NCBI GenBank assembly: GCA_015492245.1
Contig: WGFM01000023.1
Location: 1 to 64,000 of the forward strand
Source: Deltaproteobacteria bacterium
Lineage (GTDB): Bacteria; Desulfobacterota; GWC2-55-46; DRQE01
DNA: 64,000 bases
Direction of reading: 5' to 3'
The notes below the pieces were generated by a model. It saw only the letters and a list, made by a program, of their open reading frames with translations, searched no databases and had not been told where the DNA came from. Positions 1 to 64,000 of the stretch are shown piece by piece. How positions within the stretch are numbered: position 1 is the first letter of the stretch; every line of letters starts with the position of its first letter. The position numbers were made by a program, and so were the translations under genes.

Positions 1-566
1 ACTATATCTTTTCACATACCATGAGACATCCCAATTCATCTCCAGTCGGTGCAGACCTTCTGTATGAAACATTCGACTCCTTTGTGCATATAGATGTTAA
101 GACAGTATCGGAGTCCAACTGGGATGATTATAAAGGCAAAGTTGCAGTTCAGCCAAACCAGACAACCTATCCATTGACTAAATACAGGTTAGTATCCAAT
201 CTGCCAACCCGTTATTCAAAGATTTTCAAAAAAGGCAGTAACAGCTACACCAAATTAACCCTGACATATTTCATCTACGCCTTGCATAAACATGCGTCTG
301 AAGAAATATACAGCATGCTTCCAATCTGCATGCCAAATGGTGAACTATACGATGTATACGGCAACAATATATTGCATGCTGGCAAAACCAGAAACAGTGT
401 GAGATACGCCTTTAAAGAAGAGCCCAGGTTTGTGCTCCTTTCCGAACAGAAAGGGCAAAATATATTCAGGGTAGAGTTTCTTATAAAGAACAAGGACTAT
501 ACCCAGGAAGAACTGATCGGAATTCCAGAACATGACTTTAAGATACCAATATGGAAAGAGATATGA
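1..566 (+). CDS. Type II restriction endonuclease-like protein, N-terminus cut by window edge
   Basis: The frame stays open to base 1 (codons before the ATG at 21 read Y-I-F-S-H-T), so the protein probably begins outside the window; at least 181 residues are present. Near the visible start lie GADLLYE and, about 14 residues later, HIDVKT, which match the D...(D/E)xK layout of PD-(D/E)xK nucleases. Its stop overlaps the start of the methyltransferase gene in an ATGA junction, the usual arrangement of a cognate restriction pair. Recognition sequence cannot be read. The region is clearly richer in A+T than the rest of the window, consistent with transfer. Function is inferred from the motif and the neighbour, not from a recognised full-length family. 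Confidence 0.6.
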   Translation, partial: YIFSHTMRHPNSSPVGADLLYETFDSFVHIDVKTVSESNWDDYKGKVAVQPNQTTYPLTKYRLVSNLPTRYSKIFKKGSNSYTKLTLTYFIYALHKHASEEIYSMLPICMPNGELYDVYGNNILHAGKTRNSVRYAFKEEPRFVLLSEQKGQNIFRVEFLIKNKDYTQEELIGIPEHDFKIPIWKEI

Positions 567-2650
567 ATGAAGACATTCTGATAGTTGGAGATGTGTACGC
601 TGGCTTGAACTATCTTCGGGATGACTCTATAGCTGTAGCTATAACTTCACCTCCTTACTGGAAGCAGAGAGACTACAGGTTCAGAGGACAGGTTGGACAA
701 GAAAGGAGTCCCGAAGAGTACATCGGACGCCTGGTAGCAATATATAATAAACTTTATCAGAAACTCAGAAAAGATAGTGTATTTTTTCTTAACATAGGAG
801 ACAAATATTTTAGCCAGTACGGAAAATCTCATCTGCTCCAGATTCCTTACAGACTGGCTTACCATATGGTTAAAGGTGGATGGTATTTGGAAGACATAAT
901 TATTTGGTATAAACCAAACCACATGCCATCTTCAGTAAGAGATAGATTTACGAATACATATGAGCCAGTACTTGTTCTGGCAAAGAGCACAAAAAATATC
1001 TATAAAAAGAAAAAACCCAATGTGGTAGAAATATCCTTGCAACAAACGCCATGGAGACATACAGCGGTATATCCAGAAAGTTTGGTGAAAGAGATGTTGA
1101 ACCGTGTAGAACTAAAGGATGGTGATCTTGTGTTAGACCCTTTTGCAGGAACAGGGACAACCGCTACGGTTGTGAAAACTTTTAGAGAACAACTCTATTC
1201 AAAGCGTATTTCTTCTATTCTGATCGAAAGAGGGACAGAATTCATAGACATAATTGAAGAAAGAGCGGGAATAGGCTCCTTTATCAAAGTTGAAGAGGCC
1301 TCGTATGAGTGGCGAGCTGTAGAAGAGGATGATATGCCAGGAGAAATAGGAGCTATCCCTGTAACAAAAGATAAGCATGGAGAGGTGCACATTGTTAAGA
1401 ATCATAAGGAGTTTTTATCTTCTATAAAAGGGGTTGCAACAGAGGAATTCAAGGGTTTCCACAGAGAGGACGCCCTTTACTTCTTTGGAGTTAAAGAATG
1501 GAAGTTGGACTCATTATATTATATTCAATCCATATATGAGTATGGATTCGTTTTAAGAAATATGCTGGTTGTATCTAATGGTAACAACTGGTATCCGATT
1601 TTCGTGTTCGCAAACGATAGTACAAAAGTAGCATATAAGTTTTATCTTGATAGGGTTAGATTGAAAACGAAGGCGGTGGTGAAGAAAGATTGGACGGAAA
1701 AAGATATTACAGGCATGAAGGTGCGAGATATTTCTGGTAAGACGACAAAGGATGGATGTATAGTAAAGATTTTGAACAGGTACAAAGACGGCTTCCCAAG
1801 GATAGTGGTAGTTCAATGGAATGGGACAACATCGATCGAGCTTGTTATCCATCCGGAAAAAGACGAGTTCTTGATGGAAGGTGCACTATTCTTTTGCCCA
1901 GGATGTGATTCAGAGTTGACAGAACCCTACGATTCAATAGGAGACAATCTCTGTCCTTCATGTGGCAAAAGGTTGTGGACAAGCCTGGATACTGTTCCAC
2001 TGATACGGGAACCTCAAGAGATTCTGGAGGCGGCAGAAGAGCTGGAAAACAACGATTACTCTATAGGTCAGGTATTGAGTGTTGAAGATTTCAGAGAGAG
2101 AAAGGTTCCTTCATCGAGTAAATTCATCTCTCTTGATAGGGTTAATTGGGGAGCATCGCCTGGGGCAAGAAAGCTTATGTTGGGAGAGTATTTTACGAAG
2201 ATGCGGCTTTACAGGATAGACCAGCCTGCGATCGCCCAGTATTTGATATTGTTAAGAAAGTCTAAAAACATAAGCATTCAGAATATAACAAGTAAACTTC
2301 CTGAAGAGTACTTCCATACTGTTGGGCATTGGTTTAGAAAGGATTTTGGTGGGTCTATCCCCATACCAGAAGATATAGGATTGATAAAAACAATCTTTGG
2401 CATACAAGATGGACTGTTGAAGATAATAGAGAGGACTGCATTAAAACTTCAAACCGTTAAGGCATCGGTTAAAGGTAAAAATCCGGGAGATTACATCAAG
2501 AATAAAGATGATGAAGAATTGTTAGAATTCTTGAGAATGCTGTATATTCCCTCGAGTGAATATATAGCAACAATAAGTAAAAAAGAAAGAGCCAAAGAGC
2601 GTGGTTGCTTTAAAAGGGCTATACTTACTGCAGAACATTGCCGATTATAA
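563..2650 (+). CDS. Site-specific DNA methyltransferase (beta-type N4-cytosine/N6-adenine) with long C-terminal extension
   Basis: Methylates a base in the host recognition site to protect it from the partner nuclease. TSPPYW (motif IV, residues about 28-33) comes first and DPFAGTGTT (motif I, AdoMet binding, about 192-200) later, the order of beta-class amino-methyltransferases. At 695 aa it is far longer than the usual 300-400. The extra half carries a zinc ribbon (CPGC 445-448 and CPSC 464-467) and near 560-610 a helical segment that may be a DNA-binding helix-turn-helix. Start chosen at the ATG of the ATGA overlap, preceded by GGAAAG; an in-frame ATG at 551 has no ribosome site. Base specificity cannot be told from SPPY alone. 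Confidence 0.85.
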   Translation: MNEDILIVGDVYAGLNYLRDDSIAVAITSPPYWKQRDYRFRGQVGQERSPEEYIGRLVAIYNKLYQKLRKDSVFFLNIGDKYFSQYGKSHLLQIPYRLAYHMVKGGWYLEDIIIWYKPNHMPSSVRDRFTNTYEPVLVLAKSTKNIYKKKKPNVVEISLQQTPWRHTAVYPESLVKEMLNRVELKDGDLVLDPFAGTGTTATVVKTFREQLYSKRISSILIERGTEFIDIIEERAGIGSFIKVEEASYEWRAVEEDDMPGEIGAIPVTKDKHGEVHIVKNHKEFLSSIKGVATEEFKGFHREDALYFFGVKEWKLDSLYYIQSIYEYGFVLRNMLVVSNGNNWYPIFVFANDSTKVAYKFYLDRVRLKTKAVVKKDWTEKDITGMKVRDISGKTTKDGCIVKILNRYKDGFPRIVVVQWNGTTSIELVIHPEKDEFLMEGALFFCPGCDSELTEPYDSIGDNLCPSCGKRLWTSLDTVPLIREPQEILEAAEELENNDYSIGQVLSVEDFRERKVPSSSKFISLDRVNWGASPGARKLMLGEYFTKMRLYRIDQPAIAQYLILLRKSKNISIQNITSKLPEEYFHTVGHWFRKDFGGSIPIPEDIGLIKTIFGIQDGLLKIIERTALKLQTVKASVKGKNPGDYIKNKDDEELLEFLRMLYIPSSEYIATISKKERAKERGCFKRAILTAEHCRL

Positions 2651-2701
2651 ATATGGGCTTAATAGGTTACAACATATTTTCATGTTTAAAGGGAGCAATT
2701 T

Positions 2702-3853
2702 ATGGAAGAAAGAGAGATGGCGGTGGTGCCAGGGCTTGAGGGTATCCCTGCTGCAGAATCTGCCATAAGCTTTATAGACGGGGAGAAGGGGATACTCGAA
2801 TACCGTGGTATCCCCATAGAGGAACTTGCAGAGCACAGCACCTTCCTCGAGGTGGCCTATCTGCTCATATTCGGCAGGCTTCCAACCATAAAGGAGTTTA
2901 CACGCTTCAAGGACGATATAACCCTTCATACAAGGTTGAAACTCAAGATATTGAGGATGATGGAGTATCTGCCCGAGATGGGCCATCCCATGGACTATCT
3001 GCAGTCTGTAACATCTGCCATGGGTATGTATTATCCGGCAAGAAACACCCTGGACCCCGAGGTAAGATACTGGTCTATAGTGAGGCTCATAGCGAAGCTG
3101 CCCACCATAGTGGCTGCCTGCCACAGGCTTCGCCATGGTGATGCACCCATACAACCGAACAACGAGCTTTCTTTCCCTGCAAACTTCTACTACATGCTCT
3201 TCGAGAAAGAGCCAGACCCCCTGGTGGAAAGGATAATGGATGTAATCCTTATACTCCATGCAGACCATACGATGAATGCATCCACATTCAGTGCAAGGGT
3301 GGTGGGTTCTACCCTTGCAGACCCATATACCATAGTATCCTCTGCGATAGGCACCCTTTCGGGCCCGCTCCATGGTGGGGCAAACGAGCGGGTGGTGGAG
3401 ATGCTCGAGGAGATAGGCTCCAAGGAGAGGGTGCGCCCCTATATAGAAGAGAAACTCAAGAACAAAGAGAGGATAATGGGTATAGGCCACAGGGTGTACA
3501 AGACCAAGGACCCCAGGGCAGGGCTTCTCCAGAAGTTCGCCCACAGGCTGTTTGATCACGAGGATGCGCACTCTGCCCATCTTCTCGAGATTGCCGAAGA
3601 GGTAGAAAAGGTGGTGGCAGAAAAACTTGCCCATAAAAGGCTGTATCCAAATGTGGACTTCTATTCCGGCATAGTCTTTACGGGCATAGGTATACCCACA
3701 GAGCTGTTTACCCCCATATTTGCCATGGGCAGGGTTGCAGGCTGGCTCGCCCACTGGCTGGAACAACTCGAGACAAATCGCATATACAGGCCGACACAGA
3801 AATACACAGGCAAGAGAAGACAGCCATACATACCCATAGCAGAGAGGGGATAG
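2702..3853 (+). CDS. gltA: Citrate synthase
   Basis: Condenses acetyl-CoA and oxaloacetate to citrate, the entry step of the TCA cycle, in the cytoplasm. The 383-residue length is that of the short bacterial citrate synthases (2-methylcitrate synthases share the fold). The three catalytic residues are visible: His224 in GPLHGG, His263 in GIGHRV and Asp319 in PNVDFYSG. The start is preceded by AAAGGGAG. It follows the restriction genes by about 50 bp with no clear sigma-70 promoter in the gap. G+C rises sharply here, so this is where the core chromosome resumes. Citrate synthase rather than methylcitrate synthase is the default because no propionate genes are nearby. Confidence 0.93.
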   Translation: MEEREMAVVPGLEGIPAAESAISFIDGEKGILEYRGIPIEELAEHSTFLEVAYLLIFGRLPTIKEFTRFKDDITLHTRLKLKILRMMEYLPEMGHPMDYLQSVTSAMGMYYPARNTLDPEVRYWSIVRLIAKLPTIVAACHRLRHGDAPIQPNNELSFPANFYYMLFEKEPDPLVERIMDVILILHADHTMNASTFSARVVGSTLADPYTIVSSAIGTLSGPLHGGANERVVEMLEEIGSKERVRPYIEEKLKNKERIMGIGHRVYKTKDPRAGLLQKFAHRLFDHEDAHSAHLLEIAEEVEKVVAEKLAHKRLYPNVDFYSGIVFTGIGIPTELFTPIFAMGRVAGWLAHWLEQLETNRIYRPTQKYTGKRRQPYIPIAERG

Positions 3854-3861
3854 GAAGAGGG

Positions 3862-5508
3862 ATGAGAAGGACACTCCTGATTGCACTATCCTCAGGCCTT
3901 ATCTTCTGGTCTCCTGTGGATGGTGGTGCAGTGGCAGGAAGTGGGCAATACGCTGGCATTGTGGCCACATGGAAGGGTAATGTCTACATATACAGGGAAG
4001 GAGAGCCAGAAAGGATAAGGGTTGAAGAGACCATACCCGTGCAACAGGGAGATATAATAACGACAGATATGGAGTCTGCGGTCAAGATCCTCATGGCAGA
4101 TGATAGTGTTGTAGCCGTGGCAGATGAGGGCAGCCTCGATATAGAAAGGTTGACCATTGAAGACGGAGTTAGAAGGCTCTCTTTGAGACTTGTATCAGGC
4201 GTGGTGAGAATCGTTGTGGGCAGATACTTCCAGCCCGATGAATCGTACATCGAACTCAAAAGCCCTGCAGCACTTGTAAGGGTGGAGGGCACAGACTTTG
4301 TAGTAAACTCCATGGACGATGCCACAGAGGTGGTCTCACTGGATGGCACGGTAGAGGTGAGAAGCATAAAAGGTGCAGGAGTGGAGCGTGTAGGAGCGGG
4401 ATACATGACAAGGGTTGAACCAGATAGCCCACCCACGCAGCCCGAGAAGACCCCCCCGTATTACCTGGAAGAACTCGTTGCAAGAACGGATGTGCCTGTA
4501 AATATGGTTGCAGAGATGAGGAAGGAGGGCTGCAGGGAGTGCCATAGAGATGTATATGCCGACACATCGAGATACAGACATCCCGCATTCTTCTCTAACT
4601 GCAGGAGATGCCACACAAAGGAGACAGAAAGGACCATGACCATGGGATTCAAAGATGGCTGGGGCGATAATATTCTCTTCGTAGACCTTGAGGACAACCT
4701 CCCTTACTCTGTAACCATAAGGGGCAGAGATTCTCTCGGCAGAGAGACCTCATCAGAACCCCTGAAGGTGGTGCCATCGAAGGATGCAGAAGAAATCTCA
4801 GATGACCAGAAGGCCCCGAAGGTCTCTCTGCCAGAGGTGGTGGAGGTAAGGGAGGGGGTCTTCTATTTCATAACAGTGAGATGGAAGACAGATAAACCAG
4901 CCTTATCGTATGTAGAATATGGCAGAGGCAAGAAGCCGGACAGTGTGGCGAGGGCTTCCATGCATTATGCAACAGAACATATGGCAGTGATAGACAAAAT
5001 CAAAAGGGGCAAGAAGTACTACTTGAGGGCGGTTGCCCGGGACATTTCTGGCAGGAAAGGATACTCTAAACCTGTAAGTGTAAGGGTCAAAAGGGCCTTC
5101 AGCCGTAAAGGGGTTAGATCAGATCCTCCACTTATAGAAGGGGTCAAGCTTGTAAGATTAGGGCAAGGGTTGGCACTTAGATGGCAAGGCTCTGGCATAA
5201 CAGAGGGCACAATATCTATTGGTGTAGCAGCTGGGGCCACCGCAGGGAAGCTATCAGGCCCCCACTTTCCGGGGCTTGAGAGCAGGGACGAGGCAGGCCT
5301 GTATGCATGTAACGAGTGCCATGTAAGAGACATACACCGAAGAACCTCTCATCCAATGGTGGCCATGGGCCTGGGTAAGGCAGGCATGTTGCCACTGGGC
5401 TCCGGGGGGAAGATGCTGTGTATCACATGCCATATGCCTCACGGAAGCAGGTATCCCTATGTTTTGAGAAAGGAAGAGACAGAGCTCTGCCAGAGTTGCC
5501 ATGAATGA
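3862..5508 (+). CDS. Secreted FecR-domain multiheme (five CxxCH) cytochrome c
   Basis: Exported protein: Lys/Arg-Arg start, hydrophobic stretch to about residue 20, then a small-residue cleavage region. Residues about 30-200 form a FecR-type domain (KGNVYIYREG...VRVEGTDFVV...DGTVEV). CxxCH heme sites follow at 224 and 247, a fibronectin-like beta region lies at about 260-440, and three more sites (483, 520, 543) end the protein in the doubled-CxxCH style. No transmembrane anchor follows the signal. It starts 8 bp after citrate synthase. Covalent hemes suggest periplasmic or surface electron transfer; the FecR part in this class usually acts as a polymer- or surface-binding scaffold rather than an iron regulator. 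Redox partner unknown. Confidence 0.85.
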   Translation: MRRTLLIALSSGLIFWSPVDGGAVAGSGQYAGIVATWKGNVYIYREGEPERIRVEETIPVQQGDIITTDMESAVKILMADDSVVAVADEGSLDIERLTIEDGVRRLSLRLVSGVVRIVVGRYFQPDESYIELKSPAALVRVEGTDFVVNSMDDATEVVSLDGTVEVRSIKGAGVERVGAGYMTRVEPDSPPTQPEKTPPYYLEELVARTDVPVNMVAEMRKEGCRECHRDVYADTSRYRHPAFFSNCRRCHTKETERTMTMGFKDGWGDNILFVDLEDNLPYSVTIRGRDSLGRETSSEPLKVVPSKDAEEISDDQKAPKVSLPEVVEVREGVFYFITVRWKTDKPALSYVEYGRGKKPDSVARASMHYATEHMAVIDKIKRGKKYYLRAVARDISGRKGYSKPVSVRVKRAFSRKGVRSDPPLIEGVKLVRLGQGLALRWQGSGITEGTISIGVAAGATAGKLSGPHFPGLESRDEAGLYACNECHVRDIHRRTSHPMVAMGLGKAGMLPLGSGGKMLCITCHMPHGSRYPYVLRKEETELCQSCHE

Positions 5509-5520
5509 GTAGATGGCCGG

Positions 5521-6609
5521 TTACACTATACTTAGTGGCTCTCCGCTTTCGTTCTCGTCGTAGAGCCTTCTGAAAACATCCTCACACTCCAAGAAGGCAT
5601 CGAACACCCGGGGGTCGAACACTCTCTTTATGTCTTGTATAATCTCCATTGTCTCTTCATGGGTGTGCCCCTCTTTCCTGTAGGGGCGTTTGCTCCTTGC
5701 GGCATCGTATACATCCACTATGTGGACTATCCTTCCTGCAAGTGGTATCTCTTCTGCCACAAGCCCCTGTGGGTAGCCAGAGCCATCCCAGTTCTCATGA
5801 TGGGTGAGGGCTATGGCCTCTGCTGTGCGCACTATCTCTGAGTCCGAGCCCTGGAGTATCTTTGCACCTATGGTTGTATGGGTCTTCATGATCTGGAACT
5901 CCTCTTCTGTAAGTCCTGCAGGTTTGAGAAGGATGGCGTCTGGTATGCCGATCTTGCCTATATCGTGCATGGGACTTGCGAAGAATATCTCTTCCACCTT
6001 CTTCTCAGAGAGCCCCAGCTGCCTTGCGAGTATGCGTGAGAATATGCTTATCCGTTTTATATGGTTGCCCGTCTCTCTATCACGGTACTCTATGGCGAGG
6101 CTGAGTTTGTAGATAGTGTCTATGTAAGCATTTCTCGTCTTGTCATAGGCCTCCTTGAGCTCAATGGTCTTGTCTCTTACCATGCTCTCAAGGAATCTGC
6201 CGTGTTTTATCAGGTAGTCCTCGTATTTCTTGACCTTGAGTAGGTTCTTTATCCTCACTCCGAGCTCGACCTCGTCCACAGGCTTTGAGAGAAGCTCATC
6301 CGCTCCTGCGCTGAGCCCCTTTATTCTGGAGTTTCTGTCAGAGAGTATGGTAACCAGTATTATCGGTATATGGGTGGTTTCAAGGTTTTCCTTGAGACGG
6401 CGCACCACCTCGAACCCATCGAGTCCTGGCATGACCACATCAAGGAGTATTATGTCTGGCTTCTCCTTGCCGGCCATCTCGAGTGCAGACAGACCATCCT
6501 CTGCGGTTACACAGATGTATCCCATGTTTTCGAGCATGTCGGTGATTATTCTAAGGAAGAGGCGGTCATCGTCTGCAATGAGTATCTTTGTGAAGTTCCT
6601 TTCTTCCAT
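5521..6609 (-). CDS. Response regulator with HD-GYP phosphodiesterase output
   Basis: An N-terminal receiver domain (ADDD acidic pocket, phospho-acceptor Asp57 in LLDVVMPG, Lys in SKPVDE) is followed by a short linker and an HD-GYP domain. His/Asp of HD lie at about 215-216 (MHDIGKIGIPD), with HH-NWDGSGYP later. HD-GYP proteins hydrolyse cyclic-di-GMP, so phosphorylation by an unlinked kinase probably lowers this second messenger; no GGDEF or kinase gene is adjacent. It is last in the amidase-rph-rdgB minus-strand group, 65 bp after rdgB. The chosen ATG lacks a clear ribosome site; a GTG at 6636 with AGG three bases upstream is an alternative, adding nine residues. Confidence 0.9.
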   Translation of the reverse strand: MEERNFTKILIADDDRLFLRIITDMLENMGYICVTAEDGLSALEMAGKEKPDIILLDVVMPGLDGFEVVRRLKENLETTHIPIILVTILSDRNSRIKGLSAGADELLSKPVDEVELGVRIKNLLKVKKYEDYLIKHGRFLESMVRDKTIELKEAYDKTRNAYIDTIYKLSLAIEYRDRETGNHIKRISIFSRILARQLGLSEKKVEEIFFASPMHDIGKIGIPDAILLKPAGLTEEEFQIMKTHTTIGAKILQGSDSEIVRTAEAIALTHHENWDGSGYPQGLVAEEIPLAGRIVHIVDVYDAARSKRPYRKEGHTHEETMEIIQDIKRVFDPRVFDAFLECEDVFRRLYDENESGEPLSIV

Positions 6610-6674
6610 AAGTAATGTGTTGATAATGATTTGCACAGACCTGCCATGTAGAATAAGTCTATATCAAAAGCCAC

Positions 6675-7304
6675 TCATGTCAAGTAGGGATGCCGTAAAA
6701 GGTAGGCTCTTAGTTTTCTGAGTGCCTTTGCCCTGTGGCTTATGAGGTTCTTCTCCTCGGGAGGCATTTCTGCAAGGGTCTTGCCTTTGTCTGGCAGGCA
6801 GAATACAGGATCATAGCCGAAACCGTGGTCTCCCCGTGGTGCAGTGGTGATTCTGCCCTCAAGAACTCCTTCGAAGGTCTTTTCCACCCCGCCTGGGCTT
6901 ACAAGTGCTATTACACAGCGAAACCTTGCAGTGCGTTCGGGCTCTGGTATATCCTCGAGTTCTTCGAGGAGTTTAAGATACCTCTGTTCGTCTGTTCCGC
7001 CACCGTATCTGGCAGAGTATACACCTGGTCTTCCACCGAGGGCATCTACCTCGAGTCCCGAATCATCTGCTATAGCTGTAAGCCCGCTCATTCTGGAAAC
7101 AAAGCGTGCCTTTTTCAGGGCGTTCTCCTCGAATGTCAGGCCATCTTCAGGCGGAAGCTCTCCTATAGAGAGTTCATGGAGACAAACAAGCTCTATGGGG
7201 AGCCCCTCGAGGATGGAGTGTATCTCCTTTGTCTTTCCCGGGTTTTTTGTTGCAAGGGCTATCTTCAAGGAATCATTCTCTCGACAATGCCTTTTTCTGG
7301 ACAT
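6675..7304 (-). CDS. rdgB: XTP/dITP diphosphatase (RdgB/HAM1 family)
   Basis: Hydrolyses non-canonical purine triphosphates (ITP, dITP, XTP) to monophosphates, keeping them out of nucleic acids. Family signatures are all present: ATKNPGK near the N-terminus, DDSGLEV in the middle, FGYDPVF and the terminal SHRAKAL. The 209-residue length is slightly above the usual 195-205, because the ATG chosen lies inside the end of rph (32-bp overlap). Translation may really begin nearer the LKIALAT segment. The rph-rdgB order is common in bacteria, which supports both calls. Confidence 0.93.
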   Translation of the reverse strand: MSRKRHCRENDSLKIALATKNPGKTKEIHSILEGLPIELVCLHELSIGELPPEDGLTFEENALKKARFVSRMSGLTAIADDSGLEVDALGGRPGVYSARYGGGTDEQRYLKLLEELEDIPEPERTARFRCVIALVSPGGVEKTFEGVLEGRITTAPRGDHGFGYDPVFCLPDKGKTLAEMPPEEKNLISHRAKALRKLRAYLLRHPYLT

Positions 7305-7992
7305 CGAGGAGTTCCTCTATACCCCTTTTTGCAAGGCCAAGAAGGTGGTGGAGGTCTTCCTCTGTGAACGGCACGGCCTCGGCAGTGGCTCCAACCTCAA
7401 CGAACCTGCTGCTCTCTGTCATCACCACATTCATGTCCACCTCTGCCAGGGAGTCCTCCTCGTAGTTAAGATCCAGAAGGGGGGTGCCATCCACTATACC
7501 CACACTTATTGCACATACAGGTTCTATTACAGGGTCTACATCGAGCACACCAGAGTCCATAAGTGAGTTTATTGCATCTTTTAAGGCTACGAATCCTGCT
7601 GTTACAGAGGCTGTTCTTGTGCCTCCATCTGCCTGGAGCACATCGCAGTCTATTACGATGGTTCGCTCACCGAGCTTTTTGAGGTCTGCAGAACATCTCA
7701 GGCTTCTTCCTATGAAGCGTTGTATCTCCTGTGTCCTGCCGGTGAGTCTTCCCGTTACGGACTCTCTGGGTATTCGCCTTGGGGCAGACCTTGGAAGCAT
7801 GGCGTACTCTGCGGTAATCCAGCCCTGGCCTGTACCCTGCAGGAACTGGGGCACCCTTTCTTCTACCGTTGCAGACACAACAACCCTTGTGTTGCCTGTC
7901 TCGATGAGTGCAGAACCATCGGCAAACCTGAGCACACCACGCTCTATCGAGGTGGGTCTTATCTGGTCAGGTCTTCTTCTGTCAGTCCTCAT
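7273..7992 (-). CDS. rph: Ribonuclease PH
   Basis: Phosphate-dependent 3'-5' exoribonuclease that trims tRNA 3' ends. At 239 residues it matches the family closely. Diagnostic segments include MRTDRR at the start, GQGWITAEYAMLPR, the arginine-rich GRTQEIQRFIGRSLR, and DCDVLQADGGTRTAS, which form the phosphate and RNA sites. It overlaps the 3' end of the amidase gene by 11 bp and the start of rdgB by 32 bp, so the three are translated from one message. Confidence 0.96.
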   Translation of the reverse strand: MRTDRRRPDQIRPTSIERGVLRFADGSALIETGNTRVVVSATVEERVPQFLQGTGQGWITAEYAMLPRSAPRRIPRESVTGRLTGRTQEIQRFIGRSLRCSADLKKLGERTIVIDCDVLQADGGTRTASVTAGFVALKDAINSLMDSGVLDVDPVIEPVCAISVGIVDGTPLLDLNYEEDSLAEVDMNVVMTESSRFVEVGATAEAVPFTEEDLHHLLGLAKRGIEELLDVQKKALSRE

Positions 7993-8776
7993 AGGCTATC
8001 CTCGAGATTTCCTTTTCAAAGTCCAGTATGCCACCTGCTATTGCCCTGGCTATCTTCTTCTGATAATCCTTCTGTGAGAGTCTTTCCTCTTCCTCGGGGT
8101 TGGAGATAAAGCCCACCTCCACAAGCACTGCGGGCATCATCGCACCTGCAAGCACTATGAAGGGGGCCTGTTTTACACCACGGTTTTCCTCTTTAACGGC
8201 TTCTACAAGAAAGGTGTGCACAAACTCGGCAAGCAGCTGGCTTTCGTGGTGGGTTTCTGTCTGGGTAAGGTCCCACAGGATGGATGTGAGCTCATCCACC
8301 TCTTTCTTGCCATCCATAATGTCAAGCTCTTCTGCAGGAACCATGTTGTTCTCAATGGCTGCGAGCATGCGGGCCTCGTTATCACTTGCCTCGAGACTCA
8401 AGAAGAATGTTTCCACCCCGCTGGCACCCCTTCTGTAGGCGGCATTGGCGTGAATACTCAGAAAGAGGTCTGCCCTTACACGGTTTGCTATGGCTGTTCG
8501 TTCCTTGAGAGGGATGTATGTATCATCTGTCCTTGTGAGCACCACATTGACATGGGGGAGGTCTTCCTCTATGGTTTCTTCAAGCCTGAGGGCTATCTGA
8601 AGGGTTATGTCTTTTTCCGTGGTTCCTCCTGGCCCTATGGCACCTGTGTCCTCGCCCCCGTGTCCAGGATCTATGACGATAACTTCAAGTGTGCCGGCAG
8701 GCATTCGATCAGTGGCATGTGCCACCTGAGCTGCTACAAGCAGTATGATACCCAGGGATACGAAGAGGGCCCTCAT
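7982..8776 (-). CDS. N-acetylmuramoyl-L-alanine amidase (Amidase_3), secreted
   Basis: Cleaves the amide bond between MurNAc and the stem peptide in peptidoglycan. A signal peptide (about 21 residues ending AHA) is followed directly by the zinc amidase domain: VIVIDPGHGG (His39), Glu54 in TTEKD, SIHANA and the late LVEVGF catalytic glutamate. There is no AMIN or SPOR domain, so it is a minimal form of the AmiA/AmiC type and cell-division targeting cannot be inferred. It heads the rph-rdgB-HD-GYP group. Its own promoter ends only 8 nt before the ATG. Confidence 0.92.
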   Translation of the reverse strand: MRALFVSLGIILLVAAQVAHATDRMPAGTLEVIVIDPGHGGEDTGAIGPGGTTEKDITLQIALRLEETIEEDLPHVNVVLTRTDDTYIPLKERTAIANRVRADLFLSIHANAAYRRGASGVETFFLSLEASDNEARMLAAIENNMVPAEELDIMDGKKEVDELTSILWDLTQTETHHESQLLAEFVHTFLVEAVKEENRGVKQAPFIVLAGAMMPAVLVEVGFISNPEEEERLSQKDYQKKIARAIAGGILDFEKEISRIAYED

Positions 8777-8784
8777 AAGTTCCT

Positions 8785-8813
8785 ATTTTAAACGGTTGCA
8801 GCCCAGGAGTCAA
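8785..8813 (-). promoter_or_regulatory. Sigma-70-type promoter of the amidase-rph operon
   Basis: On the minus strand TTGACT (8813-8808), a 17-bp spacer, then TAAAAT (8790-8785). The start codon begins 8 nt beyond the -10 box, so the transcript should begin at or one or two bases before the ATG, giving an essentially leaderless mRNA. No Shine-Dalgarno sequence lies in those 8 nt apart from AGGA. Confidence 0.65.
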
Positions 8814-8827
8814 TTGTAAGTTGGGTT

Positions 8828-8857
8828 TTGACAACCCCATGGGGGTTGTGCAATAGT
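8828..8857 (+). promoter_or_regulatory. Promoter of the cation exchanger with an internal palindrome
   Basis: TTGACA (8828-8833) and AATAGT (8852-8857) are 18 bp apart. The spacer is filled by the inverted repeat ACAACCCC-ATG-GGGGTTGT (8831-8849). A dyad lying between -35 and -10 at wide spacing is the layout used by MerR-family activators, though a repressor site is equally possible. No regulator gene is adjacent. Confidence 0.5.
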
Positions 8858-8880
8858 AGATGTGGGGAGGAGTCTCTCAT

Positions 8881-9903
8881 ATGGAATACTGGATAGGGTT
8901 TATCCTCTGTTCCCTGGCAATAGTCCTGAGTGGTTCACGCCTTTCCAGGTACGGAGACATTATAGCCGAGCTCAGTGGTATAGGAAGGGCATGGATAGGG
9001 CTTATACTGATGGCCAGTATAACATCACTGCCAGAGCTTGTAACAGGAATAAGCTCTGTTGCCATAGTTGGAACCGTGGATATTGCACTGGGAGATGTTC
9101 TGGGCTCCTGTGTGTACAACCTTTTCATACTGGCAATAATGGACATGATGAACGGCGAGCGCCCCATTTTCTACAGGGCATTCAGCGGACACCTTCTTTC
9201 CGCAGGTATAGGGGTGATACTCATAGGGATGGTGCTCATCTCCATGCTGCTTGCCCCGTACATGCCACAGATATGGCATGTGGGTCTTTATACACCGGTG
9301 ATAATTGTTACCTATATAATAGGTATAAGGGCTGTCTATTACTACGAAAGAAGCACCATCACAGATTATGTTGAGGAATCGGCAGTAAAATTGAAGGTTG
9401 AAAGGTTCTCGTACAGGGGTTTTACACTGAAAAGGGCCATAGTGCTGTACACAATGCACGCCCTGGTCATAGTGGTGGCAGCCACACTGCTTCCCTATGT
9501 GGCTGAAAAACTTGCAGTCCAGACAGGGCTTGGCGCCACAGTCATGGGAAGCATATTCGTTGCAATGACCACATCTCTTCCAGAGGTGGTGGTATCCATA
9601 GCTGCGGTCAAGATAGGGGCAAGGGATATGGCAATATCCAACATGCTCGGGAGCAACATGTTCAACATGGTTATAGTGGCAATAGATGACCTCTTCTACA
9701 CAAAGGGTGCCATCCTATCATATGTATCTGCCACACACCTTACCACAGGCCTTATGGCCATAATCATGACAGGTGTGGTTATAATAGGGCTTACCTATCC
9801 ACCGAAAAGAAAGATATTCAGGGTGGGTGTGGACTCCATAGTGCTTCTCCTGTTCTGGGCGTTCAGCATGTATATACTCTATATAACGAGAGGTGTTAAG
9901 TGA
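8881..9903 (+). CDS. Cation/Ca2+ exchanger (CaCA family) membrane protein
   Basis: About ten hydrophobic helices in two inverted halves, each with the family alpha-repeat: ASITSLPELVTG with GSCVYNLFILA in the first, TTSLPEVVVS with GSNMFNMVIVA in the second. Members exchange Na+ or H+ for Ca2+ across the inner membrane. The start at 8881 is chosen because GGGGAGGAG precedes it by eight bases; an ATG at 8860 would place that site inside the gene. It is first in the plus-strand osmoadaptation run and its stop overlaps the next start (GTGA). Ion specificity cannot be read; in this context Na+ or Ca2+ balance under osmotic stress is plausible. Confidence 0.87.
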   Translation: MEYWIGFILCSLAIVLSGSRLSRYGDIIAELSGIGRAWIGLILMASITSLPELVTGISSVAIVGTVDIALGDVLGSCVYNLFILAIMDMMNGERPIFYRAFSGHLLSAGIGVILIGMVLISMLLAPYMPQIWHVGLYTPVIIVTYIIGIRAVYYYERSTITDYVEESAVKLKVERFSYRGFTLKRAIVLYTMHALVIVVAATLLPYVAEKLAVQTGLGATVMGSIFVAMTTSLPEVVVSIAAVKIGARDMAISNMLGSNMFNMVIVAIDDLFYTKGAILSYVSATHLTTGLMAIIMTGVVIIGLTYPPKRKIFRVGVDSIVLLLFWAFSMYILYITRGVK

Positions 9904-10706
9904 AACCCATAGTGTTTACAGACCTTGACGGCACGCTGCTACATCCAGAAGACTATAGCTTCAGAGAGGCAGAGCCAGCCCTGAGGATGCTCAAAGAGAG
10001 AGGTATACCCATAGTTATGACCTCCAGCAAGACGAGAAAGGAGATAGAACTTTACAGAAGACGCCTGTCAATAGCCGACCCTTTCATATCAGAGAACGGC
10101 GGTGGCATATTCATTCCCGAAGGCTATTTCCCCTTCGAGGTAGAGGGGCGCTCGATCGATGGCTACAGGGTGATAGTGCTTGGAAGCCCCTACGAAGAGG
10201 TAAGAAGAGCACTGAAGGAGATAGCCGCCAGTGTTGGAGCGGAAATCAAGGGGTTTGGAGAGATGACAGTAAAAGAAGTGGCAGAGCTTACAGGACTTCC
10301 AGAAGAAGAGGCCGCCCTCTGTATGGAGAGAGACTTTGTGGAGCCTTTTGTTTGCACAAAAGATGGCCGAATATTAAATGAGGTGCTGAAAGAGATAGAA
10401 AGAAGGGGGCTTAAGTGGACAAGAGGCAGGTTCTACCACATAATGGGCAGCCATGACAAGGGCAGGGCCGTGAGGATACTTACAGCCTACTACAGAAGAC
10501 TTCACGGAGATGTGGTTACAATAGGGCTTGGTGATGGCCTGAACGATGAGCCAATGCTGGATGAGGTGGACATAGCCGTCTCTGTTGCAAAGAAGGATGG
10601 AAGCTATGAGCCATTTATGGTAGAGGGTATAATAAGGGCCCGTGGTATAGGACCGGCAGGCTGGAAGAGTGCTATAATAGACATAATGGAAAGGCTCCGG
10701 GGATAG
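9900..10706 (+). CDS. mpgP: Mannosyl-3-phosphoglycerate phosphatase-type HAD hydrolase (MPGP/GpgP)
   Basis: Removes phosphate from mannosyl- or glucosyl-3-phosphoglycerate to give the free compatible solute. HAD motif I is DLDGTLL (residues 8-14), motif II TSSKTR, and the motif III/IV end is HDKGRA...GLGDGLNDEPML. The C2-type cap and the 268-residue length fit the MPGP subfamily (COG3769). It begins at GTG in a GTGA overlap with the exchanger and lies 6 bp upstream of the glycosyltransferase, so the pair supplies both steps of a glycosylglycerate route. Whether the sugar is mannose or glucose is not visible; enzymes of this family often accept both. Confidence 0.85.
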   Translation: MKPIVFTDLDGTLLHPEDYSFREAEPALRMLKERGIPIVMTSSKTRKEIELYRRRLSIADPFISENGGGIFIPEGYFPFEVEGRSIDGYRVIVLGSPYEEVRRALKEIAASVGAEIKGFGEMTVKEVAELTGLPEEEAALCMERDFVEPFVCTKDGRILNEVLKEIERRGLKWTRGRFYHIMGSHDKGRAVRILTAYYRRLHGDVVTIGLGDGLNDEPMLDEVDIAVSVAKKDGSYEPFMVEGIIRARGIGPAGWKSAIIDIMERLRG

Positions 10707-10712
10707 ATAACC

Positions 10713-11984
10713 ATGGCAGTTGAATCAACGGTGCAGGATGAACACAGAGAGAATGCAGGGCAGTCCCTTGAGGGGATAGACACTGCCGACATAGTGGTGG
10801 GGATTGCAAGCTACAATAACGCCGGCACCATAACACATGTGGTAAGGGCGGTTGATGCAGGACTTGCAAAGTACTTTCCAAGGGAGAGGTGTGTAATAAT
10901 AAACTCTGATGGTGGCTCCACAGACCACACCCCCGAGCTTGTAAGGAACACCGACTTTGACCACCGCACCATATTCCTTTCCCACCCCATATATCCCATA
11001 CACCGCATAACCACCCCATACCATGGGGTGCCTGGCAAGGGCAGTGCCTTCAGGACCATATTCGAGCTTGCGGGCAGACTCAATGTAAAGGCGTGCTGCG
11101 TGGTGGATGCAGACCTTAGAAGTATAACCCCCGAGTGGATAGAACTCCTTCTGATACCTGTGCTCAAAGAGGGGTACGACTTTGTTGCCCCCTACTACAG
11201 CAGACACAAATATGACGGCAGTATAACCAACTCCATTATATACCCGGTTACCCGTGCACTCTACGGGAAGAAGATACGCCAGCCCATAGGAGGAGAGTTC
11301 GGCATGTCAGGTAGACTCATAGAGCACTACATATCTCTCAAGGAAGCCTGGGATACCGATGTGGCAAGATTCGGCATAGACATATGGATGACCACCGAGG
11401 CCATTGCCGGTGGGTTCAACCTCTGCCAGGCATATCTGGGCGCAAAGATACACGACCCGAAGGACCCTGGGGTGCACCTTACCGATATGTTTGTGCAGGT
11501 GGTGGGCTCGCTCATGAAACTTACCGAAAGACATTACCATGTGTGGAAGGATGTGAAAGACACGGAGGAGGTGCCCACCTTCGGGTTCAAGTTCTACACA
11601 GGCCTCGAACCGATAAGCGTCAATATAGACAGGATGATAGAGCTCTTCAGGCTCGGTGTGGAGAACCTGAAGGATCTGTGGGGGATGTTTCTGGTGGAGG
11701 ACCTTGTTGGAGAGATAGAAAGGATAGCCAGAAGCACAAAACATACATTCCGTTTTCCTGACGAGGTGTGGGCAAGGATAGTATACGAATACATTCTGGC
11801 ATTCCACCATAAAAAGCTCTCACTCGAGCATCTTTTGAAATCCATGGTGCCGCTCTACCATGGAAGGACGGCTTCGTTCTTTCTTGAGGTTGCAAGCCTT
11901 TCCAACGACGAGGCGGAGACGAAGGTGGAAAAACTTTGCCAGGAATTTGAAAGACAGAAGAAGTATCTGTCAGAACTATGGTAA
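10713..11984 (+). CDS. GT-A glycosyltransferase, glucosyl-3-phosphoglycerate/glucosylglycerate synthase type
   Basis: Probably joins an NDP-sugar to (3-phospho)glycerate, the first step of glucosylglycerate-type solute synthesis. A GT-A nucleotide-binding start (VVGIASYNN, NSDGGSTD), the metal-binding D132-A-D134 in VVDADLRS, and the later PIGGEFGMSG and FGIDIWMT segments characterise the GpgS/Ggs relatives. The 423-residue length fits the long forms with an alpha-helical C-terminal region. The phosphatase immediately upstream favours a phosphorylated intermediate; a direct glucosylglycerate synthase is the alternative. Followed by two membrane proteins of mechanosensitive type. Confidence 0.75.
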   Translation: MAVESTVQDEHRENAGQSLEGIDTADIVVGIASYNNAGTITHVVRAVDAGLAKYFPRERCVIINSDGGSTDHTPELVRNTDFDHRTIFLSHPIYPIHRITTPYHGVPGKGSAFRTIFELAGRLNVKACCVVDADLRSITPEWIELLLIPVLKEGYDFVAPYYSRHKYDGSITNSIIYPVTRALYGKKIRQPIGGEFGMSGRLIEHYISLKEAWDTDVARFGIDIWMTTEAIAGGFNLCQAYLGAKIHDPKDPGVHLTDMFVQVVGSLMKLTERHYHVWKDVKDTEEVPTFGFKFYTGLEPISVNIDRMIELFRLGVENLKDLWGMFLVEDLVGEIERIARSTKHTFRFPDEVWARIVYEYILAFHHKKLSLEHLLKSMVPLYHGRTASFFLEVASLSNDEAETKVEKLCQEFERQKKYLSELW

Positions 11985-12000
11985 ACAAAGGAGGTGTCAG

Positions 12001-12699
12001 ATGGAGTCTTTCTTTGAGGCGATAATAGGCCCCCTCAAGGCGTTCTTCATAAATACTGCCATGTTTATGCCTCATCTTATGGTGCTGGTTGTCATAATAT
12101 TTATAGGGTTTGTGGTGGCATGGCTCTCAAGGGTTGTAACCGTAAGGGTGCTCTCCGCCATAGGGTTTGATACCTGGAGTGCAAAGCTTGGGATAGCCTC
12201 TCTGCTGCAGAAAGGTGGGGTGGCAATGAGCCCGTCCCAGTTTTCCGCACAGTTTGTATACTGGTTTATTCTGATCGTCTTTGGCCTTGCTGCCTTGAGT
12301 GCCCTGGATATCGAGATTACTGACACCATAGTGTCAAGAACACTTGAGTATATACCACGGCTGATTTCTGCCGGGCTTTTGCTTATTATAGGCTGGCTCG
12401 TTGCAAGCTTTGTAGCAAGGGCAGTTCTTATAGCCTGTGTTAATGCAGGGGTTGTGTACGCAAGATTCATCTCCGATGGGGTGAAGATACTCATCCTCAT
12501 CCTTATATTTGCAATGGCATTCGAAGAGCTCCACATAGCCCCGGGAATGGTGAAGATAGCCTTCTCCATACTCTTTGGAGGTATAGTGCTTGCCCTTGCC
12601 CTTGCCTTTGGTCTTGGTGGAAGGGATGTGGCAAGGAAGATACTGGAGGATAGAATCCAGAAAGAGGAGAAAAAAGAGGACCAGATAGACCATCTTTAG
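12001..12699 (+). CDS. Conserved TM-helix mechanosensitive-channel-like membrane protein
   Basis: A 232-residue protein with about five hydrophobic helices. Two related segments (IGFVVAWLSRVVTVRVLSAI and IGWLVASFVARAVL, each followed by a hydrophilic stretch) resemble the TM-helix repeat of CmpX-like channels related to MscS. There is no soluble MscS beta domain; it ends in a charged tail (DRIQKEEKKEDQ). The start is fixed by AAAGGAGGTG upstream of the ATG. Gene order after the glycosyltransferase suggests a role in membrane tension or solute release, but function is inferred from family and context only. Confidence 0.75.
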   Translation: MESFFEAIIGPLKAFFINTAMFMPHLMVLVVIIFIGFVVAWLSRVVTVRVLSAIGFDTWSAKLGIASLLQKGGVAMSPSQFSAQFVYWFILIVFGLAALSALDIEITDTIVSRTLEYIPRLISAGLLLIIGWLVASFVARAVLIACVNAGVVYARFISDGVKILILILIFAMAFEELHIAPGMVKIAFSILFGGIVLALALAFGLGGRDVARKILEDRIQKEEKKEDQIDHL

Positions 12700-12720
12700 G
12701 CCCGAGACAGCCCAAAAGCC

Positions 12721-12748
12721 TTGACAATAGAATGACTATTTTGATACC
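12721..12748 (+). promoter_or_regulatory. Possible promoter upstream of the secreted protein-Pal pair
   Basis: TTGACA (12721-12726) and a weak GATACC (12743-12748) with a 16-bp spacer, in the 116-bp gap after the membrane protein. The -35 is perfect but the -10 matches only three of six bases, so this is tentative. Confidence 0.35.
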
Positions 12749-12815
12749 TTTAATTAAAATCACAGGCAGTTCAGGAGGATTATCATTAAAACATAAAGTG
12801 TATTGGAGGTGGGTT

Positions 12816-13148
12816 ATGAAATTGCGAGCAATATTGATGGCAGTGGTTTTGGTGTCTGTGCTCACCATCTGCCAGATCAGTGCTACGGCAACTGACCTTG
12901 TGGTGAGAAAGGCCTCTGGAGAGGTGGTTGCAACAGATACCGTGGCAACACCCAATACCATAGTGGTCAGAACCACCAACTGGAAGGGGCAGGAGTTCAT
13001 TGTGGGAGCAGCAGTGGAGGCAGATACGGTCATAAAGATAGGGGACAGGACTGCCGGCCTCGAAGAGGTAAAAGAGGGAGACAGGGTGGAAATAGTATAC
13101 CAGAGAAACAAAAGGGTAATAGCAAAAACCATAAGAATAAAAAGATGA
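12816..13148 (+). CDS. Small secreted protein of unknown function
   Basis: 110 residues. An N-terminal signal peptide (MKLRAILMAVVLV..., cleavage likely after SATA) leaves a mature part of about 85 residues that is beta-rich and ends in a basic tail. The segments TIVVRTTNWKGQEF and VEAVTV-like strands resemble small OB-type or DUF5666-like periplasmic domains, but I do not recognise a family with confidence. The start is fixed by GGAGGT five bases upstream. It lies 16 bp before pal and is probably co-transcribed with it, suggesting an envelope function. Confidence 0.65.
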   Translation: MKLRAILMAVVLVSVLTICQISATATDLVVRKASGEVVATDTVATPNTIVVRTTNWKGQEFIVGAAVEADTVIKIGDRTAGLEEVKEGDRVEIVYQRNKRVIAKTIRIKR

Positions 13149-13164
13149 AAGGATGGTGTGAAAG

Positions 13165-13764
13165 ATGAAAAGAAGCCTCGCACTCTTTACAATAGTAGTA
13201 TTTCTTGCAGGATTATTCTTGGTTACAGGTTGTGCCAGGAAGGCCGTAAAGCCTGAGGGAAAGGCTGTAAAAGAAGAGGTAGAAAAGGCCATGCCAGAGG
13301 AGACAATTCCGGAAGACAGAGTTGGTGAGGGCGCAGGCCTTGAAGAGGATGCTGTTGAAGGTGCAGCCGTTGGCGAAGAAGTGGCTCCTGCCGAAGAAGT
13401 GACTCCTGCCGAAGAGGAAGCCATGGTAACAGGCATAGAGGATGTCTTCTTCGATTATGACCGTTATTCCATCAGAGAAGATGCCAGAGCCACGCTCGAG
13501 AAGAATGTAAAGATACTGCTTAACGGAAAGAAGGACGCAAGGATAGTCATAGAGGGACACTGCGATGAACGCGGTACAGTGGAGTACAACATAGCACTGG
13601 GACAGAGAAGGGCAGATGCGGTAAAGAAGTATCTCGTAGATCTTGGCGTGGACCCCTCGCGTATAACCACCGTGAGTTACGGCAAGGAAAAACCCTTCTG
13701 CTTCGAGCACAACGAGCAGTGCTGGCAGGAGAACAGAAGGGCTCACTTTGTCATCAGTGAGTAA
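13165..13764 (+). CDS. pal: Peptidoglycan-associated lipoprotein (OmpA-like), Pal
   Basis: Outer-membrane lipoprotein that grips peptidoglycan. The lipobox LVTGC places the lipidated Cys at 23. An acidic, Glu/Ala/Pro-rich linker (about 30-88, including EEVAPAEEVTPAEEE) is followed by an OmpA-C domain with FFDYDRYSIR, the DAP-binding GHCDERGTVEYN, LGQRRADAVK and RAHFVISE. No tol genes are next to it; instead it is embedded in the osmoadaptation run, between the TM-helix protein and MscS. Calling it Pal rather than a generic OmpA-like lipoprotein rests on the GHCDERGT motif and the 199-residue size. Confidence 0.88.
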   Translation: MKRSLALFTIVVFLAGLFLVTGCARKAVKPEGKAVKEEVEKAMPEETIPEDRVGEGAGLEEDAVEGAAVGEEVAPAEEVTPAEEEAMVTGIEDVFFDYDRYSIREDARATLEKNVKILLNGKKDARIVIEGHCDERGTVEYNIALGQRRADAVKKYLVDLGVDPSRITTVSYGKEKPFCFEHNEQCWQENRRAHFVISE

Positions 13765-13830
13765 TCTCTGCCAGAGGGTTATCCATCCTGTTGGGATAAA
13801 GGCTCGACTCCTGTCTGATATGGAGCTGCC

Positions 13831-14874
13831 ATGACAGATACCCTTTGGAAAGAGTTTGTCCTCTTTGCGACCGTCTTCGTGACGGTCGCACTTTTGCTTT
13901 TTGTTCTGAGAAAACTCTGCCTCAGGCTGATAGACAGCTGGGCGAGGAAGACCAGCACAGAGCTGGATAACCTTGTTCTTTCCACGCTGAGGCACCCCTC
14001 CATATACTGGGCACTTGCCATAGCATTCTACATAGCCCTTGCCACATCAGGGTTCCCAGAGAAGTATGTGAACTATGGGCTCAAGATTATATACATACTC
14101 ATCATATTCTCTGTAAGCTATGCCACGGCCTCGCTCCTTTCACGGATGGTGCAGTACTACATAGACCGCTCCGCCGTTAGCATGCCTGCCCCGGGCCTCT
14201 CGAAGGCCATTATAAACATACTGGTTCTGTCCATAGGGGTGCTCATAATATTCAACACCCTCGGTATATCCATAACCCCGCTCATTACAGCCCTTGGCGT
14301 AGGTGGGCTCGCAGTGGCACTGGCACTGCAGGACACCCTCTCGAACCTGTTTGCGGGCCTCCATATACTCCTTGAAAGACCCCTCAGGGTGGGCGACTAT
14401 GTAAAGCTCGACTCAGGCGAGGAGGGCTATGTGGTGGACATAGGCTGGAGAACCACACGAATAAGAAAACTGCAGAACAACATCGTGGTCATACCGAACA
14501 GCAGGCTTGCCCAGAGTGTTATAACCAACTTCAACATGCCTGAAAAAAGGATGTCCCTTCTTGTTCCCATAGGGGTGAGCTACAGCGAAGACCCTGACAA
14601 GATAGAGAAGATACTGATCGATGAAACCCTTAAGGCCACCAGTGAGGTGCCAGGGCTTCTGGCAGAGCCGAAGCCTTTCGTAAGGTTCATCCCAGGGTTT
14701 GGGGACTTCTCGCTGGATTTTACCCTCATATGCCAGGTAGAGGAGTTCGTGGACCAATACCTTGTGCAGCATGAGCTGAGAAAAAGAATCTTCAAAAGAT
14801 TCAAGGAAGAGGGTGTAGAAATTCCCTTCCCCGTCCGAACAATATATTTGAGAAAAGAACAGGGAGACCAGTAG
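13831..14874 (+). CDS. mscS: Small-conductance mechanosensitive channel (MscS family)
   Basis: Opens under membrane tension to let solutes out after hypo-osmotic shock. Four hydrophobic helices lie in the first 190 residues; the last, with the Gly/Ala-packed GVGGLAVALALQDTLSNLFAG, is the pore helix of MscS. It is followed by the MscS beta domain (GDYVKL...GYVVDIGWRTTRI, IPNSRLAQ) and the alpha/beta C-terminal domain. At 347 residues it is slightly longer than E. coli MscS because of one extra helix. It is followed 2 bp later by the DUF5752 gene, which ties it to trehalose synthesis. Confidence 0.93.
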   Translation: MTDTLWKEFVLFATVFVTVALLLFVLRKLCLRLIDSWARKTSTELDNLVLSTLRHPSIYWALAIAFYIALATSGFPEKYVNYGLKIIYILIIFSVSYATASLLSRMVQYYIDRSAVSMPAPGLSKAIINILVLSIGVLIIFNTLGISITPLITALGVGGLAVALALQDTLSNLFAGLHILLERPLRVGDYVKLDSGEEGYVVDIGWRTTRIRKLQNNIVVIPNSRLAQSVITNFNMPEKRMSLLVPIGVSYSEDPDKIEKILIDETLKATSEVPGLLAEPKPFVRFIPGFGDFSLDFTLICQVEEFVDQYLVQHELRKRIFKRFKEEGVEIPFPVRTIYLRKEQGDQ

Positions 14875-14876
14875 AG

Positions 14877-15530
14877 ATGGAACCTTTCAGATTCTACGAG
14901 TGCACAGCCCTTGTAAGGATGACAGGCAGAAGGGCCAGTGACCTTATAGAGTTTGCCGAGATAATCAAGAATGTGAGCCCCGCTGCCATCTTCCACCACA
15001 TGCACCAGTATTTTCTGAAGCCCCACATCATACTGCCAGAGTATCCCAACGACTTTGCCATATGGGCGGCAGATGCCCTGGAGGACAAGATTCTTGCCGA
15101 AAGGCTTGCAAACCTCAACCCATTCGAGTTCACCAATATAGAGGACATAAGAAGAGAGATACTGCGTATAATGACGGAACACCTGAAGGAGTATCCCGCA
15201 CCAAGGCCTGTCATAAAGGGCAAGGAGTTCTTCTTCAACGAGGGTATAACCCTCGTTGTGGAGACCACCTTTAGAGCAGATACCCTGGGGGAGTTCCTTG
15301 CAGCCCTGAGGGAGGTCCATACATCGAGTATATATTTTCACTTCTACGAGGCACGCCTCAGGCTCGGTAAAGAGCTCGATGACTTCAGCCGTTTCTTCGA
15401 AGACTGTGGAGACCCTAAATGCAGAGAGATCGCCTGCACCATACGCTCCCTCGATCCCTACATGTACACCACGGAGATGTTGAGAAGAAAGATCATAGAG
15501 ATAGTAGAGGAAAGGTGCGATGACGCTTGA
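14877..15530 (+). CDS. DUF5752 family protein, partner of TreT
   Basis: 217 residues, soluble, no signal. Function unknown; the family usually neighbours trehalose synthase genes. The protein looks like an internal duplication: residues about 1-105 and 115-215 share the order TG/TF-ADxLxEF, sxxSIxxHxx, NDFA or DDFS, a LxPf/lDPy turn and IRREI/LRRKI near the end. A His (FHHMHQ / YFHFYE) is kept in both halves. It overlaps treT by 11 bp, so the two are made together, and a regulatory or chaperone role for TreT is a reasonable inference. Confidence 0.75.
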   Translation: MEPFRFYECTALVRMTGRRASDLIEFAEIIKNVSPAAIFHHMHQYFLKPHIILPEYPNDFAIWAADALEDKILAERLANLNPFEFTNIEDIRREILRIMTEHLKEYPAPRPVIKGKEFFFNEGITLVVETTFRADTLGEFLAALREVHTSSIYFHFYEARLRLGKELDDFSRFFEDCGDPKCREIACTIRSLDPYMYTTEMLRRKIIEIVEERCDDA

Positions 15531-16734
15531 AGAATACCGTAACATTGCAGAGCCAGGTGAATTGAGGCTCATAGAGGCCATGGCCAGAAGGCTTGATGGC
15601 AGAAAGTTCATCCATGTGAACTCCACATTCACAGGTGGCGGGGTTGCAGAGCTTCTCCAGCGCATGGTGCCTCTTTTCAACTCTATGGGGATAAAGACAG
15701 AGTGGAAGGTGATAAAGGGCACAAAACCCTTCTTCGAGGTTACAAAGAGAATACACAATAGCCTGCAGGGCCAGGGCCTTATGATAACACGACGCATGTG
15801 GGAGACCTACGAGGCCGTGAACGAGCGCAACGCACAGAAGATGGACCTCTCTGCAGACTGTGTCTTCATACATGATCCACAGCCAGCCATGCTCATAGAC
15901 AGGAAGAAAGAGGGGCTGTGGATATGGCGCTGCCATATAGACATATCGGCACCTGACAGGGCAACATGGTATATACTCAAGAAACATGTTGAAAACTACG
16001 ATGCCGCCATATTCTCTGCTGCCAAGTTCGCCCAGTCTCTGAATATACCACAGTTTATGATAACTCCCTCAATAGACCCGCTGAGTGAGAAAAACCGTGA
16101 TCTCACAGAAGAAGAGGTGGCAGAGGTCTACGAGCGTTTCGGTATTCCAAGAGACAAACCTCTGATACTCCAGGTATCAAGGTTTGATCCCTTCAAGGAC
16201 CCCCTTGGTGTTATGGATGCCTTTTTTCTTGTAAGGAAGTATCACGACTGCAGGCTCGTCCTTGCAGGAGGCACCGCAACAGATGACCCTGAGGGCGAAA
16301 GGGTTCTTGCACAGGTTAGGGAGAAGGCCGAGGGATGCCCGGATATACACATTCTTCTTCTACCACCTTTCAGCGACAAGGAGATAAACGCGCTTCAGAG
16401 GGGGGCCACCATAGTGTTGCAGAAGTCCACCAAGGAGGGTTTCGGCCTTGTGGTGGCAGAGGCCCTCTGGAAGGAAAGGCCTGTCATAGCAGGTGATGTG
16501 GGGGGCATACCGCTTCAGGTGATAGATGGGGTTACAGGCTATCTTGTGCACTCCATAGAGGGAACCGCCTTCAGGATCAGACAGCTTCTCCAGAACCCTG
16601 CCCTTGCAGAACAGATGGGTAGAGCCGGCAAGGAGCATATAAGGAGGAACTTCCTCATAACAGGACATATAAAACACTACCTCTCCCTGTGGATCGCGAT
16701 GGAGAACAGGGACTCGAGTGTGATATACATTTAA
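15520..16734 (+). CDS. treT: Trehalose glycosyltransferring synthase (TreT-type GT4)
   Basis: Makes trehalose from NDP-glucose and free glucose in one reversible step, or degrades it. The two-Rossmann GT-B fold is visible: GGVAELL near residue 35, VFIHDPQP, the CHIDIS segment, VSRFDPFKDPLG starting the second domain, and the retaining-GT4 nucleotide site KSTKEGFGLVVAEALW (EX7E). Length 404 fits. Overlap with DUF5752 and the following sugar ABC transporter are typical of treT loci in thermophilic archaea and bacteria. A generic trehalose phosphorylase-like GT4 is the main alternative. Confidence 0.85.
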   Translation: MTLEEYRNIAEPGELRLIEAMARRLDGRKFIHVNSTFTGGGVAELLQRMVPLFNSMGIKTEWKVIKGTKPFFEVTKRIHNSLQGQGLMITRRMWETYEAVNERNAQKMDLSADCVFIHDPQPAMLIDRKKEGLWIWRCHIDISAPDRATWYILKKHVENYDAAIFSAAKFAQSLNIPQFMITPSIDPLSEKNRDLTEEEVAEVYERFGIPRDKPLILQVSRFDPFKDPLGVMDAFFLVRKYHDCRLVLAGGTATDDPEGERVLAQVREKAEGCPDIHILLLPPFSDKEINALQRGATIVLQKSTKEGFGLVVAEALWKERPVIAGDVGGIPLQVIDGVTGYLVHSIEGTAFRIRQLLQNPALAEQMGRAGKEHIRRNFLITGHIKHYLSLWIAMENRDSSVIYI

Positions 16735-16750
16735 AAAGACCGACCACCCC

Positions 16751-18043
16751 ATGCCCCATAAGACCTTGAGAAGGTTCTTCGCTGTAGCCTCTATGCTGGT
16801 GCTTGCAATAGCGCTTTTTGCCTGCAAGGCCCAGAAGGAGGGGACCCAGGAGGCCATAACCATAGTGTTCAAACACGGCAAGCTCGCGGGAGGGCCCGAG
16901 GCAATGAGGCTCATCCTTTCCCGCTTCGAGGCCGAAAACCCGGGCATAAAGGTCAAGGACGAGGTGCTCCCTGCCTCGACAGATGAGCAGCACCAGTTCT
17001 ATGTCATAAACCTTGAGGCCAGAAGCCAGGAGTTCGATGTGCTCTCGATGGATGTCATCTGGGTGGAGGAGTTCGCAAGGGCAGGCTGGCTGCGGCCTCT
17101 GGATGAGGTCTTCCCACCCGAGGAAAGAAGAGACTTTTTCCATGGCCCCCTCTCTGCTGTAACCTACAGGGACAATGTGTATGCCATCCCATGGTATATA
17201 GATGCAGGGCTTCTGTATTACAGGAAAGACCTTCTGGAGAGATACTCCCTGCCAGTGCCCCGCACATGGGAGGAGCTCGTCTCAACTGCAAGGGCCATCA
17301 TGAAAGAAGAGAGGGGCCTTTACGGGTTTATCTGGCAGGGCAAACAATACGAGGGGCTTGTCTGCAATGTTATGGAGTATATGTGGAGTAGAGGCGGCGG
17401 GCTTATAGGGGAGGATGGCAGATTCAATGCCCTGAAAAAGGAGAATGTGGAGGCCCTAAGGTTCATGTATGACCTCATACACACCTACAGGGTAAGCCCC
17501 CCTCTTGTAACCACCGCTGTTGAGGAGACCACCCGCCATATATTCGGCTCGGGCAGGGCCATCTTCATGCGCAACTGGCCCTATGCATGGAACATATTCG
17601 AACGAGAGGGCTCGCCAGTAAAGGGCAAGGTGGGTGTTACGGTGCTTCCTGCCTTCAGTGGTTACAGATCCGCTTCAACACTTGGTGGATGGCAGCTGGG
17701 GGTCAACAGGTACTCGAAACATCCCGAGGCAGCAGAAAAGCTGGTTAGATACCTCACCTCCTACAGGGTGCAGAAAGAGATGTCCATAAAGATGGGCTAC
17801 AGGCCACCACGACGAAGTCTCTACAGGGATGAAGAATTGAGGAAGGTCCAGCCCTTCATTGTAAGGCTCTACGATGTGTTCGAACATGCAAGACCACGGC
17901 CAGAAAGCCCCTTCTACATGATGATAACCCAGGTGCTCCAGCCCGAGTTCAGCGCAGCCATAACGGGGCTGAAGAGCCCCGAGGAGGCACTGCGGTCCAT
18001 ACAGCGCCAGGTTGAGCATATACTCACGATGGAGGAGAGATGA
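16751..18043 (+). CDS. ABC transporter sugar-binding lipoprotein (MalE/ThuE-like)
   Basis: Captures the sugar outside the inner membrane. Lipobox ALFAC puts the lipid on Cys25. The mature part is a cluster D extracellular binding protein: FKHGKLAGGPEAM, a first lobe ending around VLSMDVIWVEEFA, and second-lobe features such as GGWQLGVNRYSKHPEAAEKLVRYL written over about residues 310-340. It is the first gene of a complete importer and its stop overlaps the permease start (ATGA). Trehalose or maltose is the likely cargo given treT upstream and otsAB downstream, but specificity cannot be read. Confidence 0.88.
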   Translation: MPHKTLRRFFAVASMLVLAIALFACKAQKEGTQEAITIVFKHGKLAGGPEAMRLILSRFEAENPGIKVKDEVLPASTDEQHQFYVINLEARSQEFDVLSMDVIWVEEFARAGWLRPLDEVFPPEERRDFFHGPLSAVTYRDNVYAIPWYIDAGLLYYRKDLLERYSLPVPRTWEELVSTARAIMKEERGLYGFIWQGKQYEGLVCNVMEYMWSRGGGLIGEDGRFNALKKENVEALRFMYDLIHTYRVSPPLVTTAVEETTRHIFGSGRAIFMRNWPYAWNIFEREGSPVKGKVGVTVLPAFSGYRSASTLGGWQLGVNRYSKHPEAAEKLVRYLTSYRVQKEMSIKMGYRPPRRSLYRDEELRKVQPFIVRLYDVFEHARPRPESPFYMMITQVLQPEFSAAITGLKSPEEALRSIQRQVEHILTMEER

Positions 18044-18879
18044 GACAGAAAGGAGAGGGCTATGGGTTCATTGTGCCTGCAGCGCTGGTTCTTCTCTTTG
18101 TAACCATATATCCCCTTGTGTATGTGTTCTGGCTGAGCCTTCACCGGAAACACCTTATATTCCAGATTTCGAGGTTCAGCGGGCTTGAAAACTACCTCTT
18201 TCTCCTTCAGGATGAACGCTTCCTGAGGGCACTGTGGAATACCATCTATTTTACCGTGGTATCCGTGGGGCTTGAGCTTACACTGGGCCTTCTCTTTGCC
18301 CTCGTGCTTCAGGGGGCATTTGCTACCAGGGGTGTGGTAAGGGCCCTCGTGCTCCTGCCATGGGCACTGCCAACGGTGGTCTCTGCAAGGATGTGGGAGT
18401 GGATGTACAATACAGATTTCGGCATCATAAACTATCTTCTCGGTGTGGATGTAAACTGGCTCGGCAGCCCCTTCTGGGCACTCAATGCAGCAATAGTCAT
18501 GGATGTATGGAAGACCACACCCTTTGTGGCACTGATCCTCATGGCAGGCCTCCAGGTAATCCCCCGTGAGCTCTATCAGTCTGCCATGGTGGATGGAGCA
18601 GGCAGCCTCTACATATTCTTGAGGATAACTCTACCCATGCTCAAACCGGTGATACTCGTGGCCCTTCTTTTCAGAACCATAGATGCCTTCCGTGTGTTCG
18701 ATGCCATATATGTGCTTACAGGAGGAGGGCCTGCCAACACAACGGAGACCCTTTCCATATATGCGTACAAGGTTCTCTTCCAGACCCTTCAGTTCGGCTA
18801 TGGCTCTGCAATAGCCATGGTGGTGTTCCTCTGTGTGGGGTTTATAAGTGTGTTCTATGTGAGGCTTTTGAGTAGATGA
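18040..18879 (+). CDS. ABC sugar permease, MalF-like
   Basis: One of the two inner-membrane channel subunits of the importer. Six hydrophobic helices in 279 residues; the ATPase-coupling EAA loop is seen as ELYQSAMVDGAGSLYIFLRI about residue 178, ending in the ITLPMLKP turn. It lacks the large periplasmic P2 loop of E. coli MalF, as in most members. It begins and ends in ATGA overlaps with its neighbours. Confidence 0.92.
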   Translation: MRQKGEGYGFIVPAALVLLFVTIYPLVYVFWLSLHRKHLIFQISRFSGLENYLFLLQDERFLRALWNTIYFTVVSVGLELTLGLLFALVLQGAFATRGVVRALVLLPWALPTVVSARMWEWMYNTDFGIINYLLGVDVNWLGSPFWALNAAIVMDVWKTTPFVALILMAGLQVIPRELYQSAMVDGAGSLYIFLRITLPMLKPVILVALLFRTIDAFRVFDAIYVLTGGGPANTTETLSIYAYKVLFQTLQFGYGSAIAMVVFLCVGFISVFYVRLLSR

Positions 18880-19700
18880 GTGATGGGGCTAAAAGATTGC
18901 TCAACGGGTTTATACTTCTGGCGGTAATACTATGGTCTGTTGCACCCTTTGTGTGGCAGGTGATAACCTCTTTCAAGCCCTCTACAGAGCTTGCCACCCT
19001 TCCCCCGCTTCTGCCCACACACCCAACACTCGAGAATTACATGAGTGTGTTCTCTGACAGACCTTTTGGGAGGATCATCCTTAACAGTCTCGTTGTGGCA
19101 TCTTTTACCACGATTTTTTCTCTTCTCACAGGTTCTCTCGCAGGGTTCGCCCTTTCTGTGCTGAGGCCCAGGGGTGGGTATATCTTTCTGGGGTTCGTCC
19201 TTACCGTATCCATGTTTCCCCCCATATCCACGGTGAGCCCCCTTTACATAATAATGAGGGAGCTTGGCCTGAGGGACACCCTCTTTGCCCTTGTCGTTAC
19301 ATACACCACATTCAGCCTGCCCCTTACCATATGGATACTTACAAACTTCTTTCGTTCCATACCCAGGGAGCTCTATCTATCGGCACGGGTTGACGGATGC
19401 AGCAATTTTCAGATATTTTATAGGATATTCCTGCCAGTGGCAGGCCCGGGACTTTTTGCCACGGCCATACTGGTCTTCATATTCGCATGGAACGAGTTTC
19501 TCTTTGCCCTTACCTTTACCTCCACGGTGAGGGCAAGGACAGTGCCCGTGGAGATAGCCCTTTTTCCAGGTGTTCACGAGATGCCATGGGCAGAGATTGC
19601 AGCGGCCTCTGTGATAGTTACGGTGCCGGTGGTGCTACTGGTCTTTCTGTTTCAGAAGAGGATCATCGAGGGGCTTACAGCAGGAGCCATAAAGAGATGA
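18876..19700 (+). CDS. ABC sugar permease, MalG-like
   Basis: Second channel subunit, six helices in 274 residues. Its EAA loop is ELYLSARVDGCSNFQIFYRI with the following FLPVAGPG, about residue 165, and the C-terminal half has the FIFAWNEFLFALTFT helix typical of MalG relatives. Coupled by an ATGA overlap to the ATPase gene. Together with the preceding permease it forms the heterodimeric pore. Confidence 0.93.
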   Translation: MSDGAKRLLNGFILLAVILWSVAPFVWQVITSFKPSTELATLPPLLPTHPTLENYMSVFSDRPFGRIILNSLVVASFTTIFSLLTGSLAGFALSVLRPRGGYIFLGFVLTVSMFPPISTVSPLYIIMRELGLRDTLFALVVTYTTFSLPLTIWILTNFFRSIPRELYLSARVDGCSNFQIFYRIFLPVAGPGLFATAILVFIFAWNEFLFALTFTSTVRARTVPVEIALFPGVHEMPWAEIAAASVIVTVPVVLLVFLFQKRIIEGLTAGAIKR

Positions 19701-20758
19701 CGAGGGTAGAGCTAAAGGGGATAACCAAGAGGTTCAACACTACAGAGGTGATAAAGGGGGTGGACCTCCTCATAGAGAGGGGGGAGTTTTTCACCTTGCT
19801 TGGGCCCAGTGGTTGTGGGAAGTCCACACTCTTGAACATAGTGGCAGGCCTTGAAGAACCCACCACTGGCAGCATATACTTCGATGACAGGGATGTAACC
19901 GCCCTTTCCCCACCAAAGAGGGATGTGGCCATGGTCTTCCAGACCTACGCCCTCTATCCCCACATGAGTGTATTCGAAAACATCGCCTTTCCACTACGGG
20001 TAAGGAAAGAGGGGCAGGATACAGTTGAAAGGGAGGTCAGAAGGGTTGCAGCCCTTGTGGGTCTCGAGAGGCATCTTTCGAAAAGGCCCTCACAGCTTTC
20101 AGGCGGAGAGCGCCAGAGGGTGGCCCTTGCCAGGGCCATAGTAAGGAGGCCAAGGGTCTTTCTTATGGATGAACCCTTGAGCAACCTGGATGCGCGCCTG
20201 AGGATAATCATGAGGACAGAACTCAAAAGACTCCACAGGGAACTCGCCATAACCACCATATATGTAACCCATGATCAGGAAGAGGCGATGAGCCTTTCCG
20301 ACAGGGTGGCGGTCTTCCATGCCGGCACCATCCAGCAGTGTGCCCCTGCGATGGAGCTCTACCGCAGGCCTGCAAACCTATTTGTTGCCCGTTTCATAGG
20401 CAGCCCACCGATGAACATAGTGGAGGCAAAGGTGCTGTCCCAGAGGCCTGCTGTCATAGATATGTGCGGCATGACCATCGAACTGCCTGCCACTGTGGTG
20501 GCTGAAGAGGGTGTGCTTGCCGGCATAAGGCCAGAGGATGTTGAACTCTCCACCAGAGCTGCCCCTGCCATGGCAGAAGCGGTGGTGGATGTGGCAGAGC
20601 CTGTGGGGGTGTATCAACTCCTTGAGATTGTGTATAATGGTTTAAGGCTCATGGTGAGAACAGAGATGGAAGACATAAGGGCAGGCGACAGGGTATACTT
20701 CAGGCCCATAGCCGAAAGGATACACCTCTTCAACCCTGTAACAGAGAGGAGACTATGA
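19697..20758 (+). CDS. ABC transporter ATPase, MalK/UgpC-like
   Basis: Energises the sugar importer. Walker A GPSGCGKST (36-44), Q-loop VFQTYALYPH, signature LSGGERQ, Walker B FLMDEPLSNLD and the switch His in YVTHDQEEA are all intact. A C-terminal TOBE/regulatory domain of about 110 residues (GIRPEDVEL...) follows, as in MalK. The start is the ATG of the ATGA overlap; the frame is open further upstream but that would run into the permease. MalK-type ATPases can serve several sugar systems, so this one may energise unlinked permeases too. Confidence 0.93.
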   Translation: MTRVELKGITKRFNTTEVIKGVDLLIERGEFFTLLGPSGCGKSTLLNIVAGLEEPTTGSIYFDDRDVTALSPPKRDVAMVFQTYALYPHMSVFENIAFPLRVRKEGQDTVEREVRRVAALVGLERHLSKRPSQLSGGERQRVALARAIVRRPRVFLMDEPLSNLDARLRIIMRTELKRLHRELAITTIYVTHDQEEAMSLSDRVAVFHAGTIQQCAPAMELYRRPANLFVARFIGSPPMNIVEAKVLSQRPAVIDMCGMTIELPATVVAEEGVLAGIRPEDVELSTRAAPAMAEAVVDVAEPVGVYQLLEIVYNGLRLMVRTEMEDIRAGDRVYFRPIAERIHLFNPVTERRL

Positions 20759-22158
20759 TGGCTTCCAGGAGGAAGTCTTCTCTTATAGTGGTATCCAACA
20801 GGGAACCCTATACGATAAAGAGGGACGGAAGGCTTGAGAAGACCGTTGGAGGGCTCGTCTCAGCCCTTGACCCTGTAATGTGTTCTGCAAGGGGTGTGTG
20901 GATAGCCTCAACGAGGGCACGAAGGGGCATGAAGGTGGAAGTGCCACCAGAGGCTCCATCCTATACGATGAGGCTTGTGCCAGTGAGCACAAAGGACTTC
21001 GAGGACTACTACGATGGATACTCCAACAGCTTTCTATGGCCCCTCTGCCATATAACCCTGGACAGGGTCTATCTTCGCGATAGATACTGGGAGAGCTACA
21101 AGAGGGTAAACCAGCTCTTTGCAGAGGCCGTGGTGGAAGAGGCGGATGGCAGAAAGATGTTCGTGTGGCTTCAGGACTATCACCTGGCACTCTGTGCAGA
21201 CTATATAAAGGAGAAGAACCCGGGCCTCAAGCTCTCTCTTTTCTGGCACATACCCTGGCCCCCCTACGATGTGTTCAGGGCATGCCCCCACAGAAGGGAG
21301 GTCTTAAGAGGGCTTCTTGCAAACGACCTTCTGGGTTTCCAGATAGAGGCATTCACAAGAAACTTCCTAAGATGCGTGGAACTGGAACTGAAGGACGAAG
21401 TAAGGATAGAAGGCGATATGATCTACACAGAGAGGGGAAAGACAAGGGTGAGCGCTTTTCCCATAAGTATAGACTATGGCTGGTTTGAAGAGGCAGCCAC
21501 CTCCAGCAGGGCCGAGAGATTTTTGCGAAGATTCAAGAGAGAGAGAAACCTCGAGGGCAGGCTCATAGGGTTGAGCGTGGACAGGCTCGATTACACCAAG
21601 GGCATAATAAGAGGACTTTCAGCCCTTGAGCTCTTCTTCGAGAAGTATCCCGAATTCAAAAGACGGTTCAGCTTCATCCAGATTGCCGTGCCAACCAGGG
21701 TCTCAGAGACATATCTGGGCTACATGGAGACGGTTAGAAGAAAGGTATACACCATAAACAGCCGTTTTGCCACCGGCGACTGGCGCCCCATCGAGTATAT
21801 AGAGAAGAAGTTCACCCACCAGGAGCTTGCAGGCCTCTACAGGGGTGCAGACCTTCTGATGATAAGCAGCGTCTATGACGGTATGAACCTCGTTGCAAAG
21901 GAATACATCGCCTCACAGGTAGACCTTACGGGTATTGTGCTGGTAAGCCTTTTTGCAGGGGTGTCAGAGGATGTGCCAGGGGTTATAACCATAAACCCCT
22001 ATGCAACAGAAAACTATGCAGATACCATAAAGATGGCGCTCGAGATAGATGACAGAGAGAAACAGAGACTCATCAAAAAGGCACGCGGTTACATAAGGAG
22101 AAAGGATATATACAGGTGGGTCAGCGGGATACTCAGGGAGATAAGAAGGATAAGATGA
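20755..22158 (+). CDS. otsA: Trehalose-6-phosphate synthase (OtsA family)
   Basis: Transfers glucose from an NDP-glucose to glucose-6-phosphate. GT20 landmarks: VVSNREPY (about 13-20), GGLVSALDP (33-41), WLQDYHLAL, HIPWPPYDVFRACP, LSVDRLDYTKG and SSVYDGMNLVAKEY. The 467-residue length equals that of E. coli OtsA. ATGATG at the start overlaps the ATPase stop. Its presence next to treT gives two separate trehalose routes in one operon. Donor preference (UDP, ADP or GDP-glucose) is not predictable from sequence. Confidence 0.93.
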   Translation: MMASRRKSSLIVVSNREPYTIKRDGRLEKTVGGLVSALDPVMCSARGVWIASTRARRGMKVEVPPEAPSYTMRLVPVSTKDFEDYYDGYSNSFLWPLCHITLDRVYLRDRYWESYKRVNQLFAEAVVEEADGRKMFVWLQDYHLALCADYIKEKNPGLKLSLFWHIPWPPYDVFRACPHRREVLRGLLANDLLGFQIEAFTRNFLRCVELELKDEVRIEGDMIYTERGKTRVSAFPISIDYGWFEEAATSSRAERFLRRFKRERNLEGRLIGLSVDRLDYTKGIIRGLSALELFFEKYPEFKRRFSFIQIAVPTRVSETYLGYMETVRRKVYTINSRFATGDWRPIEYIEKKFTHQELAGLYRGADLLMISSVYDGMNLVAKEYIASQVDLTGIVLVSLFAGVSEDVPGVITINPYATENYADTIKMALEIDDREKQRLIKKARGYIRRKDIYRWVSGILREIRRIR

Positions 22159-22955
22159 ACAGTGTAGATAGATACCTGTTTAAAAACCTTTCCCCTTTTC
22201 GTGAAATGCTTCGCACAAGACCCTCCCTTTTTCTCGATTACGATGGCACGCTCACCCCTATAGTGGCAAGACCTGAGAAGGCTTATATGAGCTATGAGAT
22301 ACACGAGCTCCTGAGGGTACTCACCAGGTTCTACACTATTGTGGTGATAAGTGGAAGGACACTCAAGGATGTGATGGCTCGTGTGGACATAGAGGATATA
22401 ATATACGCAGGCAACCATGGTATGGAGATATACTCCAGGTGGTTCACCATGGTATACGACTCTGGCGGCACTGTAAAGATACTTTTAAGAAGGCTCGGAG
22501 ATGAGCTCGAAACCATAGCCAGAAGGTTCAATGGCGCCATGGTGGAGGACAAGGGTTTTACCCTGAGCATACACTACAGGCTTGTGGATACGAGGGAGGC
22601 AAGAAGGCTCGTTACCGATGTGAAGACACTTCTGATGCCCTTTGAGGAGAGGGGGCAGATAAGACTCACAGAGGGAAAGAAGGTTCTGGAGGTAAGACCC
22701 CCCACCACATGGAACAAGGGAGAGGCGGTCAAGTGGCTTACAGAAAGACCCATTTTAAGAGGCACAACCCCTGTTTATGTGGGAGACGATGTTACAGACA
22801 TAGACGCCTTCAGGGTGGTAGACTCAAGCGGTGTCAGTATATCTGTGGGAAGGATGGAGGATTCTGCCCGATTCTATCTCAAGGGCCAGGCAGAGGTGAA
22901 GAAGCTCATGAACTATCTGAAAGAGCTGGCAGAGAGGAGGGAGCTGGGGGGCTAA
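22155..22955 (+). CDS. otsB: Trehalose-6-phosphate phosphatase (OtsB)
   Basis: Dephosphorylates trehalose-6-phosphate to trehalose. HAD motifs are DYDGTLTP (about 28-35, nucleophile and acid-base Asp), VVISGRTL, and the late VYVGDDVTDIDAF; the TPP-specific cap region has AGNHGMEI. 266 residues, start in an ATGA overlap with otsA. It ends the osmoadaptation run and overlaps the convergent PsiE-like gene by 4 bp. Confidence 0.94.
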   Translation: MNSVDRYLFKNLSPFREMLRTRPSLFLDYDGTLTPIVARPEKAYMSYEIHELLRVLTRFYTIVVISGRTLKDVMARVDIEDIIYAGNHGMEIYSRWFTMVYDSGGTVKILLRRLGDELETIARRFNGAMVEDKGFTLSIHYRLVDTREARRLVTDVKTLLMPFEERGQIRLTEGKKVLEVRPPTTWNKGEAVKWLTERPILRGTTPVYVGDDVTDIDAFRVVDSSGVSISVGRMEDSARFYLKGQAEVKKLMNYLKELAERRELGG

Positions 22956-23386
22956 ATCTCTTCCCTCGATGGAGAATACTTTATGGCAAGTATCCTCGCA
23001 CCGATAAGGGCGAATATCAGGAAGATTACCATGACGAACCTTTCAAGCTCTATCTCCTTGAACCAGAAGCCCATCGCCTCTGTGAGCACCACCACTATGA
23101 CCGTATCTATTATGTAGGTAACCTTCACCCTTCCGGCAGAGAAGTAGGTAAGTGAGGTTTTGACCACCTCGAGAAGGGCCAGCACCATAAGGGCACCTGT
23201 GAGCACATACTTTGCCATCCCATGGGCATCGCCTGTTCTCAGATACTCTGTCGCGCTAATGGCCAGCCCTATGGTTAGCCAGAACATAACTCCTATGAGT
23301 ACCGTCATGAGAAGGCTCAATGCCACCCTTATGGCACCACCAAAGACTGCTTCCATATTCGATACTCCTTTTGCTGCGTTCTTCAT
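22952..23386 (-). CDS. PsiE-family membrane protein
   Basis: 144 residues with four hydrophobic helices and short loops; the second half (VKVTYIIDTVIVVVLTEAMGFWF) matches the phosphate-starvation-inducible PsiE family, whose biochemical role is unknown. It is convergent with otsB. The upstream minus-strand sequence has TACAAT nine bases before the ATG and AGGA close to the start, so either a near-leaderless or a weak Shine-Dalgarno start is possible. A later ATG (MEAVFGG) ten residues in is an alternative start. Confidence 0.75.
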   Translation of the reverse strand: MKNAAKGVSNMEAVFGGAIRVALSLLMTVLIGVMFWLTIGLAISATEYLRTGDAHGMAKYVLTGALMVLALLEVVKTSLTYFSAGRVKVTYIIDTVIVVVLTEAMGFWFKEIELERFVMVIFLIFALIGARILAIKYSPSREEI

Positions 23387-23450
23387 CTATCCTGTATTGT
23401 AATGGGTCTTCTTTACGGGGGTATGACAGAACCGTTACAGGTGTTTGAAA

Positions 23451-24014
23451 TTATGGAGGGGGGTTGTGGCAGCAGACAATATACCGGCTCTCTACAGCCT
23501 TCCCCTTCTTGAGCTCTTCCCTTATCCTCTTTGCCCTTTCTGGCATGGCAAGCTGGAAGAACCGCATCTGTTCCTCGAGACAGCGAAGTTTCTGTATGGC
23601 AGGCCTTCTGCGGTGGCGCTCTATCTGTTCATCTGTTCTGTAGTAAAGAAGGGGTGGGGTGGTCTTCCTCTCCTGGGGGTGTGGAGAACCTTCCTTCATG
23701 GCTATAAGCTCCTTTAGCGGGATAAGGGGTATGGTGGTGTTGTCTGCCCGCAGCTTCACCCTGTCTTTAAAAACCTTCTTAAAATAGATGGTCTCCTTTA
23801 TGATAATGTCAACAGGAAGGAAGGGCTGCTCTGGAGAATACATGGTGAACGCCACCATCTCTTTATCCTCTATCCAGTGTCTTCTTTTCTCCTCGCTCAG
23901 CAGGTCCTCGAACTTTACAGGCAGTTTCGGACGGAACCCCATGGACTTAAAGGAGGGCGAATATCTTCTGAAGAAGCGTCTGTTCCATCTTTTAAGGTAT
24001 ATTCCAATTTCCAT
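23451..24014 (-). CDS. Nucleotidyltransferase (AbiEii/antitoxin-like) C-terminal remnant
   Basis: 187 residues with no signal or membrane segment. The middle (LPVDIIIKETIYF ... IPLIPLKELIAMK) has the VDxxx strand and the 'iPliplkeLI.MK' turn that end the catalytic half of toxin-antitoxin-associated nucleotidyltransferases, and the end (DEQIERHRRRPAIQKLRCLEE...) resembles the helical tail of the same proteins. The N-terminal GGxAxxxxGxxRxTxDID catalytic segment is missing and is not found in the 150 bp upstream in any frame, so this is likely a 5'-truncated, non-functional copy. Assignment is from pattern only. Confidence 0.5.
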   Translation of the reverse strand: MEIGIYLKRWNRRFFRRYSPSFKSMGFRPKLPVKFEDLLSEEKRRHWIEDKEMVAFTMYSPEQPFLPVDIIIKETIYFKKVFKDRVKLRADNTTIPLIPLKELIAMKEGSPHPQERKTTPPLLYYRTDEQIERHRRRPAIQKLRCLEEQMRFFQLAMPERAKRIREELKKGKAVESRYIVCCHNPPP

Positions 24015-24167
24015 ACTTCAATCAAGTACTACCGTTACACCAGAGTGCTACCTGTATGTAAAAAGAGATGGCCTGTCTATGGATGATAGCCCACCCCTCC
24101 TGCTGCCAGAGACAGGCTCAAGGGATGTGAATATGTAAAAAGGTTTTATCCACCTGTCCAAAACCTC

Positions 24168-24196
24168 TTGACAAGGCTTGTGAAATTCTTTAAATT
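24168..24196 (+). promoter_or_regulatory. rplM: Promoter of rplM-rpsI
   Basis: TTGACA (24168-24173), 17-bp spacer, TAAATT (24191-24196). Transcription should start near 24203, leaving a leader of about 30 nt with GGGAAGGGG before the rplM ATG. The remaining gap upstream (24015-24167) shows no gene. Confidence 0.7.
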
Positions 24197-24232
24197 AAAA
24201 TATTCAATCTCTATGGGAAGGGGTTCTATATC

Positions 24233-24667
24233 ATGATACAGAAGACCTACTATCCATCTGAAGGCAGCGTTGAGAAGCGCTGGTATATTGTGGATGCAGA
24301 GGGCAAGACCCTTGGAAGGGTTGCCTCGCGTATTGCCCGACTCTTGAGGGGTAAGCACAAACCAGTCTACACGCCCGGCATGGATACAGGAGATTTTGTA
24401 ATAGTGGTGAATGCGGAGAAGATAAGGGTTACGGGAAAGAAACTCTCTGACAAGGTATATTACAGCCACAGTGGTTATCCTGGTGGCATAAGGGCGATTA
24501 CCCTTGGAAAGCTGCTTGCTGAAAAGCCAGAGGAGGCCATAAGGAAGGCTGTGTGGGGTATGCTTCCCAGGGGAAGGCTTGGCAGAAGGATGTTCAAGAA
24601 ACTCAAGGTATACAGTGGGCCTGTGCATCCCCACAGTGCGCAGAAGCCACAGGAGATTGACCTATAA
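24233..24667 (+). CDS. rplM: Large-subunit ribosomal protein uL13
   Basis: Early-assembling 50S protein. Typical uL13 segments: [52 protein letters not shown] and [19 protein letters not shown]. Length 144 is standard. It is followed 16 bp later by rpsI, the near-universal bacterial pair, with its own promoter just upstream. Confidence 0.98.
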
Positions 24668-24683
24668 AGGAGGCAGTTTGATT

Positions 24684-25082
24684 ATGGCAGAAGAGGGTGT
24701 TTACTGGGCTGTAGGAAGAAGGAAGACCTCTGTTGCAAGAGTGAGGGTTGTTGTGCCAGGTTCAGGAGAGATGGTGATAAACAGGAAGGCTCTGGAGGAG
24801 TACTTCCCCAGGGATACATGGCGCAACGAGGTGAAGTTTCCCTTGAGGATTACCGACAACATAGAGCGTGTGAATGTATATGCCAGTGTGGGTGGTGGAG
24901 GTTTGAGCGGGCAGGCAGGTGCCATACGCCACGGCATAGCAAGGGCACTGGTGGAGGCCAACCCTTCCTGGCGAAAGGTGCTCAAAAAGGAGGGGGTTCT
25001 CACCAGGGACCCGCGCATGAAGGAGAGAAAGAAGTACGGCCAGAGGGGTGCAAGGGCGAGGTTCCAGTACTCGAAGAGATAA
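24684..25082 (+). CDS. rpsI: Small-subunit ribosomal protein uS9
   Basis: 30S protein whose basic C-terminal tail reaches the P-site tRNA. YWAVGRRKTSVARV at the start, GGGLSGQAGAIRHGIARAL in the middle and the RARFQYSKR end are diagnostic; the final residues are the expected K-R. The start is set by AAAGGAGG upstream of ATG 24684. A terminator follows about 38 bp after the stop. Confidence 0.98.
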   Translation: MAEEGVYWAVGRRKTSVARVRVVVPGSGEMVINRKALEEYFPRDTWRNEVKFPLRITDNIERVNVYASVGGGGLSGQAGAIRHGIARALVEANPSWRKVLKKEGVLTRDPRMKERKKYGQRGARARFQYSKR

Positions 25083-25119
25083 TACCGTTGTCTCCACAGA
25101 GACAGTGGTTTATAATCCA

Positions 25120-25151
25120 GGGGAAGGCCTGAGAGGGGCCTTCCCCTTTCT
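25120..25151 (+). terminator. Rho-independent terminator after rpsI
   Basis: Stem GGGGAAGGCC (25120-25129) pairs exactly with GGCCTTCCCC (25137-25146) around a 7-nt loop, followed by TTTC and a TTTTT run from 25153. It separates the ribosomal pair from argC. Confidence 0.85.
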
Positions 25152-25177
25152 GATTTTTAAAGAAGGAGTATTATGTT

Positions 25178-26212
25178 ATGCTCGATGTTGCAATACTCGG
25201 GGCAAGTGGGTACACAGGCATTGAGCTTTTGAGGATACTCTCACGGCACAGACATGTGAGGGTGGTCCATGCAGGCTCAAGGCAGTACAGTGGCAGGAAG
25301 GTGGAAGAGGTGTTTCCGTTCCTCAGGGGGGCCTGTGGGGGGCTTACCTTTGGAGACGATGAGCCCTCTGGCATAGAGGCAGAGCTTTTCTTCTGCGCAC
25401 TGCCACATGGGGCCTCCATGGATGTGGTAGCGGTGCTTCTGGAAAGAGGCAAGAAGGTGGTGGACCTCAGTGCAGACTTCAGGCTCAAGGACAGGCTCCT
25501 GTACGAAAGGTGGTACAGGGAGCACACCGCCCCAGGGCTTCTCAATGAGGCCGTCTATGGTCTGCCAGAGTTCTACAGGGAAGAGATAAGGGGCGCAACC
25601 CTTGTGGCAAACCCCGGCTGTTACCCCACGGGCACCATCCTTGCCCTCCTGCCTCCGCTCAGGGAGGGGCTTGTATATCCCAGTGGTATAATAATAGATG
25701 CAAAGAGCGGGGTATCCGGGGCAGGAAGAAAGGCAGCCCTTGAGACCCAGTTTGTGGAGGTCTCAGATGGGTTTCATCCCTACAGGGTGCTTGCCCACAG
25801 GCACACCCCTGAGATAGAAGAGGTGCTTTGTGTCCTTTCAGGGGAAAAGCTCAGGGTGGCCTTTGTGCCCCATCTTCTGCCTGTGGCAAGGGGCATTCTT
25901 ACCACCATATATGCCACACTCAAAGAGGGGGTCTCCACAGAGGATATGAAGAGGGTATACAAAGAGTACTACAGTAAAGAGCCCTTCGTAAGGGTTATTG
26001 ATGGAGGAGGCCTTCCTGATATAAAGCATGTGCGGGGTTCCAACCTGTGTGATATAGGTTTCAGGGTCGATGAAGAAAGGGGGCTTGTGGTCATCGTCTC
26101 TGCCATAGACAACCTTGTAAAGGGTGCCAGTGGACAGGCCGTGCAGAACATGAACATAATGTATGGTTTTCCAGAGACAGAGGCACTCGATGTCCTGCCA
26201 CTCGGCCTCTGA
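25178..26212 (+). CDS. argC: N-acetyl-gamma-glutamyl-phosphate reductase
   Basis: Third step of arginine synthesis: NADPH reduction of N-acetylglutamyl-phosphate to the semialdehyde. GASGYTGIELLRIL is the Rossmann NADP site; the catalytic Cys is in NPGCYPTG (about residue 148); KSGVSGAGRK and HRHTPEIEEVL are further family markers. 344 residues, as expected for the long (type 1) form. No other arg gene is adjacent. Start preceded by GAAGGAG. Confidence 0.96.
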   Translation: MLDVAILGASGYTGIELLRILSRHRHVRVVHAGSRQYSGRKVEEVFPFLRGACGGLTFGDDEPSGIEAELFFCALPHGASMDVVAVLLERGKKVVDLSADFRLKDRLLYERWYREHTAPGLLNEAVYGLPEFYREEIRGATLVANPGCYPTGTILALLPPLREGLVYPSGIIIDAKSGVSGAGRKAALETQFVEVSDGFHPYRVLAHRHTPEIEEVLCVLSGEKLRVAFVPHLLPVARGILTTIYATLKEGVSTEDMKRVYKEYYSKEPFVRVIDGGGLPDIKHVRGSNLCDIGFRVDEERGLVVIVSAIDNLVKGASGQAVQNMNIMYGFPETEALDVLPLGL

Positions 26213-26267
26213 TGGTTGCAACCCTCATGGCTTCTGATAGAATCCACACAGGAGGAGCTGTCATCAC

Positions 26268-27413
26268 ATGAGAGGTGGCATAAGACTATTCAGGGTTCTG
26301 GGCATTACCGTATCGATAGACTACACCTGGTTCATAGTCTTCTTTCTCTTTGCCTGGAGCCTTGCCTACGGCTACTTTCCCCAGAAGGTTCCTGATATGA
26401 GCGGCACTTCCTATCTTGTTATGGGCGGGGTGGCCTCGTTGTTTCTCTTCATATGTGTGCTCATACACGAGATAGCCCACTCCTATACGGCAAACAGGTT
26501 AGGGCTCGATGTGAAGGAGATAACCCTCTTCATATTCGGCGGTGTGGCTCAACTTACCAAGGAGCCAGATACGCCCGGGAAGGAATTCAAGATAGCCATA
26601 GCAGGCCCTCTGGCAAGCGGGGTGCTGGCGGCACTTTTCTACCTTCTGCGACTGGTTGTAGACGAAGTCTATCCAGGGGGCACCATGCAGGGGCTTTCGG
26701 CTGTGGTGGGTTTTCTTGCCACCATAAACATCGTGCTCATAGTGTTCAACATGATACCTGGTTTTCCGCTGGATGGTGGCAGGGTGATGCGTGCCATATG
26801 GTGGGCGAAGACAGGCAGCATAAAGGATGCAACCAGGGCCGCAAGCGTGGTGGGCAAGGGGTTTGCAACACTGCTCATAGTGTTCGGATTCCTTCAGATA
26901 ATATCAGGGCTGTTCATACAGGGGCTGTGGGCTGTGCTCATAGGGGTGTTTCTGCAGCAGGCTGCAGAGGGCAGTTACCGCCAGCTTATAATGAAGATGA
27001 CACTTGAGGGCATGAAGGTGGCTGACATCATGACACGCAATGTGGTTACGGTGCCTGCACATATACCCATTTCAACGGTTGTGGAGAGGTTTTTCTTCAA
27101 CTACCACTTTGTGAGCTTTCCGGTCTTGAAGAATGGAAGGCTCGTTGGGCTTCTGACCCTTAACGATGTGAGGAAGGTGGACAAAGAGAGGTGGCATACA
27201 ACCCTCGTTGAGGAGGCCATGGAGAGGATAAGCCCCCACAGGGTGCTTCATCCCGAAGACAGCGTGCTCCATGCCCTAATGAAGATGATAGAGGATGGTG
27301 TTGGAAGATACCCTGTTGTCGACAGAAGGGGCAACCTTGTGGGCATACTCTCGAGAAGGGATATAATGAAGACAATGGAATTCAAGGCAGAACTGGCAGA
27401 GAAGGAAAAGTAG
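26268..27413 (+). CDS. Site-2 protease family metalloprotease with paired CBS domains
   Basis: Intramembrane zinc protease of family M50. The HEIAH zinc motif (about 66-70) lies in the second hydrophobic helix and the third ligand in NMIPGFPLDGGRV (about 160-172). Six helices occupy residues 1-230; the remaining 150 residues form two CBS repeats (VADIMTRNVVTVP... and LVEEAMERISPHRVL...), which usually sense adenine nucleotides. Start preceded by GGAGGAG. Substrate unknown; members with this architecture are widespread and often act in stress responses. Confidence 0.9.
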   Translation: MRGGIRLFRVLGITVSIDYTWFIVFFLFAWSLAYGYFPQKVPDMSGTSYLVMGGVASLFLFICVLIHEIAHSYTANRLGLDVKEITLFIFGGVAQLTKEPDTPGKEFKIAIAGPLASGVLAALFYLLRLVVDEVYPGGTMQGLSAVVGFLATINIVLIVFNMIPGFPLDGGRVMRAIWWAKTGSIKDATRAASVVGKGFATLLIVFGFLQIISGLFIQGLWAVLIGVFLQQAAEGSYRQLIMKMTLEGMKVADIMTRNVVTVPAHIPISTVVERFFFNYHFVSFPVLKNGRLVGLLTLNDVRKVDKERWHTTLVEEAMERISPHRVLHPEDSVLHALMKMIEDGVGRYPVVDRRGNLVGILSRRDIMKTMEFKAELAEKEK

Positions 27414-27452
27414 CGCAGATTCTGTCCATAAGCTGTGAAAGGATATATCTCT

Positions 27453-27599
27453 ATGGTATCACTGAAGATACTGAACCCGGACGAGATAAGAGCACGCCTT
27501 GCCCCTATCTACAAGGAGGAGGGATTGAAGCTTGTTCTTCTCTTTGGCTCCCTTGCCAGGGGAAAGACCCACGGAGAGAGTGATAATGACATCGGTTGA
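27453..27599 (+). pseudogene. Truncated MNT-type nucleotidyltransferase (MntA antitoxin remnant)
   Basis: A 48-codon reading frame starting MVSLKILNPDEIRARL and ending just after the catalytic LFGSLARGKTHGESDND. The GSx10DxD-type signature of minimal nucleotidyltransferases is intact but everything downstream of it (third acidic residue, remaining strands; normally about 50-90 further residues) is gone. The break falls at the junction with the HEPN fragment, so one deletion probably removed the middle of an MNT-HEPN toxin-antitoxin operon. Confidence 0.6.
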
Positions 27600-27741
27600 C
27601 AGGGCTATTATAGAGAGAAGACTCGCTGGGATGATAGAGTCTTTAAGGACACTTGAACCTGTAGAGGCCATGACACTCGAGGATTACGAGGCCGACCTTG
27701 GAGACTACATAGGGGCTATAGAGGAGTATGTGGAGGGGTAA
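27586..27741 (+). pseudogene. Truncated HEPN (HepT-like) toxin remnant
   Basis: A 51-codon frame starting MTSVDRAIIERRLAGMIESL, the characteristic first helix of HepT-type HEPN ribonucleases, which normally run to about 140 residues. The C-terminal part with the RX4-6H active site is absent; the frame stops after IEEYVEG. It overlaps the MNT fragment by 14 bp. Both partners being broken argues that the system is dead. Confidence 0.55.
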
Positions 27742-27767
27742 AGTGCCCTGTACCTCGTGCGAGGTCA

Positions 27768-27797
27768 TTGACAGTGGTTCTCATTTCATGCTATAGT
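27768..27797 (+). promoter_or_regulatory. Promoter of the RelE-type toxin-antitoxin pair
   Basis: TTGACA (27768-27773), 18-bp spacer, TATAGT (27792-27797). A leader of about 20 nt follows, with a G-rich ribosome site (GGGGGG, then AAGG) before ATG 27822. Confidence 0.55.
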
Positions 27798-27821
27798 CTT
27801 GATACAGGGGGGTGTATAAGG

Positions 27822-28007
27822 ATGGGTAAGACACAGTTCCTTGTGGATGAAAAAGGAAAAAAGACTGCTGTTCTACTGTCCATGGATGAGTGGGAAGAAC
27901 TGATGGAGGATCTCCATGACCTTGCCATTATTGCAGAGCGCAGGGATGAGCCCTCTATGGATTTTGAGGAGTTGAAAAAACGCCTTAAAGCAGATGGGCT
28001 CTTATAG
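27822..28007 (+). CDS. Antitoxin, Phd/YefM-RelB-like
   Basis: 61 residues. The N-terminal KTQFLVDEKGKKTAVLLSMDEWEELME is the short Phd/YefM-like fold that binds DNA and represses the operon; the acidic C-terminal helix (SMDFEELKKRLKADGLL) would neutralise the toxin. It overlaps the toxin gene by 14 bp, the usual coupling for type II pairs. Confidence 0.8.
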   Translation: MGKTQFLVDEKGKKTAVLLSMDEWEELMEDLHDLAIIAERRDEPSMDFEELKKRLKADGLL

Positions 28008-28257
28008 AATTACATGGAAACATTCTGCAGAAAAAGATCTGAGACGAATCCATAGGTCTTACATACCACATATAATCAAAGCCATCGAGGAGCTTTCTCA
28101 TAATCCCTTTCCTTCTCGTCATAAAAAACTTTACAGGGCAGAAACAACCTACAGGATACGTGTGGGAGATTATCGCATTGTATATCAGGTGGATAAGAGG
28201 GAAAACCTCATCACCATCTACCACATACGCCACAGAAGGGATGTCTATAGAATGTAG
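27994..28257 (+). CDS. RelE/ParE-superfamily toxin
   Basis: 87 residues, basic. YRITWKHSAEKDLRRI at the start, PFPSRHKKLYRAETTYRIRVGDYRIVYQVD in the middle and the closing HIRHRRDVYR are standard for RelE-type mRNA interferases. Arg/Lys/Tyr residues expected at the active site are present, so the pair looks functional. A ParE-type gyrase inhibitor is the less likely alternative, because the RxRxGDYRxxY core and final HRxxxYR are RelE-like. Confidence 0.87.
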   Translation: MGSYRITWKHSAEKDLRRIHRSYIPHIIKAIEELSHNPFPSRHKKLYRAETTYRIRVGDYRIVYQVDKRENLITIYHIRHRRDVYRM

Positions 28258-28284
28258 TAATCTCCTTATACCTCTGAATCAAAT

Positions 28285-28320
28285 AAGAAAGGGGAGACCC
28301 TCTGGGGTCTCCCCTTTCTT
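28285..28320. terminator. Bidirectional rho-independent terminator
   Basis: A perfect 16-bp stem (28285-28300 with 28305-28320) around the loop TCTG; A-run on the left and T-run on the right make it usable in both directions, serving the toxin gene on the plus strand and the outer-membrane gene on the minus strand. Confidence 0.9.
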
Positions 28321-28356
28321 CAGGTAGAGGAGGTAAGAAGATGAAAAAGGGCTTTA

Positions 28357-28927
28357 TTACCATACATAACCGATACGGAAGTCTCCGCCTATGCCGAATC
28401 CAGAGGCAGGGAAGTCTTCACTATAGGTGATGCCAGTTGTTGTATCGCTTACCTCTACACTGAGGCTTCCCATGGTTATGCCTGCATAGCCTGCAAGAGA
28501 TAGGGTTAGATTGTTTGTGAAAAGCCATTTGTAGCCAAGCTCACCACTGGCAAATACAAACAGGGCAGAACCATCACCTTTAAGCCCTGCCACGGGCTCG
28601 TATTCTGCAGACAGGCTTATTGCACCCCCGTTGACACCCCAGTATGCACCATCGAAGAGCTTTCCTCTTTGAAAATACTTTCTGTATCCACCTGCCGCAC
28701 CTATTCCAGACCATGTCCAGCTGTCAGACTCATCACTCCAGTAAAGCCCCTGTGCATACCATGTGCTGTCGTCTGTAAGCCGTTTCTCATACTCCACATC
28801 AAACATGCCCCATGCAAGCCCCAGAGGATTTACCCCCACAGACTGTGTAGGCTCGGCAGCTGCTTTGCCAGCCCACATAAAGGAGACGAAAAATAACAGA
28901 AAAAACAATACACAACGCTTTCTTCAT
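28357..28927 (-). CDS. Outer-membrane beta-barrel-like protein, frameshifted in its signal peptide
   Basis: The main frame (from AAAEPTQSVGVNPLG to GGDFRIGYVW) alternates hydrophobic residues in beta-strand style and ends in an aromatic residue, as outer-membrane barrels do; about 165 mature residues, unknown function. Its only in-frame starts are a TTG at 28908 or a late ATG. The natural start, ATG 28927 behind GGAGGTGC, reads MKKALCIVFSVIF in another frame. Removing one base from the A-run at 28889-28893 (or 28900-28905) joins the two into a normal signal peptide ending GKAAA. So this is a one-base frameshift: a recent mutation, slippage site or sequencing error. Confidence 0.65.
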
Positions 28928-28999
28928 TTTGCACCTCCATCGTTGTTTTTTGCTCCATCCAATCTTTGAGCAATAAAAGTGCGATTTTCGATAAAACAA

Positions 29000-29040
29000 A
29001 ACATATATGTGGTATTGTCAAGAGAAAAATAACATATATG
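29000..29040 (+). repeat. Two 10-bp direct repeats AACATATATG, 31 bp apart
   Basis: AACATATATG at 29000-29009 and 29031-29040, each followed by a G-rich triplet. The 31-bp period is three helical turns, so both copies face the same side of the DNA. They lie between the divergent outer-membrane gene and the XRE regulator and overlap the region where the regulator's -35 should be: a candidate operator for autoregulation. Confidence 0.5.
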
Positions 29041-29066
29041 GGGTTTATGTGAAAGAAAATAGGAAC

Positions 29067-29072
29067 TATAAT
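29067..29072 (+). promoter_or_regulatory. -10 element of the XRE regulator, near-leaderless
   Basis: A perfect TATAAT lies six bases before the double ATG at 29079, placing the transcription start at the start codon. The -35 region (TTTATG) is poor, which fits a regulated promoter. No ribosome-binding site is present. Confidence 0.5.
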
Positions 29073-29078
29073 TCCTAC

Positions 29079-29372
29079 ATGATGATAAATGTTCCTGTGA
29101 TAAGAAAAGAGCTCGGCAAAAAGATAAGGGCTTTGCGTAAGGAAAGAAGGCTCACACAGGAAGAACTTGGTGAGCTGGCAGGGCTCAGTTACAAGTTCAT
29201 AGGCGAGGTGGAAAGGGGAGTTGTGAACATAAGCCTTGATTCTATCGTGAAAATATCGAACGCACTGGGTGTTGAGCCACAGGAACTCTTCGTTGACAGG
29301 AAGGCCCTTCTGAGCCCTGAAGAACGCAGGGTGCTCAAAAAGGCACTCGAGCTACTTGCAAGGTTTGTATAG
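29079..29372 (+). CDS. XRE-family helix-turn-helix transcriptional regulator
   Basis: 97 residues, a Cro/CI-type HTH: LGKKIRALRKERRLTQEELGELAGLSYKFIGEVERG occupies residues about 10-45 (given here in part), followed by NISLDSIVKISNALGVEPQEL and a short helical tail. Such single-domain proteins bind operators as dimers. The start is set at the ATGATG six bases after a TATAAT box; upstream in-frame GTG codons are possible but unsupported. It is divergent from the outer-membrane gene, which may be its target. Confidence 0.82.
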   Translation: MMINVPVIRKELGKKIRALRKERRLTQEELGELAGLSYKFIGEVERGVVNISLDSIVKISNALGVEPQELFVDRKALLSPEERRVLKKALELLARFV

Positions 29373-29414
29373 ACCATCCTGGTTAGTATAATTTCCTTCC
29401 TTTCTCTAATCTGG

Positions 29415-29420
29415 TATAAT
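29415..29420 (+). promoter_or_regulatory. Extended -10 (TGGTATAAT) before the uvrB fragment
   Basis: TGG-TATAAT (29412-29420) lies nine bases before the ATG, exactly as at the intact uvrB gene, so the fragment kept its promoter layout although most surrounding bases differ. Confidence 0.45.
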
Positions 29421-29429
29421 TGATTCCTT

Positions 29430-29609
29430 ATGGGCACGAAGATCTTCGAGATGGTAACCCAGTTCACCCCGCAGGGAGACCAGCCCCGTGCCATAGGGGA
29501 GCTGGCAGAGGGGGTAAGAGAGGGACTTGAACACCAGGTGCTCCCTGGGGTTACAGGAAGTGGCAAGACCTTCGCCATGGCAAAGGTCATTCTCCATAAG
29601 CCTGCATAG
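29430..29609 (+). pseudogene. 5' fragment of uvrB (partial duplication)
   Basis: 59 codons. Bases 29451-29591 match 33241-33381 inside intact uvrB with only two differences (29545 and 29574), including the Walker A GVTGSGKT. After VTQF...AMAKVI the sequence departs and stops at TAG. The first seven codons differ from those of uvrB but have equal length, so both copies share a start position. No transposase or inverted repeat flanks it. The product would be an isolated P-loop stub without function. Confidence 0.85.
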
Positions 29610-29632
29610 GGACTTTTTACAGAGATAAATCA

Positions 29633-29667
29633 AAAAGGGAGACCCTCTGGAACAGGGTCTCCCTTTT
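29633..29667. terminator. Bidirectional rho-independent terminator
   Basis: A perfect 14-bp stem AAAAGGGAGACCCT (29633-29646) with AGGGTCTCCCTTTT (29654-29667) around a 7-nt loop. The stem core GGGAGACCC is the same as in the terminator at 28285, and both sit at the 3' end of a minus-strand outer-membrane gene. Confidence 0.88.
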
Positions 29668-29725
29668 CTTCTTGGGTAAGGAGACTAAGAAGACTAAAAG
29701 ATTATCTTGCCTGCAGAGAGCCTTG

Positions 29726-30697
29726 TCATTTGCCGCCTATCAGGTATCTTACTCCCACGGATGGACCATGGAAGCCCAGGCTCTGGTTTACCTGTATATT
29801 CCTGACTTCAGCTACATCGTCTACGAACTCCTGTATGGTTCCCACATTTGTAAGGTATATGAGGTTGTAGGCGGCATAGACGCTGAGGTTGTCCAGCACT
29901 CCGTAGGAGAGCCTGAGAGCCATGTCGAACATGGGGGTGATGATGTCCTTGTCCCACTTGATTACATAGCAGTCCCAGTTGTTTATACAGGCTCCACCGG
30001 GTCTTATGGTTGTGAACTTGTACTTTCCGTCTGTTGAGCCGTAGAGAAGCGAAAGCCCGATGTCGAAGCCAAGGTTCAGGGCAGTGCTCAACGCCCAGTT
30101 ACCGTTCACTCCACCTGTAAGACCGAATGCAGATGTATCCATGTTGTAGGTGTCTTTATAGTCGTTGAGTGTGGCGCTTACCCTATCGAGGAGCACATCG
30201 AGGTCGCGCTCGAGGCTTACATATCTGAGCCCAATCCTGTAGTTTGCGCTGAACGAACCGCTCTGTGCAAGAGTGTTCTCCCTGTAGAAGGAGAGTGTGC
30301 GGAACTTTATCTCAGAGTCTGCACTTATTGTGCAGAGGTTGCAGTTTCGTTCAAGCTCCGGATGTGATGTGCTTGGGTATATGTCGTCCGTTGAGGAGTT
30401 GCTCGTTATGCTGTCCTTCTCATCGTCTGAGAAGGAGAGATAAGAAAGATGCCATCCCTGATGCTCCACACCGAGCCTGTAGGCAGGAGCATAGGGATGG
30501 TCAACCGTCTCGAGCTTGAGATTGACCGTTGGGTTTGTTCCCGAGGGATAGAAGTCCTGCGATGCATACGAAGTATCCATGCCTGTAGGCTCGAGGTAGA
30601 GAACCTCGATGTCCACGCTTGTTGCACTCGATGGCCTCACCGAAAGAACCATGAGAGCCATCAACAGGAATGCTGAAAACAAGATGCCTTTTTTCAT
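29726..30697 (-). CDS. Outer-membrane beta-barrel protein (MOMP/Lpg1974-like)
   Basis: 323 residues. Signal peptide MKKGILFSAFLLMALMVLSV... cleaved near SSATS. The mature protein is strand-rich with repeated FxxNYRIGLRYVSLER, FDIGLSLLYG and FDMALRLSYGVLDNLSVYAAYNL-type segments (amphipathic strands) and closes with GPSVGVRYLIGGK, a barrel-like end. Three or four cysteines (CNLC, C-NNWDC) may form surface disulfides. The start is fixed by AAAAGGAGGTCAGGGT upstream. Likely a porin or adhesin of the Lpg1974/MOMP group; cargo unknown. Confidence 0.75.
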   Translation of the reverse strand: MKKGILFSAFLLMALMVLSVRPSSATSVDIEVLYLEPTGMDTSYASQDFYPSGTNPTVNLKLETVDHPYAPAYRLGVEHQGWHLSYLSFSDDEKDSITSNSSTDDIYPSTSHPELERNCNLCTISADSEIKFRTLSFYRENTLAQSGSFSANYRIGLRYVSLERDLDVLLDRVSATLNDYKDTYNMDTSAFGLTGGVNGNWALSTALNLGFDIGLSLLYGSTDGKYKFTTIRPGGACINNWDCYVIKWDKDIITPMFDMALRLSYGVLDNLSVYAAYNLIYLTNVGTIQEFVDDVAEVRNIQVNQSLGFHGPSVGVRYLIGGK

Positions 30698-30906
30698 ACC
30701 CTGACCTCCTTTTACATCAGTTTTTTTCTTGTCAAGATGCTTGAAAATCCGCCATACCACCTCACGGCGGTATGGTTCCTTCCCTTCGCTTCATCTCCTT
30801 CTGCAGGGTTGCCGGGTCGAGTCTGCCAATTTCTTGTCGTATTTTACTACAGAGATGGTTACAGAAAGGTTACAGGTGGTGGTGTCCTGTCAGTGAGTTC
30901 GAGGCT

Positions 30907-32997
30907 CTATGTCCCCTTGTTCGAGCCCGCCTTCATGGCCAGCCTTCTGAGGTGGGCACCCGGTGGTATGCCCATCTCATCCTGAAGGTGTTCCTCGGCT
31001 TCTCTGTACACCCTGATGGCCTTTGAGGGATAGCCTGCATCGAGGTATATCTCCATCAGCATCGCATAGAGTTCTTCGTTAAGGGGGTCTTTTCTCACCG
31101 CCTGGTCGAGGTATGGTATGGCGAGCACTCCGTCTTTTTCGTTCCTGTAATGAGTTGCAAGGCGCAGTCCCGCCTTTATGTAATACTCCTTGAGAAGTTC
31201 CCTGTGTTTGACAATCCATAGGGGAGCACTGTCCTTTGAGAGGAAGTCGTCCCTGTAGAGTTCTATGGCACTTTTCAGAAGCTCGGGGTCCACCTCCTCG
31301 TGCAGAAGGGTCTTCTCCATCACCTCTTTGAACGCTATAGAGTCTATCCAGCACAGTGGGCGCGCAAGGGATACCCTCTTTTTGTTCACCAGAATCCACT
31401 GCACGGGCTTCGTGTCCGAAGGGCTGATGGCCCTGCGAAGCCGCGACAGGGTTACCTTCAGGTTATTCTCGGCAATATCGCCATCTGTCTCTGGCCACAG
31501 GGTATCCACAAGCAGGTCGTAAGGAACCTTTGAACCACCGAAGACTATAATTGCCTTTAGCAGGAGATTTGCCAGTCTGCTCCTCCACTTGCGGTCGTAG
31601 ATGATTCTGTCTTCGGTCTCTATTCGCAGGTCTCCGAATGTGGTTATGCGGATAGGTTGTGCCTGTGGGTCTGCGACAAGCTCCACGCGAGTCTCTGGAG
31701 GGAACAACTGGGAGACCCTTTTGTCGAGAAAATCCGATGTCCTGTGGAGCACTATGGGATTTTCCTGCTCAGGAATAAGGCTCTGTGCCCCTTCGAGTGC
31801 CTTTCGTGCCTTTTCTATCATGCCCTGCATGTAGTATATTCTGGAGAGTTCCACACAGGCAGTGAAGGCAAAAAGGCGGAACCCGCTGTCGAGCCATCTT
31901 TCGATCCAGCTCGCCAGCCATCCTGCTGCCTCCTCATATCGTCCTGTGTCTGCAAGGGCCTGGCCTTTTAGGAGGGCTGCCATGAGTGATGCCATGTTAC
32001 TGCCACTGAGTTCAGCCCGTTCCATGGCCTCCCTGCTGAATATCAGTGCCCTGTGAGGCTCACCTGTGACCAGACAGGCAATACCAAGGCTATAGTAGAG
32101 GTAGGCCTGATGAAAGTAGTTCTTCTCTGGCACCACGAGTCTACGAAGCCTGTGGGCTATTGCCTCTATGGTCTTTCTGTCATCCTTCCATGCGAGAGCA
32201 AGCAGCAGGTGGCTGTAAGCAAGAAAGTAGGTGATCATTGGCTGCCTATCGAACCTGGACATGCTGGTGGTTGCCTGTAGTATGGCCTCTGCCCTGTCGG
32301 GTTCGTCCGTTACGATGTAGTAAAGGGCTTCCGCCACCTCAAAACATGCCCTTATAACGGGGTTGACACCTGGAAGGTTGTAGATAGCCTCTGCATCTTT
32401 GATCAGGGACTCTGCTTCAGAAAGTCTGCCCATCCACACCAGTGGATATATTGCGAAGGCGGCCGAGAAGACCGAAAGAGACATAGAGCCCGCCTTGTCG
32501 GCCTGTATGCGCAACTTGCGGCATGTCTGATAGGCATCGGTTATGCTGGCATTGAGCTCGAACAATACCTTGAAGGCAAGAAGAGATGCCACGCAGAGGG
32601 GGGTGAGCTCCTCACTGCGTGCAAGCAACTCCTCTGTTCTTTCAAGCCAGTGGCCGTAGCTCTGAAAATTCCTGCCGTGGTCCCACAATGAGGCAATCCC
32701 TGCGCCACACGCAGCAGCGGCAGCCTCAATATCTCCACTGTCCATGAAGTATGTATAGAGGCTTTCCATCCTGTCCACCGATATGGCAGGCACCGTGGCT
32801 TCTCTAAGGAAGATGATCCTTTCAGGCAGGGGGTCTTCTTTCTCAATGTAACTCTGGAGGGGCGCAAGGTGGTGCAGAATCTTCACAATGTCCATGTTGA
32901 ACCACCACAGGATGCTATCGCAGGAGAGCTCCTCTATATACTCACTGAGTAGCCCATTCTTTATGTAATGCTGGTATCTTTTCTCCAAGCTGTCCAT
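30907..32997 (-). CDS. BTAD/SARP-type transcriptional regulator with N-terminal TPR-like region
   Basis: 696 residues, no signal or membrane segment. Residues 1-430 are alpha-helical repeats resembling the TPR-like superhelix of MalT-type regulators. Residues about 450-545 form a winged-helix DNA-binding domain (FGDLRIETEDRIIYDRKWRSR ... LWPETDGDIAENNLKVTLSRLRR), and 560-690 a bacterial transcriptional activation domain (ELLKSAIELYRDDFLSKD ... LNEELYAMLMEIY). The NB-ARC or MalT-type ATPase module seen in many relatives is absent. Targets are unknown; the divergent uvrB and the downstream outer-membrane gene are the only neighbours. Confidence 0.85.
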   Translation of the reverse strand: MDSLEKRYQHYIKNGLLSEYIEELSCDSILWWFNMDIVKILHHLAPLQSYIEKEDPLPERIIFLREATVPAISVDRMESLYTYFMDSGDIEAAAAACGAGIASLWDHGRNFQSYGHWLERTEELLARSEELTPLCVASLLAFKVLFELNASITDAYQTCRKLRIQADKAGSMSLSVFSAAFAIYPLVWMGRLSEAESLIKDAEAIYNLPGVNPVIRACFEVAEALYYIVTDEPDRAEAILQATTSMSRFDRQPMITYFLAYSHLLLALAWKDDRKTIEAIAHRLRRLVVPEKNYFHQAYLYYSLGIACLVTGEPHRALIFSREAMERAELSGSNMASLMAALLKGQALADTGRYEEAAGWLASWIERWLDSGFRLFAFTACVELSRIYYMQGMIEKARKALEGAQSLIPEQENPIVLHRTSDFLDKRVSQLFPPETRVELVADPQAQPIRITTFGDLRIETEDRIIYDRKWRSRLANLLLKAIIVFGGSKVPYDLLVDTLWPETDGDIAENNLKVTLSRLRRAISPSDTKPVQWILVNKKRVSLARPLCWIDSIAFKEVMEKTLLHEEVDPELLKSAIELYRDDFLSKDSAPLWIVKHRELLKEYYIKAGLRLATHYRNEKDGVLAIPYLDQAVRKDPLNEELYAMLMEIYLDAGYPSKAIRVYREAEEHLQDEMGIPPGAHLRRLAMKAGSNKGT

Positions 32998-33201
32998 GAT
33001 GGCCCGGATGCGGTTAATAGGACATGTGTATCCTAAAAAACCTTGTATTTCAAAGAGAAAGAGATGGTCTGTACTCTGTAAAGTCAGGATATTCTATCAC
33101 CGTGAAAAAAAGAAGTAAAGTAAAACCCACAACAGGTGATACAGAGGGTTTATGCAGGGAAGCTTTCTCGACGGCAGGCCATTTTTCTTTTTCTCCCTCT
33201 A

Positions 33202-33210
33202 TGGTATAAT
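33202..33210 (+). promoter_or_regulatory. uvrB: Extended -10 promoter of uvrB
   Basis: TGGTATAAT with no good -35 17 bp upstream. The ATG comes nine bases later, so the transcript is nearly leaderless; no Shine-Dalgarno is seen. The rest of the 220-bp gap back to the divergent regulator shows no gene and no LexA-type box that I can recognise. Confidence 0.55.
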
Positions 33211-33219
33211 TTACTTTCC

Positions 33220-35220
33220 ATGAGTAGCAGTCTCTTCAGGATGGTAACCCAGTTCACCCCGCAGGGAGACCAGCCCCGTGCCATAGGGGAGCTGGCAGAG
33301 GGGGTAAGAGAGGGACTTGAACACCAGGTGCTCCTTGGGGTTACAGGAAGTGGCAAGACCTTCACCATGGCAAAGGTCATTGAGGAGGTCTCGCGGCCTG
33401 CCCTAATCATGGCGCCCAACAAGACCCTTGCAGCACAGCTCTTCACGGAGATGAGGGAGCTCTTCCCCCACAATGCGGTTGAATACTTCGTCTCCTACTA
33501 CGACTACTACCAGCCCGAGGCCTATGTGCCCCAGACAGACACATACATAGAGAAGGATGCCTCCATAAACGACGAGATAGACAAGCTCCGCCATTCGGCA
33601 ACACACTCCATACTCACAAGGAGGGATTGCATAGTGGTGGCGACGGTCTCCTGCATATACGGGATAGGCTCGCCCGATGACTATGCCACCATACACCTCT
33701 ACCTGGAAAAGGGCATGGAGACGCCGAGAGATGTCATGCTAAAAAGACTCGTTGAGATGCGGTATCAACGGGTGGAGCAGGACTTCTGGCGGGGCACATT
33801 CAGGGTAAGGGGCGATACGGTGGAGGTCTTTCCCTCACACGAGGGAGACAGGGCAATAAGGATAGAGTTCTTCGGTGATACCGTAGAGGAAATATCAGAG
33901 ATAGACCCCTTAAGGGGCAGAGCCAGAAGAAGACTTGCAAAGACATTGATACACCCTGCAACACACTTTGTAACAACAAGGGATAACCTTAAAAGGGCCA
34001 TAGAGTCCATAAGGGATGAGCTTAGGGAGAGGCTAAAGGAGCTCAAGGAAGAGGGCAGGGAGGTTGAGGCAAAGAGGCTCGAGGAGAGAACCCTCTACGA
34101 CCTGGAACTGCTCGAGGAGATGGGCTATTGCCCTGGTATAGAGAACTACTCGAGACACCTCTCTGGCAGGCTTCCAGGTGAGCCGCCGTACACGCTTCTG
34201 GACTACTTTCCAGAGGACTACCTCCTTTTTGTAGACGAAAGCCATATAACCATACCCCAGCTCGGTGGCATGTACGAGGGAGACCGCTCCAGAAAAAAGA
34301 CCCTCGTTGACTACGGGTTCAGGCTGCCAAGTGCGCTGGACAACAGGCCACTTAAGTTCGAGGAGTTCGAGCAGAGGGCAGGCCAGGTCATATATGTATC
34401 CGCCACTCCTGGTGAGTATGAGCTACGGAAGGCACAGGACAGGGTGGTGGAACAGATAATACGGCCCACAGGGCTTGTGGACCCAGAGGTGGAGGTAAGG
34501 CCAGCAAGGGTGCAGGTGGACGACCTCATGGGAGAGATTAAGAGACGCGCAGGAAGGGGCGAGCGTGTGCTCGTAACAACCCTTACAAAACGGATGGCAG
34601 AGGACCTCACCCAGTACTATCAGGAGATGGGCATAAGGGTCAGATACCTCCATTCAGACATAGACACCCTCGAGAGGGTGGAGATACTGAGGGATCTAAG
34701 GCTCGGCAGGTTCGATGTGCTCGTTGGAATAAACCTTCTTAGAGAGGGGCTCGACCTTCCAGAGGTCTCGCTCGTTGCCATACTCGATGCAGACAAGGAG
34801 GGCTTTCTGAGGTCAGAACGCTCACTCATACAGACCTTCGGCAGGGCCGCAAGGAATCTCAACGGAAAGGTAATCCTCTATGCCGATACCATGACAGGTT
34901 CGATGAAGAGGGCCATAAGAGAGACGGAGAGAAGGCGCAGGCTCCAGATGGGGTACAACCGAAGGCACGGCATAACACCGCGGACCATAAAGAGCAGGAT
35001 AAAGGACATAATGGAGAGCATATACGAGGCAGACTACTACACAGTGAAGACTGCCCGCGAAGAACCTGCCGAATACATAGCCCCTCCGGATATACCGGCA
35101 AAGATAAAGGAGCTGCGCCACAAGATGCACCAGGCCGCAAGAAGGCTCGAGTTCGAGCGTGCAGCAGAACTGAGAGACAGGATAAGAGAGCTCGAAAGAG
35201 AGCAGGTATTGACAGGGTGA
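33220..35220 (+). CDS. uvrB: Excinuclease ABC subunit B
   Basis: DNA-damage verification helicase of nucleotide excision repair. 666 residues as usual. Walker A GVTGSGKT (40-47), the beta-hairpin region [17 protein letters not shown], helicase motif [13 protein letters not shown], the conserved [16 protein letters not shown], the motif [11 protein letters not shown] and the C-terminal UVR domain ([19 protein letters not shown]) that binds UvrA and UvrC are all intact. Start at ATG 33220; MVTQFTP begins seven residues in. The first 50 codons are also found, duplicated, near 29430. rimO follows 51 bp later. Confidence 0.97.
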
Positions 35221-35271
35221 GCAAGAAGGGCTCACACCACAGAAGGTCAGGGGACAAGGCCTTTCAGCCGG

Positions 35272-36693
35272 ATGGACGGTTCTTTCAGGATGAACAGAGA
35301 AGAGAGTGGACATATACTCCCAGGGAGCAGCCCCTCTGCCGGCACAGGCTACGAGCCTGAAGGGGGAAGGGTGTGTGTTGTAACCCTCGGGTGCGCAAGA
35401 AACCTTGTGGACACAGAGGTCATGCTCGGCTCCCTCATGGAGGCAGGCTACAGTATAACCACAGACAGGAAAGAGGCAGACATACTCATAGTGAATACCT
35501 GCGGGTTCATAGCCGATGCCAGGGAGGAATCTATAGACACCATAGTGGAGCTTGCAGAATACAAGAAAGAGGGGCGCTGCAGGATGCTCGTTGTGGCAGG
35601 TTGCATGAGCCAGCGTTATTCGAAGGAGCTCGAGAGGGAGCTTCCAGAGGCAGACCTCTTCGTTGGAACAGGCTCCTTCCACAGGATAGCAGAGCTAATA
35701 TCTGCCAGCCCAGAGAGGAAGACCTTCGTTACAACGCCTGAATACATCTATGACTATCACACCCCGAGGCTTCTTTCCACCCCCAGGGGCCATGCCTATG
35801 TGAAGATAGCCGAAGGGTGTGTGAACAGGTGTTCCTACTGTGTGATACCAGATATAAGGGGAGAGCTCAGAAGCCGCAGCCCCGGGTCCATCATGGAAGA
35901 GGTGCGCTCCCTCGCAGCACATGGCATTAAGGAGGTAAACCTTGTTGCCCAGGATACCACATCCTACGGCACAGACAGGGGCTACTCACTGGAGGCACTC
36001 CTCAAGGGGCTTGCAGGGGTTGAAGGGGTTGAGTGGATTAGGCTTCTCTATCTCTACCCCGGTAGAATCACCGACAGACTTATGACACTCATCCGTGAGG
36101 AGCCAAAGATATGCCCCTATATAGACCTTCCCATACAGCACATAGACGAGAGGATACTTCGGCTTATGGACCGCCACTACAGAAGGGACGATGTTATGGG
36201 CCTTTTAGAGAGGCTTCGTAAGAGTATACCGGGGGTGGTCCTTCGGACCACCCTTATTGTGGGCTTTCCCACAGAGGGTGAAGAGGAGTTCGGAGAGCTA
36301 CTATCCTTTGTAAAAGAGGCAGAGTTCGACAGACTCGGTGTCTTCACCTACTCGAGGGAAGAGGGCACGCCTGCATTCTCGATGGACGGGCAGATACCGG
36401 AGGAGGTAAAAGAGGAGAGGGCACACAGGATAATGGAGGCACAGAGAGAGATTTCCGCCAGAAAGAACAGGCTCCTCCATGGCAGAAGGCTCAAGGTGCT
36501 CGTAGATGGGCCTGCAGATGAAGGCATCTACAGGGCACGCTACAGTGGGCAGGCCCCTGAGGTGGATGGCATGACCCTTGTCTCATCCTGTAAGCCCCTT
36601 GCGGCAGGAGATATGCCAGAGGTTGTCATAACCCACAGCGATGACTATGACCTCTTTGCAACACCGGTAGATGGCAGGGTTCAGTCGGGATAG
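35272..36693 (+). CDS. rimO: Ribosomal protein uS12 methylthiotransferase
   Basis: Radical-SAM enzyme that adds a methylthio group to an Asp of ribosomal protein uS12. The N-terminal UPF0004 domain supplies cysteines in TLGCARN, NTCGF and AGCMSQ for one Fe-S cluster; the radical-SAM cluster is C183-x3-C187-x2-C190 (CVNRCSYC). A TRAM domain closes the protein. RimO rather than MiaB is indicated by LGCARNLVDTEVMLG and VAQDTTSYG. The first 25 residues before RVCVVTLGC are a non-conserved extension; an ATG six codons in is an alternative start. The 3' end overlaps the convergent MBL gene by 13 bp. Confidence 0.93.
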   Translation: MDGSFRMNREESGHILPGSSPSAGTGYEPEGGRVCVVTLGCARNLVDTEVMLGSLMEAGYSITTDRKEADILIVNTCGFIADAREESIDTIVELAEYKKEGRCRMLVVAGCMSQRYSKELERELPEADLFVGTGSFHRIAELISASPERKTFVTTPEYIYDYHTPRLLSTPRGHAYVKIAEGCVNRCSYCVIPDIRGELRSRSPGSIMEEVRSLAAHGIKEVNLVAQDTTSYGTDRGYSLEALLKGLAGVEGVEWIRLLYLYPGRITDRLMTLIREEPKICPYIDLPIQHIDERILRLMDRHYRRDDVMGLLERLRKSIPGVVLRTTLIVGFPTEGEEEFGELLSFVKEAEFDRLGVFTYSREEGTPAFSMDGQIPEEVKEERAHRIMEAQREISARKNRLLHGRRLKVLVDGPADEGIYRARYSGQAPEVDGMTLVSSCKPLAAGDMPEVVITHSDDYDLFATPVDGRVQSG

Positions 36694-37409
36694 GAGCCGA
36701 GCATCTTAAGGACTACGAGCCCCGTGCCAGAGCCCTCGAAGATGGGGACAAGCTCCTGTGGGTTGTAGCGTGAGGTGAAAAACCTGGGGTCCTTTGTGGC
36801 GAACATGTCTTCTTTCAGGACCGGCTCCTTCGCCTCTGGTGGGGTGTAGTGGATGGGGATGAAGAACCGTGGTGCCATCTTCTTCACCCAGCCTGCCACT
36901 TCAAGTGGTCTTATGGCCTCGATGTTGTCGCATACAGACACCATGGCAACATCGATATCCTCGAGCTCTTCCATCTCCCTTATGGGGCCTGTATCGCCTG
37001 AAAAGTATATCCTCTGGCCCGAAAACTCCATGAGGAACCCACAGCCCTCGCCCCTTATGTGGAAGCCCCGTTCCGTGTATGACGGAAGCCCGGTTATCCT
37101 TGTTTCCCTGGTCTCTATGGTCTCGCCAATGCGTATGGTTCTTACCTTCTTTATGTCCATCACACAGTAGTTGAGATAGCTCTCCCTGAAGGCCACAACC
37201 CGTGTCCTCTCGCCTCTTACCCTTTCCACCCCCTCTGGTAGACAGTGGTCAACATGATGGTGGGTTACGAGTACAAGGTCTGCAGGCCGGGGGGCTTCAT
37301 CGAATATCACGGGGTCCGTATAGACGGTAAACCCCTCTCTTGATGTCATCCTTACCGTGGATTGGCCGAGCCACTCGTATCTCACACTGTCGAGATCAAA
37401 ATGTTCCAT
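36681..37409 (-). CDS. MBL-fold metal-dependent hydrolase (UlaG-like)
   Basis: 242 residues, cytoplasmic. THHHVDHC carries the HxHxDH zinc motif (about residues 70-75), the bridging Asp is in FSGDTGPIREM and the last His in FIPIHYTPPEA. The start YEWLGQSTVRM is typical of the UlaG/YtfL-like subgroup, whose known members are lactonases or phosphodiesterases. Substrate cannot be deduced; the gene stands alone, convergent with rimO and divergent from the dksA-like gene. Confidence 0.82.
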   Translation of the reverse strand: MEHFDLDSVRYEWLGQSTVRMTSREGFTVYTDPVIFDEAPRPADLVLVTHHHVDHCLPEGVERVRGERTRVVAFRESYLNYCVMDIKKVRTIRIGETIETRETRITGLPSYTERGFHIRGEGCGFLMEFSGQRIYFSGDTGPIREMEELEDIDVAMVSVCDNIEAIRPLEVAGWVKKMAPRFFIPIHYTPPEAKEPVLKEDMFATKDPRFFTSRYNPQELVPIFEGSGTGLVVLKMLGSYPD

Positions 37410-37462
37410 AAGTTTAATGGTAGCACAAATCCATCAGGAGCGAAACTGTACCGACAAAAATG

Positions 37463-37490
37463 TTGACAATATTTTCATATAGTGTATATT
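37463..37490 (+). promoter_or_regulatory. Promoter of the DksA-like gene
   Basis: TTGACA (37463-37468), 16-bp A+T-rich spacer, TATATT (37485-37490). A leader of about 30 nt follows with AAAGGGG before the ATG at 37525. The box pair is among the best matches in the window. Confidence 0.75.
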
Positions 37491-37524
37491 TTATCATTCT
37501 AAACTATACAAAGGGGTTTGGATT

Positions 37525-38013
37525 ATGGCTGTAAAGAAGACCACAAAGGGAAAGAGGGCAACAACGAAGGCTGGCACCACAAGAAAGCCCAGAAAGAAGC
37601 CTTTCAAGAAAGAGATGCTCGAAAGGCTCCTTGAGGAGAAGAAGAAGCTCTTGAGCGAGGTCTCCCAGAAGGTTAGAACGGAGAGTGATGCATCCAAGTT
37701 CGAGATAGGGGATATATACGACATAGCAAGCTCTGAAAGGGAAAGGGAGCTCACCCTCATGCTCGGCGATAGAGAAAGGGAGAAACTGCATGAGATAGAC
37801 ATGGCACTTGAACGCCTTCAGGATAGAGACTACGGTATATGCGAGGAATGCGGTGAGCCCATAGGAGAGGCACGCCTGAGGGCACTGCCATTTACAAGGG
37901 TGTGTGTTGATTGCAAGACAAGGGCAGAAAAAGAGAGCCTTTACAGGGGAAGGTTCGAGGAGGTGCCCGTGGGTGTTATAGAAAAGCCCGAGTCCGATGA
38001 GGAAGAGTTCTGA
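37525..38013 (+). CDS. dksA: DksA/TraR-family zinc-finger transcription factor
   Basis: Binds RNA polymerase through its secondary channel; DksA works with ppGpp to adjust rRNA and amino-acid operon transcription. 162 residues: a very basic N-terminal tail (KKTTKGKRATTKAG...), a long coiled coil (about 30-100) whose tip shows DIYDIAS, matching the DxxDxA tip motif of DksA, then a four-Cys zinc finger (C106, C109, C127, C130). The basic Ala/Lys/Thr tail is longer than in E. coli DksA. RNAP-binding YocK/TraR-like relatives are the alternative. Confidence 0.85.
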   Translation: MAVKKTTKGKRATTKAGTTRKPRKKPFKKEMLERLLEEKKKLLSEVSQKVRTESDASKFEIGDIYDIASSERERELTLMLGDREREKLHEIDMALERLQDRDYGICEECGEPIGEARLRALPFTRVCVDCKTRAEKESLYRGRFEEVPVGVIEKPESDEEEF

Positions 38014-38044
38014 TATGCCATCCGCATAACCCCCTTTAACGACC

Positions 38045-39049
38045 ATGAAGAGGTCCCACCTTATCTATGCCCTTCTGCTCCTTGGTGTGCTGGGTCTTGT
38101 GGCACTTGCCATCTTCAGGGGCACGCACAGGCCGGAGCTCTATACATACAGCCGTATCCTCATGGGAACGGTGGTGGAGATAACCCTTAAAGAAGACAGG
38201 CCTGGCCCCGCTGATGCTGCCTTTACAGAGATGGCAAGGCTTGAGGCCCTCTTTACAACCTACAGGGACGATAGCGAGCTCTCCCGTATAAACGCCATGG
38301 CGCCAGAACAGGTAAGGGTATCACCCGAGGTGGCAGAGCTGACAGGGCTTGCACTCAAGATATGCAGGCTCACAGAGGGTGCCTTTGATCCCACAGTTGG
38401 CCCTCTTCTAAAGCTCTGGGACTTTGTGGGAACAGGCAATGTTCCCACAAAAGAAGAGCTTGAAGGTGTCAGGAGGCTTGTTGGATGCAGGTATGTAGAG
38501 CTTGAAAGAGATGCCATGACGGTAAGGCTGGCCAGAAAGGGGGTAAGGCTTGATCTCGGTGGTATAGCCAAGGGCTATATAGTTGGCAAGGCAATGGAGG
38601 TGCTTAAAAAGCGGGGTATAGGGTGGGCCATAATGAATGCAGGTGGAGATGTTACATTCTACAGTTCAGACCCATCTGAAAGGTTCAGGGTCGGTATAAG
38701 GCATCCTGATAGAGCAGAGGGGCTTGTTGGCACCCTTGTGGTGGGAAGCGGCTCTGTTGCAACATCAGGAGATTACGAAAGGTATTTCATAAAAGATGGT
38801 GTAAGGTATCACCATATCCTGGACCCCCGCACGGGCATGCCTGCCGGGGGGTTGCGCAGCGTTACGGTGTTCTCCCGCAAGGCCTATCTTTCGGATGCCC
38901 TTGCAACGGCCCTGTTCGTCATGGGAAGAGAAAAGGGACTTGAGCTCGTAGAGGCGATGGAAGGGGTGGAAGCGGTGATGGTGGATGAGGATGGTAGTAT
39001 ACACACCACCAGTGGGCTTGAAGGCGCATTCAGGCCTGTTGAGGACTGA
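38045..39049 (+). CDS. apbE: FAD:protein FMN transferase (ApbE)
   Basis: Attaches FMN covalently to Thr of target flavoproteins (Nqr/Rnf and related) outside the inner membrane. N-terminal hydrophobic anchor (residues 6-24). Family motifs: MGTVVEITL, FDPTVGPLLKLWDF, RLDLGGIAKGYIVGKA, NAGGDVTFY, ATSGDYERYF and HHILDPRTGMPA with the metal-binding Asp/Thr end (SDALATALFVMG). 334 residues. It lacks a lipobox Cys, so it is held by the helix or cleaved. No target flavoprotein gene lies in the window. Confidence 0.92.
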   Translation: MKRSHLIYALLLLGVLGLVALAIFRGTHRPELYTYSRILMGTVVEITLKEDRPGPADAAFTEMARLEALFTTYRDDSELSRINAMAPEQVRVSPEVAELTGLALKICRLTEGAFDPTVGPLLKLWDFVGTGNVPTKEELEGVRRLVGCRYVELERDAMTVRLARKGVRLDLGGIAKGYIVGKAMEVLKKRGIGWAIMNAGGDVTFYSSDPSERFRVGIRHPDRAEGLVGTLVVGSGSVATSGDYERYFIKDGVRYHHILDPRTGMPAGGLRSVTVFSRKAYLSDALATALFVMGREKGLELVEAMEGVEAVMVDEDGSIHTTSGLEGAFRPVED

Positions 39050-39058
39050 ATGGGGGTT

Positions 39059-40060
39059 CTATCTTTTAAGCAGGCTTTTCTGGTAGCGTTCCACAGCCAT
39101 GTTGTGCTCGCGAAGGGTCCTTGAGAAGTGGTGTGTGCCATCGTTCTTTGAGACGAAGTAGAGGTAGTCTGTGGGCGAGGGGTTGAGGGCTGCCTCTATG
39201 GCCGTCTTGCCAGGGCTTGCGATGGGCCCTGGTGGAAGCCCGTAGATAAGGTATGTGTTGTAGGGTGTCCAGGTTCTAAGATGTTTCCTTGTAAGGTTGC
39301 CATCGAACCCGGATATGCCGTAGATTACAGTTGGGTCACTTTCGAGCCGGTAGCCCCTCTTGAGGCGGTTGTGGAATACCGCCGATATATCGCGCATCTC
39401 CCTGCGAGAGCCCGCCTCCTTCTCTATTATGGAGGCAAGGGTTATCACCTCTTTCGTGGTCATGCCCCTTTTGCGGGCAAGGCTCTGGAACTTCTCATCG
39501 TATATGGTCTTGAACCTTTCGGTCATCTTCCTTATTATCTCCTCTACCCCCATGTTCCTGGTGAACCTGTAGGTGTCGGGGAAGAGGTAGCCCTCAAAGG
39601 TTGGCCCTGGAAGGCCCAGGCTACGGGCAAATTTTCTGTCACCGGCCTTCGTTATGAACTCCTTTTCGTCCACAAGGCCCTTTGAGGCAAGGGTTCGGGC
39701 CATCTCCTTTATGTTGTAACCTTCTGGAAATGTGATCACATATTCCTTTACCCTGCCCTTTACCAGTATGTTGAGCACCTGGTAGGCGGACATGGAGGGG
39801 CTCAGCTCATATTCACCTGCCTTTACAGATCTGTAAGAGCCTGTAAGCCAGGCAAGAAGATCAAGTCCGCGGGAGTCCCTTATTATGCCCTTCTTTATGA
39901 GTATGTTTGTAACCACCCTGAAGCTCACGCCTGTGGGTATGTTTACGATACGGGGGGTGGTATCCGTTGATGCAGGAACGAACAGAAGACTGTAGATGTG
40001 AACCGTAATGACGAGCAATATGCCGGAGGCTACAAGTGTTATGAGTTCTCTGTGTCTCAT
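39059..40060 (-). CDS. mltG: Endolytic transglycosylase MltG (YceG-like)
   Basis: Inner-membrane lytic transglycosylase that cuts nascent glycan strands. One N-terminal transmembrane helix (about 8-28), a LysM-like segment (GVSFRVVTNILIKKGII), then the YceG domain with LASIIEKEAGSRREM (catalytic Glu), NRLKRGYRLESDPTVIYG and YNTYLIYGLPPGPIASPG. 333 residues. It lies 7 bp downstream of ruvX, with which it is co-transcribed. Confidence 0.95.
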   Translation of the reverse strand: MRHRELITLVASGILLVITVHIYSLLFVPASTDTTPRIVNIPTGVSFRVVTNILIKKGIIRDSRGLDLLAWLTGSYRSVKAGEYELSPSMSAYQVLNILVKGRVKEYVITFPEGYNIKEMARTLASKGLVDEKEFITKAGDRKFARSLGLPGPTFEGYLFPDTYRFTRNMGVEEIIRKMTERFKTIYDEKFQSLARKRGMTTKEVITLASIIEKEAGSRREMRDISAVFHNRLKRGYRLESDPTVIYGISGFDGNLTRKHLRTWTPYNTYLIYGLPPGPIASPGKTAIEAALNPSPTDYLYFVSKNDGTHHFSRTLREHNMAVERYQKSLLKR

Positions 40061-40067
40061 CTTCTAA

Positions 40068-40502
40068 TCAGGTTCTTGATAGGGGATGTTCCTGTCTCCG
40101 TGAGTCCAGGTAGCCCTGGAGTATGTAGGCTGCCGAGAGTTTGTCCACAAGGGTTCTGCGTTTTTCTCTTCGCACATCGCCCTCTATGAGGGTGCGTGTA
40201 ACTGCAGAGGTGGAAAACCTTTCATCCCATCTGACCACTGTAATGGACAACCTCTTTTCCAGGCTCTTTGCAAACTCTTCAACCTCTGTTGCCTCTTTAC
40301 CGTGGCTGCCATCCATCCTTATGGGAAGCCCTATGACTATGGTGTCCACACCATGCTCGATGACCAGCTTTCTTATCTCCTCAATGTCTTTCTTTCTGGT
40401 GGTTCGCTCTATGTATGTGAGTGGTTGTGCTGTAATGCCCAGGGTATCACTTACCGCAACACCTATACGCTTTTTACCCGCATCAAGCCCCAGTATCCTC
40501 AT
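40068..40502 (-). CDS. ruvX: Putative pre-16S rRNA nuclease / Holliday-junction resolvase YqgF
   Basis: RNase H-like nuclease of 144 residues. MRILGLDAGKKRIGVAVSDTLG with the catalytic Asp at 6, VIGLPIRMDGS, VRWDERFSTSAVTR and the final VDKLSAAYILQGYLD define the family. E. coli YqgF is needed for 16S 5' processing. The gene is divergent from mraZ; its -10 box TATACT lies six bases before the ATG, so the message is probably leaderless. Confidence 0.94.
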   Translation of the reverse strand: MRILGLDAGKKRIGVAVSDTLGITAQPLTYIERTTRKKDIEEIRKLVIEHGVDTIVIGLPIRMDGSHGKEATEVEEFAKSLEKRLSITVVRWDERFSTSAVTRTLIEGDVRREKRRTLVDKLSAAYILQGYLDSRRQEHPLSRT

Positions 40503-40508
40503 GTGTTA

Positions 40509-40537
40509 AGTATAACCTTTATTTTTGTTCACTTCAA
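40509..40537 (-). promoter_or_regulatory. ruvX: Promoter of ruvX-mltG
   Basis: On the minus strand TTGAAG (40537-40532), 17-bp spacer, TATACT (40514-40509), then six bases to the start codon. It is back-to-back with the mraZ promoter, the two -35 boxes being about 24 bp apart. Confidence 0.6.
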
Positions 40538-40560
40538 CAGCGAAGAGGTTGAAATTTTTC

Positions 40561-40589
40561 TTGACAAAACCCTTTTTGAGGAATATAGT
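40561..40589 (+). promoter_or_regulatory. mraZ: Promoter of the dcw (division and cell wall) cluster
   Basis: TTGACA (40561-40566), 17-bp spacer, TATAGT (40584-40589). Transcription is expected to start near 40596, just upstream of the three MraZ-box repeats. Confidence 0.75.
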
Positions 40590-40600
40590 TACCACATTGG

Positions 40601-40630
40601 TGGTATAAAGTGGTATAAAGTGGTATAAAT
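40601..40630 (+). promoter_or_regulatory. mraZ: MraZ operator: three tandem 10-bp repeats TGGTATAAA(G/T)
   Basis: Three head-to-tail copies, 40601-40610, 40611-40620 and 40621-40630, identical except for the last base. The 10-bp period is one helical turn. MraZ proteins are known to bind three or so direct repeats of TGGG-type (E. coli) or AAAGTG-type (mycoplasma) boxes at 10-bp period between promoter and start codon of their own gene; here the junctions read AAAGTGG. Binding would block the dcw promoter. Each copy also resembles an extended -10 element. Confidence 0.8.
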
Positions 40631-40664
40631 GTATGAGAAGGTGGTTTGGAAGGGAAGGTTTGCG

Positions 40665-41099
40665 GTGTTCAGAGGCAGGTTCGAGCATACCATTGACCCC
40701 AAGGGTAGACTCAGCATACCTGCGCGTTTTCGTGAGACTCTGAAGAAGCGATACGACAACAGACTCGTTGTAACCACCTATGATGAGTGCCTGATAGCCT
40801 ATCCGTACCATGAGTGGAGAACCCTTGAAGAGAGGATAGCAGGGCTCCCGGAGTTCAACAGGGATACACGGGTATTCCTGCGCTTTTTCTACTCCAGTGC
40901 AACCGATTGTCCAATTGACAAGCTTGGCAGAATCCTTATACCCCAGCCTTTAAGAGAAGATGCAAAACTCGAAAAGGAGGTGGTGCTCGTAGGGGCATTC
41001 AAGCAGTTCGAAATATGGAGCAAGAAGGTCTGGAAGGCAGCAGAATCCTCTGCTTCGAGAGAGGAAATAAGCAGCATGCTGGAGCGTCTGGGTATTTAA
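40665..41099 (+). CDS. mraZ: Transcriptional regulator MraZ
   Basis: Two SpoVT/AbrB-like DNA-binding repeats (DPKGRLSIPARFRE and DKLGRILIPQPLRE) that assemble into a ring and repress the dcw operon. The start is placed at GTG 40665, giving the conserved FRGRFEHTID beginning, 144 residues, and a strong GGAAGGGAAGG eight bases upstream. An ATG at 40629 would begin inside the third operator repeat without a ribosome site. First gene of the dcw cluster; rsmH follows after 4 bp. Confidence 0.93.
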   Translation: MFRGRFEHTIDPKGRLSIPARFRETLKKRYDNRLVVTTYDECLIAYPYHEWRTLEERIAGLPEFNRDTRVFLRFFYSSATDCPIDKLGRILIPQPLREDAKLEKEVVLVGAFKQFEIWSKKVWKAAESSASREEISSMLERLGI

Positions 41100-41103
41100 G
41101 AAA

Positions 41104-42039
41104 ATGGAAGTAGAGCATTTACCTGTATTGAAAGAGGAGGTGGTGGACTACCTCAAGCTGATACCCTCGGGTGTATATGTTGACGGAACACTTGGAGGAG
41201 GAGGGCATACCAGGGCGATACTGGAGGCAGCACCAGACACAAGGGTTGTAGCACTCGATGTGGATGATGATGCCATAAGAAAGGTTCAAAGGAGGCTCAA
41301 AGGCTTTGCCCACAGGGTAACCATTGTAAGGGAGAACTATAAGAACATAAAGTTTGTGTTGCAAAGGCTTGGGATAGACAGGGTTGATGGGGTGGTGCTG
41401 GACCTGGGGGTATCCTCCTACCAGCTGGAAAGGACGGAAAGGGGGTTCAGCTTCATAAGGGATGCACCTCTGGACATGAGGATGGACAGACGCCAGAGGC
41501 TTACCGCCTGTGAGCTGGTTAACGAGCTTTCAGAAAGTGAGCTCGAGGGGATATTTCGGCTCTATGGCGAGGAAAGACGGGCGAGAAGCTTTGCAAGGGC
41601 CATTGTAAGGGCAAGGAAGACAAAACCCATAAAGACCACAGGAGAGCTGGCAGACATAATAATGGATACATTGCCCGAAAGACTCAAATACGCAAGGATA
41701 CACCCTGCAACAAGGGTATTCCAGGCATTGAGGATTGTGGTCAACAGGGAACTTGAGAACCTCAGGACAGGCCTCAAAGAGGCCATAGAATGCCTCAACG
41801 GTGGAGGCAGGATAGTGGTAATATCGTTCCATTCCCTTGAGGACAGAATTGTGAAGAATACATTCAAAGAGTTGGAGCAGGGCTGTGTATGCCCACCAGA
41901 GCTGCCACAATGCGTGTGCGCAAGAAGCCCCGTGTTAAGGGTTGTTACGAAAAAGGTGGTGCTCCCAAGCCTTAAAGAGGTTGAAGAAAACCCGAGGGCA
42001 AGGAGCGCAAGGCTGAGGGCCGCAGAAAAGCTGTGTTAA
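41104..42039 (+). CDS. rsmH: 16S rRNA (cytosine-1402 N4)-methyltransferase
   Basis: Methylates C1402 in the ribosomal P site using AdoMet. HLPVLKEEVVDYL at the start, DGTLGGGGHTRAIL (AdoMet loop), LDLGVSSYQLERTERGFSF, PLDMRMD, HPATRVFQALRIVVNREL and ISFHSLEDRIVK are all standard. 311 residues. A Cys cluster near the end (CVCPPELPQCVC) is the usual one. Fixed second place in dcw clusters. Confidence 0.97.
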   Translation: MEVEHLPVLKEEVVDYLKLIPSGVYVDGTLGGGGHTRAILEAAPDTRVVALDVDDDAIRKVQRRLKGFAHRVTIVRENYKNIKFVLQRLGIDRVDGVVLDLGVSSYQLERTERGFSFIRDAPLDMRMDRRQRLTACELVNELSESELEGIFRLYGEERRARSFARAIVRARKTKPIKTTGELADIIMDTLPERLKYARIHPATRVFQALRIVVNRELENLRTGLKEAIECLNGGGRIVVISFHSLEDRIVKNTFKELEQGCVCPPELPQCVCARSPVLRVVTKKVVLPSLKEVEENPRARSARLRAAEKLC

Positions 42040-42058
42040 AAAACAGAGGTATCACAGG

Positions 42059-42397
42059 ATGCATACCGCAGGAAGCTTGAGGACAAAGGCCGTCCTTAAG
42101 GAACAGAATGTAAGGCTCAGAAGGGCACTGGAAGACCGTTCTTTCCTGTACACAGCAGCACTCACCGTATTTCTTGCAGCCCTTGTGATACTGGTCTATC
42201 TGTGGTGCAGGCTTACGGTGGTGAACCTGGGCTATGAAATCTCACACCTGAACATGGAGAGAAAGGTTGCCCTGGAGGAAAACAGGCGGCTCAAGATAGA
42301 GATTTCAAGGCTCAAATCCCCACAAAGGATAGAAGGTATAGCACGAAAGATAGGCCTTGTATATCCACGGGAAGACCAGATAGTGCGTATTAGATGA
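42059..42397 (+). CDS. ftsL: Cell division protein FtsL
   Basis: 112-residue bitopic protein: basic cytoplasmic end, one transmembrane helix (about 31-51) and a periplasmic coiled coil (ISHLNMERKVALEENRRLKIEISRLKS) ending IARKIGLVYP. It forms the FtsQLB complex that activates septal synthesis. Sequence conservation is low in this family, so the call rests on architecture, the ARKIGL-type end and position between rsmH and ftsI. It overlaps ftsI by 4 bp. Confidence 0.85.
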   Translation: MHTAGSLRTKAVLKEQNVRLRRALEDRSFLYTAALTVFLAALVILVYLWCRLTVVNLGYEISHLNMERKVALEENRRLKIEISRLKSPQRIEGIARKIGLVYPREDQIVRIR

Positions 42398-44334
42398 AAG
42401 AGAAGAAGGAATGGACAAAGGCAAGGATTTCCATTATAGCTGCCATATTCGTAGTGGGTTTTGGTATAATATTCCTGCGGGCATTCCAGCTGCAGATAGT
42501 AAACAAGGAGCATCTCGGGAAGAAGGCAAGGCTACAGTACCTCAAGACAATAAAGATCAACTCGAAAAGGGGTGCCATATACGATAGAAATCTTAAAGAG
42601 CTGGCTGTAAGCATAGAGGTGCCGTCTGTATATGCACAGCCACACAAGATAAAGGAGCCTCGTAGGGTTGCTCAAAGGCTTGCAAGGGTTCTGTCAACAG
42701 ACAGACATTCTGTGCTCAAGAACATACGCTCCAGCAGAAGATTCGTATGGGTCAAAAGACAGGTTGTCCTTGCAGACGAAAAAAAGGAGGAGCTGAGAGG
42801 ACTATCCCAGGCCGGCATAGGGATGGTGAAAGAGAGCAGGAGGTTCTATCCAAAGGGTGAGCTTGCCGCAAACCTCATAGGGTTTGCCGGCATAGACTCG
42901 GAGGGGCTCGAAGGGGTGGAACTCTACTACGATAGATACCTCAAGGGTTCATCCATGCTCATAAGGACAGAGAAAGACGCAGCGGGCAGAACCCTCCTTT
43001 TCGAAGATGTCTCTGCCAGGGCAGAAGGGATGGATGTGGTGCTCACCATAGACGGCACAATACAGTACATAGTAGAGAAGGCGCTGAAAAAGGCGGTCGA
43101 AAAGACAGAGGCCAGGGCAGGGGTGGCAATAGTCATGGACCCCTATACAGGAGAGATACTTGCAATGGCCAATGTGCCATCCTTTGATCCCAATAACTTT
43201 ACAAGATACAGCCCCTCTTACTGGCGCAACAGGGCCATAACAGATGCCTTCGAGCCAGGCTCTATAACGAAGGCATTTCTGCTCGCAGCAGTCATCGAGG
43301 AAGGACTGGCAGATAGAAACGACATATTCTACTGTGAACTCGGTAGATACGCAGTTGCCAATACAGTGTTCCACGATACAAGGAAATACGGATGGCTCTC
43401 CCTAAGGAACATAATAAAGTATTCGAGCAACATAGGTGCCATAAAGCTTGCTGAAAGGCTCGGTAAAGAGAGGTTCTATGGATACCTGAGAGCCTTTGGT
43501 TTCGGAAGCAGGACAGGTGTTGACCTTCCAGGCGAGGCCACGGGCCTTGTAAGGAGCCCCCAGCGGTGGTCTGCAATAACACTGGATACTATGGCCTTCG
43601 GCCAGGGACTCTCGACGACAGCCATACAGCTGGTGAACGCGATGTCGGCCATAGCGAATGGGGGGTTCCTGATGAAACCACTTATAGTAAAATATATAAG
43701 AAACCATGAGGGACAGATAGTAAAGAGGTTTGATCCTGTGGTTGTAAGAAGGGTCATATCCGAAGAGACAGCAAGAAGGGTTACCAACATACTCATAGGT
43801 GTTACAGAGGATGGTGGCACAGGGGTTCTCGCAGGCCTGGGCATGGGCATAAAGGTTGCCGGTAAGACAGGAACGGCCCAGAAACCAGACCTCGAAAAGG
43901 GTGGCTATGCAGAGGGAAGATACATAGCCTCCTTCCTGGGATTCGTGCCTGCAAGGAAACCACATCTTGCCATAATTATAGCCATAGACGAGCCACGGAA
44001 AGGCTTTTCAGGTGGTGAGGTTGCAGCACCAGTATTCAAGGAGATTGCAAAACAGGCGCTTCTCTACCTCGGGGTCTTCCCTGAAGATGGTCCCACACAT
44101 GAGAGGGTTACAACAGTAAGGAAGAAAGACAGGAACCCTCTGCCAGAGAATCTGGCCATTGAAAGACAGGTGGTGCCAGACTTCAGGGGCAAAACCATGA
44201 GGGGTGTGCTGGACATTGCCATGCAGATGGGTGTGGAGGTGAACCTCAGGGGAAGTGGCACGGCGGTTATGCAGACACCTCCACCAGGCACCCCCCTTAA
44301 AAAAGAGGGGGCTATAAAGGTGGTATTCAGGTGA
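42394..44334 (+). CDS. ftsI: Division-specific penicillin-binding protein (FtsI/PBP3) with PASTA domain
   Basis: Septal peptidoglycan transpeptidase. One N-terminal transmembrane helix (about 12-31), a PBP-dimer domain (RGAIYDRN...), then the catalytic domain: active Ser290 in SITK, S344-S-N and K491-T-G. A single C-terminal PASTA domain (about 585-646, VVPDFRGKTMRGVLDIA) extends it to 646 residues, as in SpoVD/PBP2x-like or deltaproteobacterial FtsI rather than enterobacterial ones. Coupled at both ends (ATGA with ftsL, GTGA with murE). Confidence 0.95.
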   Translation: MKEKKEWTKARISIIAAIFVVGFGIIFLRAFQLQIVNKEHLGKKARLQYLKTIKINSKRGAIYDRNLKELAVSIEVPSVYAQPHKIKEPRRVAQRLARVLSTDRHSVLKNIRSSRRFVWVKRQVVLADEKKEELRGLSQAGIGMVKESRRFYPKGELAANLIGFAGIDSEGLEGVELYYDRYLKGSSMLIRTEKDAAGRTLLFEDVSARAEGMDVVLTIDGTIQYIVEKALKKAVEKTEARAGVAIVMDPYTGEILAMANVPSFDPNNFTRYSPSYWRNRAITDAFEPGSITKAFLLAAVIEEGLADRNDIFYCELGRYAVANTVFHDTRKYGWLSLRNIIKYSSNIGAIKLAERLGKERFYGYLRAFGFGSRTGVDLPGEATGLVRSPQRWSAITLDTMAFGQGLSTTAIQLVNAMSAIANGGFLMKPLIVKYIRNHEGQIVKRFDPVVVRRVISEETARRVTNILIGVTEDGGTGVLAGLGMGIKVAGKTGTAQKPDLEKGGYAEGRYIASFLGFVPARKPHLAIIIAIDEPRKGFSGGEVAAPVFKEIAKQALLYLGVFPEDGPTHERVTTVRKKDRNPLPENLAIERQVVPDFRGKTMRGVLDIAMQMGVEVNLRGSGTAVMQTPPPGTPLKKEGAIKVVFR

Positions 44335-45863
44335 AGCTCCAAGAGCTCATAAAGGGGCTTGAGTGCAATATACAGGGCAATCCAGAACTGGATTGCCAGG
44401 CAGTGGAGTGCGACTCCAGAAGGGTGAGAGAGGGCTACATCTTCGTGGCAGTAGAGGGCACAGCGAATGATGGAAGAAGATACATAGATGACGCAATAAG
44501 TAGAGGCGCCATAGCGGTTGTTACAGGGGAAGGGGTGAACATACCAGAAGGGGTTGCCCACCTTGTTGTGGAGGATACAAGAGAGGCCCTTTCCTCCATG
44601 GCCGCACGCCTCTATGGAATGGCTGCTGAAAGGCTCTCGATGACAGCCCTTACAGGAACCAATGGCAAGACCACCGTGAGCCACCTTGTTGCAGCCATAC
44701 TCAAAGAGGCAGGTAAAGAGTGTGGCATCATAGGCACCACAGGCTACAGATGGAAGGATAGGGACATAAGGGCAGAGCTCACCACGCCAGACCCATTGAG
44801 TCTACAGAGAATGCTCAGAGACATGCACACAGATGGGGTTACACACTGTGTCATGGAGGTATCCTCGCATGCGCTTAAACAGAAGAGGGTTCTGGGATGC
44901 AGATTCAAGGCCATGGTATTTACCAACCTGTCGCAGGACCACCTGGACTACCACAGAACCATGGAAGAATACTTCATGGCAAAGAGAGAGCTGTTTGTAA
45001 ACCCTGCATACAGAAGGGAAGGTTCTGTGGCAGTCCTTAACATGGATGATGAGTGGGGTAGAAGGCTGCTCGAAGATGTGGATTGTGTGGTTACGTACTC
45101 TGTGGAATCAGCCCGGGCAGATATACATCCCCTGGAATACTCACTCGATAGAAGGGGTATAAGGGCAAGGGTTGAAAGCCCTGTTGGAAGTATCGATGTG
45201 GCCTCACCTCTTGTGGGCGAGCACAATCTGTGCAACATACTTGCAGCCATCGGGGTGGCAACCGTAGAGGGCATAGCCCCTTCATGCATAGAAAGGGGTG
45301 TGGCCTCGCTCAAGGGGGTGCCTGGAAGGCTCGAGCTTGTATCAAAACAGGATGACATATACGCCTATGTGGACTATGCCCATACACCCGATGCACTGGG
45401 GCGGGTATGCCATGTCCTGAGAGAGTTCACAAAGGGCCGTCTTGTAACCGTCTTCGGATGCGGAGGCAACAGAGACAGAGGCAAGAGAGCACTTATGGGA
45501 AAGGCCGCGGCAGAATACTCGAATGTGGTGATAGTTACCTCTGACAACCCGAGGGACGAGGACCCGGCCGAGATAATAAAGGATATAGAAGAAGGCCTGA
45601 AGGAGCTCGAAAGATACGAGCCCTGCCATAAGCCCTTAAGGGATGGCTACATGGTGGTGCCCGACAGGAAAGAGGCCATACATCTGGCAGTAAGGATCGC
45701 CCACAAGGATGATACAATACTCGTTGCAGGCAAAGGGAACGAGGACTATCAGATCATAGGGGGAAGAAGACTCCATTTTGACGACAGAGAAGTGCTCGAA
45801 GAGGCGGTTACGGAGAGGATGGCCTCCGTGGAGGCAGGGGAAAGAAATGCTTACAATAGCTGA
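44331..45863 (+). CDS. murE: UDP-MurNAc-L-Ala-D-Glu:meso-diaminopimelate ligase
   Basis: Adds the third amino acid to the peptidoglycan stem. ATP site GTNGKTT (109-115), central HTPDALGRV and the substrate-selecting DNPR (405-408, followed by DED), which marks meso-diaminopimelate rather than lysine as the amino acid. 510 residues, slightly above average. It starts at GTG in a GTGA overlap with ftsI and overlaps murF by 17 bp. Confidence 0.96.
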   Translation: MKLQELIKGLECNIQGNPELDCQAVECDSRRVREGYIFVAVEGTANDGRRYIDDAISRGAIAVVTGEGVNIPEGVAHLVVEDTREALSSMAARLYGMAAERLSMTALTGTNGKTTVSHLVAAILKEAGKECGIIGTTGYRWKDRDIRAELTTPDPLSLQRMLRDMHTDGVTHCVMEVSSHALKQKRVLGCRFKAMVFTNLSQDHLDYHRTMEEYFMAKRELFVNPAYRREGSVAVLNMDDEWGRRLLEDVDCVVTYSVESARADIHPLEYSLDRRGIRARVESPVGSIDVASPLVGEHNLCNILAAIGVATVEGIAPSCIERGVASLKGVPGRLELVSKQDDIYAYVDYAHTPDALGRVCHVLREFTKGRLVTVFGCGGNRDRGKRALMGKAAAEYSNVVIVTSDNPRDEDPAEIIKDIEEGLKELERYEPCHKPLRDGYMVVPDRKEAIHLAVRIAHKDDTILVAGKGNEDYQIIGGRRLHFDDREVLEEAVTERMASVEAGERNAYNS

Positions 45864-47217
45864 CATGGTCAAGGCAACAGGCGGAAGACTCGTTAGTGGC
45901 AACAGAGAGACAGAGGTTAGAGGGGTCTCCATAGACTCGAGAACCATAAAAAAGGGGGAGGTATTCTTTGCCATAAAGGGCAGAAGATTCGATGGACATG
46001 GCTTCACCAAAGAGGCGATAGAGAAGGGTGCGGTGGCCTGTGTGGTGGAAAGATCCGAGGGCATCGGGGCAGAGGGTGTGGCCCTCCTGGAGGTGGAAGA
46101 TACTGTGCGTGCACTTGGAGAACTCGCAAGAAGTATAAGGATGGCAAGAGCTATACCTGTTATAGCCGTAACAGGCACAAATGGCAAGACAACGACCAAG
46201 GAGATGATACGCACCATACTCGAGGGTAGCCACCGTACCCTTTCGACCCCTGGCAACAGAAACAACACCATAGGGCTTCCACTTACCATACTGGCCATGC
46301 CCGAGGATTGCAGGGTGGCTGTGCTCGAGCTTGGTATAAACGAGAAGGGAGAGATGGACCTGCTCTGCCATATATGTGTGCCCACTGTAGGGGTTATCAC
46401 CAACATAGGGCGTGCCCATACAGAGGGGCTTGGAAGGGAAGAGGCGGTGGCAGAGGAGAAACTCACACTTTTCAGATACCTCGAGCCCGATGGCACAAGG
46501 ATAGTGAACCTCGATGACCCCTGGATATGTAGAAGACAGAGGGGGTTCAGGACAAGAAAGCTCGGTTTCGGCAGGGCCGAAGGGGCAGATGTGAGGATAA
46601 GGAGTGCGGAAATAGACGGAGAGAGCCTGCATGCCCTCTACATTGTGGGAGATAAAATGTTCGAAATAAGGTATAATAGTCCTCTTATCCACAATGCATA
46701 TAACGGAGCAGCTGCCATGGCAGCCGCCATGGCAGTTGGAATACCTGTTGAGAGGGCGGCCTCCCGGCTCAATGGGTTCAGCCCCCCGGCAGGCAGGATG
46801 AGGGTTCTAAGGATGGGAGGCATTATCGTGCTCGATGATACATACAATGCAAACCCCAGCTCCCTCAGGGCATCCCTTGAGACCCTCTGCGGTATGAATG
46901 GAAGAAAGATAGTGGTCATAGGAGAGATGGCAGAACTTGGAGAGATGGCACAGGTGGAGCACAAGAAGGCAGGCAGGATGGCAGCTGTTACATCAGTGGA
47001 TGTGCTCATACCTGTTGGTAGATACAGGATGGATGTTACGGAAGGAGCAATAATGGAGGGCATGAGGATTGAGAGCGTGTATCCTGTAAGGGACAACAAG
47101 GAGGCGTTGAGTGTTCTCAAAAGTATGGTCAAAGAAGGTGATGCAGTGCTCATAAAGGGCTCGAGGGCGGCGCATACAGAGGAGATACTCTCAGGGCTGA
47201 ATGGAGGTGGAGGCTAA
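45847..47217 (+). CDS. murF: UDP-MurNAc-tripeptide:D-Ala-D-Ala ligase
   Basis: Completes the cytoplasmic pentapeptide. N-terminal domain [23 protein letters not shown] site [36 protein letters not shown] and the C-terminal [10 protein letters not shown] are family signatures. 456 residues from ATG 45847, which follows a GGAGG...GGGGAAAG ribosome site lying within murE; a longer reading upstream would add only murE shadow sequence. Ends in a TAATG overlap with mraY. Confidence 0.96.
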
Positions 47218-48290
47218 TGCTCCTGCACCTTCTCTACCCGCTGGTAAAGTACCATACCATATTCAATGTATTCCAGTACATCACCTTCAGGACCATATAT
47301 GCCACCATAACGGCACTGGTCATATGCTTCATAGCAGGACCATACTTTATAAAGAAGCTCAGGGTCATGCAGGTGGGTGAGGTCATAAGAGAGGATGTGC
47401 CGCCAAACCATCACCACAAGGCCGGCACACCCACCATGGGTGGCACACTCATACTCTTGAGTGTGGTGGGTTCGGTTCTTCTGTGGGGCAACCTTGCCAA
47501 CATTTATGTGTGGGTAATGGTCTTTGTAACCATGGGTATGGGAGGTATAGGATTCATAGACGACTATCGTAAGGTGATACTTAAGGACCCCAATGGGCTG
47601 CGCCCTCTATGGAAGTTTGCCGCCCAGAGTTTGGTGGCCATTGCAGGGGCATCTTTCCTCTACTTCGGTGGGTTCGATACGGGTATAACCATACCGTTCT
47701 TCAAGGATGTGTATATCGACCTTGGCTGGCTGTATGTGCTATTCGCCTCGCTCGTAATAATAGGGGCATCCAATGCGGTAAACCTTACAGACGGGCTCGA
47801 TGGGCTGGCAATAGGGCCAATGACCATAGCCGCAGGCACATACCTTCTTCTTGCATACATAGCAGGCCATGTGAAGATAGCACAGTATCTGCAGGTCCTC
47901 TATGTGCCAGGGGCAGGCGAGCTTGCAGTCTTTGCAGGTGCCATGGTGGGGGCAAGCCTGGGGTTTCTGTGGTTCAACACCTATCCGGCACAGGTGTTCA
48001 TGGGAGATACGGGTGCCCTCGCCCTCGGGGGGGCGCTTGGAACACTGGCGGTTATAACGAAAAACGAGATACTGCTTCTGCTCGTAGGTGGGGTGTTCGT
48101 GGTAGAGACCCTCTCGGTCATCTTTCAGGTGCTGTCCTTCAGGCTCAGGGGAAAGAGGGTCTTTGCAATGGCCCCGATACACCACCACTTCGAGCTGAAG
48201 GGATGGCCAGAGCCTAAGATTATTGTAAGGTTCTGGATAATATCACTCATACTATCACTTATAGCGATAAGCACACTGAAGCTGAGATGA
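47217..48290 (+). CDS. mraY: Phospho-N-acetylmuramoyl-pentapeptide transferase
   Basis: Makes lipid I on the inner membrane from UDP-MurNAc-pentapeptide and undecaprenyl phosphate. Ten hydrophobic helices in 357 residues. Catalytic loops: [17 protein letters not shown] (Asp-Asp), [13 protein letters not shown] and the cytoplasmic [11 protein letters not shown]. Position and coupling (TAATG, then ATGA to murD) are standard. Confidence 0.97.
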
Positions 48291-49654
48291 TGGCAGGCAA
48301 AGACATAGTGCTTTCAGGCAAGAAGATAGTGGTCGTGGGACTTGGACTCACAGGCACATATACATCTCTTTTTCTCTCAAGATGCGGGGCAGATGTGGTG
48401 GCAACAGATGTAAAGCCGGCCTCGATGATAGAGGGTAGAGAGGAACTCGAAAAGGCTGGCATAGGCATAGAGGCAGGTGGACACAGAGAGGAGCTATTCA
48501 TGGGTGCAGACCTTGTGGTTGTAAGCCCGGGGGTGAGGACAGATACAGAACTCTTCAAAAAGACAAGAGAGACAACAGAGGTTGTAAGCGATGTGGAACT
48601 CTTCTCACGGCTTATAGATGTGCCCATAATAGCTGTAACGGGCACGAATGGAAAGACCACAACCACAAGCCTCATAGAGGATATGCTCACACGCAGTGGG
48701 ATCAGGCTCTTTGCAGGGGGAAACATAGGGGTGCCGGCCTTGAGATTCTTCGAAGCAGACCACCAGATGTGCCTTCTCGAGCTCAGTAGCTTCCAGCTCG
48801 AAAACATATCCACCTTGAGGCCACGGGTATCGGCACTGCTTAACATAACAGAAGACCATATGGACAGATACCGCTCCTTCAGGGATTATGTGGAGGTAAA
48901 GTTCCGCCTCCTTATGAACCAGAAGGAGGAAGACCACGTGGTCGTCAACACGGGGGACAGGGTTATAAGGGAAGAGCTCGAAAGAAGAGGAAGTATGGGG
49001 CATGCGCTGTTGCTTCCCTTCAGCACAGAAGAGGAGCCTGCAGAGGGTATATGCCTCAAGGATGGCAATATAGTCTGCAGATATGGAGGCAGAGAGAGGC
49101 TCTACCCTGTAGAGGGCATAAGGATAGAGGGTGTGCACAACCTTGAGAACATAATGGCAGCCATAGGGGTAGCGGTTGTGCTCGACATAGAGGACGAGGT
49201 GATAAAGGAGAGCATATACTCTTTCAGGGGGCTGCCCCACAGGATGGAGCTTGTAAGAGAGATAGAAGGGGTGCGTTACATAAACGACTCCAAATCCACC
49301 AACACGGGCTCGCTCAAAAGGGCCCTCGAGGGATTCAGCGCCGGCAGGAGAAGGGTTGTGCTTATTGCCGGAGGTAAGGACAAGGGGATGGATTTTTCCG
49401 TGCTCAGGGATGTGGTGGACTCAAGGGTGAAGCTTTTGATCCTTATTGGCGAGGCAGGGGAGAAACTCGAGAATACAGGCTTCAGTGTCCGTACAGTCAG
49501 GGCCACTTCTCTTGAACAGGCCGTCTTCATGGCAAGAGAGAATGCCGAGCCGGGGGACACTGTGCTTCTAGGCCCTGGTTGCGCCAGTTTCGACATGTTC
49601 AGGGACTTTGAGCACAGGGGCAACTGCTTCAGAGATATAGTGAGGGGGCTGTGA
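48287..49654 (+). CDS. murD: UDP-MurNAc-L-alanine:D-glutamate ligase
   Basis: Adds D-Glu to UDP-MurNAc-L-Ala. Rossmann-like N-terminus [19 protein letters not shown] site [13 protein letters not shown], the [10 protein letters not shown] segment, [10 protein letters not shown] and the closing [23 protein letters not shown] are clear. 455 residues. Coupled by ATGA to mraY and by GTGA to ftsW. Confidence 0.96.
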
Positions 49655-50751
49655 TGCTGAAGCGTAATGCAGACAGGATCCTCATAGTCTCGGTGTTTCT
49701 GCTCGTGGCACTGGGTGTGGTGATGGTCTATTCAACGAGCTTCATGGTTGCCCTTGAGAGGTATGGGGACAAGTATTTCTTCGTAAAGAAACACATTGTC
49801 TACACCCTTATGGGCTTTGGTGCATTCCTTGTGGCATTGAAGCTGCCCTACAGGGCATACAGAAGCCTTGCCCCGGCCCTCTTTGTGGTGGCAGTGGTGT
49901 TGCTCTTTCTGATATTCGTGCCAGGGGTGGGACACAAGGTTGGCGGGGCAAGAAGGTGGATAGATGCAGGGTTTATAAGGTTCCAGCCCTCTGAGGTGGC
50001 AAAGCTCGGCATGGTGGTATTCATGGCCTACTTGCTGGAAAGGAAGAAAGACAGGATACAGGACTTCTATACAGGGTTTCTGCCCTGCGTGGTGCTTCCG
50101 GCAATACCCATAGCCCTTGTCATGGCAGAGCCTGACCTCGGCACCTCCGTAACCATGGCGATACTGCTCATGGTTATGGCATTCATCGGTGGGGTGAAGG
50201 CCAGGTATATTGGAGGACTTGTGGTAGCAAGTCTTCCGCTGATGTATGCAGTCATAACGAGCTTCGACTACATGACAAGGAGGATAGTGGCCTTTCTCGA
50301 TCCATGGAAGGACCCGGGGGGGGCAGGCTTCCAGATAATCCAGTCCTTCCTTGCCTTTGGTTCTGGTGGCCTTTCGGGCGTGGGGCTCGGAGAGGGCAGG
50401 CTCAAGCTCTTCTACCTGCCAGAAGCGCATACAGACTTTATATTCTCCATAATAGGTGAAGAACTCGGCCTTATAGGGGTTACAGCGGTCATAGTGCTAT
50501 ATGCAGGCATACTTTTGAGCGGGATGGTCATAGCCAGGAACTCGAGGGAGCCCTTCGGCACATACCTTGCAGCAGGTATTACGCTGATGCTCACACTGCA
50601 GGCGCTTATAAACATGGCTGTGGTACTTGGGATGTTGCCACCGAAGGGGCTTCCACTGCCATTCCTGAGCTACGGAGGAACATCCCTTATGGTGAGCATG
50701 GCATCGGTGGGTATACTGCTGAACATATACACAGCAGAGGGAGACAGATGA
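49651..50751 (+). CDS. ftsW: Septal peptidoglycan polymerase FtsW
   Basis: SEDS-family glycosyltransferase that polymerises lipid II at the septum together with FtsI. Ten transmembrane helices in 366 residues. Markers: GVVMVYSTS, GGARRWIDAGFIRFQPSEVAKLG, AEPDLGTSVTM, EAHTDFIFSIIGEELG (catalytic Asp in the extracellular loop) and LPFLSYGGTSLM. It begins GTGATG, so the first or second codon may be the start; the stop overlaps murG. Confidence 0.95.
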   Translation: MMLKRNADRILIVSVFLLVALGVVMVYSTSFMVALERYGDKYFFVKKHIVYTLMGFGAFLVALKLPYRAYRSLAPALFVVAVVLLFLIFVPGVGHKVGGARRWIDAGFIRFQPSEVAKLGMVVFMAYLLERKKDRIQDFYTGFLPCVVLPAIPIALVMAEPDLGTSVTMAILLMVMAFIGGVKARYIGGLVVASLPLMYAVITSFDYMTRRIVAFLDPWKDPGGAGFQIIQSFLAFGSGGLSGVGLGEGRLKLFYLPEAHTDFIFSIIGEELGLIGVTAVIVLYAGILLSGMVIARNSREPFGTYLAAGITLMLTLQALINMAVVLGMLPPKGLPLPFLSYGGTSLMVSMASVGILLNIYTAEGDR

Positions 50752-51830
50752 AGATAGTAATAGCAGGGGGTGGCACAGGAGGACACATCTTCCCTGGTAT
50801 TGCCATGGCAGAGGAGCTTAAAAGAAGGGATAGCTCCATAGAGGTTGTGTTCATCGGTAGCCCCCGTGGGCTCGACAGAGAGATCCTGCCCTCATATGGG
50901 TTCAGGTTCGAGGCCATAGAGGTGGAGCCCATTAGAAAGAGAAGGGGTAGAACGAGGATTAACGCCGTGCTCAAGGCATGGAGGGCAACCCTTGCGGCCA
51001 CAAGACTGCTTAAAAAGATAGCACCTGCAGGGGTAATAGGCACAGGTGGGTATTCCTCAGGGCCTGTGGTCATGGCAGCAAGGCTGCTCGGTATAAGAAC
51101 GGCAATACTTGAGCAGAATGCCCTGCCAGGGCTCACCAATAGAATACTGGCAAGGTTCGTCGACAGGATATACACGGGTTTCGAAGAGACCTCAAGATAC
51201 ATGCCACGGCGTAAGATCCTCTTTACAGGCAACCCCATAAGAAAGAACATACTGGATGTAAGGAAGGATCCCTTCCAGCGCAATGGAAGGTTCTATCTCC
51301 TGGTCTTTGGTGGAAGCCAGGGGGCAAAGGTGGTCAATGCTGCCTTCCTGGATTCCCTCGAGTACATGACGGACATACTTCCATACATACAGGTAATCCA
51401 CCAGACAGGTAGAGAGGGCTACCAGGAGGTAGAAGAGGCATACAGGCGCAAGGGACTGAGGGTCGAGCTCTACCCCTTTATAGATAACATGGCAGAGGTC
51501 TACCGCAGGGCAGACCTTATAATCTGCAGAGCCGGGGCAATGAGTGTTGCAGAGCTTGCGGTGCTTGGCATACCTTCCATACTCATACCATATCCATTCT
51601 CTGCAGACAGACACCAGGAGCACAACGCAATGGCCCTTGTGGAAAGGGGCGGGGCTGTCATGCTGAGGCAGGATGAGCTTACAGGAAATAGCCTTGCAGA
51701 GAGGATAAAAGGATTCTTTGAAAGAAGAGAAGAGCTCGAGAGGATGAGAAAGAGCCTTGGCTCTCTGGCAAGGCCCGGGGCCACCACACGCATAGTGGAT
51801 GACTATCTTGAGCTCCTAAGGAGAGGATAA
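50748..51830 (+). CDS. murG: Lipid II synthase (UDP-GlcNAc transferase) MurG
   Basis: Adds GlcNAc to lipid I on the inner face of the membrane. GT28, GT-B fold: GGGTGGHIFPGIAMAEEL at the start, GTGGYSSGPVVMAA, EQNALPGLTNR, GGSQGAKVVN and CRAGAMSVAELAVLGIPSILIPYP (UDP site). 360 residues. Overlaps ftsW by 4 bp and precedes murC by 6 bp. Confidence 0.97.
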   Translation: MKIVIAGGGTGGHIFPGIAMAEELKRRDSSIEVVFIGSPRGLDREILPSYGFRFEAIEVEPIRKRRGRTRINAVLKAWRATLAATRLLKKIAPAGVIGTGGYSSGPVVMAARLLGIRTAILEQNALPGLTNRILARFVDRIYTGFEETSRYMPRRKILFTGNPIRKNILDVRKDPFQRNGRFYLLVFGGSQGAKVVNAAFLDSLEYMTDILPYIQVIHQTGREGYQEVEEAYRRKGLRVELYPFIDNMAEVYRRADLIICRAGAMSVAELAVLGIPSILIPYPFSADRHQEHNAMALVERGGAVMLRQDELTGNSLAERIKGFFERREELERMRKSLGSLARPGATTRIVDDYLELLRRG

Positions 51831-51836
51831 CAGAGG

Positions 51837-53231
51837 ATGTTCAGGGGAAGGATAAAGAATATACACTTTGTTGGCATAGGCGGAAGCGGTATGAGCGGTA
51901 TAGCAGAGGTGCTCCTGAATATGGGCTACAGGGTTACAGGCTCAGACCTTAAGAGCACCAGGGTTACAGAAAGGCTATCCTCACTGGGTGCTGTGGTATA
52001 CGAAGGGCACAGAGGTGAGAACATAAAGGATGCAGATTGTGTGGTCTACTCTTCAGCCGTAAGGATGAGCAACCCGGAGCTTACAGAGGCGCGAAGCCGT
52101 GGCATACCCATAATACCAAGGGCAGAGATGCTCTCAGAGCTCATGCGCATGAAGTATGGCATAGCCATAGCCGGCACCCATGGTAAGACCACAACCACCT
52201 CCATGGTGGCAAGCATCCTCTCTGTAGCAGGGCTTGATCCAACTGTGGTCATAGGGGGAAGGCTTCTTTCCACGGGCTCCAACGCAAGGCTTGGCAGCGG
52301 AGAGTTCCTCGTTGCAGAGGCCGATGAGAGCGATGGCACATTCCTCAAGCTAACCCCTGTACTCGCAGTTGTAACCAGTATAGACAGGGAACACATGGAG
52401 CACTACAGAGACATGGAAGAGGTGAAAAAGGCCTATGCGGAGTTTACCAACACAGTGCCTTTCTATGGGTGCACACTCCTTTACTTTGATCACCCCCTGA
52501 TACAGGAGATACTCCCACAGGTTAAAAGAAGATACAGAACCTACGGGCTTTCTCCACAGGCAGACATACACGCAACCGGTGTGGAACAGAAAGGCGGGAG
52601 ATGTAGCTTCCATGTGGTGGCAGAACAGAGGAGTGTCGCAACGGTGGAGATAAACCTTCCAGGGGAACACAATGTGTGCAATGCCCTTGCCGCTGTTGGA
52701 ATAGCCCTGGAGCTTGAGATAGATAAGGACAGGATAACAGAGGGGCTGAGAAACTTCAGGGGTGTGGAGAGAAGATTCCAGATAAAGGCAGAGATAGACG
52801 ACATACTGATTGTGGATGACTACGGGCACCACCCTGTTGAGATAAGGGCTGTGCTCGATGCGATAAAGAAGAACTGGAAGAGAAGAACCATTGCGGTCTT
52901 CCAGCCACACAGGTATTCAAGAACAAAGGACCTCTTCATGGACTTTGTCCATGCATTCTCAGATGCCGATGTGGTGGTGCTGACAGATATATACCCTGCA
53001 GGGGAAGAACCTGTAGAGGAGATAAGCTCGAAAAGACTCTATGAGGCCATGAAGGAGCACGGCTACAGGAACATCCATTACATAGAGTCCATGGAGGATA
53101 TACCCCTCTTTCTTGAGTCAACGGTGAGAAAGGGTGATATGGTGATAACCCTTGGGGCAGGCGATATATGGCAGGCAGGAGAAAGATTTGTAAAACTTCT
53201 TGAAAGACGAAATTCCATTGCAACGGGGTGA
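51837..53231 (+). CDS. murC: UDP-N-acetylmuramate:L-alanine ligase
   Basis: First amino-acid ligase of the pathway. IHFVGIGGSGMSGIAEVLLNMG is the N-terminal UDP site, GTHGKTTTTSMVA the ATP loop (GTHGKT is specific to MurC), AEADESDGTFL, DDYGHHPVEIRA and FQPHRYSRTKDL follow. 464 residues. GTGA overlap with murB. Confidence 0.97.
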   Translation: MFRGRIKNIHFVGIGGSGMSGIAEVLLNMGYRVTGSDLKSTRVTERLSSLGAVVYEGHRGENIKDADCVVYSSAVRMSNPELTEARSRGIPIIPRAEMLSELMRMKYGIAIAGTHGKTTTTSMVASILSVAGLDPTVVIGGRLLSTGSNARLGSGEFLVAEADESDGTFLKLTPVLAVVTSIDREHMEHYRDMEEVKKAYAEFTNTVPFYGCTLLYFDHPLIQEILPQVKRRYRTYGLSPQADIHATGVEQKGGRCSFHVVAEQRSVATVEINLPGEHNVCNALAAVGIALELEIDKDRITEGLRNFRGVERRFQIKAEIDDILIVDDYGHHPVEIRAVLDAIKKNWKRRTIAVFQPHRYSRTKDLFMDFVHAFSDADVVVLTDIYPAGEEPVEEISSKRLYEAMKEHGYRNIHYIESMEDIPLFLESTVRKGDMVITLGAGDIWQAGERFVKLLERRNSIATG

Positions 53232-54151
53232 ATGGCAGCATGGCAGAGCAGTATAAACTCTTGTTCGTAGAAAGTTTCAAGGGCAGGGTATTGTTCAATG
53301 TGCCCATGAGGGAATATACCACACTGAAGATAGGTGGGCCTGCAGATGTTATGGCATTTCCAAGAGACGAGGCTGATCTCAAACACCTTCTCTCCTTTGC
53401 GGGCACAAAGGGATTCAGGGTCTATGTGATAGGTGGTGGCTCCAACATGCTGGTAAGGGATGGTGGCATAAGAGGTATTGTTGTGAATATAACAGAAGGC
53501 TTCACAGATGTAAGCTGGATGGACGAGGAAAGGGCCGTTGTGGGGGCAGGGGTGCGGCTCTCAGCACTCTCAAGAGAATGTGCAGAAAGAGGGCTCGGTG
53601 GTCTTGAGTTTGCAACTGGAATACCCGCAACAGTGGGGGGAGCAGTCTGCATGAACGCGGGTGCCTATGGTGGAGAGATGAAAGATGTTGTGGAAGGCAT
53701 TGAAGTAATAGGGCACAGGGGCAGAAAAGGTTTCATACCTGCAGGGAAACTCAAGTTCTCCTACAGATACGCAGAACTTCCAGAAGGTGCTGTCATAGTG
53801 AATGTACACATGAAGTTCAGGAAGACGAACAAAAAGGCCATAGAAGAGCGGACGAGAGAGTTCAAAAGAAGACGGGATGCCACAACACCCACAGGGCTGC
53901 CCAGTGCAGGTTCCATATTCAAGAACCCTGATGGTATACCGGCAGGAAAACTCATAGAAGAGGCAGGGCTTAAAGGAGTGAGTTCAGGTGATGCAAAGAT
54001 TTCAGAGGTGCATGCAAACTACATAGTGAATACAGGTAATGCCAGGGCAGCAGATGTGCTGAACCTTATAGCACTAATGAGGGACAGGGTGTTCGCAAAG
54101 ACAGGCATAATGCTCGAGCCAGAGATAAAGGTGATAGGTGAAAATATCTGA
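53228..54151 (+). CDS. murB: UDP-N-acetylenolpyruvoylglucosamine reductase
   Basis: FAD enzyme that makes UDP-MurNAc. TTLKIGGPADVMAFP, GGGSNMLVRDGGIRG, GLEFATGIPATVGGAVCMNAGAYGGEM and PSAGSIFKNPDGIPAGKLIEEAGLKG define the type II (short) form. 307 residues counting from GTG 53228; an ATG four codons later is also possible. There is no murA in the window. Confidence 0.96.
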   Translation: MNGSMAEQYKLLFVESFKGRVLFNVPMREYTTLKIGGPADVMAFPRDEADLKHLLSFAGTKGFRVYVIGGGSNMLVRDGGIRGIVVNITEGFTDVSWMDEERAVVGAGVRLSALSRECAERGLGGLEFATGIPATVGGAVCMNAGAYGGEMKDVVEGIEVIGHRGRKGFIPAGKLKFSYRYAELPEGAVIVNVHMKFRKTNKKAIEERTREFKRRRDATTPTGLPSAGSIFKNPDGIPAGKLIEEAGLKGVSSGDAKISEVHANYIVNTGNARAADVLNLIALMRDRVFAKTGIMLEPEIKVIGENI

Positions 54152-54192
54152 TAATGATACTACAGGACATAAGAGAAAAGAGGGAATACCTC

Positions 54193-55095
54193 ATGGGCAA
54201 GACCATAGGGGTGCTCATGGGCGGGCTTTCAGAAGAGAGAGAGATTTCCATCAAAAGCGGGCTTTCTGTAAAGAAGGCACTCGAAGAACTTGGATACAAG
54301 GCTGTGGCGATAGATGTGGATAAAGATGTGGCAAGAAGGCTCATCGAGGAGAAGATAGAGGTGGCGTTCATCGCACTCCATGGCAGATACGGAGAAGACG
54401 GCCTCATACAGGGGCTCCTTGAGATGATGCACATACCCTATACAGGCAGCGGGGTGTTCACCAGTGCCATCTGTATGAACAAGGTTGCAACAAAGATATT
54501 CTTCAACCACCATGGCATACCCACACCAGCCTGCCATGTGATAAGGGATGGTGTGGCAGGTGAGCCTCCATTCGAGCCACCATTCATAGTTAAGCCTGCC
54601 TCACAGGGCTCCACCATAGGGGTGAGCCTTGTAACAGATAGATTGTGCTACCACGAGGCCGTAAGAGAGGCCCTTGAGCACGACGATACGGTCCTGGTGG
54701 AACGATTCATAGAGGGCAGGGAACTGACCGTTGCGATACTGGGTGATACCGTATTCCCCATCGTTGAGATACTGCCAAAGGAAGAAATATACAACTACAG
54801 GGCAAAGTATATGAAGGGTAGTGCGGACTTCAAGGTGCCGGCACACATGAAGAGGGATGAGGAAGAAGAGATAAGGGCCATCGCCTGCAGGACATACAGA
54901 GCACTTGGCTGCAGGGGTGGGGCAAGGGTTGATGTAATACTGGCATACCAGGGAAGACCCTGTGTGCTCGAGGTCAATACCGTGCCAGGGATGACCGAGA
55001 TGAGCCTCTTCCCCATGGCAGCAGCCTCATCTGGTGTGGGCTACGGGGCACTGGTGGAAAAGATGCTGTTCGATGCAGGGCTTAAGGGATGCTGA
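54193..55095 (+). CDS. ddl: D-alanine:D-alanine ligase
   Basis: ATP-grasp enzyme joining two D-Ala. TIGVLMGGLSEEREISIKSG at the start, ALHGRYGEDGLIQG, FIVKPASQGSTIGVS, VERFIEGRELTVAILG and VLEVNTVPGMTEMSLFP. The start is put at ATG 54193, with GAGGGA eight bases upstream, giving the usual 300 residues; an in-frame ATG at 54154, three bases after murB, would add a 13-residue non-conserved extension. Overlaps ftsQ by 7 bp. Confidence 0.94.
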   Translation: MGKTIGVLMGGLSEEREISIKSGLSVKKALEELGYKAVAIDVDKDVARRLIEEKIEVAFIALHGRYGEDGLIQGLLEMMHIPYTGSGVFTSAICMNKVATKIFFNHHGIPTPACHVIRDGVAGEPPFEPPFIVKPASQGSTIGVSLVTDRLCYHEAVREALEHDDTVLVERFIEGRELTVAILGDTVFPIVEILPKEEIYNYRAKYMKGSADFKVPAHMKRDEEEEIRAIACRTYRALGCRGGARVDVILAYQGRPCVLEVNTVPGMTEMSLFPMAAASSGVGYGALVEKMLFDAGLKGC

Positions 55096-55922
55096 AAAGA
55101 GGCAGAAAAAGACCGAGAAGGAATAAAAAAAGGGGGATGCCCCTTAAGGAAAGGCTCTTTCAGAGGGCGAGAAAGATTGCAAGGGTGCTCTCCACCCTGA
55201 TTGTTGCTTCGTCAATACTTGGTGGGGTGTGGGTGGTATATGGAGAACTGCTCAGCACCCCTTACCTTGAGATAAAGAAGATAAAGGTGGAAGGTTTGAG
55301 GCTGGTGGCCAAAGAAGAGCTTGTGGGCAGGATGCTCGCAGAGGAGGACAAAAACATACTGGCATTCGATGTGGAAAGGGCACAGAGGATTGCAGAACAT
55401 GACCCCTTCATAAAGAGTGCCTCAATAAGAAGGATTCTGCCAGATACCCTGGAGGTGGTTGTTGAAGAAAGAGTGCCTGTTGCAATATTGATGCTCCATG
55501 ACGGTCTGTATCTGGTGGATGAGGACGGCGAGGCATTCAAAAGATACTCGGTAAAGGATGGATTGTCTCTGCCCATTATAACAGGGCTTGAAGGACTCGA
55601 TGAGGATGCCCTTGAAGAGGGTCTGGAGGGAGCACTTGGGGTTCTGAGTATGATTGAAAAGACAGGATGGCTTACAGCCGATAGCCTCTCGGAGATACAT
55701 GTGGACAGGGTGAAGGGGTTCTCCATGGTTACCCTTGGAGAAGGGGTAAGGATAGGGCTCGGTAGAGACGACTTTGACAGGAAGCTTACTCTTCTGGCAA
55801 GGTTCCTCGAGGCAAGAGGTGGAGATATGGCAGGTATAAAGTCCATGAACCTTAATGATCACAGGGGGGTGGTGGTAAGGTTTGCCACCCCTGAAGCCAT
55901 TGAGGAAGGGGGGATGGGTTAA
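55089..55922 (+). CDS. ftsQ: Cell division protein FtsQ
   Basis: 277-residue bitopic protein. A very basic cytoplasmic start (MLKRGRKRPRRNKKRG), one transmembrane helix (about 36-56), then a POTRA domain (TPYLEIKKIKVEGLRLVAKEELV) and the FtsQ beta domain with EVVVEERVPVAIL and DGLYLVDEDGEAF. Scaffold of the FtsQLB subcomplex. Position between ddl and ftsA is canonical. Confidence 0.93.
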   Translation: MLKRGRKRPRRNKKRGMPLKERLFQRARKIARVLSTLIVASSILGGVWVVYGELLSTPYLEIKKIKVEGLRLVAKEELVGRMLAEEDKNILAFDVERAQRIAEHDPFIKSASIRRILPDTLEVVVEERVPVAILMLHDGLYLVDEDGEAFKRYSVKDGLSLPIITGLEGLDEDALEEGLEGALGVLSMIEKTGWLTADSLSEIHVDRVKGFSMVTLGEGVRIGLGRDDFDRKLTLLARFLEARGGDMAGIKSMNLNDHRGVVVRFATPEAIEEGGMG

Positions 55923-55923
55923 A

Positions 55924-57153
55924 ATGGCTAAGCGAGATAACATAGTGGTTGGACTCGATGTGGGCACAACGAAGGTATGTGCCGTAGTTGGTGAGGATAC
56001 CAAGGATGGGCTCGAGATAATAGGCATAGGAACCCATCCGTCTACGGGGCTGAGGAAGGGTGTGGTGGTCAATATTGAGAGCACAGTGGACTGTATAAGA
56101 AAGGCGATAGAAGATGCAGAACTCATGGCAGGCTGTGAGATAAGCAAGGTATACGCCGGTATATCAGGAGGACACATACATGGTTTCAACAGCCACGGTG
56201 TGATAGCTGTAAAGGATGGCGAGATTACCAGAACTGACATAGAGAGGGTCATAGAGGCAGCCCAGGCAGTTGCCATACCACCAGATAGAGAGGTGATACA
56301 TGTAATCCCACAGGAATATATTATCGATGATCAGGGAGGCATACACGAGCCTCTGGGCATGAGTGGGGTGAGGCTTGAGGTGAAGGTGCATATAGTTACA
56401 GCGGCTGTAACATCTGCACAGAATATCGTCAAATGTGCAAACAAGGCAGGGCTCGATGTGGCAGACATTGTGCTCCAGCAGATAGCAAGCAGCGAGGCAG
56501 TACTCACCCAGGACGAAAGAGACCTTGGTGTAGCCCTCATAGACATAGGAGGCGGCACCACAGACATAGCAATATTCCACGGAGGCACCATAAAGTATAC
56601 CACCGTCATATCACTCGGTGGAAATCAGGTTACAAACGACATAGCCGTTGGGTTGCGCACACCGACCACAGGAGCAGAAAAGATAAAGAAACAGTTCGGC
56701 TGTGCAATAGCAGATATGGCGGATGACACAGAGACCTTCGAGGTGAATCCCGTTGGTGGACACAGACAGAGAATGGTCTCCAGAAGGCTTCTTGCAGAAA
56801 TAATAGAGCCCAGGATGGAAGAGATTTTCGAGATAATAAAAAGAGAGATACTCAAATCTGGCTATGACAGGTTCATATCCTCGGGGCTCGTGCTCACAGG
56901 TGGAACCTCCTCCATGGATGGTATGGTGGAGCTTGCCGAGCAGGTCTTCGGGCTGCCTGTAAGAAGGGGTACACCCGAGGACATTACAGGGCTTGTTGAT
57001 GTGGTGCAGAACCCCATGTATTCAACAGCAGTGGGACTTGTAAGGTATGGGGTAAAACACTCAACAGAGACACGCTTCGGTAGAGACACGAACAATATGT
57101 TCTCAAAGATAGTCTACAGGATGAAAGGCTGGGTAAAGGAATTCTTCGGTTAA
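55924..57153 (+). CDS. ftsA: Cell division protein FtsA
   Basis: Actin-like protein that tethers FtsZ to the membrane. IVVGLDVGTTKVCAVVGE (phosphate 1 loop), the 1C domain around 85-165, LIDIGGGTTDIAIF (phosphate 2), GGTSSMDGMVELAEQVF (adenosine) and the C-terminal amphipathic helix KIVYRMKGWVKEFFG that binds lipid. 409 residues from ATG 55924, which follows a GGGGGG ribosome site. ftsZ lies 28 bp downstream. Confidence 0.97.
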   Translation: MAKRDNIVVGLDVGTTKVCAVVGEDTKDGLEIIGIGTHPSTGLRKGVVVNIESTVDCIRKAIEDAELMAGCEISKVYAGISGGHIHGFNSHGVIAVKDGEITRTDIERVIEAAQAVAIPPDREVIHVIPQEYIIDDQGGIHEPLGMSGVRLEVKVHIVTAAVTSAQNIVKCANKAGLDVADIVLQQIASSEAVLTQDERDLGVALIDIGGGTTDIAIFHGGTIKYTTVISLGGNQVTNDIAVGLRTPTTGAEKIKKQFGCAIADMADDTETFEVNPVGGHRQRMVSRRLLAEIIEPRMEEIFEIIKREILKSGYDRFISSGLVLTGGTSSMDGMVELAEQVFGLPVRRGTPEDITGLVDVVQNPMYSTAVGLVRYGVKHSTETRFGRDTNNMFSKIVYRMKGWVKEFFG

Positions 57154-57181
57154 AACCTTAAATTAAGAAGGAGGGGATGCC

Positions 57182-58351
57182 ATGGTCTTCGAGATGGTCG
57201 ATGAATTTAACAAGGGAGCAAAGATAAGGGTCATAGGTGCTGGAGGTGGTGGAGGCAATGCCATAAACACCATGATAAGGCTTGGACTCGAAGGTGTGGA
57301 GTTCATAGCGGCAAATACAGACATACAGGCACTGAATGCCTCATTTGCCGACACAAAGATACAGCTTGGTGTGAATGCCACAAAGGGGCTCGGTGCAGGG
57401 GCAAACCCCGAGGTCGGCAGAAAGGCTGCAGAAGAGAGCAGGGATCATATAGCAGAGATGTGTGCCGATACAGACATGGTATTCATAACCGCTGGCATGG
57501 GCGGAGGCACGGGCACAGGAGGAGCACCCGTGGTGGCAGAGGTGGCAAAGGAGTGTGGAGCACTGGTGGTGGCAGTGGTTACAAAGCCCTTTGTATGGGA
57601 AGGTGACAGAAAGCAGAAGATTGCAGAGGAGGGTATAAAGAGGCTCAAAGAGGTGGTGGATACAGTTATAACCATACCCAACCAGCGGCTCCTTTCGGTT
57701 GTGGGCAAGAACACACCCCTAACGGACGCCTTCCAGAGGGTGGATGAGGTGCTGTACCAGGCTGTCAAGGGTATATCCGATGTCATAACCGTGCCAGGCC
57801 TCGTCAATGTGGACTTTGCAGATGTGAGAACCATAATGTCAGAGATGGGACAGGCAATAATGGGAAGTGGTGTTGCAAGGGGAGAGAACAGAGGGGCGGA
57901 TGCCGCAAGGCTTGCCATATCGAGCCCGCTGCTCGAGGATATATCCATAGAGGGGGCAAAAGGTGTGCTCATAAATATAACAGGTTCCTCAGACCTCACC
58001 CTCAACGATATAAACGAGGCAAGTGCCCTGGTGCACGAAGAGGCAGACAAGGATGCAACCATAATAATGGGTGCAGTTATAGACGAGACCATGGCGGATG
58101 AGATAAGGGTTACTGTGATAGCAACAGGGCTCGGTAGAGAAGAACAAAAGCCCCTTTACAGGAGAACAGGCATGCCAGTGCCACCCATGATGGACAACCT
58201 CGAGGTGCCGGCCTATGCGAGAAGAGGGAAGCCAGACGGTGTGATGGAACTTACACCAGGAGATATGGTGAACAAAAACCCCTTCGAGCTTTCATCGGAT
58301 GAGGATGACATATACGATACACCCACATTCCTCAGGAAACAGGCAGACTGA
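57182..58351 (+). CDS. ftsZ: Cell division protein FtsZ
   Basis: Tubulin-like GTPase forming the division ring. GAGGGGGNAINTM, the tubulin signature GGGTGTGG (107-113 and next), NADxxx-type NVDFADV T7 loop. After residue 320 a variable linker follows; the extreme C-terminus ends IYDTPTFLRKQAD, where YDTPTFLR is the conserved tail that binds FtsA. 389 residues. Start preceded by AAGGAGGGG. Last gene of the dcw cluster. Confidence 0.98.
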   Translation: MVFEMVDEFNKGAKIRVIGAGGGGGNAINTMIRLGLEGVEFIAANTDIQALNASFADTKIQLGVNATKGLGAGANPEVGRKAAEESRDHIAEMCADTDMVFITAGMGGGTGTGGAPVVAEVAKECGALVVAVVTKPFVWEGDRKQKIAEEGIKRLKEVVDTVITIPNQRLLSVVGKNTPLTDAFQRVDEVLYQAVKGISDVITVPGLVNVDFADVRTIMSEMGQAIMGSGVARGENRGADAARLAISSPLLEDISIEGAKGVLINITGSSDLTLNDINEASALVHEEADKDATIIMGAVIDETMADEIRVTVIATGLGREEQKPLYRRTGMPVPPMMDNLEVPAYARRGKPDGVMELTPGDMVNKNPFELSSDEDDIYDTPTFLRKQAD

Positions 58352-58375
58352 CAGGACAGGGGGGCTTCAGGGAAT

Positions 58376-58795
58376 ATGCGGAGAAAAAGCAGGGTTCTTT
58401 TCGTGTGTGTGGGGAATTCCTGCCGTAGTCAGATGGCAGAGGGGTTTGCAAATCGCTATGGAAAGGATATTGTGGATGTCAAAAGCGCCGGCACAGCAGC
58501 CTCGGGGGTGGTGAACAAGAGCACAATGGAGGCGATGAAAGAGGTGGGTGTGGATATATCTGGGCATACCTCTGACCAGCTCACAAAGAAGATGCTCCTG
58601 TGGGCCGATGTGGTGGTTACAATGGGGTGTAACAGCCTGGACTACTTCTGGGACGAGGATGTAACGGCAAGACGCATAGACTGGCAGATCGAAGACCCCC
58701 TGGGTAAACCCTGGGAAGTTATGGTGAGGGTCAGAGAGGATATAGAAAAGAAGGTAAGAGAGCTTGTAAAAAGGATAAAAGAAAAGAAACCATGA
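58376..58795 (+). CDS. ArsC-like low-molecular-weight phosphatase / arsenate reductase
   Basis: 139 residues. The P-loop C11-V-G-N-S-C-R17 is the CX5R motif of the LMW-PTPase fold, and IDWQIEDPLGKPWEVM with a final helix matches thioredoxin-coupled ArsC relatives. Those use two further cysteines in the middle; only one (TMGCNS) is visible besides the P-loop pair, so arsenate reduction is uncertain and protein-tyrosine phosphatase activity is possible. It starts 24 bp after ftsZ and overlaps the response regulator by 4 bp. Confidence 0.75.
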   Translation: MRRKSRVLFVCVGNSCRSQMAEGFANRYGKDIVDVKSAGTAASGVVNKSTMEAMKEVGVDISGHTSDQLTKKMLLWADVVVTMGCNSLDYFWDEDVTARRIDWQIEDPLGKPWEVMVRVREDIEKKVRELVKRIKEKKP

Positions 58796-59481
58796 CCCCA
58801 AAGGCACCACTCATACTCGTTGTGGACGATGAGGTGGATATACTCACCCTTCTCGAGTATAATCTCGAGAAGGCCGGTTTCAGGGTGGCAAAGGCAAAGG
58901 AGGGCCCTGAGGCCATAGAGCTGGCAACAAAGAGGAGACCGGATCTTATTGTGCTCGATATTATGCTTCCCGATATGGAGGGCACAGAGGTGCTCAAAAG
59001 ACTCAAGCAATCAGGTGAGACCCGTCATATACCGGTCATAATGCTCACTGCCAAGGGTGAAGAGGTGGATAGAATAGTGGGCCTGGAGCTCGGGGCAGAA
59101 GACTACATAACAAAGCCCTTCAGCCCCAGGGAACTTATCCTGAGAATAAAGACCATCCTTAAAAGGCTTTCCACCACCACTACGGACTCCAGCCTTCTTG
59201 ACCACCGGGGCATTACAATAGACAGGGACAGAAGAAAGGTGTGGGTGAAGAAAAAAGAGGTTACGCTTACAAACACAGAGTTCGAACTACTCACAGCCCT
59301 TGCAGGGGCAAGGGGAAGGGTGCTTACAAGAGACATGCTCCTTGAGAAGATATGGCAGAACGCCTATGTAACACCAAGAACCGTAGATACCCACATAAGA
59401 AGACTTCGGGCAAAACTGGGGAGAGCAGGCAGGTACATAGAGACCGTAAGGGGAGTAGGCTACCGCTTCGAAGCCTCGTAG
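58792..59481 (+). CDS. OmpR/PhoB-family response regulator
   Basis: 229 residues: receiver domain (VVDDE, phospho-acceptor Asp56 in VLDIMLP, Lys in TKPFSP) and a winged-helix DNA-binding domain (LTNTEFELLTAL ... RTVDTHIRRLRAKLG ... VRGVGYRF). Partner of the kinase 4 bp downstream. The combination resembles PhoB-PhoR, but no pst or phoU gene is near, so the signal is open. Confidence 0.92.
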   Translation: MTPKAPLILVVDDEVDILTLLEYNLEKAGFRVAKAKEGPEAIELATKRRPDLIVLDIMLPDMEGTEVLKRLKQSGETRHIPVIMLTAKGEEVDRIVGLELGAEDYITKPFSPRELILRIKTILKRLSTTTTDSSLLDHRGITIDRDRRKVWVKKKEVTLTNTEFELLTALAGARGRVLTRDMLLEKIWQNAYVTPRTVDTHIRRLRAKLGRAGRYIETVRGVGYRFEAS

Positions 59482-59485
59482 TGTT

Positions 59486-60514
59486 ATGGATGAGATAGCA
59501 ATACTTAAGGCCATAGTCAGAGAGATGCAAAAAGGGGTGCTCGTCCTGGACAAAGAGGGCACCATACTCTATGCAAATCCCTTCTTTACAAGAAATTACT
59601 CCCCACACATGGATGTAAAGGGCAGCGATATAAAAGGGCTCAGGGACAGGGTGCCGCTTCTTGATGCCATAGCCTGTGTGCTCAAGAGAAGAAACACCAG
59701 GAGCACCGAAAGCCTCGAGATAGGCCACGCAGACAGGTTCTTCAAGATACGAACGGTGGAACTGAACGATGCCGGGGACTCAACCCTTATAGTGTTCATC
59801 GAGGACATAACAGAAGAGAAGAGGGTGGAGGCCATAAAGAAGGATTTTGTGGCAAATGTATCCCACGAGTTGAGAACCCCCCTTGCGAGCATAAAGGGAT
59901 ACGCAGAGACACTCCTTGACGGTGGGTTCGAGGACAGGGAGAAACTCAAGGAGTTTCTCCGTATAATAGACAAGCATGCAACAAGGATGTCAAGGCTCAT
60001 AGAGGACCTTCTCATACTCTCCCGCCTTGAGTCCCAGGATGTACCCATGGACTCCGAGCCAATAGACATATACAAACTCATAGCATCCATAACAGAAGGG
60101 TTCAAGAAGCATGCCCAGGACAAGGGCATAACCCTTTCTATAAAGAAGGACGGCAGGGTGCCGGATGTGCTTGGTGATAGGGTCAGGCTCGAGCAGGTTA
60201 TGGTGAACCTTCTGGACAATGCCATAAAGTATACGCCACAGGGTGGAAAGGTGGATGTTGCTGTAAGGTGTGAGGATGGTGAGGTAAGGGTGGATGTGAA
60301 GGACACAGGTATCGGCATACCACCACAGGATATGCCCAGAATATTCGAAAGATTCTACCGTGTGGACAAGGCAAGAAGCCGTGAGCTCGGTGGCACAGGG
60401 CTCGGGCTTGCCATCGTCAAACACATTGTGCAGGGGCTCAATGGAAGGGTATGGGTGGAAAGTATACCCTCCAGAGGCTCTACCTTCAGCTTTACCCTGA
60501 AACCTGCCCGTTGA
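59486..60514 (+). CDS. Soluble PAS-domain sensor histidine kinase (PhoR-like)
   Basis: 342 residues. PAS-like domain (about 10-105, MQKGVLVLDKEGTILYANPFF), HisKA with H127 in NVSHELRTPL, and HATPase_c with N-box NLLDNAIKYTP, G1 DTGIGIPP, FERFYRVDKARS and G2 GGTGLGLAIVK. The order is that of PhoR, but no transmembrane helix is present: either an intracellular signal is sensed or it binds a membrane partner. Confidence 0.92.
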   Translation: MDEIAILKAIVREMQKGVLVLDKEGTILYANPFFTRNYSPHMDVKGSDIKGLRDRVPLLDAIACVLKRRNTRSTESLEIGHADRFFKIRTVELNDAGDSTLIVFIEDITEEKRVEAIKKDFVANVSHELRTPLASIKGYAETLLDGGFEDREKLKEFLRIIDKHATRMSRLIEDLLILSRLESQDVPMDSEPIDIYKLIASITEGFKKHAQDKGITLSIKKDGRVPDVLGDRVRLEQVMVNLLDNAIKYTPQGGKVDVAVRCEDGEVRVDVKDTGIGIPPQDMPRIFERFYRVDKARSRELGGTGLGLAIVKHIVQGLNGRVWVESIPSRGSTFSFTLKPAR

Positions 60515-60549
60515 ACACCGATTCCACTGTGCAGAGATTCGATGGCTTG

Positions 60550-60558
60550 TGGTATAAT
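60550..60558 (+). promoter_or_regulatory. Extended -10 promoter of the ABC-2 transporter genes
   Basis: TGGTATAAT, the same nonamer as before uvrB and its fragment, with a weak -35. Leader of about 32 nt to ATG 60597, lacking a clear Shine-Dalgarno. Confidence 0.45.
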
Positions 60559-60596
60559 CAAGGGGGTTAATCCTGTCGAGTATCCTGAAATCTTTT

Positions 60597-61511
60597 ATGG
60601 CTATAATAGAGGTTAAAGAGCTTGTAAAGAACTACAATGGTGTAGAAGCCGTAAGGGGGGTCTCCTTCCGGGTGGAAGAGGGAGAGACCTTCGGTTTTCT
60701 TGGCCCCAACGGTGCGGGAAAGACCACTACCATAAACATACTCTGCACCCTTCTTGAACAGACCTCCGGGGTGGCAAGGGTCAACGGGTTCGATTGTATG
60801 AGGGAGCCGGCAAAGGTGCGCTCCTCGATAGGGCTGGTCTTCCAGGAGATAACCCTCGACAATGAACTCACGGCACTCGAGAATCTCAACTTCCACGGTT
60901 ATCTATACAATATGGAGAAAAGGCTGCTGGAAAGACGCATAGAAGAGATACTCGATGTGGTGGGACTCTGGGACAGAAGGAACGACTTTGTCAAAGGCTT
61001 TTCCGGCGGGATGAAACGAAGGCTCGAGATAGCAAGGGGGCTTCTGCACAGGCCAAAGGTTCTGTTCCTCGATGAACCCACCCTCGGGCTCGACCCACAG
61101 ACCAGGAGCAATGTATGGCAGTTCATAGAGGAGCTTAAGAGAAAAGAAGGTAATACCGTGTTCATGACCACTCACTACATGGACGAGGCAGAGGTGTGTG
61201 ATCGTATAGCCATAATAGACGGTGGAAGGATAATAGCCTGCGCAAGCCCGGAGGAGCTCAAAAGCTCCATACAGGGTGATACGGTTTACCTTAAGACCTC
61301 TGACGACGAGACAACAATGAAGGAACTTATGGCAAGGTTCAGCATAGGACCAAAAAGGCTCAAAGATGGCGTGGCCTTCATCGTGGACAGGGCCGAGAGC
61401 TTCATACCACGCCTTTTCGAAGGGCTCTCCACAGAGATACAGGCGGTGAACATAAAAAGGCCGAGCCTTGATGATGTGTTCCTCCATCTTACAGGAAGGG
61501 AGATAAGGTAG
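60597..61511 (+). CDS. ABC-2 type transporter ATP-binding protein (DrrA-like)
   Basis: 304 residues. Walker A GPNGAGKTT (36-44), signature FSGGMKRRLEIARGL, Walker B VLFLDEPTLGLDP, switch TTHYMDEAE, and a C-terminal DrrA-type extension of about 80 residues. Works with the permease that follows one base later, forming an exporter of the multidrug/NodI type. Substrate unknown. Confidence 0.9.
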   Translation: MAIIEVKELVKNYNGVEAVRGVSFRVEEGETFGFLGPNGAGKTTTINILCTLLEQTSGVARVNGFDCMREPAKVRSSIGLVFQEITLDNELTALENLNFHGYLYNMEKRLLERRIEEILDVVGLWDRRNDFVKGFSGGMKRRLEIARGLLHRPKVLFLDEPTLGLDPQTRSNVWQFIEELKRKEGNTVFMTTHYMDEAEVCDRIAIIDGGRIIACASPEELKSSIQGDTVYLKTSDDETTMKELMARFSIGPKRLKDGVAFIVDRAESFIPRLFEGLSTEIQAVNIKRPSLDDVFLHLTGREIR

Positions 61512-61512
61512 G

Positions 61513-62274
61513 GTGTCCTGGAGGGCCGTGTATGTGATAGTCCTGAGGGAGTTCAAGAGGTTCTTCCGACAGAGGGGCAGGCTTCTTACAACCATTGCAA
61601 GGCCCCTTCTCTGGCTCTTCATAGTGGGCGCAGGGCTTACAAGCATAATAGATGTCAATACCCATGGCTCCTATATGCAGTTCATACTGCCGGGGATAGT
61701 GGGCATGACCATACTCTTCAGCTCCATATTCTCGACGATTTCTGTGGTATGGGACAGGGAGTTCGGTTTTCTGAGGGAGATACTGGTTGCCCCGGTCTCA
61801 CGGCTCACCATAGTGGCAGGGAAACTCTTAAGTGGCACCGCACTGTCGCTCTTTCAGGGTATGGCCCTTCTGCTCGTTGCCCCTCTGGTGGGCATTGAGG
61901 TGGGAGTCTGGCAGATGCTCCTCATGGTGGTGCTCATAGCGCTTCTATCCTTCGCGCTCACCGCCTTCGGGCTCTTCATAGCTGCAAGGCTTACCTCACT
62001 CGAGGGATTCAATGTGATAATGAACTTCATAGTGTTGCCCATGTTCTTCTTGAGTGGCGCACTGTATCCTGTAGAAAGGCTTCCATGGATGCTCAAGTAT
62101 CTCACTTTCCTGAATCCACTGAGCTACGGGGTGGACTCCTTCAAACATGTGCTCCTCGCAAACAACGGAATGCTTACGGCAGAGATGCCCATGTATGTGG
62201 ATGTGTTGTTCGTAACCATCTTCGGCACTGTAATGACCCTTCTTTCCGCATGGGCATTCGAAAGGAGGGGGTAG
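61513..62274 (+). CDS. ABC-2 type transporter permease (DrrB-like)
   Basis: 253 residues with six hydrophobic helices. REFKRFFRQRGRL at the start and FGFLREILVAPVSRLTIVAGKLLSGT about residue 88 are the ABC-2 permease hallmarks; FIVLPMFFLSGALYPVERLP near 175 is the conserved penultimate loop. Starts at GTG and pairs with the preceding ATPase. Confidence 0.9.
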   Translation: MSWRAVYVIVLREFKRFFRQRGRLLTTIARPLLWLFIVGAGLTSIIDVNTHGSYMQFILPGIVGMTILFSSIFSTISVVWDREFGFLREILVAPVSRLTIVAGKLLSGTALSLFQGMALLLVAPLVGIEVGVWQMLLMVVLIALLSFALTAFGLFIAARLTSLEGFNVIMNFIVLPMFFLSGALYPVERLPWMLKYLTFLNPLSYGVDSFKHVLLANNGMLTAEMPMYVDVLFVTIFGTVMTLLSAWAFERRG

Positions 62275-62279
62275 GAAAG

Positions 62280-63128
62280 GTGGCCACCCTCTATGTGGTT
62301 GCAACACCGATAGGCAATATGGAGGATATGACACTCAGGGCCATAAGGGTGCTCAAAGAGGTCCATCTTATAGCCGCGGAGGATACACGCTGGACAGGAA
62401 AGCTACTTTCCCACTACAACATATCCACCCCCACCACGAGCTACCATGAACACAACGAAAAGGAGAAGGCGGCCTACCTCGTGGAGAGACTCAAAGAGGG
62501 CATGGATGTGGCGCTGGTTACAGATGCAGGAACCCCTGGCATAAGTGACCCTGGCTACAGGCTGGTGCGCCTTGCAACAGAAAACCATATACCAGTCAGT
62601 GCTGTGCCAGGCCCTTCGGCCATAATATCGGCACTGAGTGTATCCGGGCTTCCAACGGATAGCTTTCTCTTTGCAGGTTTTCTTCCTCAGAAAAGGGGGG
62701 CAAGAAGGAGGCGCCTGGAAGAGATAAGAACAAGGGGGCCGGTTACATGCATACTCTATGAATCACCAAGGAGGCTCAAGGCAGCACTCGAGGACATAAG
62801 AGATGTTATGGGCAACACAGAACTTGTCGTGGCAAGGGAGATGACAAAGCTCAACGAGGAGATAATAAGGGGCGATGTGGATACCATACTCGGTGGACTC
62901 GAAGGCAGAGCCATCAGGGGAGAGACAACCCTTGTCCTGAGGGTGCCAGAACCACCTGCCACAGGGATAGAGCTCAAGGAAGAGTTGCGAACACTCATGG
63001 AGAAGGGCTGTAGCCTTAAAGAGGTGGTGGCAGAGGTCTCAGGGCTTTATGGTGTCAGTAGAAAGGATGCATACCGCATGGCGCTTGAGGTAAAAAGAGA
63101 GCTTGAGGAAGGAGGAACCAGCGGATGA
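62280..63128 (+). CDS. rsmI: 16S rRNA (cytidine-1402 2'-O)-methyltransferase
   Basis: Adds the 2'-O-methyl to C1402, the nucleotide that RsmH also methylates, so both enzymes for m4Cm1402 are in this window. ATLYVVATPIGNMEDMTLRA, AAEDTRWTGKLL, TDAGTPGISDPGYRL, VPGPSAIISALSVSGLP and YESPRRLKAAL are diagnostic of this tetrapyrrole-methylase-fold family. 282 residues from GTG 62280; AGGAGG lies about 11 bases upstream. ATG 62250 in the permease 3' end is an alternative. Overlaps the next gene by 4 bp. Confidence 0.94.
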   Translation: MATLYVVATPIGNMEDMTLRAIRVLKEVHLIAAEDTRWTGKLLSHYNISTPTTSYHEHNEKEKAAYLVERLKEGMDVALVTDAGTPGISDPGYRLVRLATENHIPVSAVPGPSAIISALSVSGLPTDSFLFAGFLPQKRGARRRRLEEIRTRGPVTCILYESPRRLKAALEDIRDVMGNTELVVAREMTKLNEEIIRGDVDTILGGLEGRAIRGETTLVLRVPEPPATGIELKEELRTLMEKGCSLKEVVAEVSGLYGVSRKDAYRMALEVKRELEEGGTSG

Positions 63129-63385
63129 AGAGAATACTTCTTGGCATCATGATAGGTATGGTGGCCTTCATAATCTTCATAATGTCAGGCGGTGGAGAAT
63201 ACCTTAAAAGCCTGGGGCAGAAGACCGAGGAGGCGGGCAGGAGGCTCGAGAACTACGAGAGGAAGCTCAAAGGTTCTGTAAAGAAGACCAGGGAGCGTAT
63301 AGAGAGCCTCAAGGAGAAGACCGAGAAGAGGGCTAAGGATACCATAAAGGAGATAGAGAACAGACTGGGCATGGAGGAAGAATAA
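63125..63385 (+). CDS. Small membrane-anchored coiled-coil protein, unknown function
   Basis: 86 residues: one transmembrane helix (about 4-22), then a long, highly charged amphipathic helix (KTEEAGRRLENYERKLKG ... EKTEKRAKDTIKEIENRL) likely to form a coiled coil. No known family recognised. Coupled to rsmI by an ATGA overlap. Confidence 0.7.
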   Translation: MKRILLGIMIGMVAFIIFIMSGGGEYLKSLGQKTEEAGRRLENYERKLKGSVKKTRERIESLKEKTEKRAKDTIKEIENRLGMEEE

Positions 63386-63391
63386 AGGGGG

Positions 63392-63943
63392 CTATTCTAC
63401 CCTGAAGAGAAGTTTCACATCGATGGTACGGGTGCCTATGTAGAGCTGGTTTAGCCCCAGCACCGCCCTCGTCCCACGGCTTTCTCCTGCAAGGGGACGA
63501 AACAGGAGAAATTTTTCTCTCTTTTCAGATGGCCTGATCCGGGTGGAGGCATCGAATATGGACTTCTTAAGCCCCGAGATGGTGGAAAGTGTCTGGGGTT
63601 CTGCCCCTTCATCCCTTATGATAAAATACAGGTCTGTTATGTCCACAGGCTTCTTGTAGTCCAGCACACCTGCAAAGAGGAATGTATGTGAGGTGTTGTA
63701 TATGACGGTGGAGTCGGACCTGTTGTGGATGGAAAGCCTTATGAACAGAAAACCCCTTTGAAGGAGGGCATCGAAGAAGGCTATTCCTGTTGAGTCATCG
63801 GCTGAGAGGGGCAGTGCCTTTATCTCTATATCCTCTGTTGAGAGGGTGGTATTTACAGGAACCAGCCCGAGCCTTTTCTGTGGCCCTGTGGCACAGGCAC
63901 TCAAGATAATAAGGAGTGCCACAGCGAGTAAGCATGGTTTCAT
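63392..63943 (-). CDS. Lipoprotein of unknown function
   Basis: 183 residues. Signal and lipobox LSAC place the lipid on Cys17. The mature part is beta-rich with ILLQRGFLFIRLSIHNRSDSTVIY (Ig-like strand pair) and no catalytic motif that I recognise. An extended reading to the window edge is open but adds no conserved sequence; the ATG at 63943 gives a standard lipoprotein signal. It is convergent with the small membrane protein and lies downstream of the gene cut by the window edge. Confidence 0.7.
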   Translation of the reverse strand: MKPCLLAVALLIILSACATGPQKRLGLVPVNTTLSTEDIEIKALPLSADDSTGIAFFDALLQRGFLFIRLSIHNRSDSTVIYNTSHTFLFAGVLDYKKPVDITDLYFIIRDEGAEPQTLSTISGLKKSIFDASTRIRPSEKREKFLLFRPLAGESRGTRAVLGLNQLYIGTRTIDVKLLFRVE

Positions 63944-63945
63944 GC

Positions 63946-64000
63946 TCAGTAGCGTATTTCGAACCCGTTGAGTCCTCCCCTGTAGTCCTGCCACTCTACC
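63946..64000 (-). CDS. 3' end of a gene running off the right edge
   Basis: On the minus strand a frame enters from the window edge, reads EWQDYRGGLNGFEIRY and stops at TGA 63948-63946, two bases before the lipoprotein start codon. The spacing suggests an operon with the lipoprotein. Only 17 residues are visible, so no family can be named. Confidence 0.35.
   Translation of the reverse strand, partial: VEWQDYRGGLNGFEIRY

Follow-up and report, generated by a model that had tools for sequence, protein, structure and literature searches.

Genes at the locus

The window, by which we mean the whole stretch of 64,000 nucleotides that was analysed, carries the genes listed in Table 1. The gene of interest had been called DUF5752 in a first-pass annotation made from the sequence alone, and the call holds: its product matches Pfam DUF5752 (PF19027) with 219 bits, against a cut-off of 23, and covers positions 2–208 of the 208 in the profile. 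It is the single DUF5752 match in the source genome, which likewise has a single TreT match. Just 2 bp separate its start from the stop of an upstream gene for a mechanosensitive channel in which all three MscS domains are matched by Pfam – a neighbor that the first-pass annotation missed – and the two are separate genes, unfused. On the other side the open reading frame overlaps that of treT, as had been noted, by 11 bp. Window TreT matches the PDB chains 6zj4 (3.6e-123) and 2x6q, the TreT of P. horikoshii (3.5e-102).

Among the remaining genes, the first three of the ABC transporter have NCBIfam matches of MalE/UgpA/GlcU type, all below cut-off, while its ATPase (from about 19697) was named by eye. 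No phosphatase domain was found by Pfam in the GT20 gene. The upstream solute block comprises a mannosyl-3-phosphoglycerate phosphatase (TIGR02461, 9.8e-77), a GT2 of mannosyl/glucosyl-glycerate type (NF010496 at 8e-11 and PF21969 at 3.3e-06 are listed for the block) and another channel-like protein, in which MS_channel_1st_1 helices are matched (PF05552, 3.1e-11). As a separate observation, the GT2 lies immediately 5' of the MS_channel_1st_1 protein (10713–12699), making a second solute-synthase/channel pair; this pair was seen again near other DUF5752 loci (e.g. L056, L085, L097, L113 and L121).

Table 1. Features of the window around the DUF5752 gene.
Feature	Position	Strand	Details
Upstream solute block: mannosyl-3-phosphoglycerate phosphatase, GT2, second channel-like protein	9900..12699	+	
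MscS-type mechanosensitive channel, 347 aa	13831..14874	+	PF00924 1.2e-20, PF21082 1.3e-13, PF21088 1.5e-07
DUF5752 / OrfY-like two-lobed protein	14877..15530	+	ATG start, 217 aa; PF19027 5.7e-65
Lobe 1 (about residues 2-108)	14880..15200	+	conserved H41, N58-D59-F60, W63, E75, R92
Lobe 2 (about residues 114-216)	15216..15524	+	conserved F118, H155, R160, R162, D169-F170, D193
treT, trehalose glycosyltransferring synthase (GT4), 404 aa	15520..16734	+	PF21269 7.2e-56
Sugar ABC transporter: substrate-binding protein, two permeases, ATPase	16751..20758	+	
GT20 glycosyltransferase (OtsA / glucosylglycerol-phosphate synthase type)	20755..22158	+	PF00982 1.5e-112

DUF5752 consists of two related lobes

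The first-pass annotation proposed that the protein is internally duplicated, and this is borne out: the halves are homologous far above shuffled controls and show the same order of elements in a structural model. The halves of the window protein share 27% identity, and single-sequence Smith-Waterman alignment of residues 1–111 to residues 112–217 scored 85, a value reached in none of 1000 shuffles (mean 25.8, sd 4.3). Profile-profile comparison with hhalign (46 rows) gave a probability of 99.7, an E of 9e-25 and a score of 134.7, compared to a mean of 11.6 and a maximum of 20.8 for 100 column-shuffled controls. The AlphaFold2 model (pLDDT 90.4, pTM 0.82) contains the order strand-H-H-H-H-H twice. 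By profile and by model, the fold is repeated as opposed to single, and the halves are an ancient duplication. When lobe 1 was folded alone its N-terminal strand was lost (pLDDT 78), which suggests that lobe 2 may be required for the strand to form.

Most of the matching elements that had been listed are present in both halves: an AD-type turn followed by EF (ASDLIEF and ADTLGEF), an acidic turn (NDFA at 58–61, DDFS at 168–171) and the ends IRREI and LRRKI. The exception is the Ser-Ile-x-x-His step, which stands in lobe 2 (SIYFH, ending at His155) but not in lobe 1, where Ala takes the place of Ser (AIFHH, ending at His41); SIFHH, with Ser before Ile, is found in relatives such as L053. The proposed conservation of His and acidic residues in both halves is clear: across 22 diverse rows His41, His155, Phe60, Trp63 and Asp169 are invariant, while 21 rows retain Asn58 and 21 retain Asp59. 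The lowest internal pLDDT of the model falls in the interhelix loops around residues 41–60.

DUF5752 is tightly linked to treT

Linkage to treT was counted in two samples of genomes. From the window's phylum (297 genomes; a Syntrophaceae record belongs to the same phylum) 118 DUF5752 places were obtained; omission of eight partial ones (one of which, in G281, is paired) left 110 full-length genes in 104 genomes. From the Nitrospirota (198 genomes; the phylum of L085, a Nitrospirae record) 77 places were obtained, 13 partial ones were omitted, and 64 full-length genes in 60 genomes remained. In the window's phylum 109 of the 110 DUF5752 genes share the strand of treT and lie immediately 5' of it. 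In Nitrospirota DUF5752 adjoins treT in 47 of 64, is separated from it by 1.8–2.3 kb in 16 and meets a contig end in one. The gap in L158, the one whose single-gene content was checked by Pfam, holds a GH13 enzyme, which from its size and Pfam match we take to be of TreS type. Every genome with a full-length DUF5752 also has treT (104/104 and 60/60), and treT is next downstream in 79 of 80 named loci, these being partly the same loci as in the phylum sample. The tight genetic tie that had been proposed is thus strongly supported. The argument is based on these counts: Fisher tests ignore relatedness and are not relied upon, and a further sample, which covered the window's own phylum and the same places again, is not counted as independent.

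Close relatives carrying treT but lacking DUF5752 were not found: among 12 genomes of the window's class (the source genome included) seven have both genes and five have neither. In the two larger samples some genomes have treT unaccompanied by DUF5752, namely 15 from the window's phylum (including G281, where a partial DUF5752 lies beside a weak TreT match) and nine from Nitrospirota; treT without DUF5752 is also seen as second copies. The reverse is seen at two loci. In L152, DUF5752 has no treT; the gene upstream is presumably of TreY type, judging from its size and GH13 Pfam match, and only a decayed MscS fragment lies nearby. In L094, DUF5752 directly precedes a GT20 gene, again with no treT.

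Two further observations concern such loci. The 758-aa protein at L094:1573-3846 has GT20 at residues 281–748; its N-terminal part is unmatched and by eye resembles a membrane sensor. A DUF5752 match with three stop codons (G006:C52:189-635, L153) comes from a genome in which TreT has no match; since it is located at a contig start, loss of DUF5752 is not certain.

No DUF5752 relatives were found in the viral contigs or plasmids searched. Archaeal context comes from a S. acidocaldarius control, in which both the DUF5752 and TreT families are present (without their positions), and from the placement of PDB TreT chains in the tree below; treT function has been demonstrated in S. acidocaldarius (PMC7688234). 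A T. maritima control has TreT and no DUF5752 match.

DUF5752-linked TreTs form their own branch

TreTs encoded beside DUF5752 are separated from the others by one split (32 paired vs. 13 unpaired rows, support 99/96) in a tree that leaves out three long rows (L042, L043 and L057). Trees with more rows and long branches gave lower support for this split, and the first tree (48 rows) needs two changes because the long branch L042 joins L057. Six TreT positions are specific to the branch: F170, L263, P274, L279, P282 and R354 (47 paired and 10 unpaired rows). Of the solved chains, the Thermoproteus TreT is placed with the paired TreTs and that of P. horikoshii with the unpaired (98/95); the former is in line with OrfY, a DUF5752 protein known from Thermoproteus. 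The crystals of the 6zj4 series, a TreT of the paired branch, contain TreT chains only: DUF5752 is thus not needed for the TreT fold. We take 6zj4 to be the enzyme of Thermoproteus uzoniensis. A TreT structure from that species is named in a review, the available text of which gives no PDB code (PMC11046441).

In L039, L040 and L041 (+ strand protein), TreT was seen to form the C-terminal part of proteins of 1317–1352 aa without DUF5752; the N-terminal part of these proteins is GT2-like by eye.

MscS genes adjoin DUF5752 or are fused to it at some loci

In 26 of 80 named loci an MscS gene is situated immediately upstream of DUF5752 (<200 bp, same strand). The other 54 have no MscS directly upstream; the sequence upstream extends for 1.1 kb or more in 69 of the 80 loci, and for less in 11. 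Elsewhere the directly upstream gene encodes a TPSP fusion (L057, L060 and L069), a trehalose phosphatase (L064 and L071) or, in L058, a GH13 enzyme, presumably of TreZ type from its size and Pfam match. An M23 peptidase gene was also observed in this position (L056, L090 and L111).

A search for fusions covered ten places at which the open frame is exceptionally long; of these, seven, each in a different genome, are true MscS::DUF5752 fusions: proteins of 461–471 aa in which the MscS beta domain (PF00924, 7e-07 to 6e-14) is followed by a full DUF5752, with a treT open reading frame immediately downstream in every case. The C-terminal domain of MscS, MS_channel_3rd, was found in none of the seven. 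Their N-termini match a profile of the neighboring MscS proteins from position 1 to 238–242 of 339, whereas most unfused MscS neighbors match it through to its end; in one fusion (L172) the N-terminal part matches known YnaI/MscS chains. In the fused chains DUF5752 stands in for the C-terminal domain of MscS. The fusions form one branch (83/66) that spans both samples, and thus two phyla, which suggests a single fusion event and subsequent retention. One genome (L174) has a separate full-length MscS gene in addition to the fusion.

Single lobes occur in unrelated proteins of signalling type

A single DUF5752-like lobe ends proteins that combine a HAD phosphatase with a DUF87/HerA-like ATPase (L161–L165 and L171, with a relative in L034), apparently an uncharacterised architecture; another is located upstream of a PPDK_N domain (L032 and L033, the latter with a receiver domain). 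Profiles of these lobes score 55–69 against both lobes of DUF5752, compared to shuffled maxima of 17–20, and the pattern H...DFxxW is retained in both kinds of protein. Their matches are near or below the Pfam cut-off and they are thus largely unannotated. The lobe predates the paired form or, at the least, has a wider distribution than it, and the single-lobe relatives represent a wider domain superfamily to be annotated.

OrfY and the transcription-factor label

The sole convincing solved relative of DUF5752, by sequence and by fold, is PDB 4cso, titled as OrfY of Thermoproteus tenax, which shares with the window protein both the PF19027 family and the fold of the whole chain. The sequence match extends over the whole length (2.4e-29); the model matches with a Foldseek E of 1.5e-14 and a TM of 0.76, and in a VIA comparison restricted to Foldseek's own ranked chains with Z 21.0, rmsd 3.3 and 206 of 217 residues (next-best Z 4.2). 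Lobe 1 alone likewise has OrfY as its only confident match (Foldseek E 1.9e-03; Z 11.5, rmsd 2.3, 97 residues).

OrfY was deposited as a transcription factor, unlike our reading of the window protein as an accessory of TreT. That DUF5752 is a transcription factor is highly improbable: nothing other than the depositors' molecule name speaks for it, and it is not supported by fold, charge or fusion context. Foldseek gave no confident PDB match to the model besides OrfY (reported purely as an absence), Pfam found no DNA-binding domain in the window protein, the family is acidic (pI 4.5–6.8 over 22 rows), and in the MscS fusions DUF5752 is part of a membrane channel. Our literature search found no published function for DUF5752 or for OrfY/4cso (searches of OrfY with trehalose or archaea included) and no paper that we recognised as describing this DUF5752-TreT-MscS module; in the available text of the T. 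tenax genome paper there is no treT or OrfY context.

Proposed coupling of trehalose synthesis to an osmotic channel

A role as a regulator or subunit of TreT, as suggested by the first-pass annotation, is plausible. The MscS neighbor, the fusions, the treT-less loci and the single lobes indicate, though, that DUF5752 is more than a TreT-only subunit. Our preferred reading, which we consider evenly balanced between true and false, is that it is an accessory or regulatory module of TreT that couples trehalose synthesis to an MscS osmotic release channel. DUF5752/OrfY would be a dedicated cytoplasmic accessory module for one branch of TreT, most likely binding and regulating the enzyme and linking it to the MscS channel encoded upstream. 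Membrane tension would be sensed by the channel, on the cytoplasmic side of which DUF5752 would dock, as it would on TreT; trehalose would be made under osmotic stress, and channel opening would throttle its synthesis. Binding to TreT and MscS, gating, the direction of control and the signal for DUF5752 are parts that we infer. The linkage to treT, the shared inheritance with one branch of TreT, the frequent adjacency of MscS and the fusion, all of them observed like the duplication itself, speak for the module, as does the T. tenax operon msc-gt-tpsp described below; the treT-less loci L152 and L094, the 54 of 80 loci without MscS upstream, the probable origin of the fusions in one event and the crystals of a paired-branch TreT with TreT chains only count against it.

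The main rival is sugar sensing. If sugars or sugar nucleotides are bound by each lobe via the conserved His, Asp-Phe and Trp/Arg, the bound ligand could feedback-regulate TreT and gate MscS, much as in a channel with an appended ligand-binding domain, and the pseudo-twofold pair of lobes may suit twofold-symmetric trehalose. The invariance or near-invariance of His41/His155, Asp59/Asp169 and Trp63, the retention of H...DFxxW in single lobes, the low pLDDT of the loops around residues 41–60 and the persistence of DUF5752 beside sugar enzymes that are not TreT (L152 and L094) are all consistent with such a sensor. The same residues may nevertheless be structural and the symmetry argument is merely suggestive: we regard the idea as doubtful taken alone, but it could be combined with the linker reading. 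The invariant His and Asp of each lobe might instead be catalytic, making DUF5752 – always found among sugar-metabolism genes – an enzyme acting on a substrate or product of TreT. This is very unlikely, since the lobe is joined to unrelated enzymes, more in the fashion of a regulatory module, and since similar motifs are kept in both lobes after duplication.

A simpler possibility is that DUF5752 is a plain subunit or stability factor of TreT with no functional link to MscS, both being present merely because they reside in osmotic-stress islands. Linkage to treT is indeed much tighter than linkage to MscS, and the fusions could stem from one deletion event. Retention of the fused form in seven genomes of two phyla, the precision of the domain swap, and the presence of DUF5752 without TreT in L152 and L094 nonetheless make this unlikely.

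The coupling of synthesis to channel could take a specific form, which we put forward tentatively as a possibility somewhat short of even: a family of MscS channels in which a TreT-associated, possibly sugar-sensing DUF5752 forms or caps the cytoplasmic vestibule, such that valve and synthase are physically coupled, either through separate subunits (as would apply in the window) or through one MscS::DUF5752 chain. If true, osmolyte synthesis would be wired directly to a tension-gated channel, and not solely by way of gene expression.

Comparison with known systems

Cyclic-nucleotide-gated channels of MscS type join an MscS pore to a cytoplasmic regulatory domain. The MscS::DUF5752 fusions differ from these in that the added domain is another one, stands in for the C-terminal domain of MscS and has treT directly downstream. 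The TreTs of P. horikoshii and T. maritima are GT4 trehalose synthases homologous to that of the window, but the P. horikoshii enzyme groups with TreTs that lack DUF5752, unlike window TreT.

A close parallel to the arrangement in the window is the T. tenax operon msc-gt-tpsp, described in the available text of PMC3634074 as encoding an MscS-like channel, a GT4 protein and the trehalose synthase TPSP; in both, an MscS-like channel, a GT4 protein and a trehalose enzyme are found in one operon. There the GT4 partner activates TPSP by complex formation, no DUF5752 being described in that text, and the authors propose a release valve: trehalose is synthesized under stress and released through the channel (PMC3634074). 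In the window, by contrast, trehalose synthase is represented by TreT, and DUF5752 is encoded between it and the channel; a complex of the T. tenax type is not matched, the operon having TreT and a phosphatase-free GT20 and, by Pfam, no TPSP fusion. The valve-and-synthase model for T. tenax, as given in the available text, has no linker (PMC3634074); for the TreT systems of other lineages, DUF5752 is a candidate for one.

Follow-up and report, generated by a model that had tools for sequence, protein, structure and literature searches.

MraZ of Escherichia coli represses from a repeated sequence. In the K-12 promoter Pmra (NC_000913.3, upstream of b0081), TTGACA and the rest of the promoter are followed by GTGGGAAATTGTGGGGCAAAGTGGG, and three GTGGG boxes lie exactly 10 bp apart just past the −10 element and ahead of mraZ-rsmH. 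In Mollicutes the MraZ site is quoted as (AAAGTGKN3)3 (Fisunov 2016, cited in PMC5282649). The MraZ protein of B. cenocepacia binds a fragment with four 7-nt repeats and 3-nt spacers, which is located past the −10 element and over the start site (PMC7761207). Newer structures of MraZ are also on record (PDB 9qlg, 9qlr, 9r4j, 9sx6 and 9sz7).

The locus described here was found in a window of 64,000 nucleotides, by which we mean the whole stretch of DNA that was analysed. Its layout is that of Pmra, with a TTGACA promoter, three boxes exactly 10 bp apart just past the −10 element and then mraZ and rsmH. It differs from Pmra in the spacers, which are GTGGGAAATT and GTGGGGCAAA in E. coli and TATAAA here, and in a GTGG at +21 past box 3, which E. 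coli lacks. With the Mollicutes site it shares the 10-bp period, and the AAAGTGG core fits the boxes; since K stands for G or T, the GTGT found as box 3 in six genera of the order fits as well. Its differences from that site in the quoted form are limited to the fixed spacer letters and the fourth box after a skipped position. Like the B. cenocepacia fragment, the locus would have four repeats in total, downstream of the −10 element and over the predicted transcription start, but here three stand in a row and the fourth follows after a skipped position, whereas B. cenocepacia has four 7-nt repeats with a 3-nt spacer. The array is an exceptionally regular example of an already known switch and leaves the known picture of dcw control unchanged. 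A clean, perfectly repeated and very probable MraZ operator is thereby extended to a little-studied deltaproteobacterial lineage.

The dcw promoter, the repeats and mraZ

The following features were assigned, all on the forward strand.

40561..40566, +, −35 element of the dcw promoter, TTGACA (TTGACA at 16-17 bp in 22/22 genera of the order)
40584..40589, +, −10 element of the dcw promoter, TATAGT (promoter scoring and order comparison)
40600..40609, +, putative MraZ box 1, GTGGTATAAA, at about +5 to +14 (sequence reading, repeat search and order comparison)
40610..40619, +, putative MraZ box 2, GTGGTATAAA (sequence reading, repeat search and order comparison)
40620..40629, +, putative MraZ box 3, GTGGTATAAA (sequence reading, repeat search and order comparison)
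40641..40650, +, probable fourth MraZ box, degenerate in sequence, GTGGTTTGGA, 21 bp past box 3 (order comparison)
40648..40658, +, ribosome binding site GGAAGGGAAGG (read from the sequence)
40665..41099, +, mraZ, GTG start, 144 aa, two MraZ domains (ORF and Pfam)
41104..42039, +, mraW/rsmH, the next dcw gene (Pfam PF01795, 1e-119)

The promoter TTGACA-17 bp-TATAGT matches the consensus at 11/12 positions, and the dcw transcript is predicted to start at about 40596. A preliminary description of this DNA had placed three perfect 10-bp repeats within 12 bp of the promoter, followed by a ribosome binding site and a GTG start. This was right: the gap between the −10 element and box 1 is 10 bp, the three copies are identical, and the site GGAAGGGAAGG precedes the GTG at 40665-40667. 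The boxes are direct GTG(G/T) repeats with a 10-bp period, present in three perfect copies between the dcw −10 element and the mraZ start, and they span about +5 to +34 relative to the predicted start. The GTGGTATAAA triple is the sole exact tandem of three 10-mers in the 64 kb window. TGGTATAAA was found in five copies in the window, three of them in the array at 40600-40629, against an expectation of 0.32. An inverted half-site, TACCACATT at 40590-40598, was discarded as a chance occurrence; it was seen only in both species of the own genus and is absent from other genera.

The first gene after the array encodes MraZ (Pfam PF02381, 6.3e-34). The protein contains two MraZ domains and two DxxxR motifs, one of them at residues 11-15. 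It shares 41% identity with E. coli MraZ across 125 aa, DxKGR being common to both. A start at ATG 40629, which gives a longer ORF, was rejected and GTG 40665 favoured because in the sister species (G001) the extension is interrupted by an in-frame TAG. The gene heads a standard dcw cluster, where it is followed by mraW, a DivIC-like ftsL, ftsI and mur genes, the names of ftsI and the mur genes being taken from the translations.

Within the own genome the array before mraZ is the sole instance of GTGGNATRNAGTGG, and the pattern search returned it as the sole MraZ-type array. This restriction to one place was observed directly, as were the sequence elements themselves and their conservation. 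A wider MraZ regulon was considered and rejected: together with ATGGTATAAAGTGG, a near match at C32, the places with two or three mismatches came to 235 in total, compared to 231 in the reversed control. The looser GTGGN6GTGGN6GTGG occurred at three other places of the genome (control 0), all without the box spacers. Since the near matches were about as frequent as in the reversed control and the looser matches had no box spacers, a second operator is not claimed.

Conservation upstream of mraZ

The preliminary description had proposed looking for the same 10-bp array upstream of mraZ in relatives, and there it proved to be conserved. For the order, the regions upstream of mraZ were compared in 22 genera with one locus per genus, corresponding to 66 boxes. 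Promoter and array are kept in 22/22 genera, in each case with three boxes, GTGG or GTGT, that follow one another with a period of exactly 10 bp and begin 6-12 bp past the −10 element; a further genus (G010) has a weaker version with two boxes only. The −10 element is TATAGT in 20/22 genera and TATATT and TATAAT in the remaining two. When metagenome-assembled 'Deltaproteobacteria' were searched with the pattern GTGKNATNNAGTGKNATNNAGTGK, 29/39 relative genomes gave one match each, never two, and the reversed pattern gave 0 matches in every genome. The matches sit just upstream of mraZ, with the exception of G031, where the match is at a contig end and mraZ was not found. In other families of the phylum, examined at relaxed stringency, the best triple array had at least 10/12 GTGG letters in 57/62 regions, compared to 29/1860 in the shuffled control. 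The array was not found in the viral contigs searched.

Because the array is conserved upstream of mraZ in the order and the phylum and has the same layout in E. coli, it is very probably the MraZ operator of the dcw promoter, as had been proposed for this DNA. E. coli and most of the families sampled from the phylum have the putative operator in the same place.

Some lineages depart from the common layout. Box 3 is GTGT and not GTGG in L005, L006, L007, L009, L010 and L012, six genera of which five belong to the same family as the window. In L014, 324 nt separate the array from the mraZ start codon, which makes this leader unusually long for the order. In seven loci from other families of the phylum (L061, L064, L087, L089, L092, L099 and L104) a promoter-like TATAGT overlaps box 1 (TATAGTGG), and in these lineages the −10 element would itself lie under the bound MraZ.

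A fourth box was absent from the preliminary description. GTGG was found 20-22 bp past box 3 in 16/22 genera of the order, including the own genus, and 6/22 were without it; in 5000 shuffles the mean was 0.55 and the maximum 5. The fourth boxes resemble the others, with an A at position 6 in 12/16 and a T at position 7 in 14/16, and that of the own genome is degenerate past GTGG. No conservation was seen at the 10-bp position between box 3 and the fourth box. Outside the order a fourth GTGG stood mostly 10-11 bp on, in 8 regions, and less often 21 bp on, in 3 regions. It is quite possible, if not yet the favoured reading, that the order has a specific layout in which three adjacent boxes are followed, after one skipped position, by a fourth that lies two helical turns (20-22 bp) further downstream. 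This would imply a MraZ ring with non-adjacent contacts or two rings that meet at this point, and the three-skip-one layout would offer a cheap structural test of the number of contacts between the MraZ ring and the DNA.

Predicted action of MraZ at the array

We have high confidence in a model with a sigma-70-type promoter and MraZ bound to three boxes and a weaker fourth, hindering the polymerase and holding the cluster at a set level. Transcription would be started by TTGACA-17-TATAGT near 40596. The MraZ ring would dock on one face of the DNA at the three GTGG boxes, 10 bp apart between about +5 and +34, and would also contact the weaker fourth box two turns further on. Once docked, it would hinder RNA polymerase at the start or at the exit from the promoter, and mraZ, mraW, ftsL and the following genes would thereby be kept at a set level. 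The transcription start, the binding of MraZ, the repression and the contact to the fourth box are inferred. By analogy with the systems tested in M. genitalium (PMC8475190), Mollicutes (PMC5282649) and B. cenocepacia (PMC7761207), MraZ most likely occupies the boxes between about +5 and +34 and so keeps down the expression of the whole cluster, including its own gene. It is plausible, and not a new idea, that MraZ positioned just downstream of +1 hinders initiation or promoter escape.

The sign of the regulation was considered separately. In M. genitalium the loss of MraZ raises mraW and ftsZ (PMC8475190). In Neisseria elongata the deletion of mraZ lowered and its overexpression raised the dcw genes (PMC9395523), so MraZ acts there as an activator. 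The array could accordingly be a MraZ site that serves activation, or one where the amount of MraZ decides between activation and repression. We consider this unlikely for the present locus: its boxes follow the −10 element, an arrangement shared with E. coli and B. cenocepacia and better suited to obstructing the polymerase than to recruiting it. Repression is thus the likelier sign for MraZ here, though not the sole one, given the activation in Neisseria elongata.

Other readings of the repeats

According to the preliminary description, the boxes might double as extended −10 elements, so that RNA polymerase binds TGGTATAAA and competes with MraZ for the same letters; it had also regarded TGGTATAAT as a promoter element at 29412, 33202 and 60550. 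One letter separates TGGTATAAA from TGGTATAAT, and TGNTATAAT is enriched genome-wide (105 vs 29 for the reversed pattern). The TGGTATAAT copies are present at the three places, and also at 25684 and 42462 (expected in the window, 0.35), but for the three named copies a promoter role was not borne out, with at most 3/6 TTGACA matches at the normal distance.

The boxes of the order also spoke against binding of the polymerase. At position 10, which corresponds to −7, T was found in 0/66 boxes and A in the three own copies, and the T at position 5, corresponding to −12, is replaced in 14/66. TG.TATAAA is intact in just 28/66, so TG and TATAAT are not conserved as a unit; among the remaining boxes GTGGTATGAA, GTGGGATAAA and GTGGTATAGA are the most frequent. 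What is fixed is GTGG, kept in all but six boxes, together with mostly A at positions 8-10, and these are the letters of the MraZ box. Outside the order TG.TATAAA occurs in only 8/171 boxes, and position 5 is G as often as T, as in E. coli. The best −35 matches for the three copies have 2, 4 and 3 of 6 letters, with an unfavourable spacing of 19 bp for the first two. Since the TATAAT letters are not favoured and the three copies have no good −35 element, the resemblance to an extended −10 element is best taken as coincidental, and competition of the polymerase for the boxes is very improbable. The regions 29412-29480 and 33202-33270 both continue after TGGTATAAT with the same stretch, GATGGTAACCCAGTTCACCCCGCAGGGAGACCA, which suggests that a leader or gene start has been duplicated.

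It is least probable of all, and barely credible, that the repeats work in the mRNA leader (as GUGGUAUAAA, three times), perhaps by affecting translation or RNA stability: all boxes do fall in the leader downstream of the predicted start, but in the order box 1 stands anywhere between 65 and 324 nt ahead of the start codon, the strict 10-bp spacing fits double-stranded DNA, and in several families of the phylum box 1 would be untranscribed because the −10 TATAGT overlaps it.

Two further promoter-like sequences were seen in the window. The sole other exact TTGACA-N15-19-TATAGT genome-wide is at 27768-27797 (+). On the minus strand a promoter-like site, TTGAAG-17-TATACT with 9/12 matches, lies at 40509-40537 (−); it is partially retained in the sister species, and other genera are without it. 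Since the minus-strand start predicted from this site is nearly at the ruvX ATG (40502), the divergent ruvX-mltG transcript may be leaderless.
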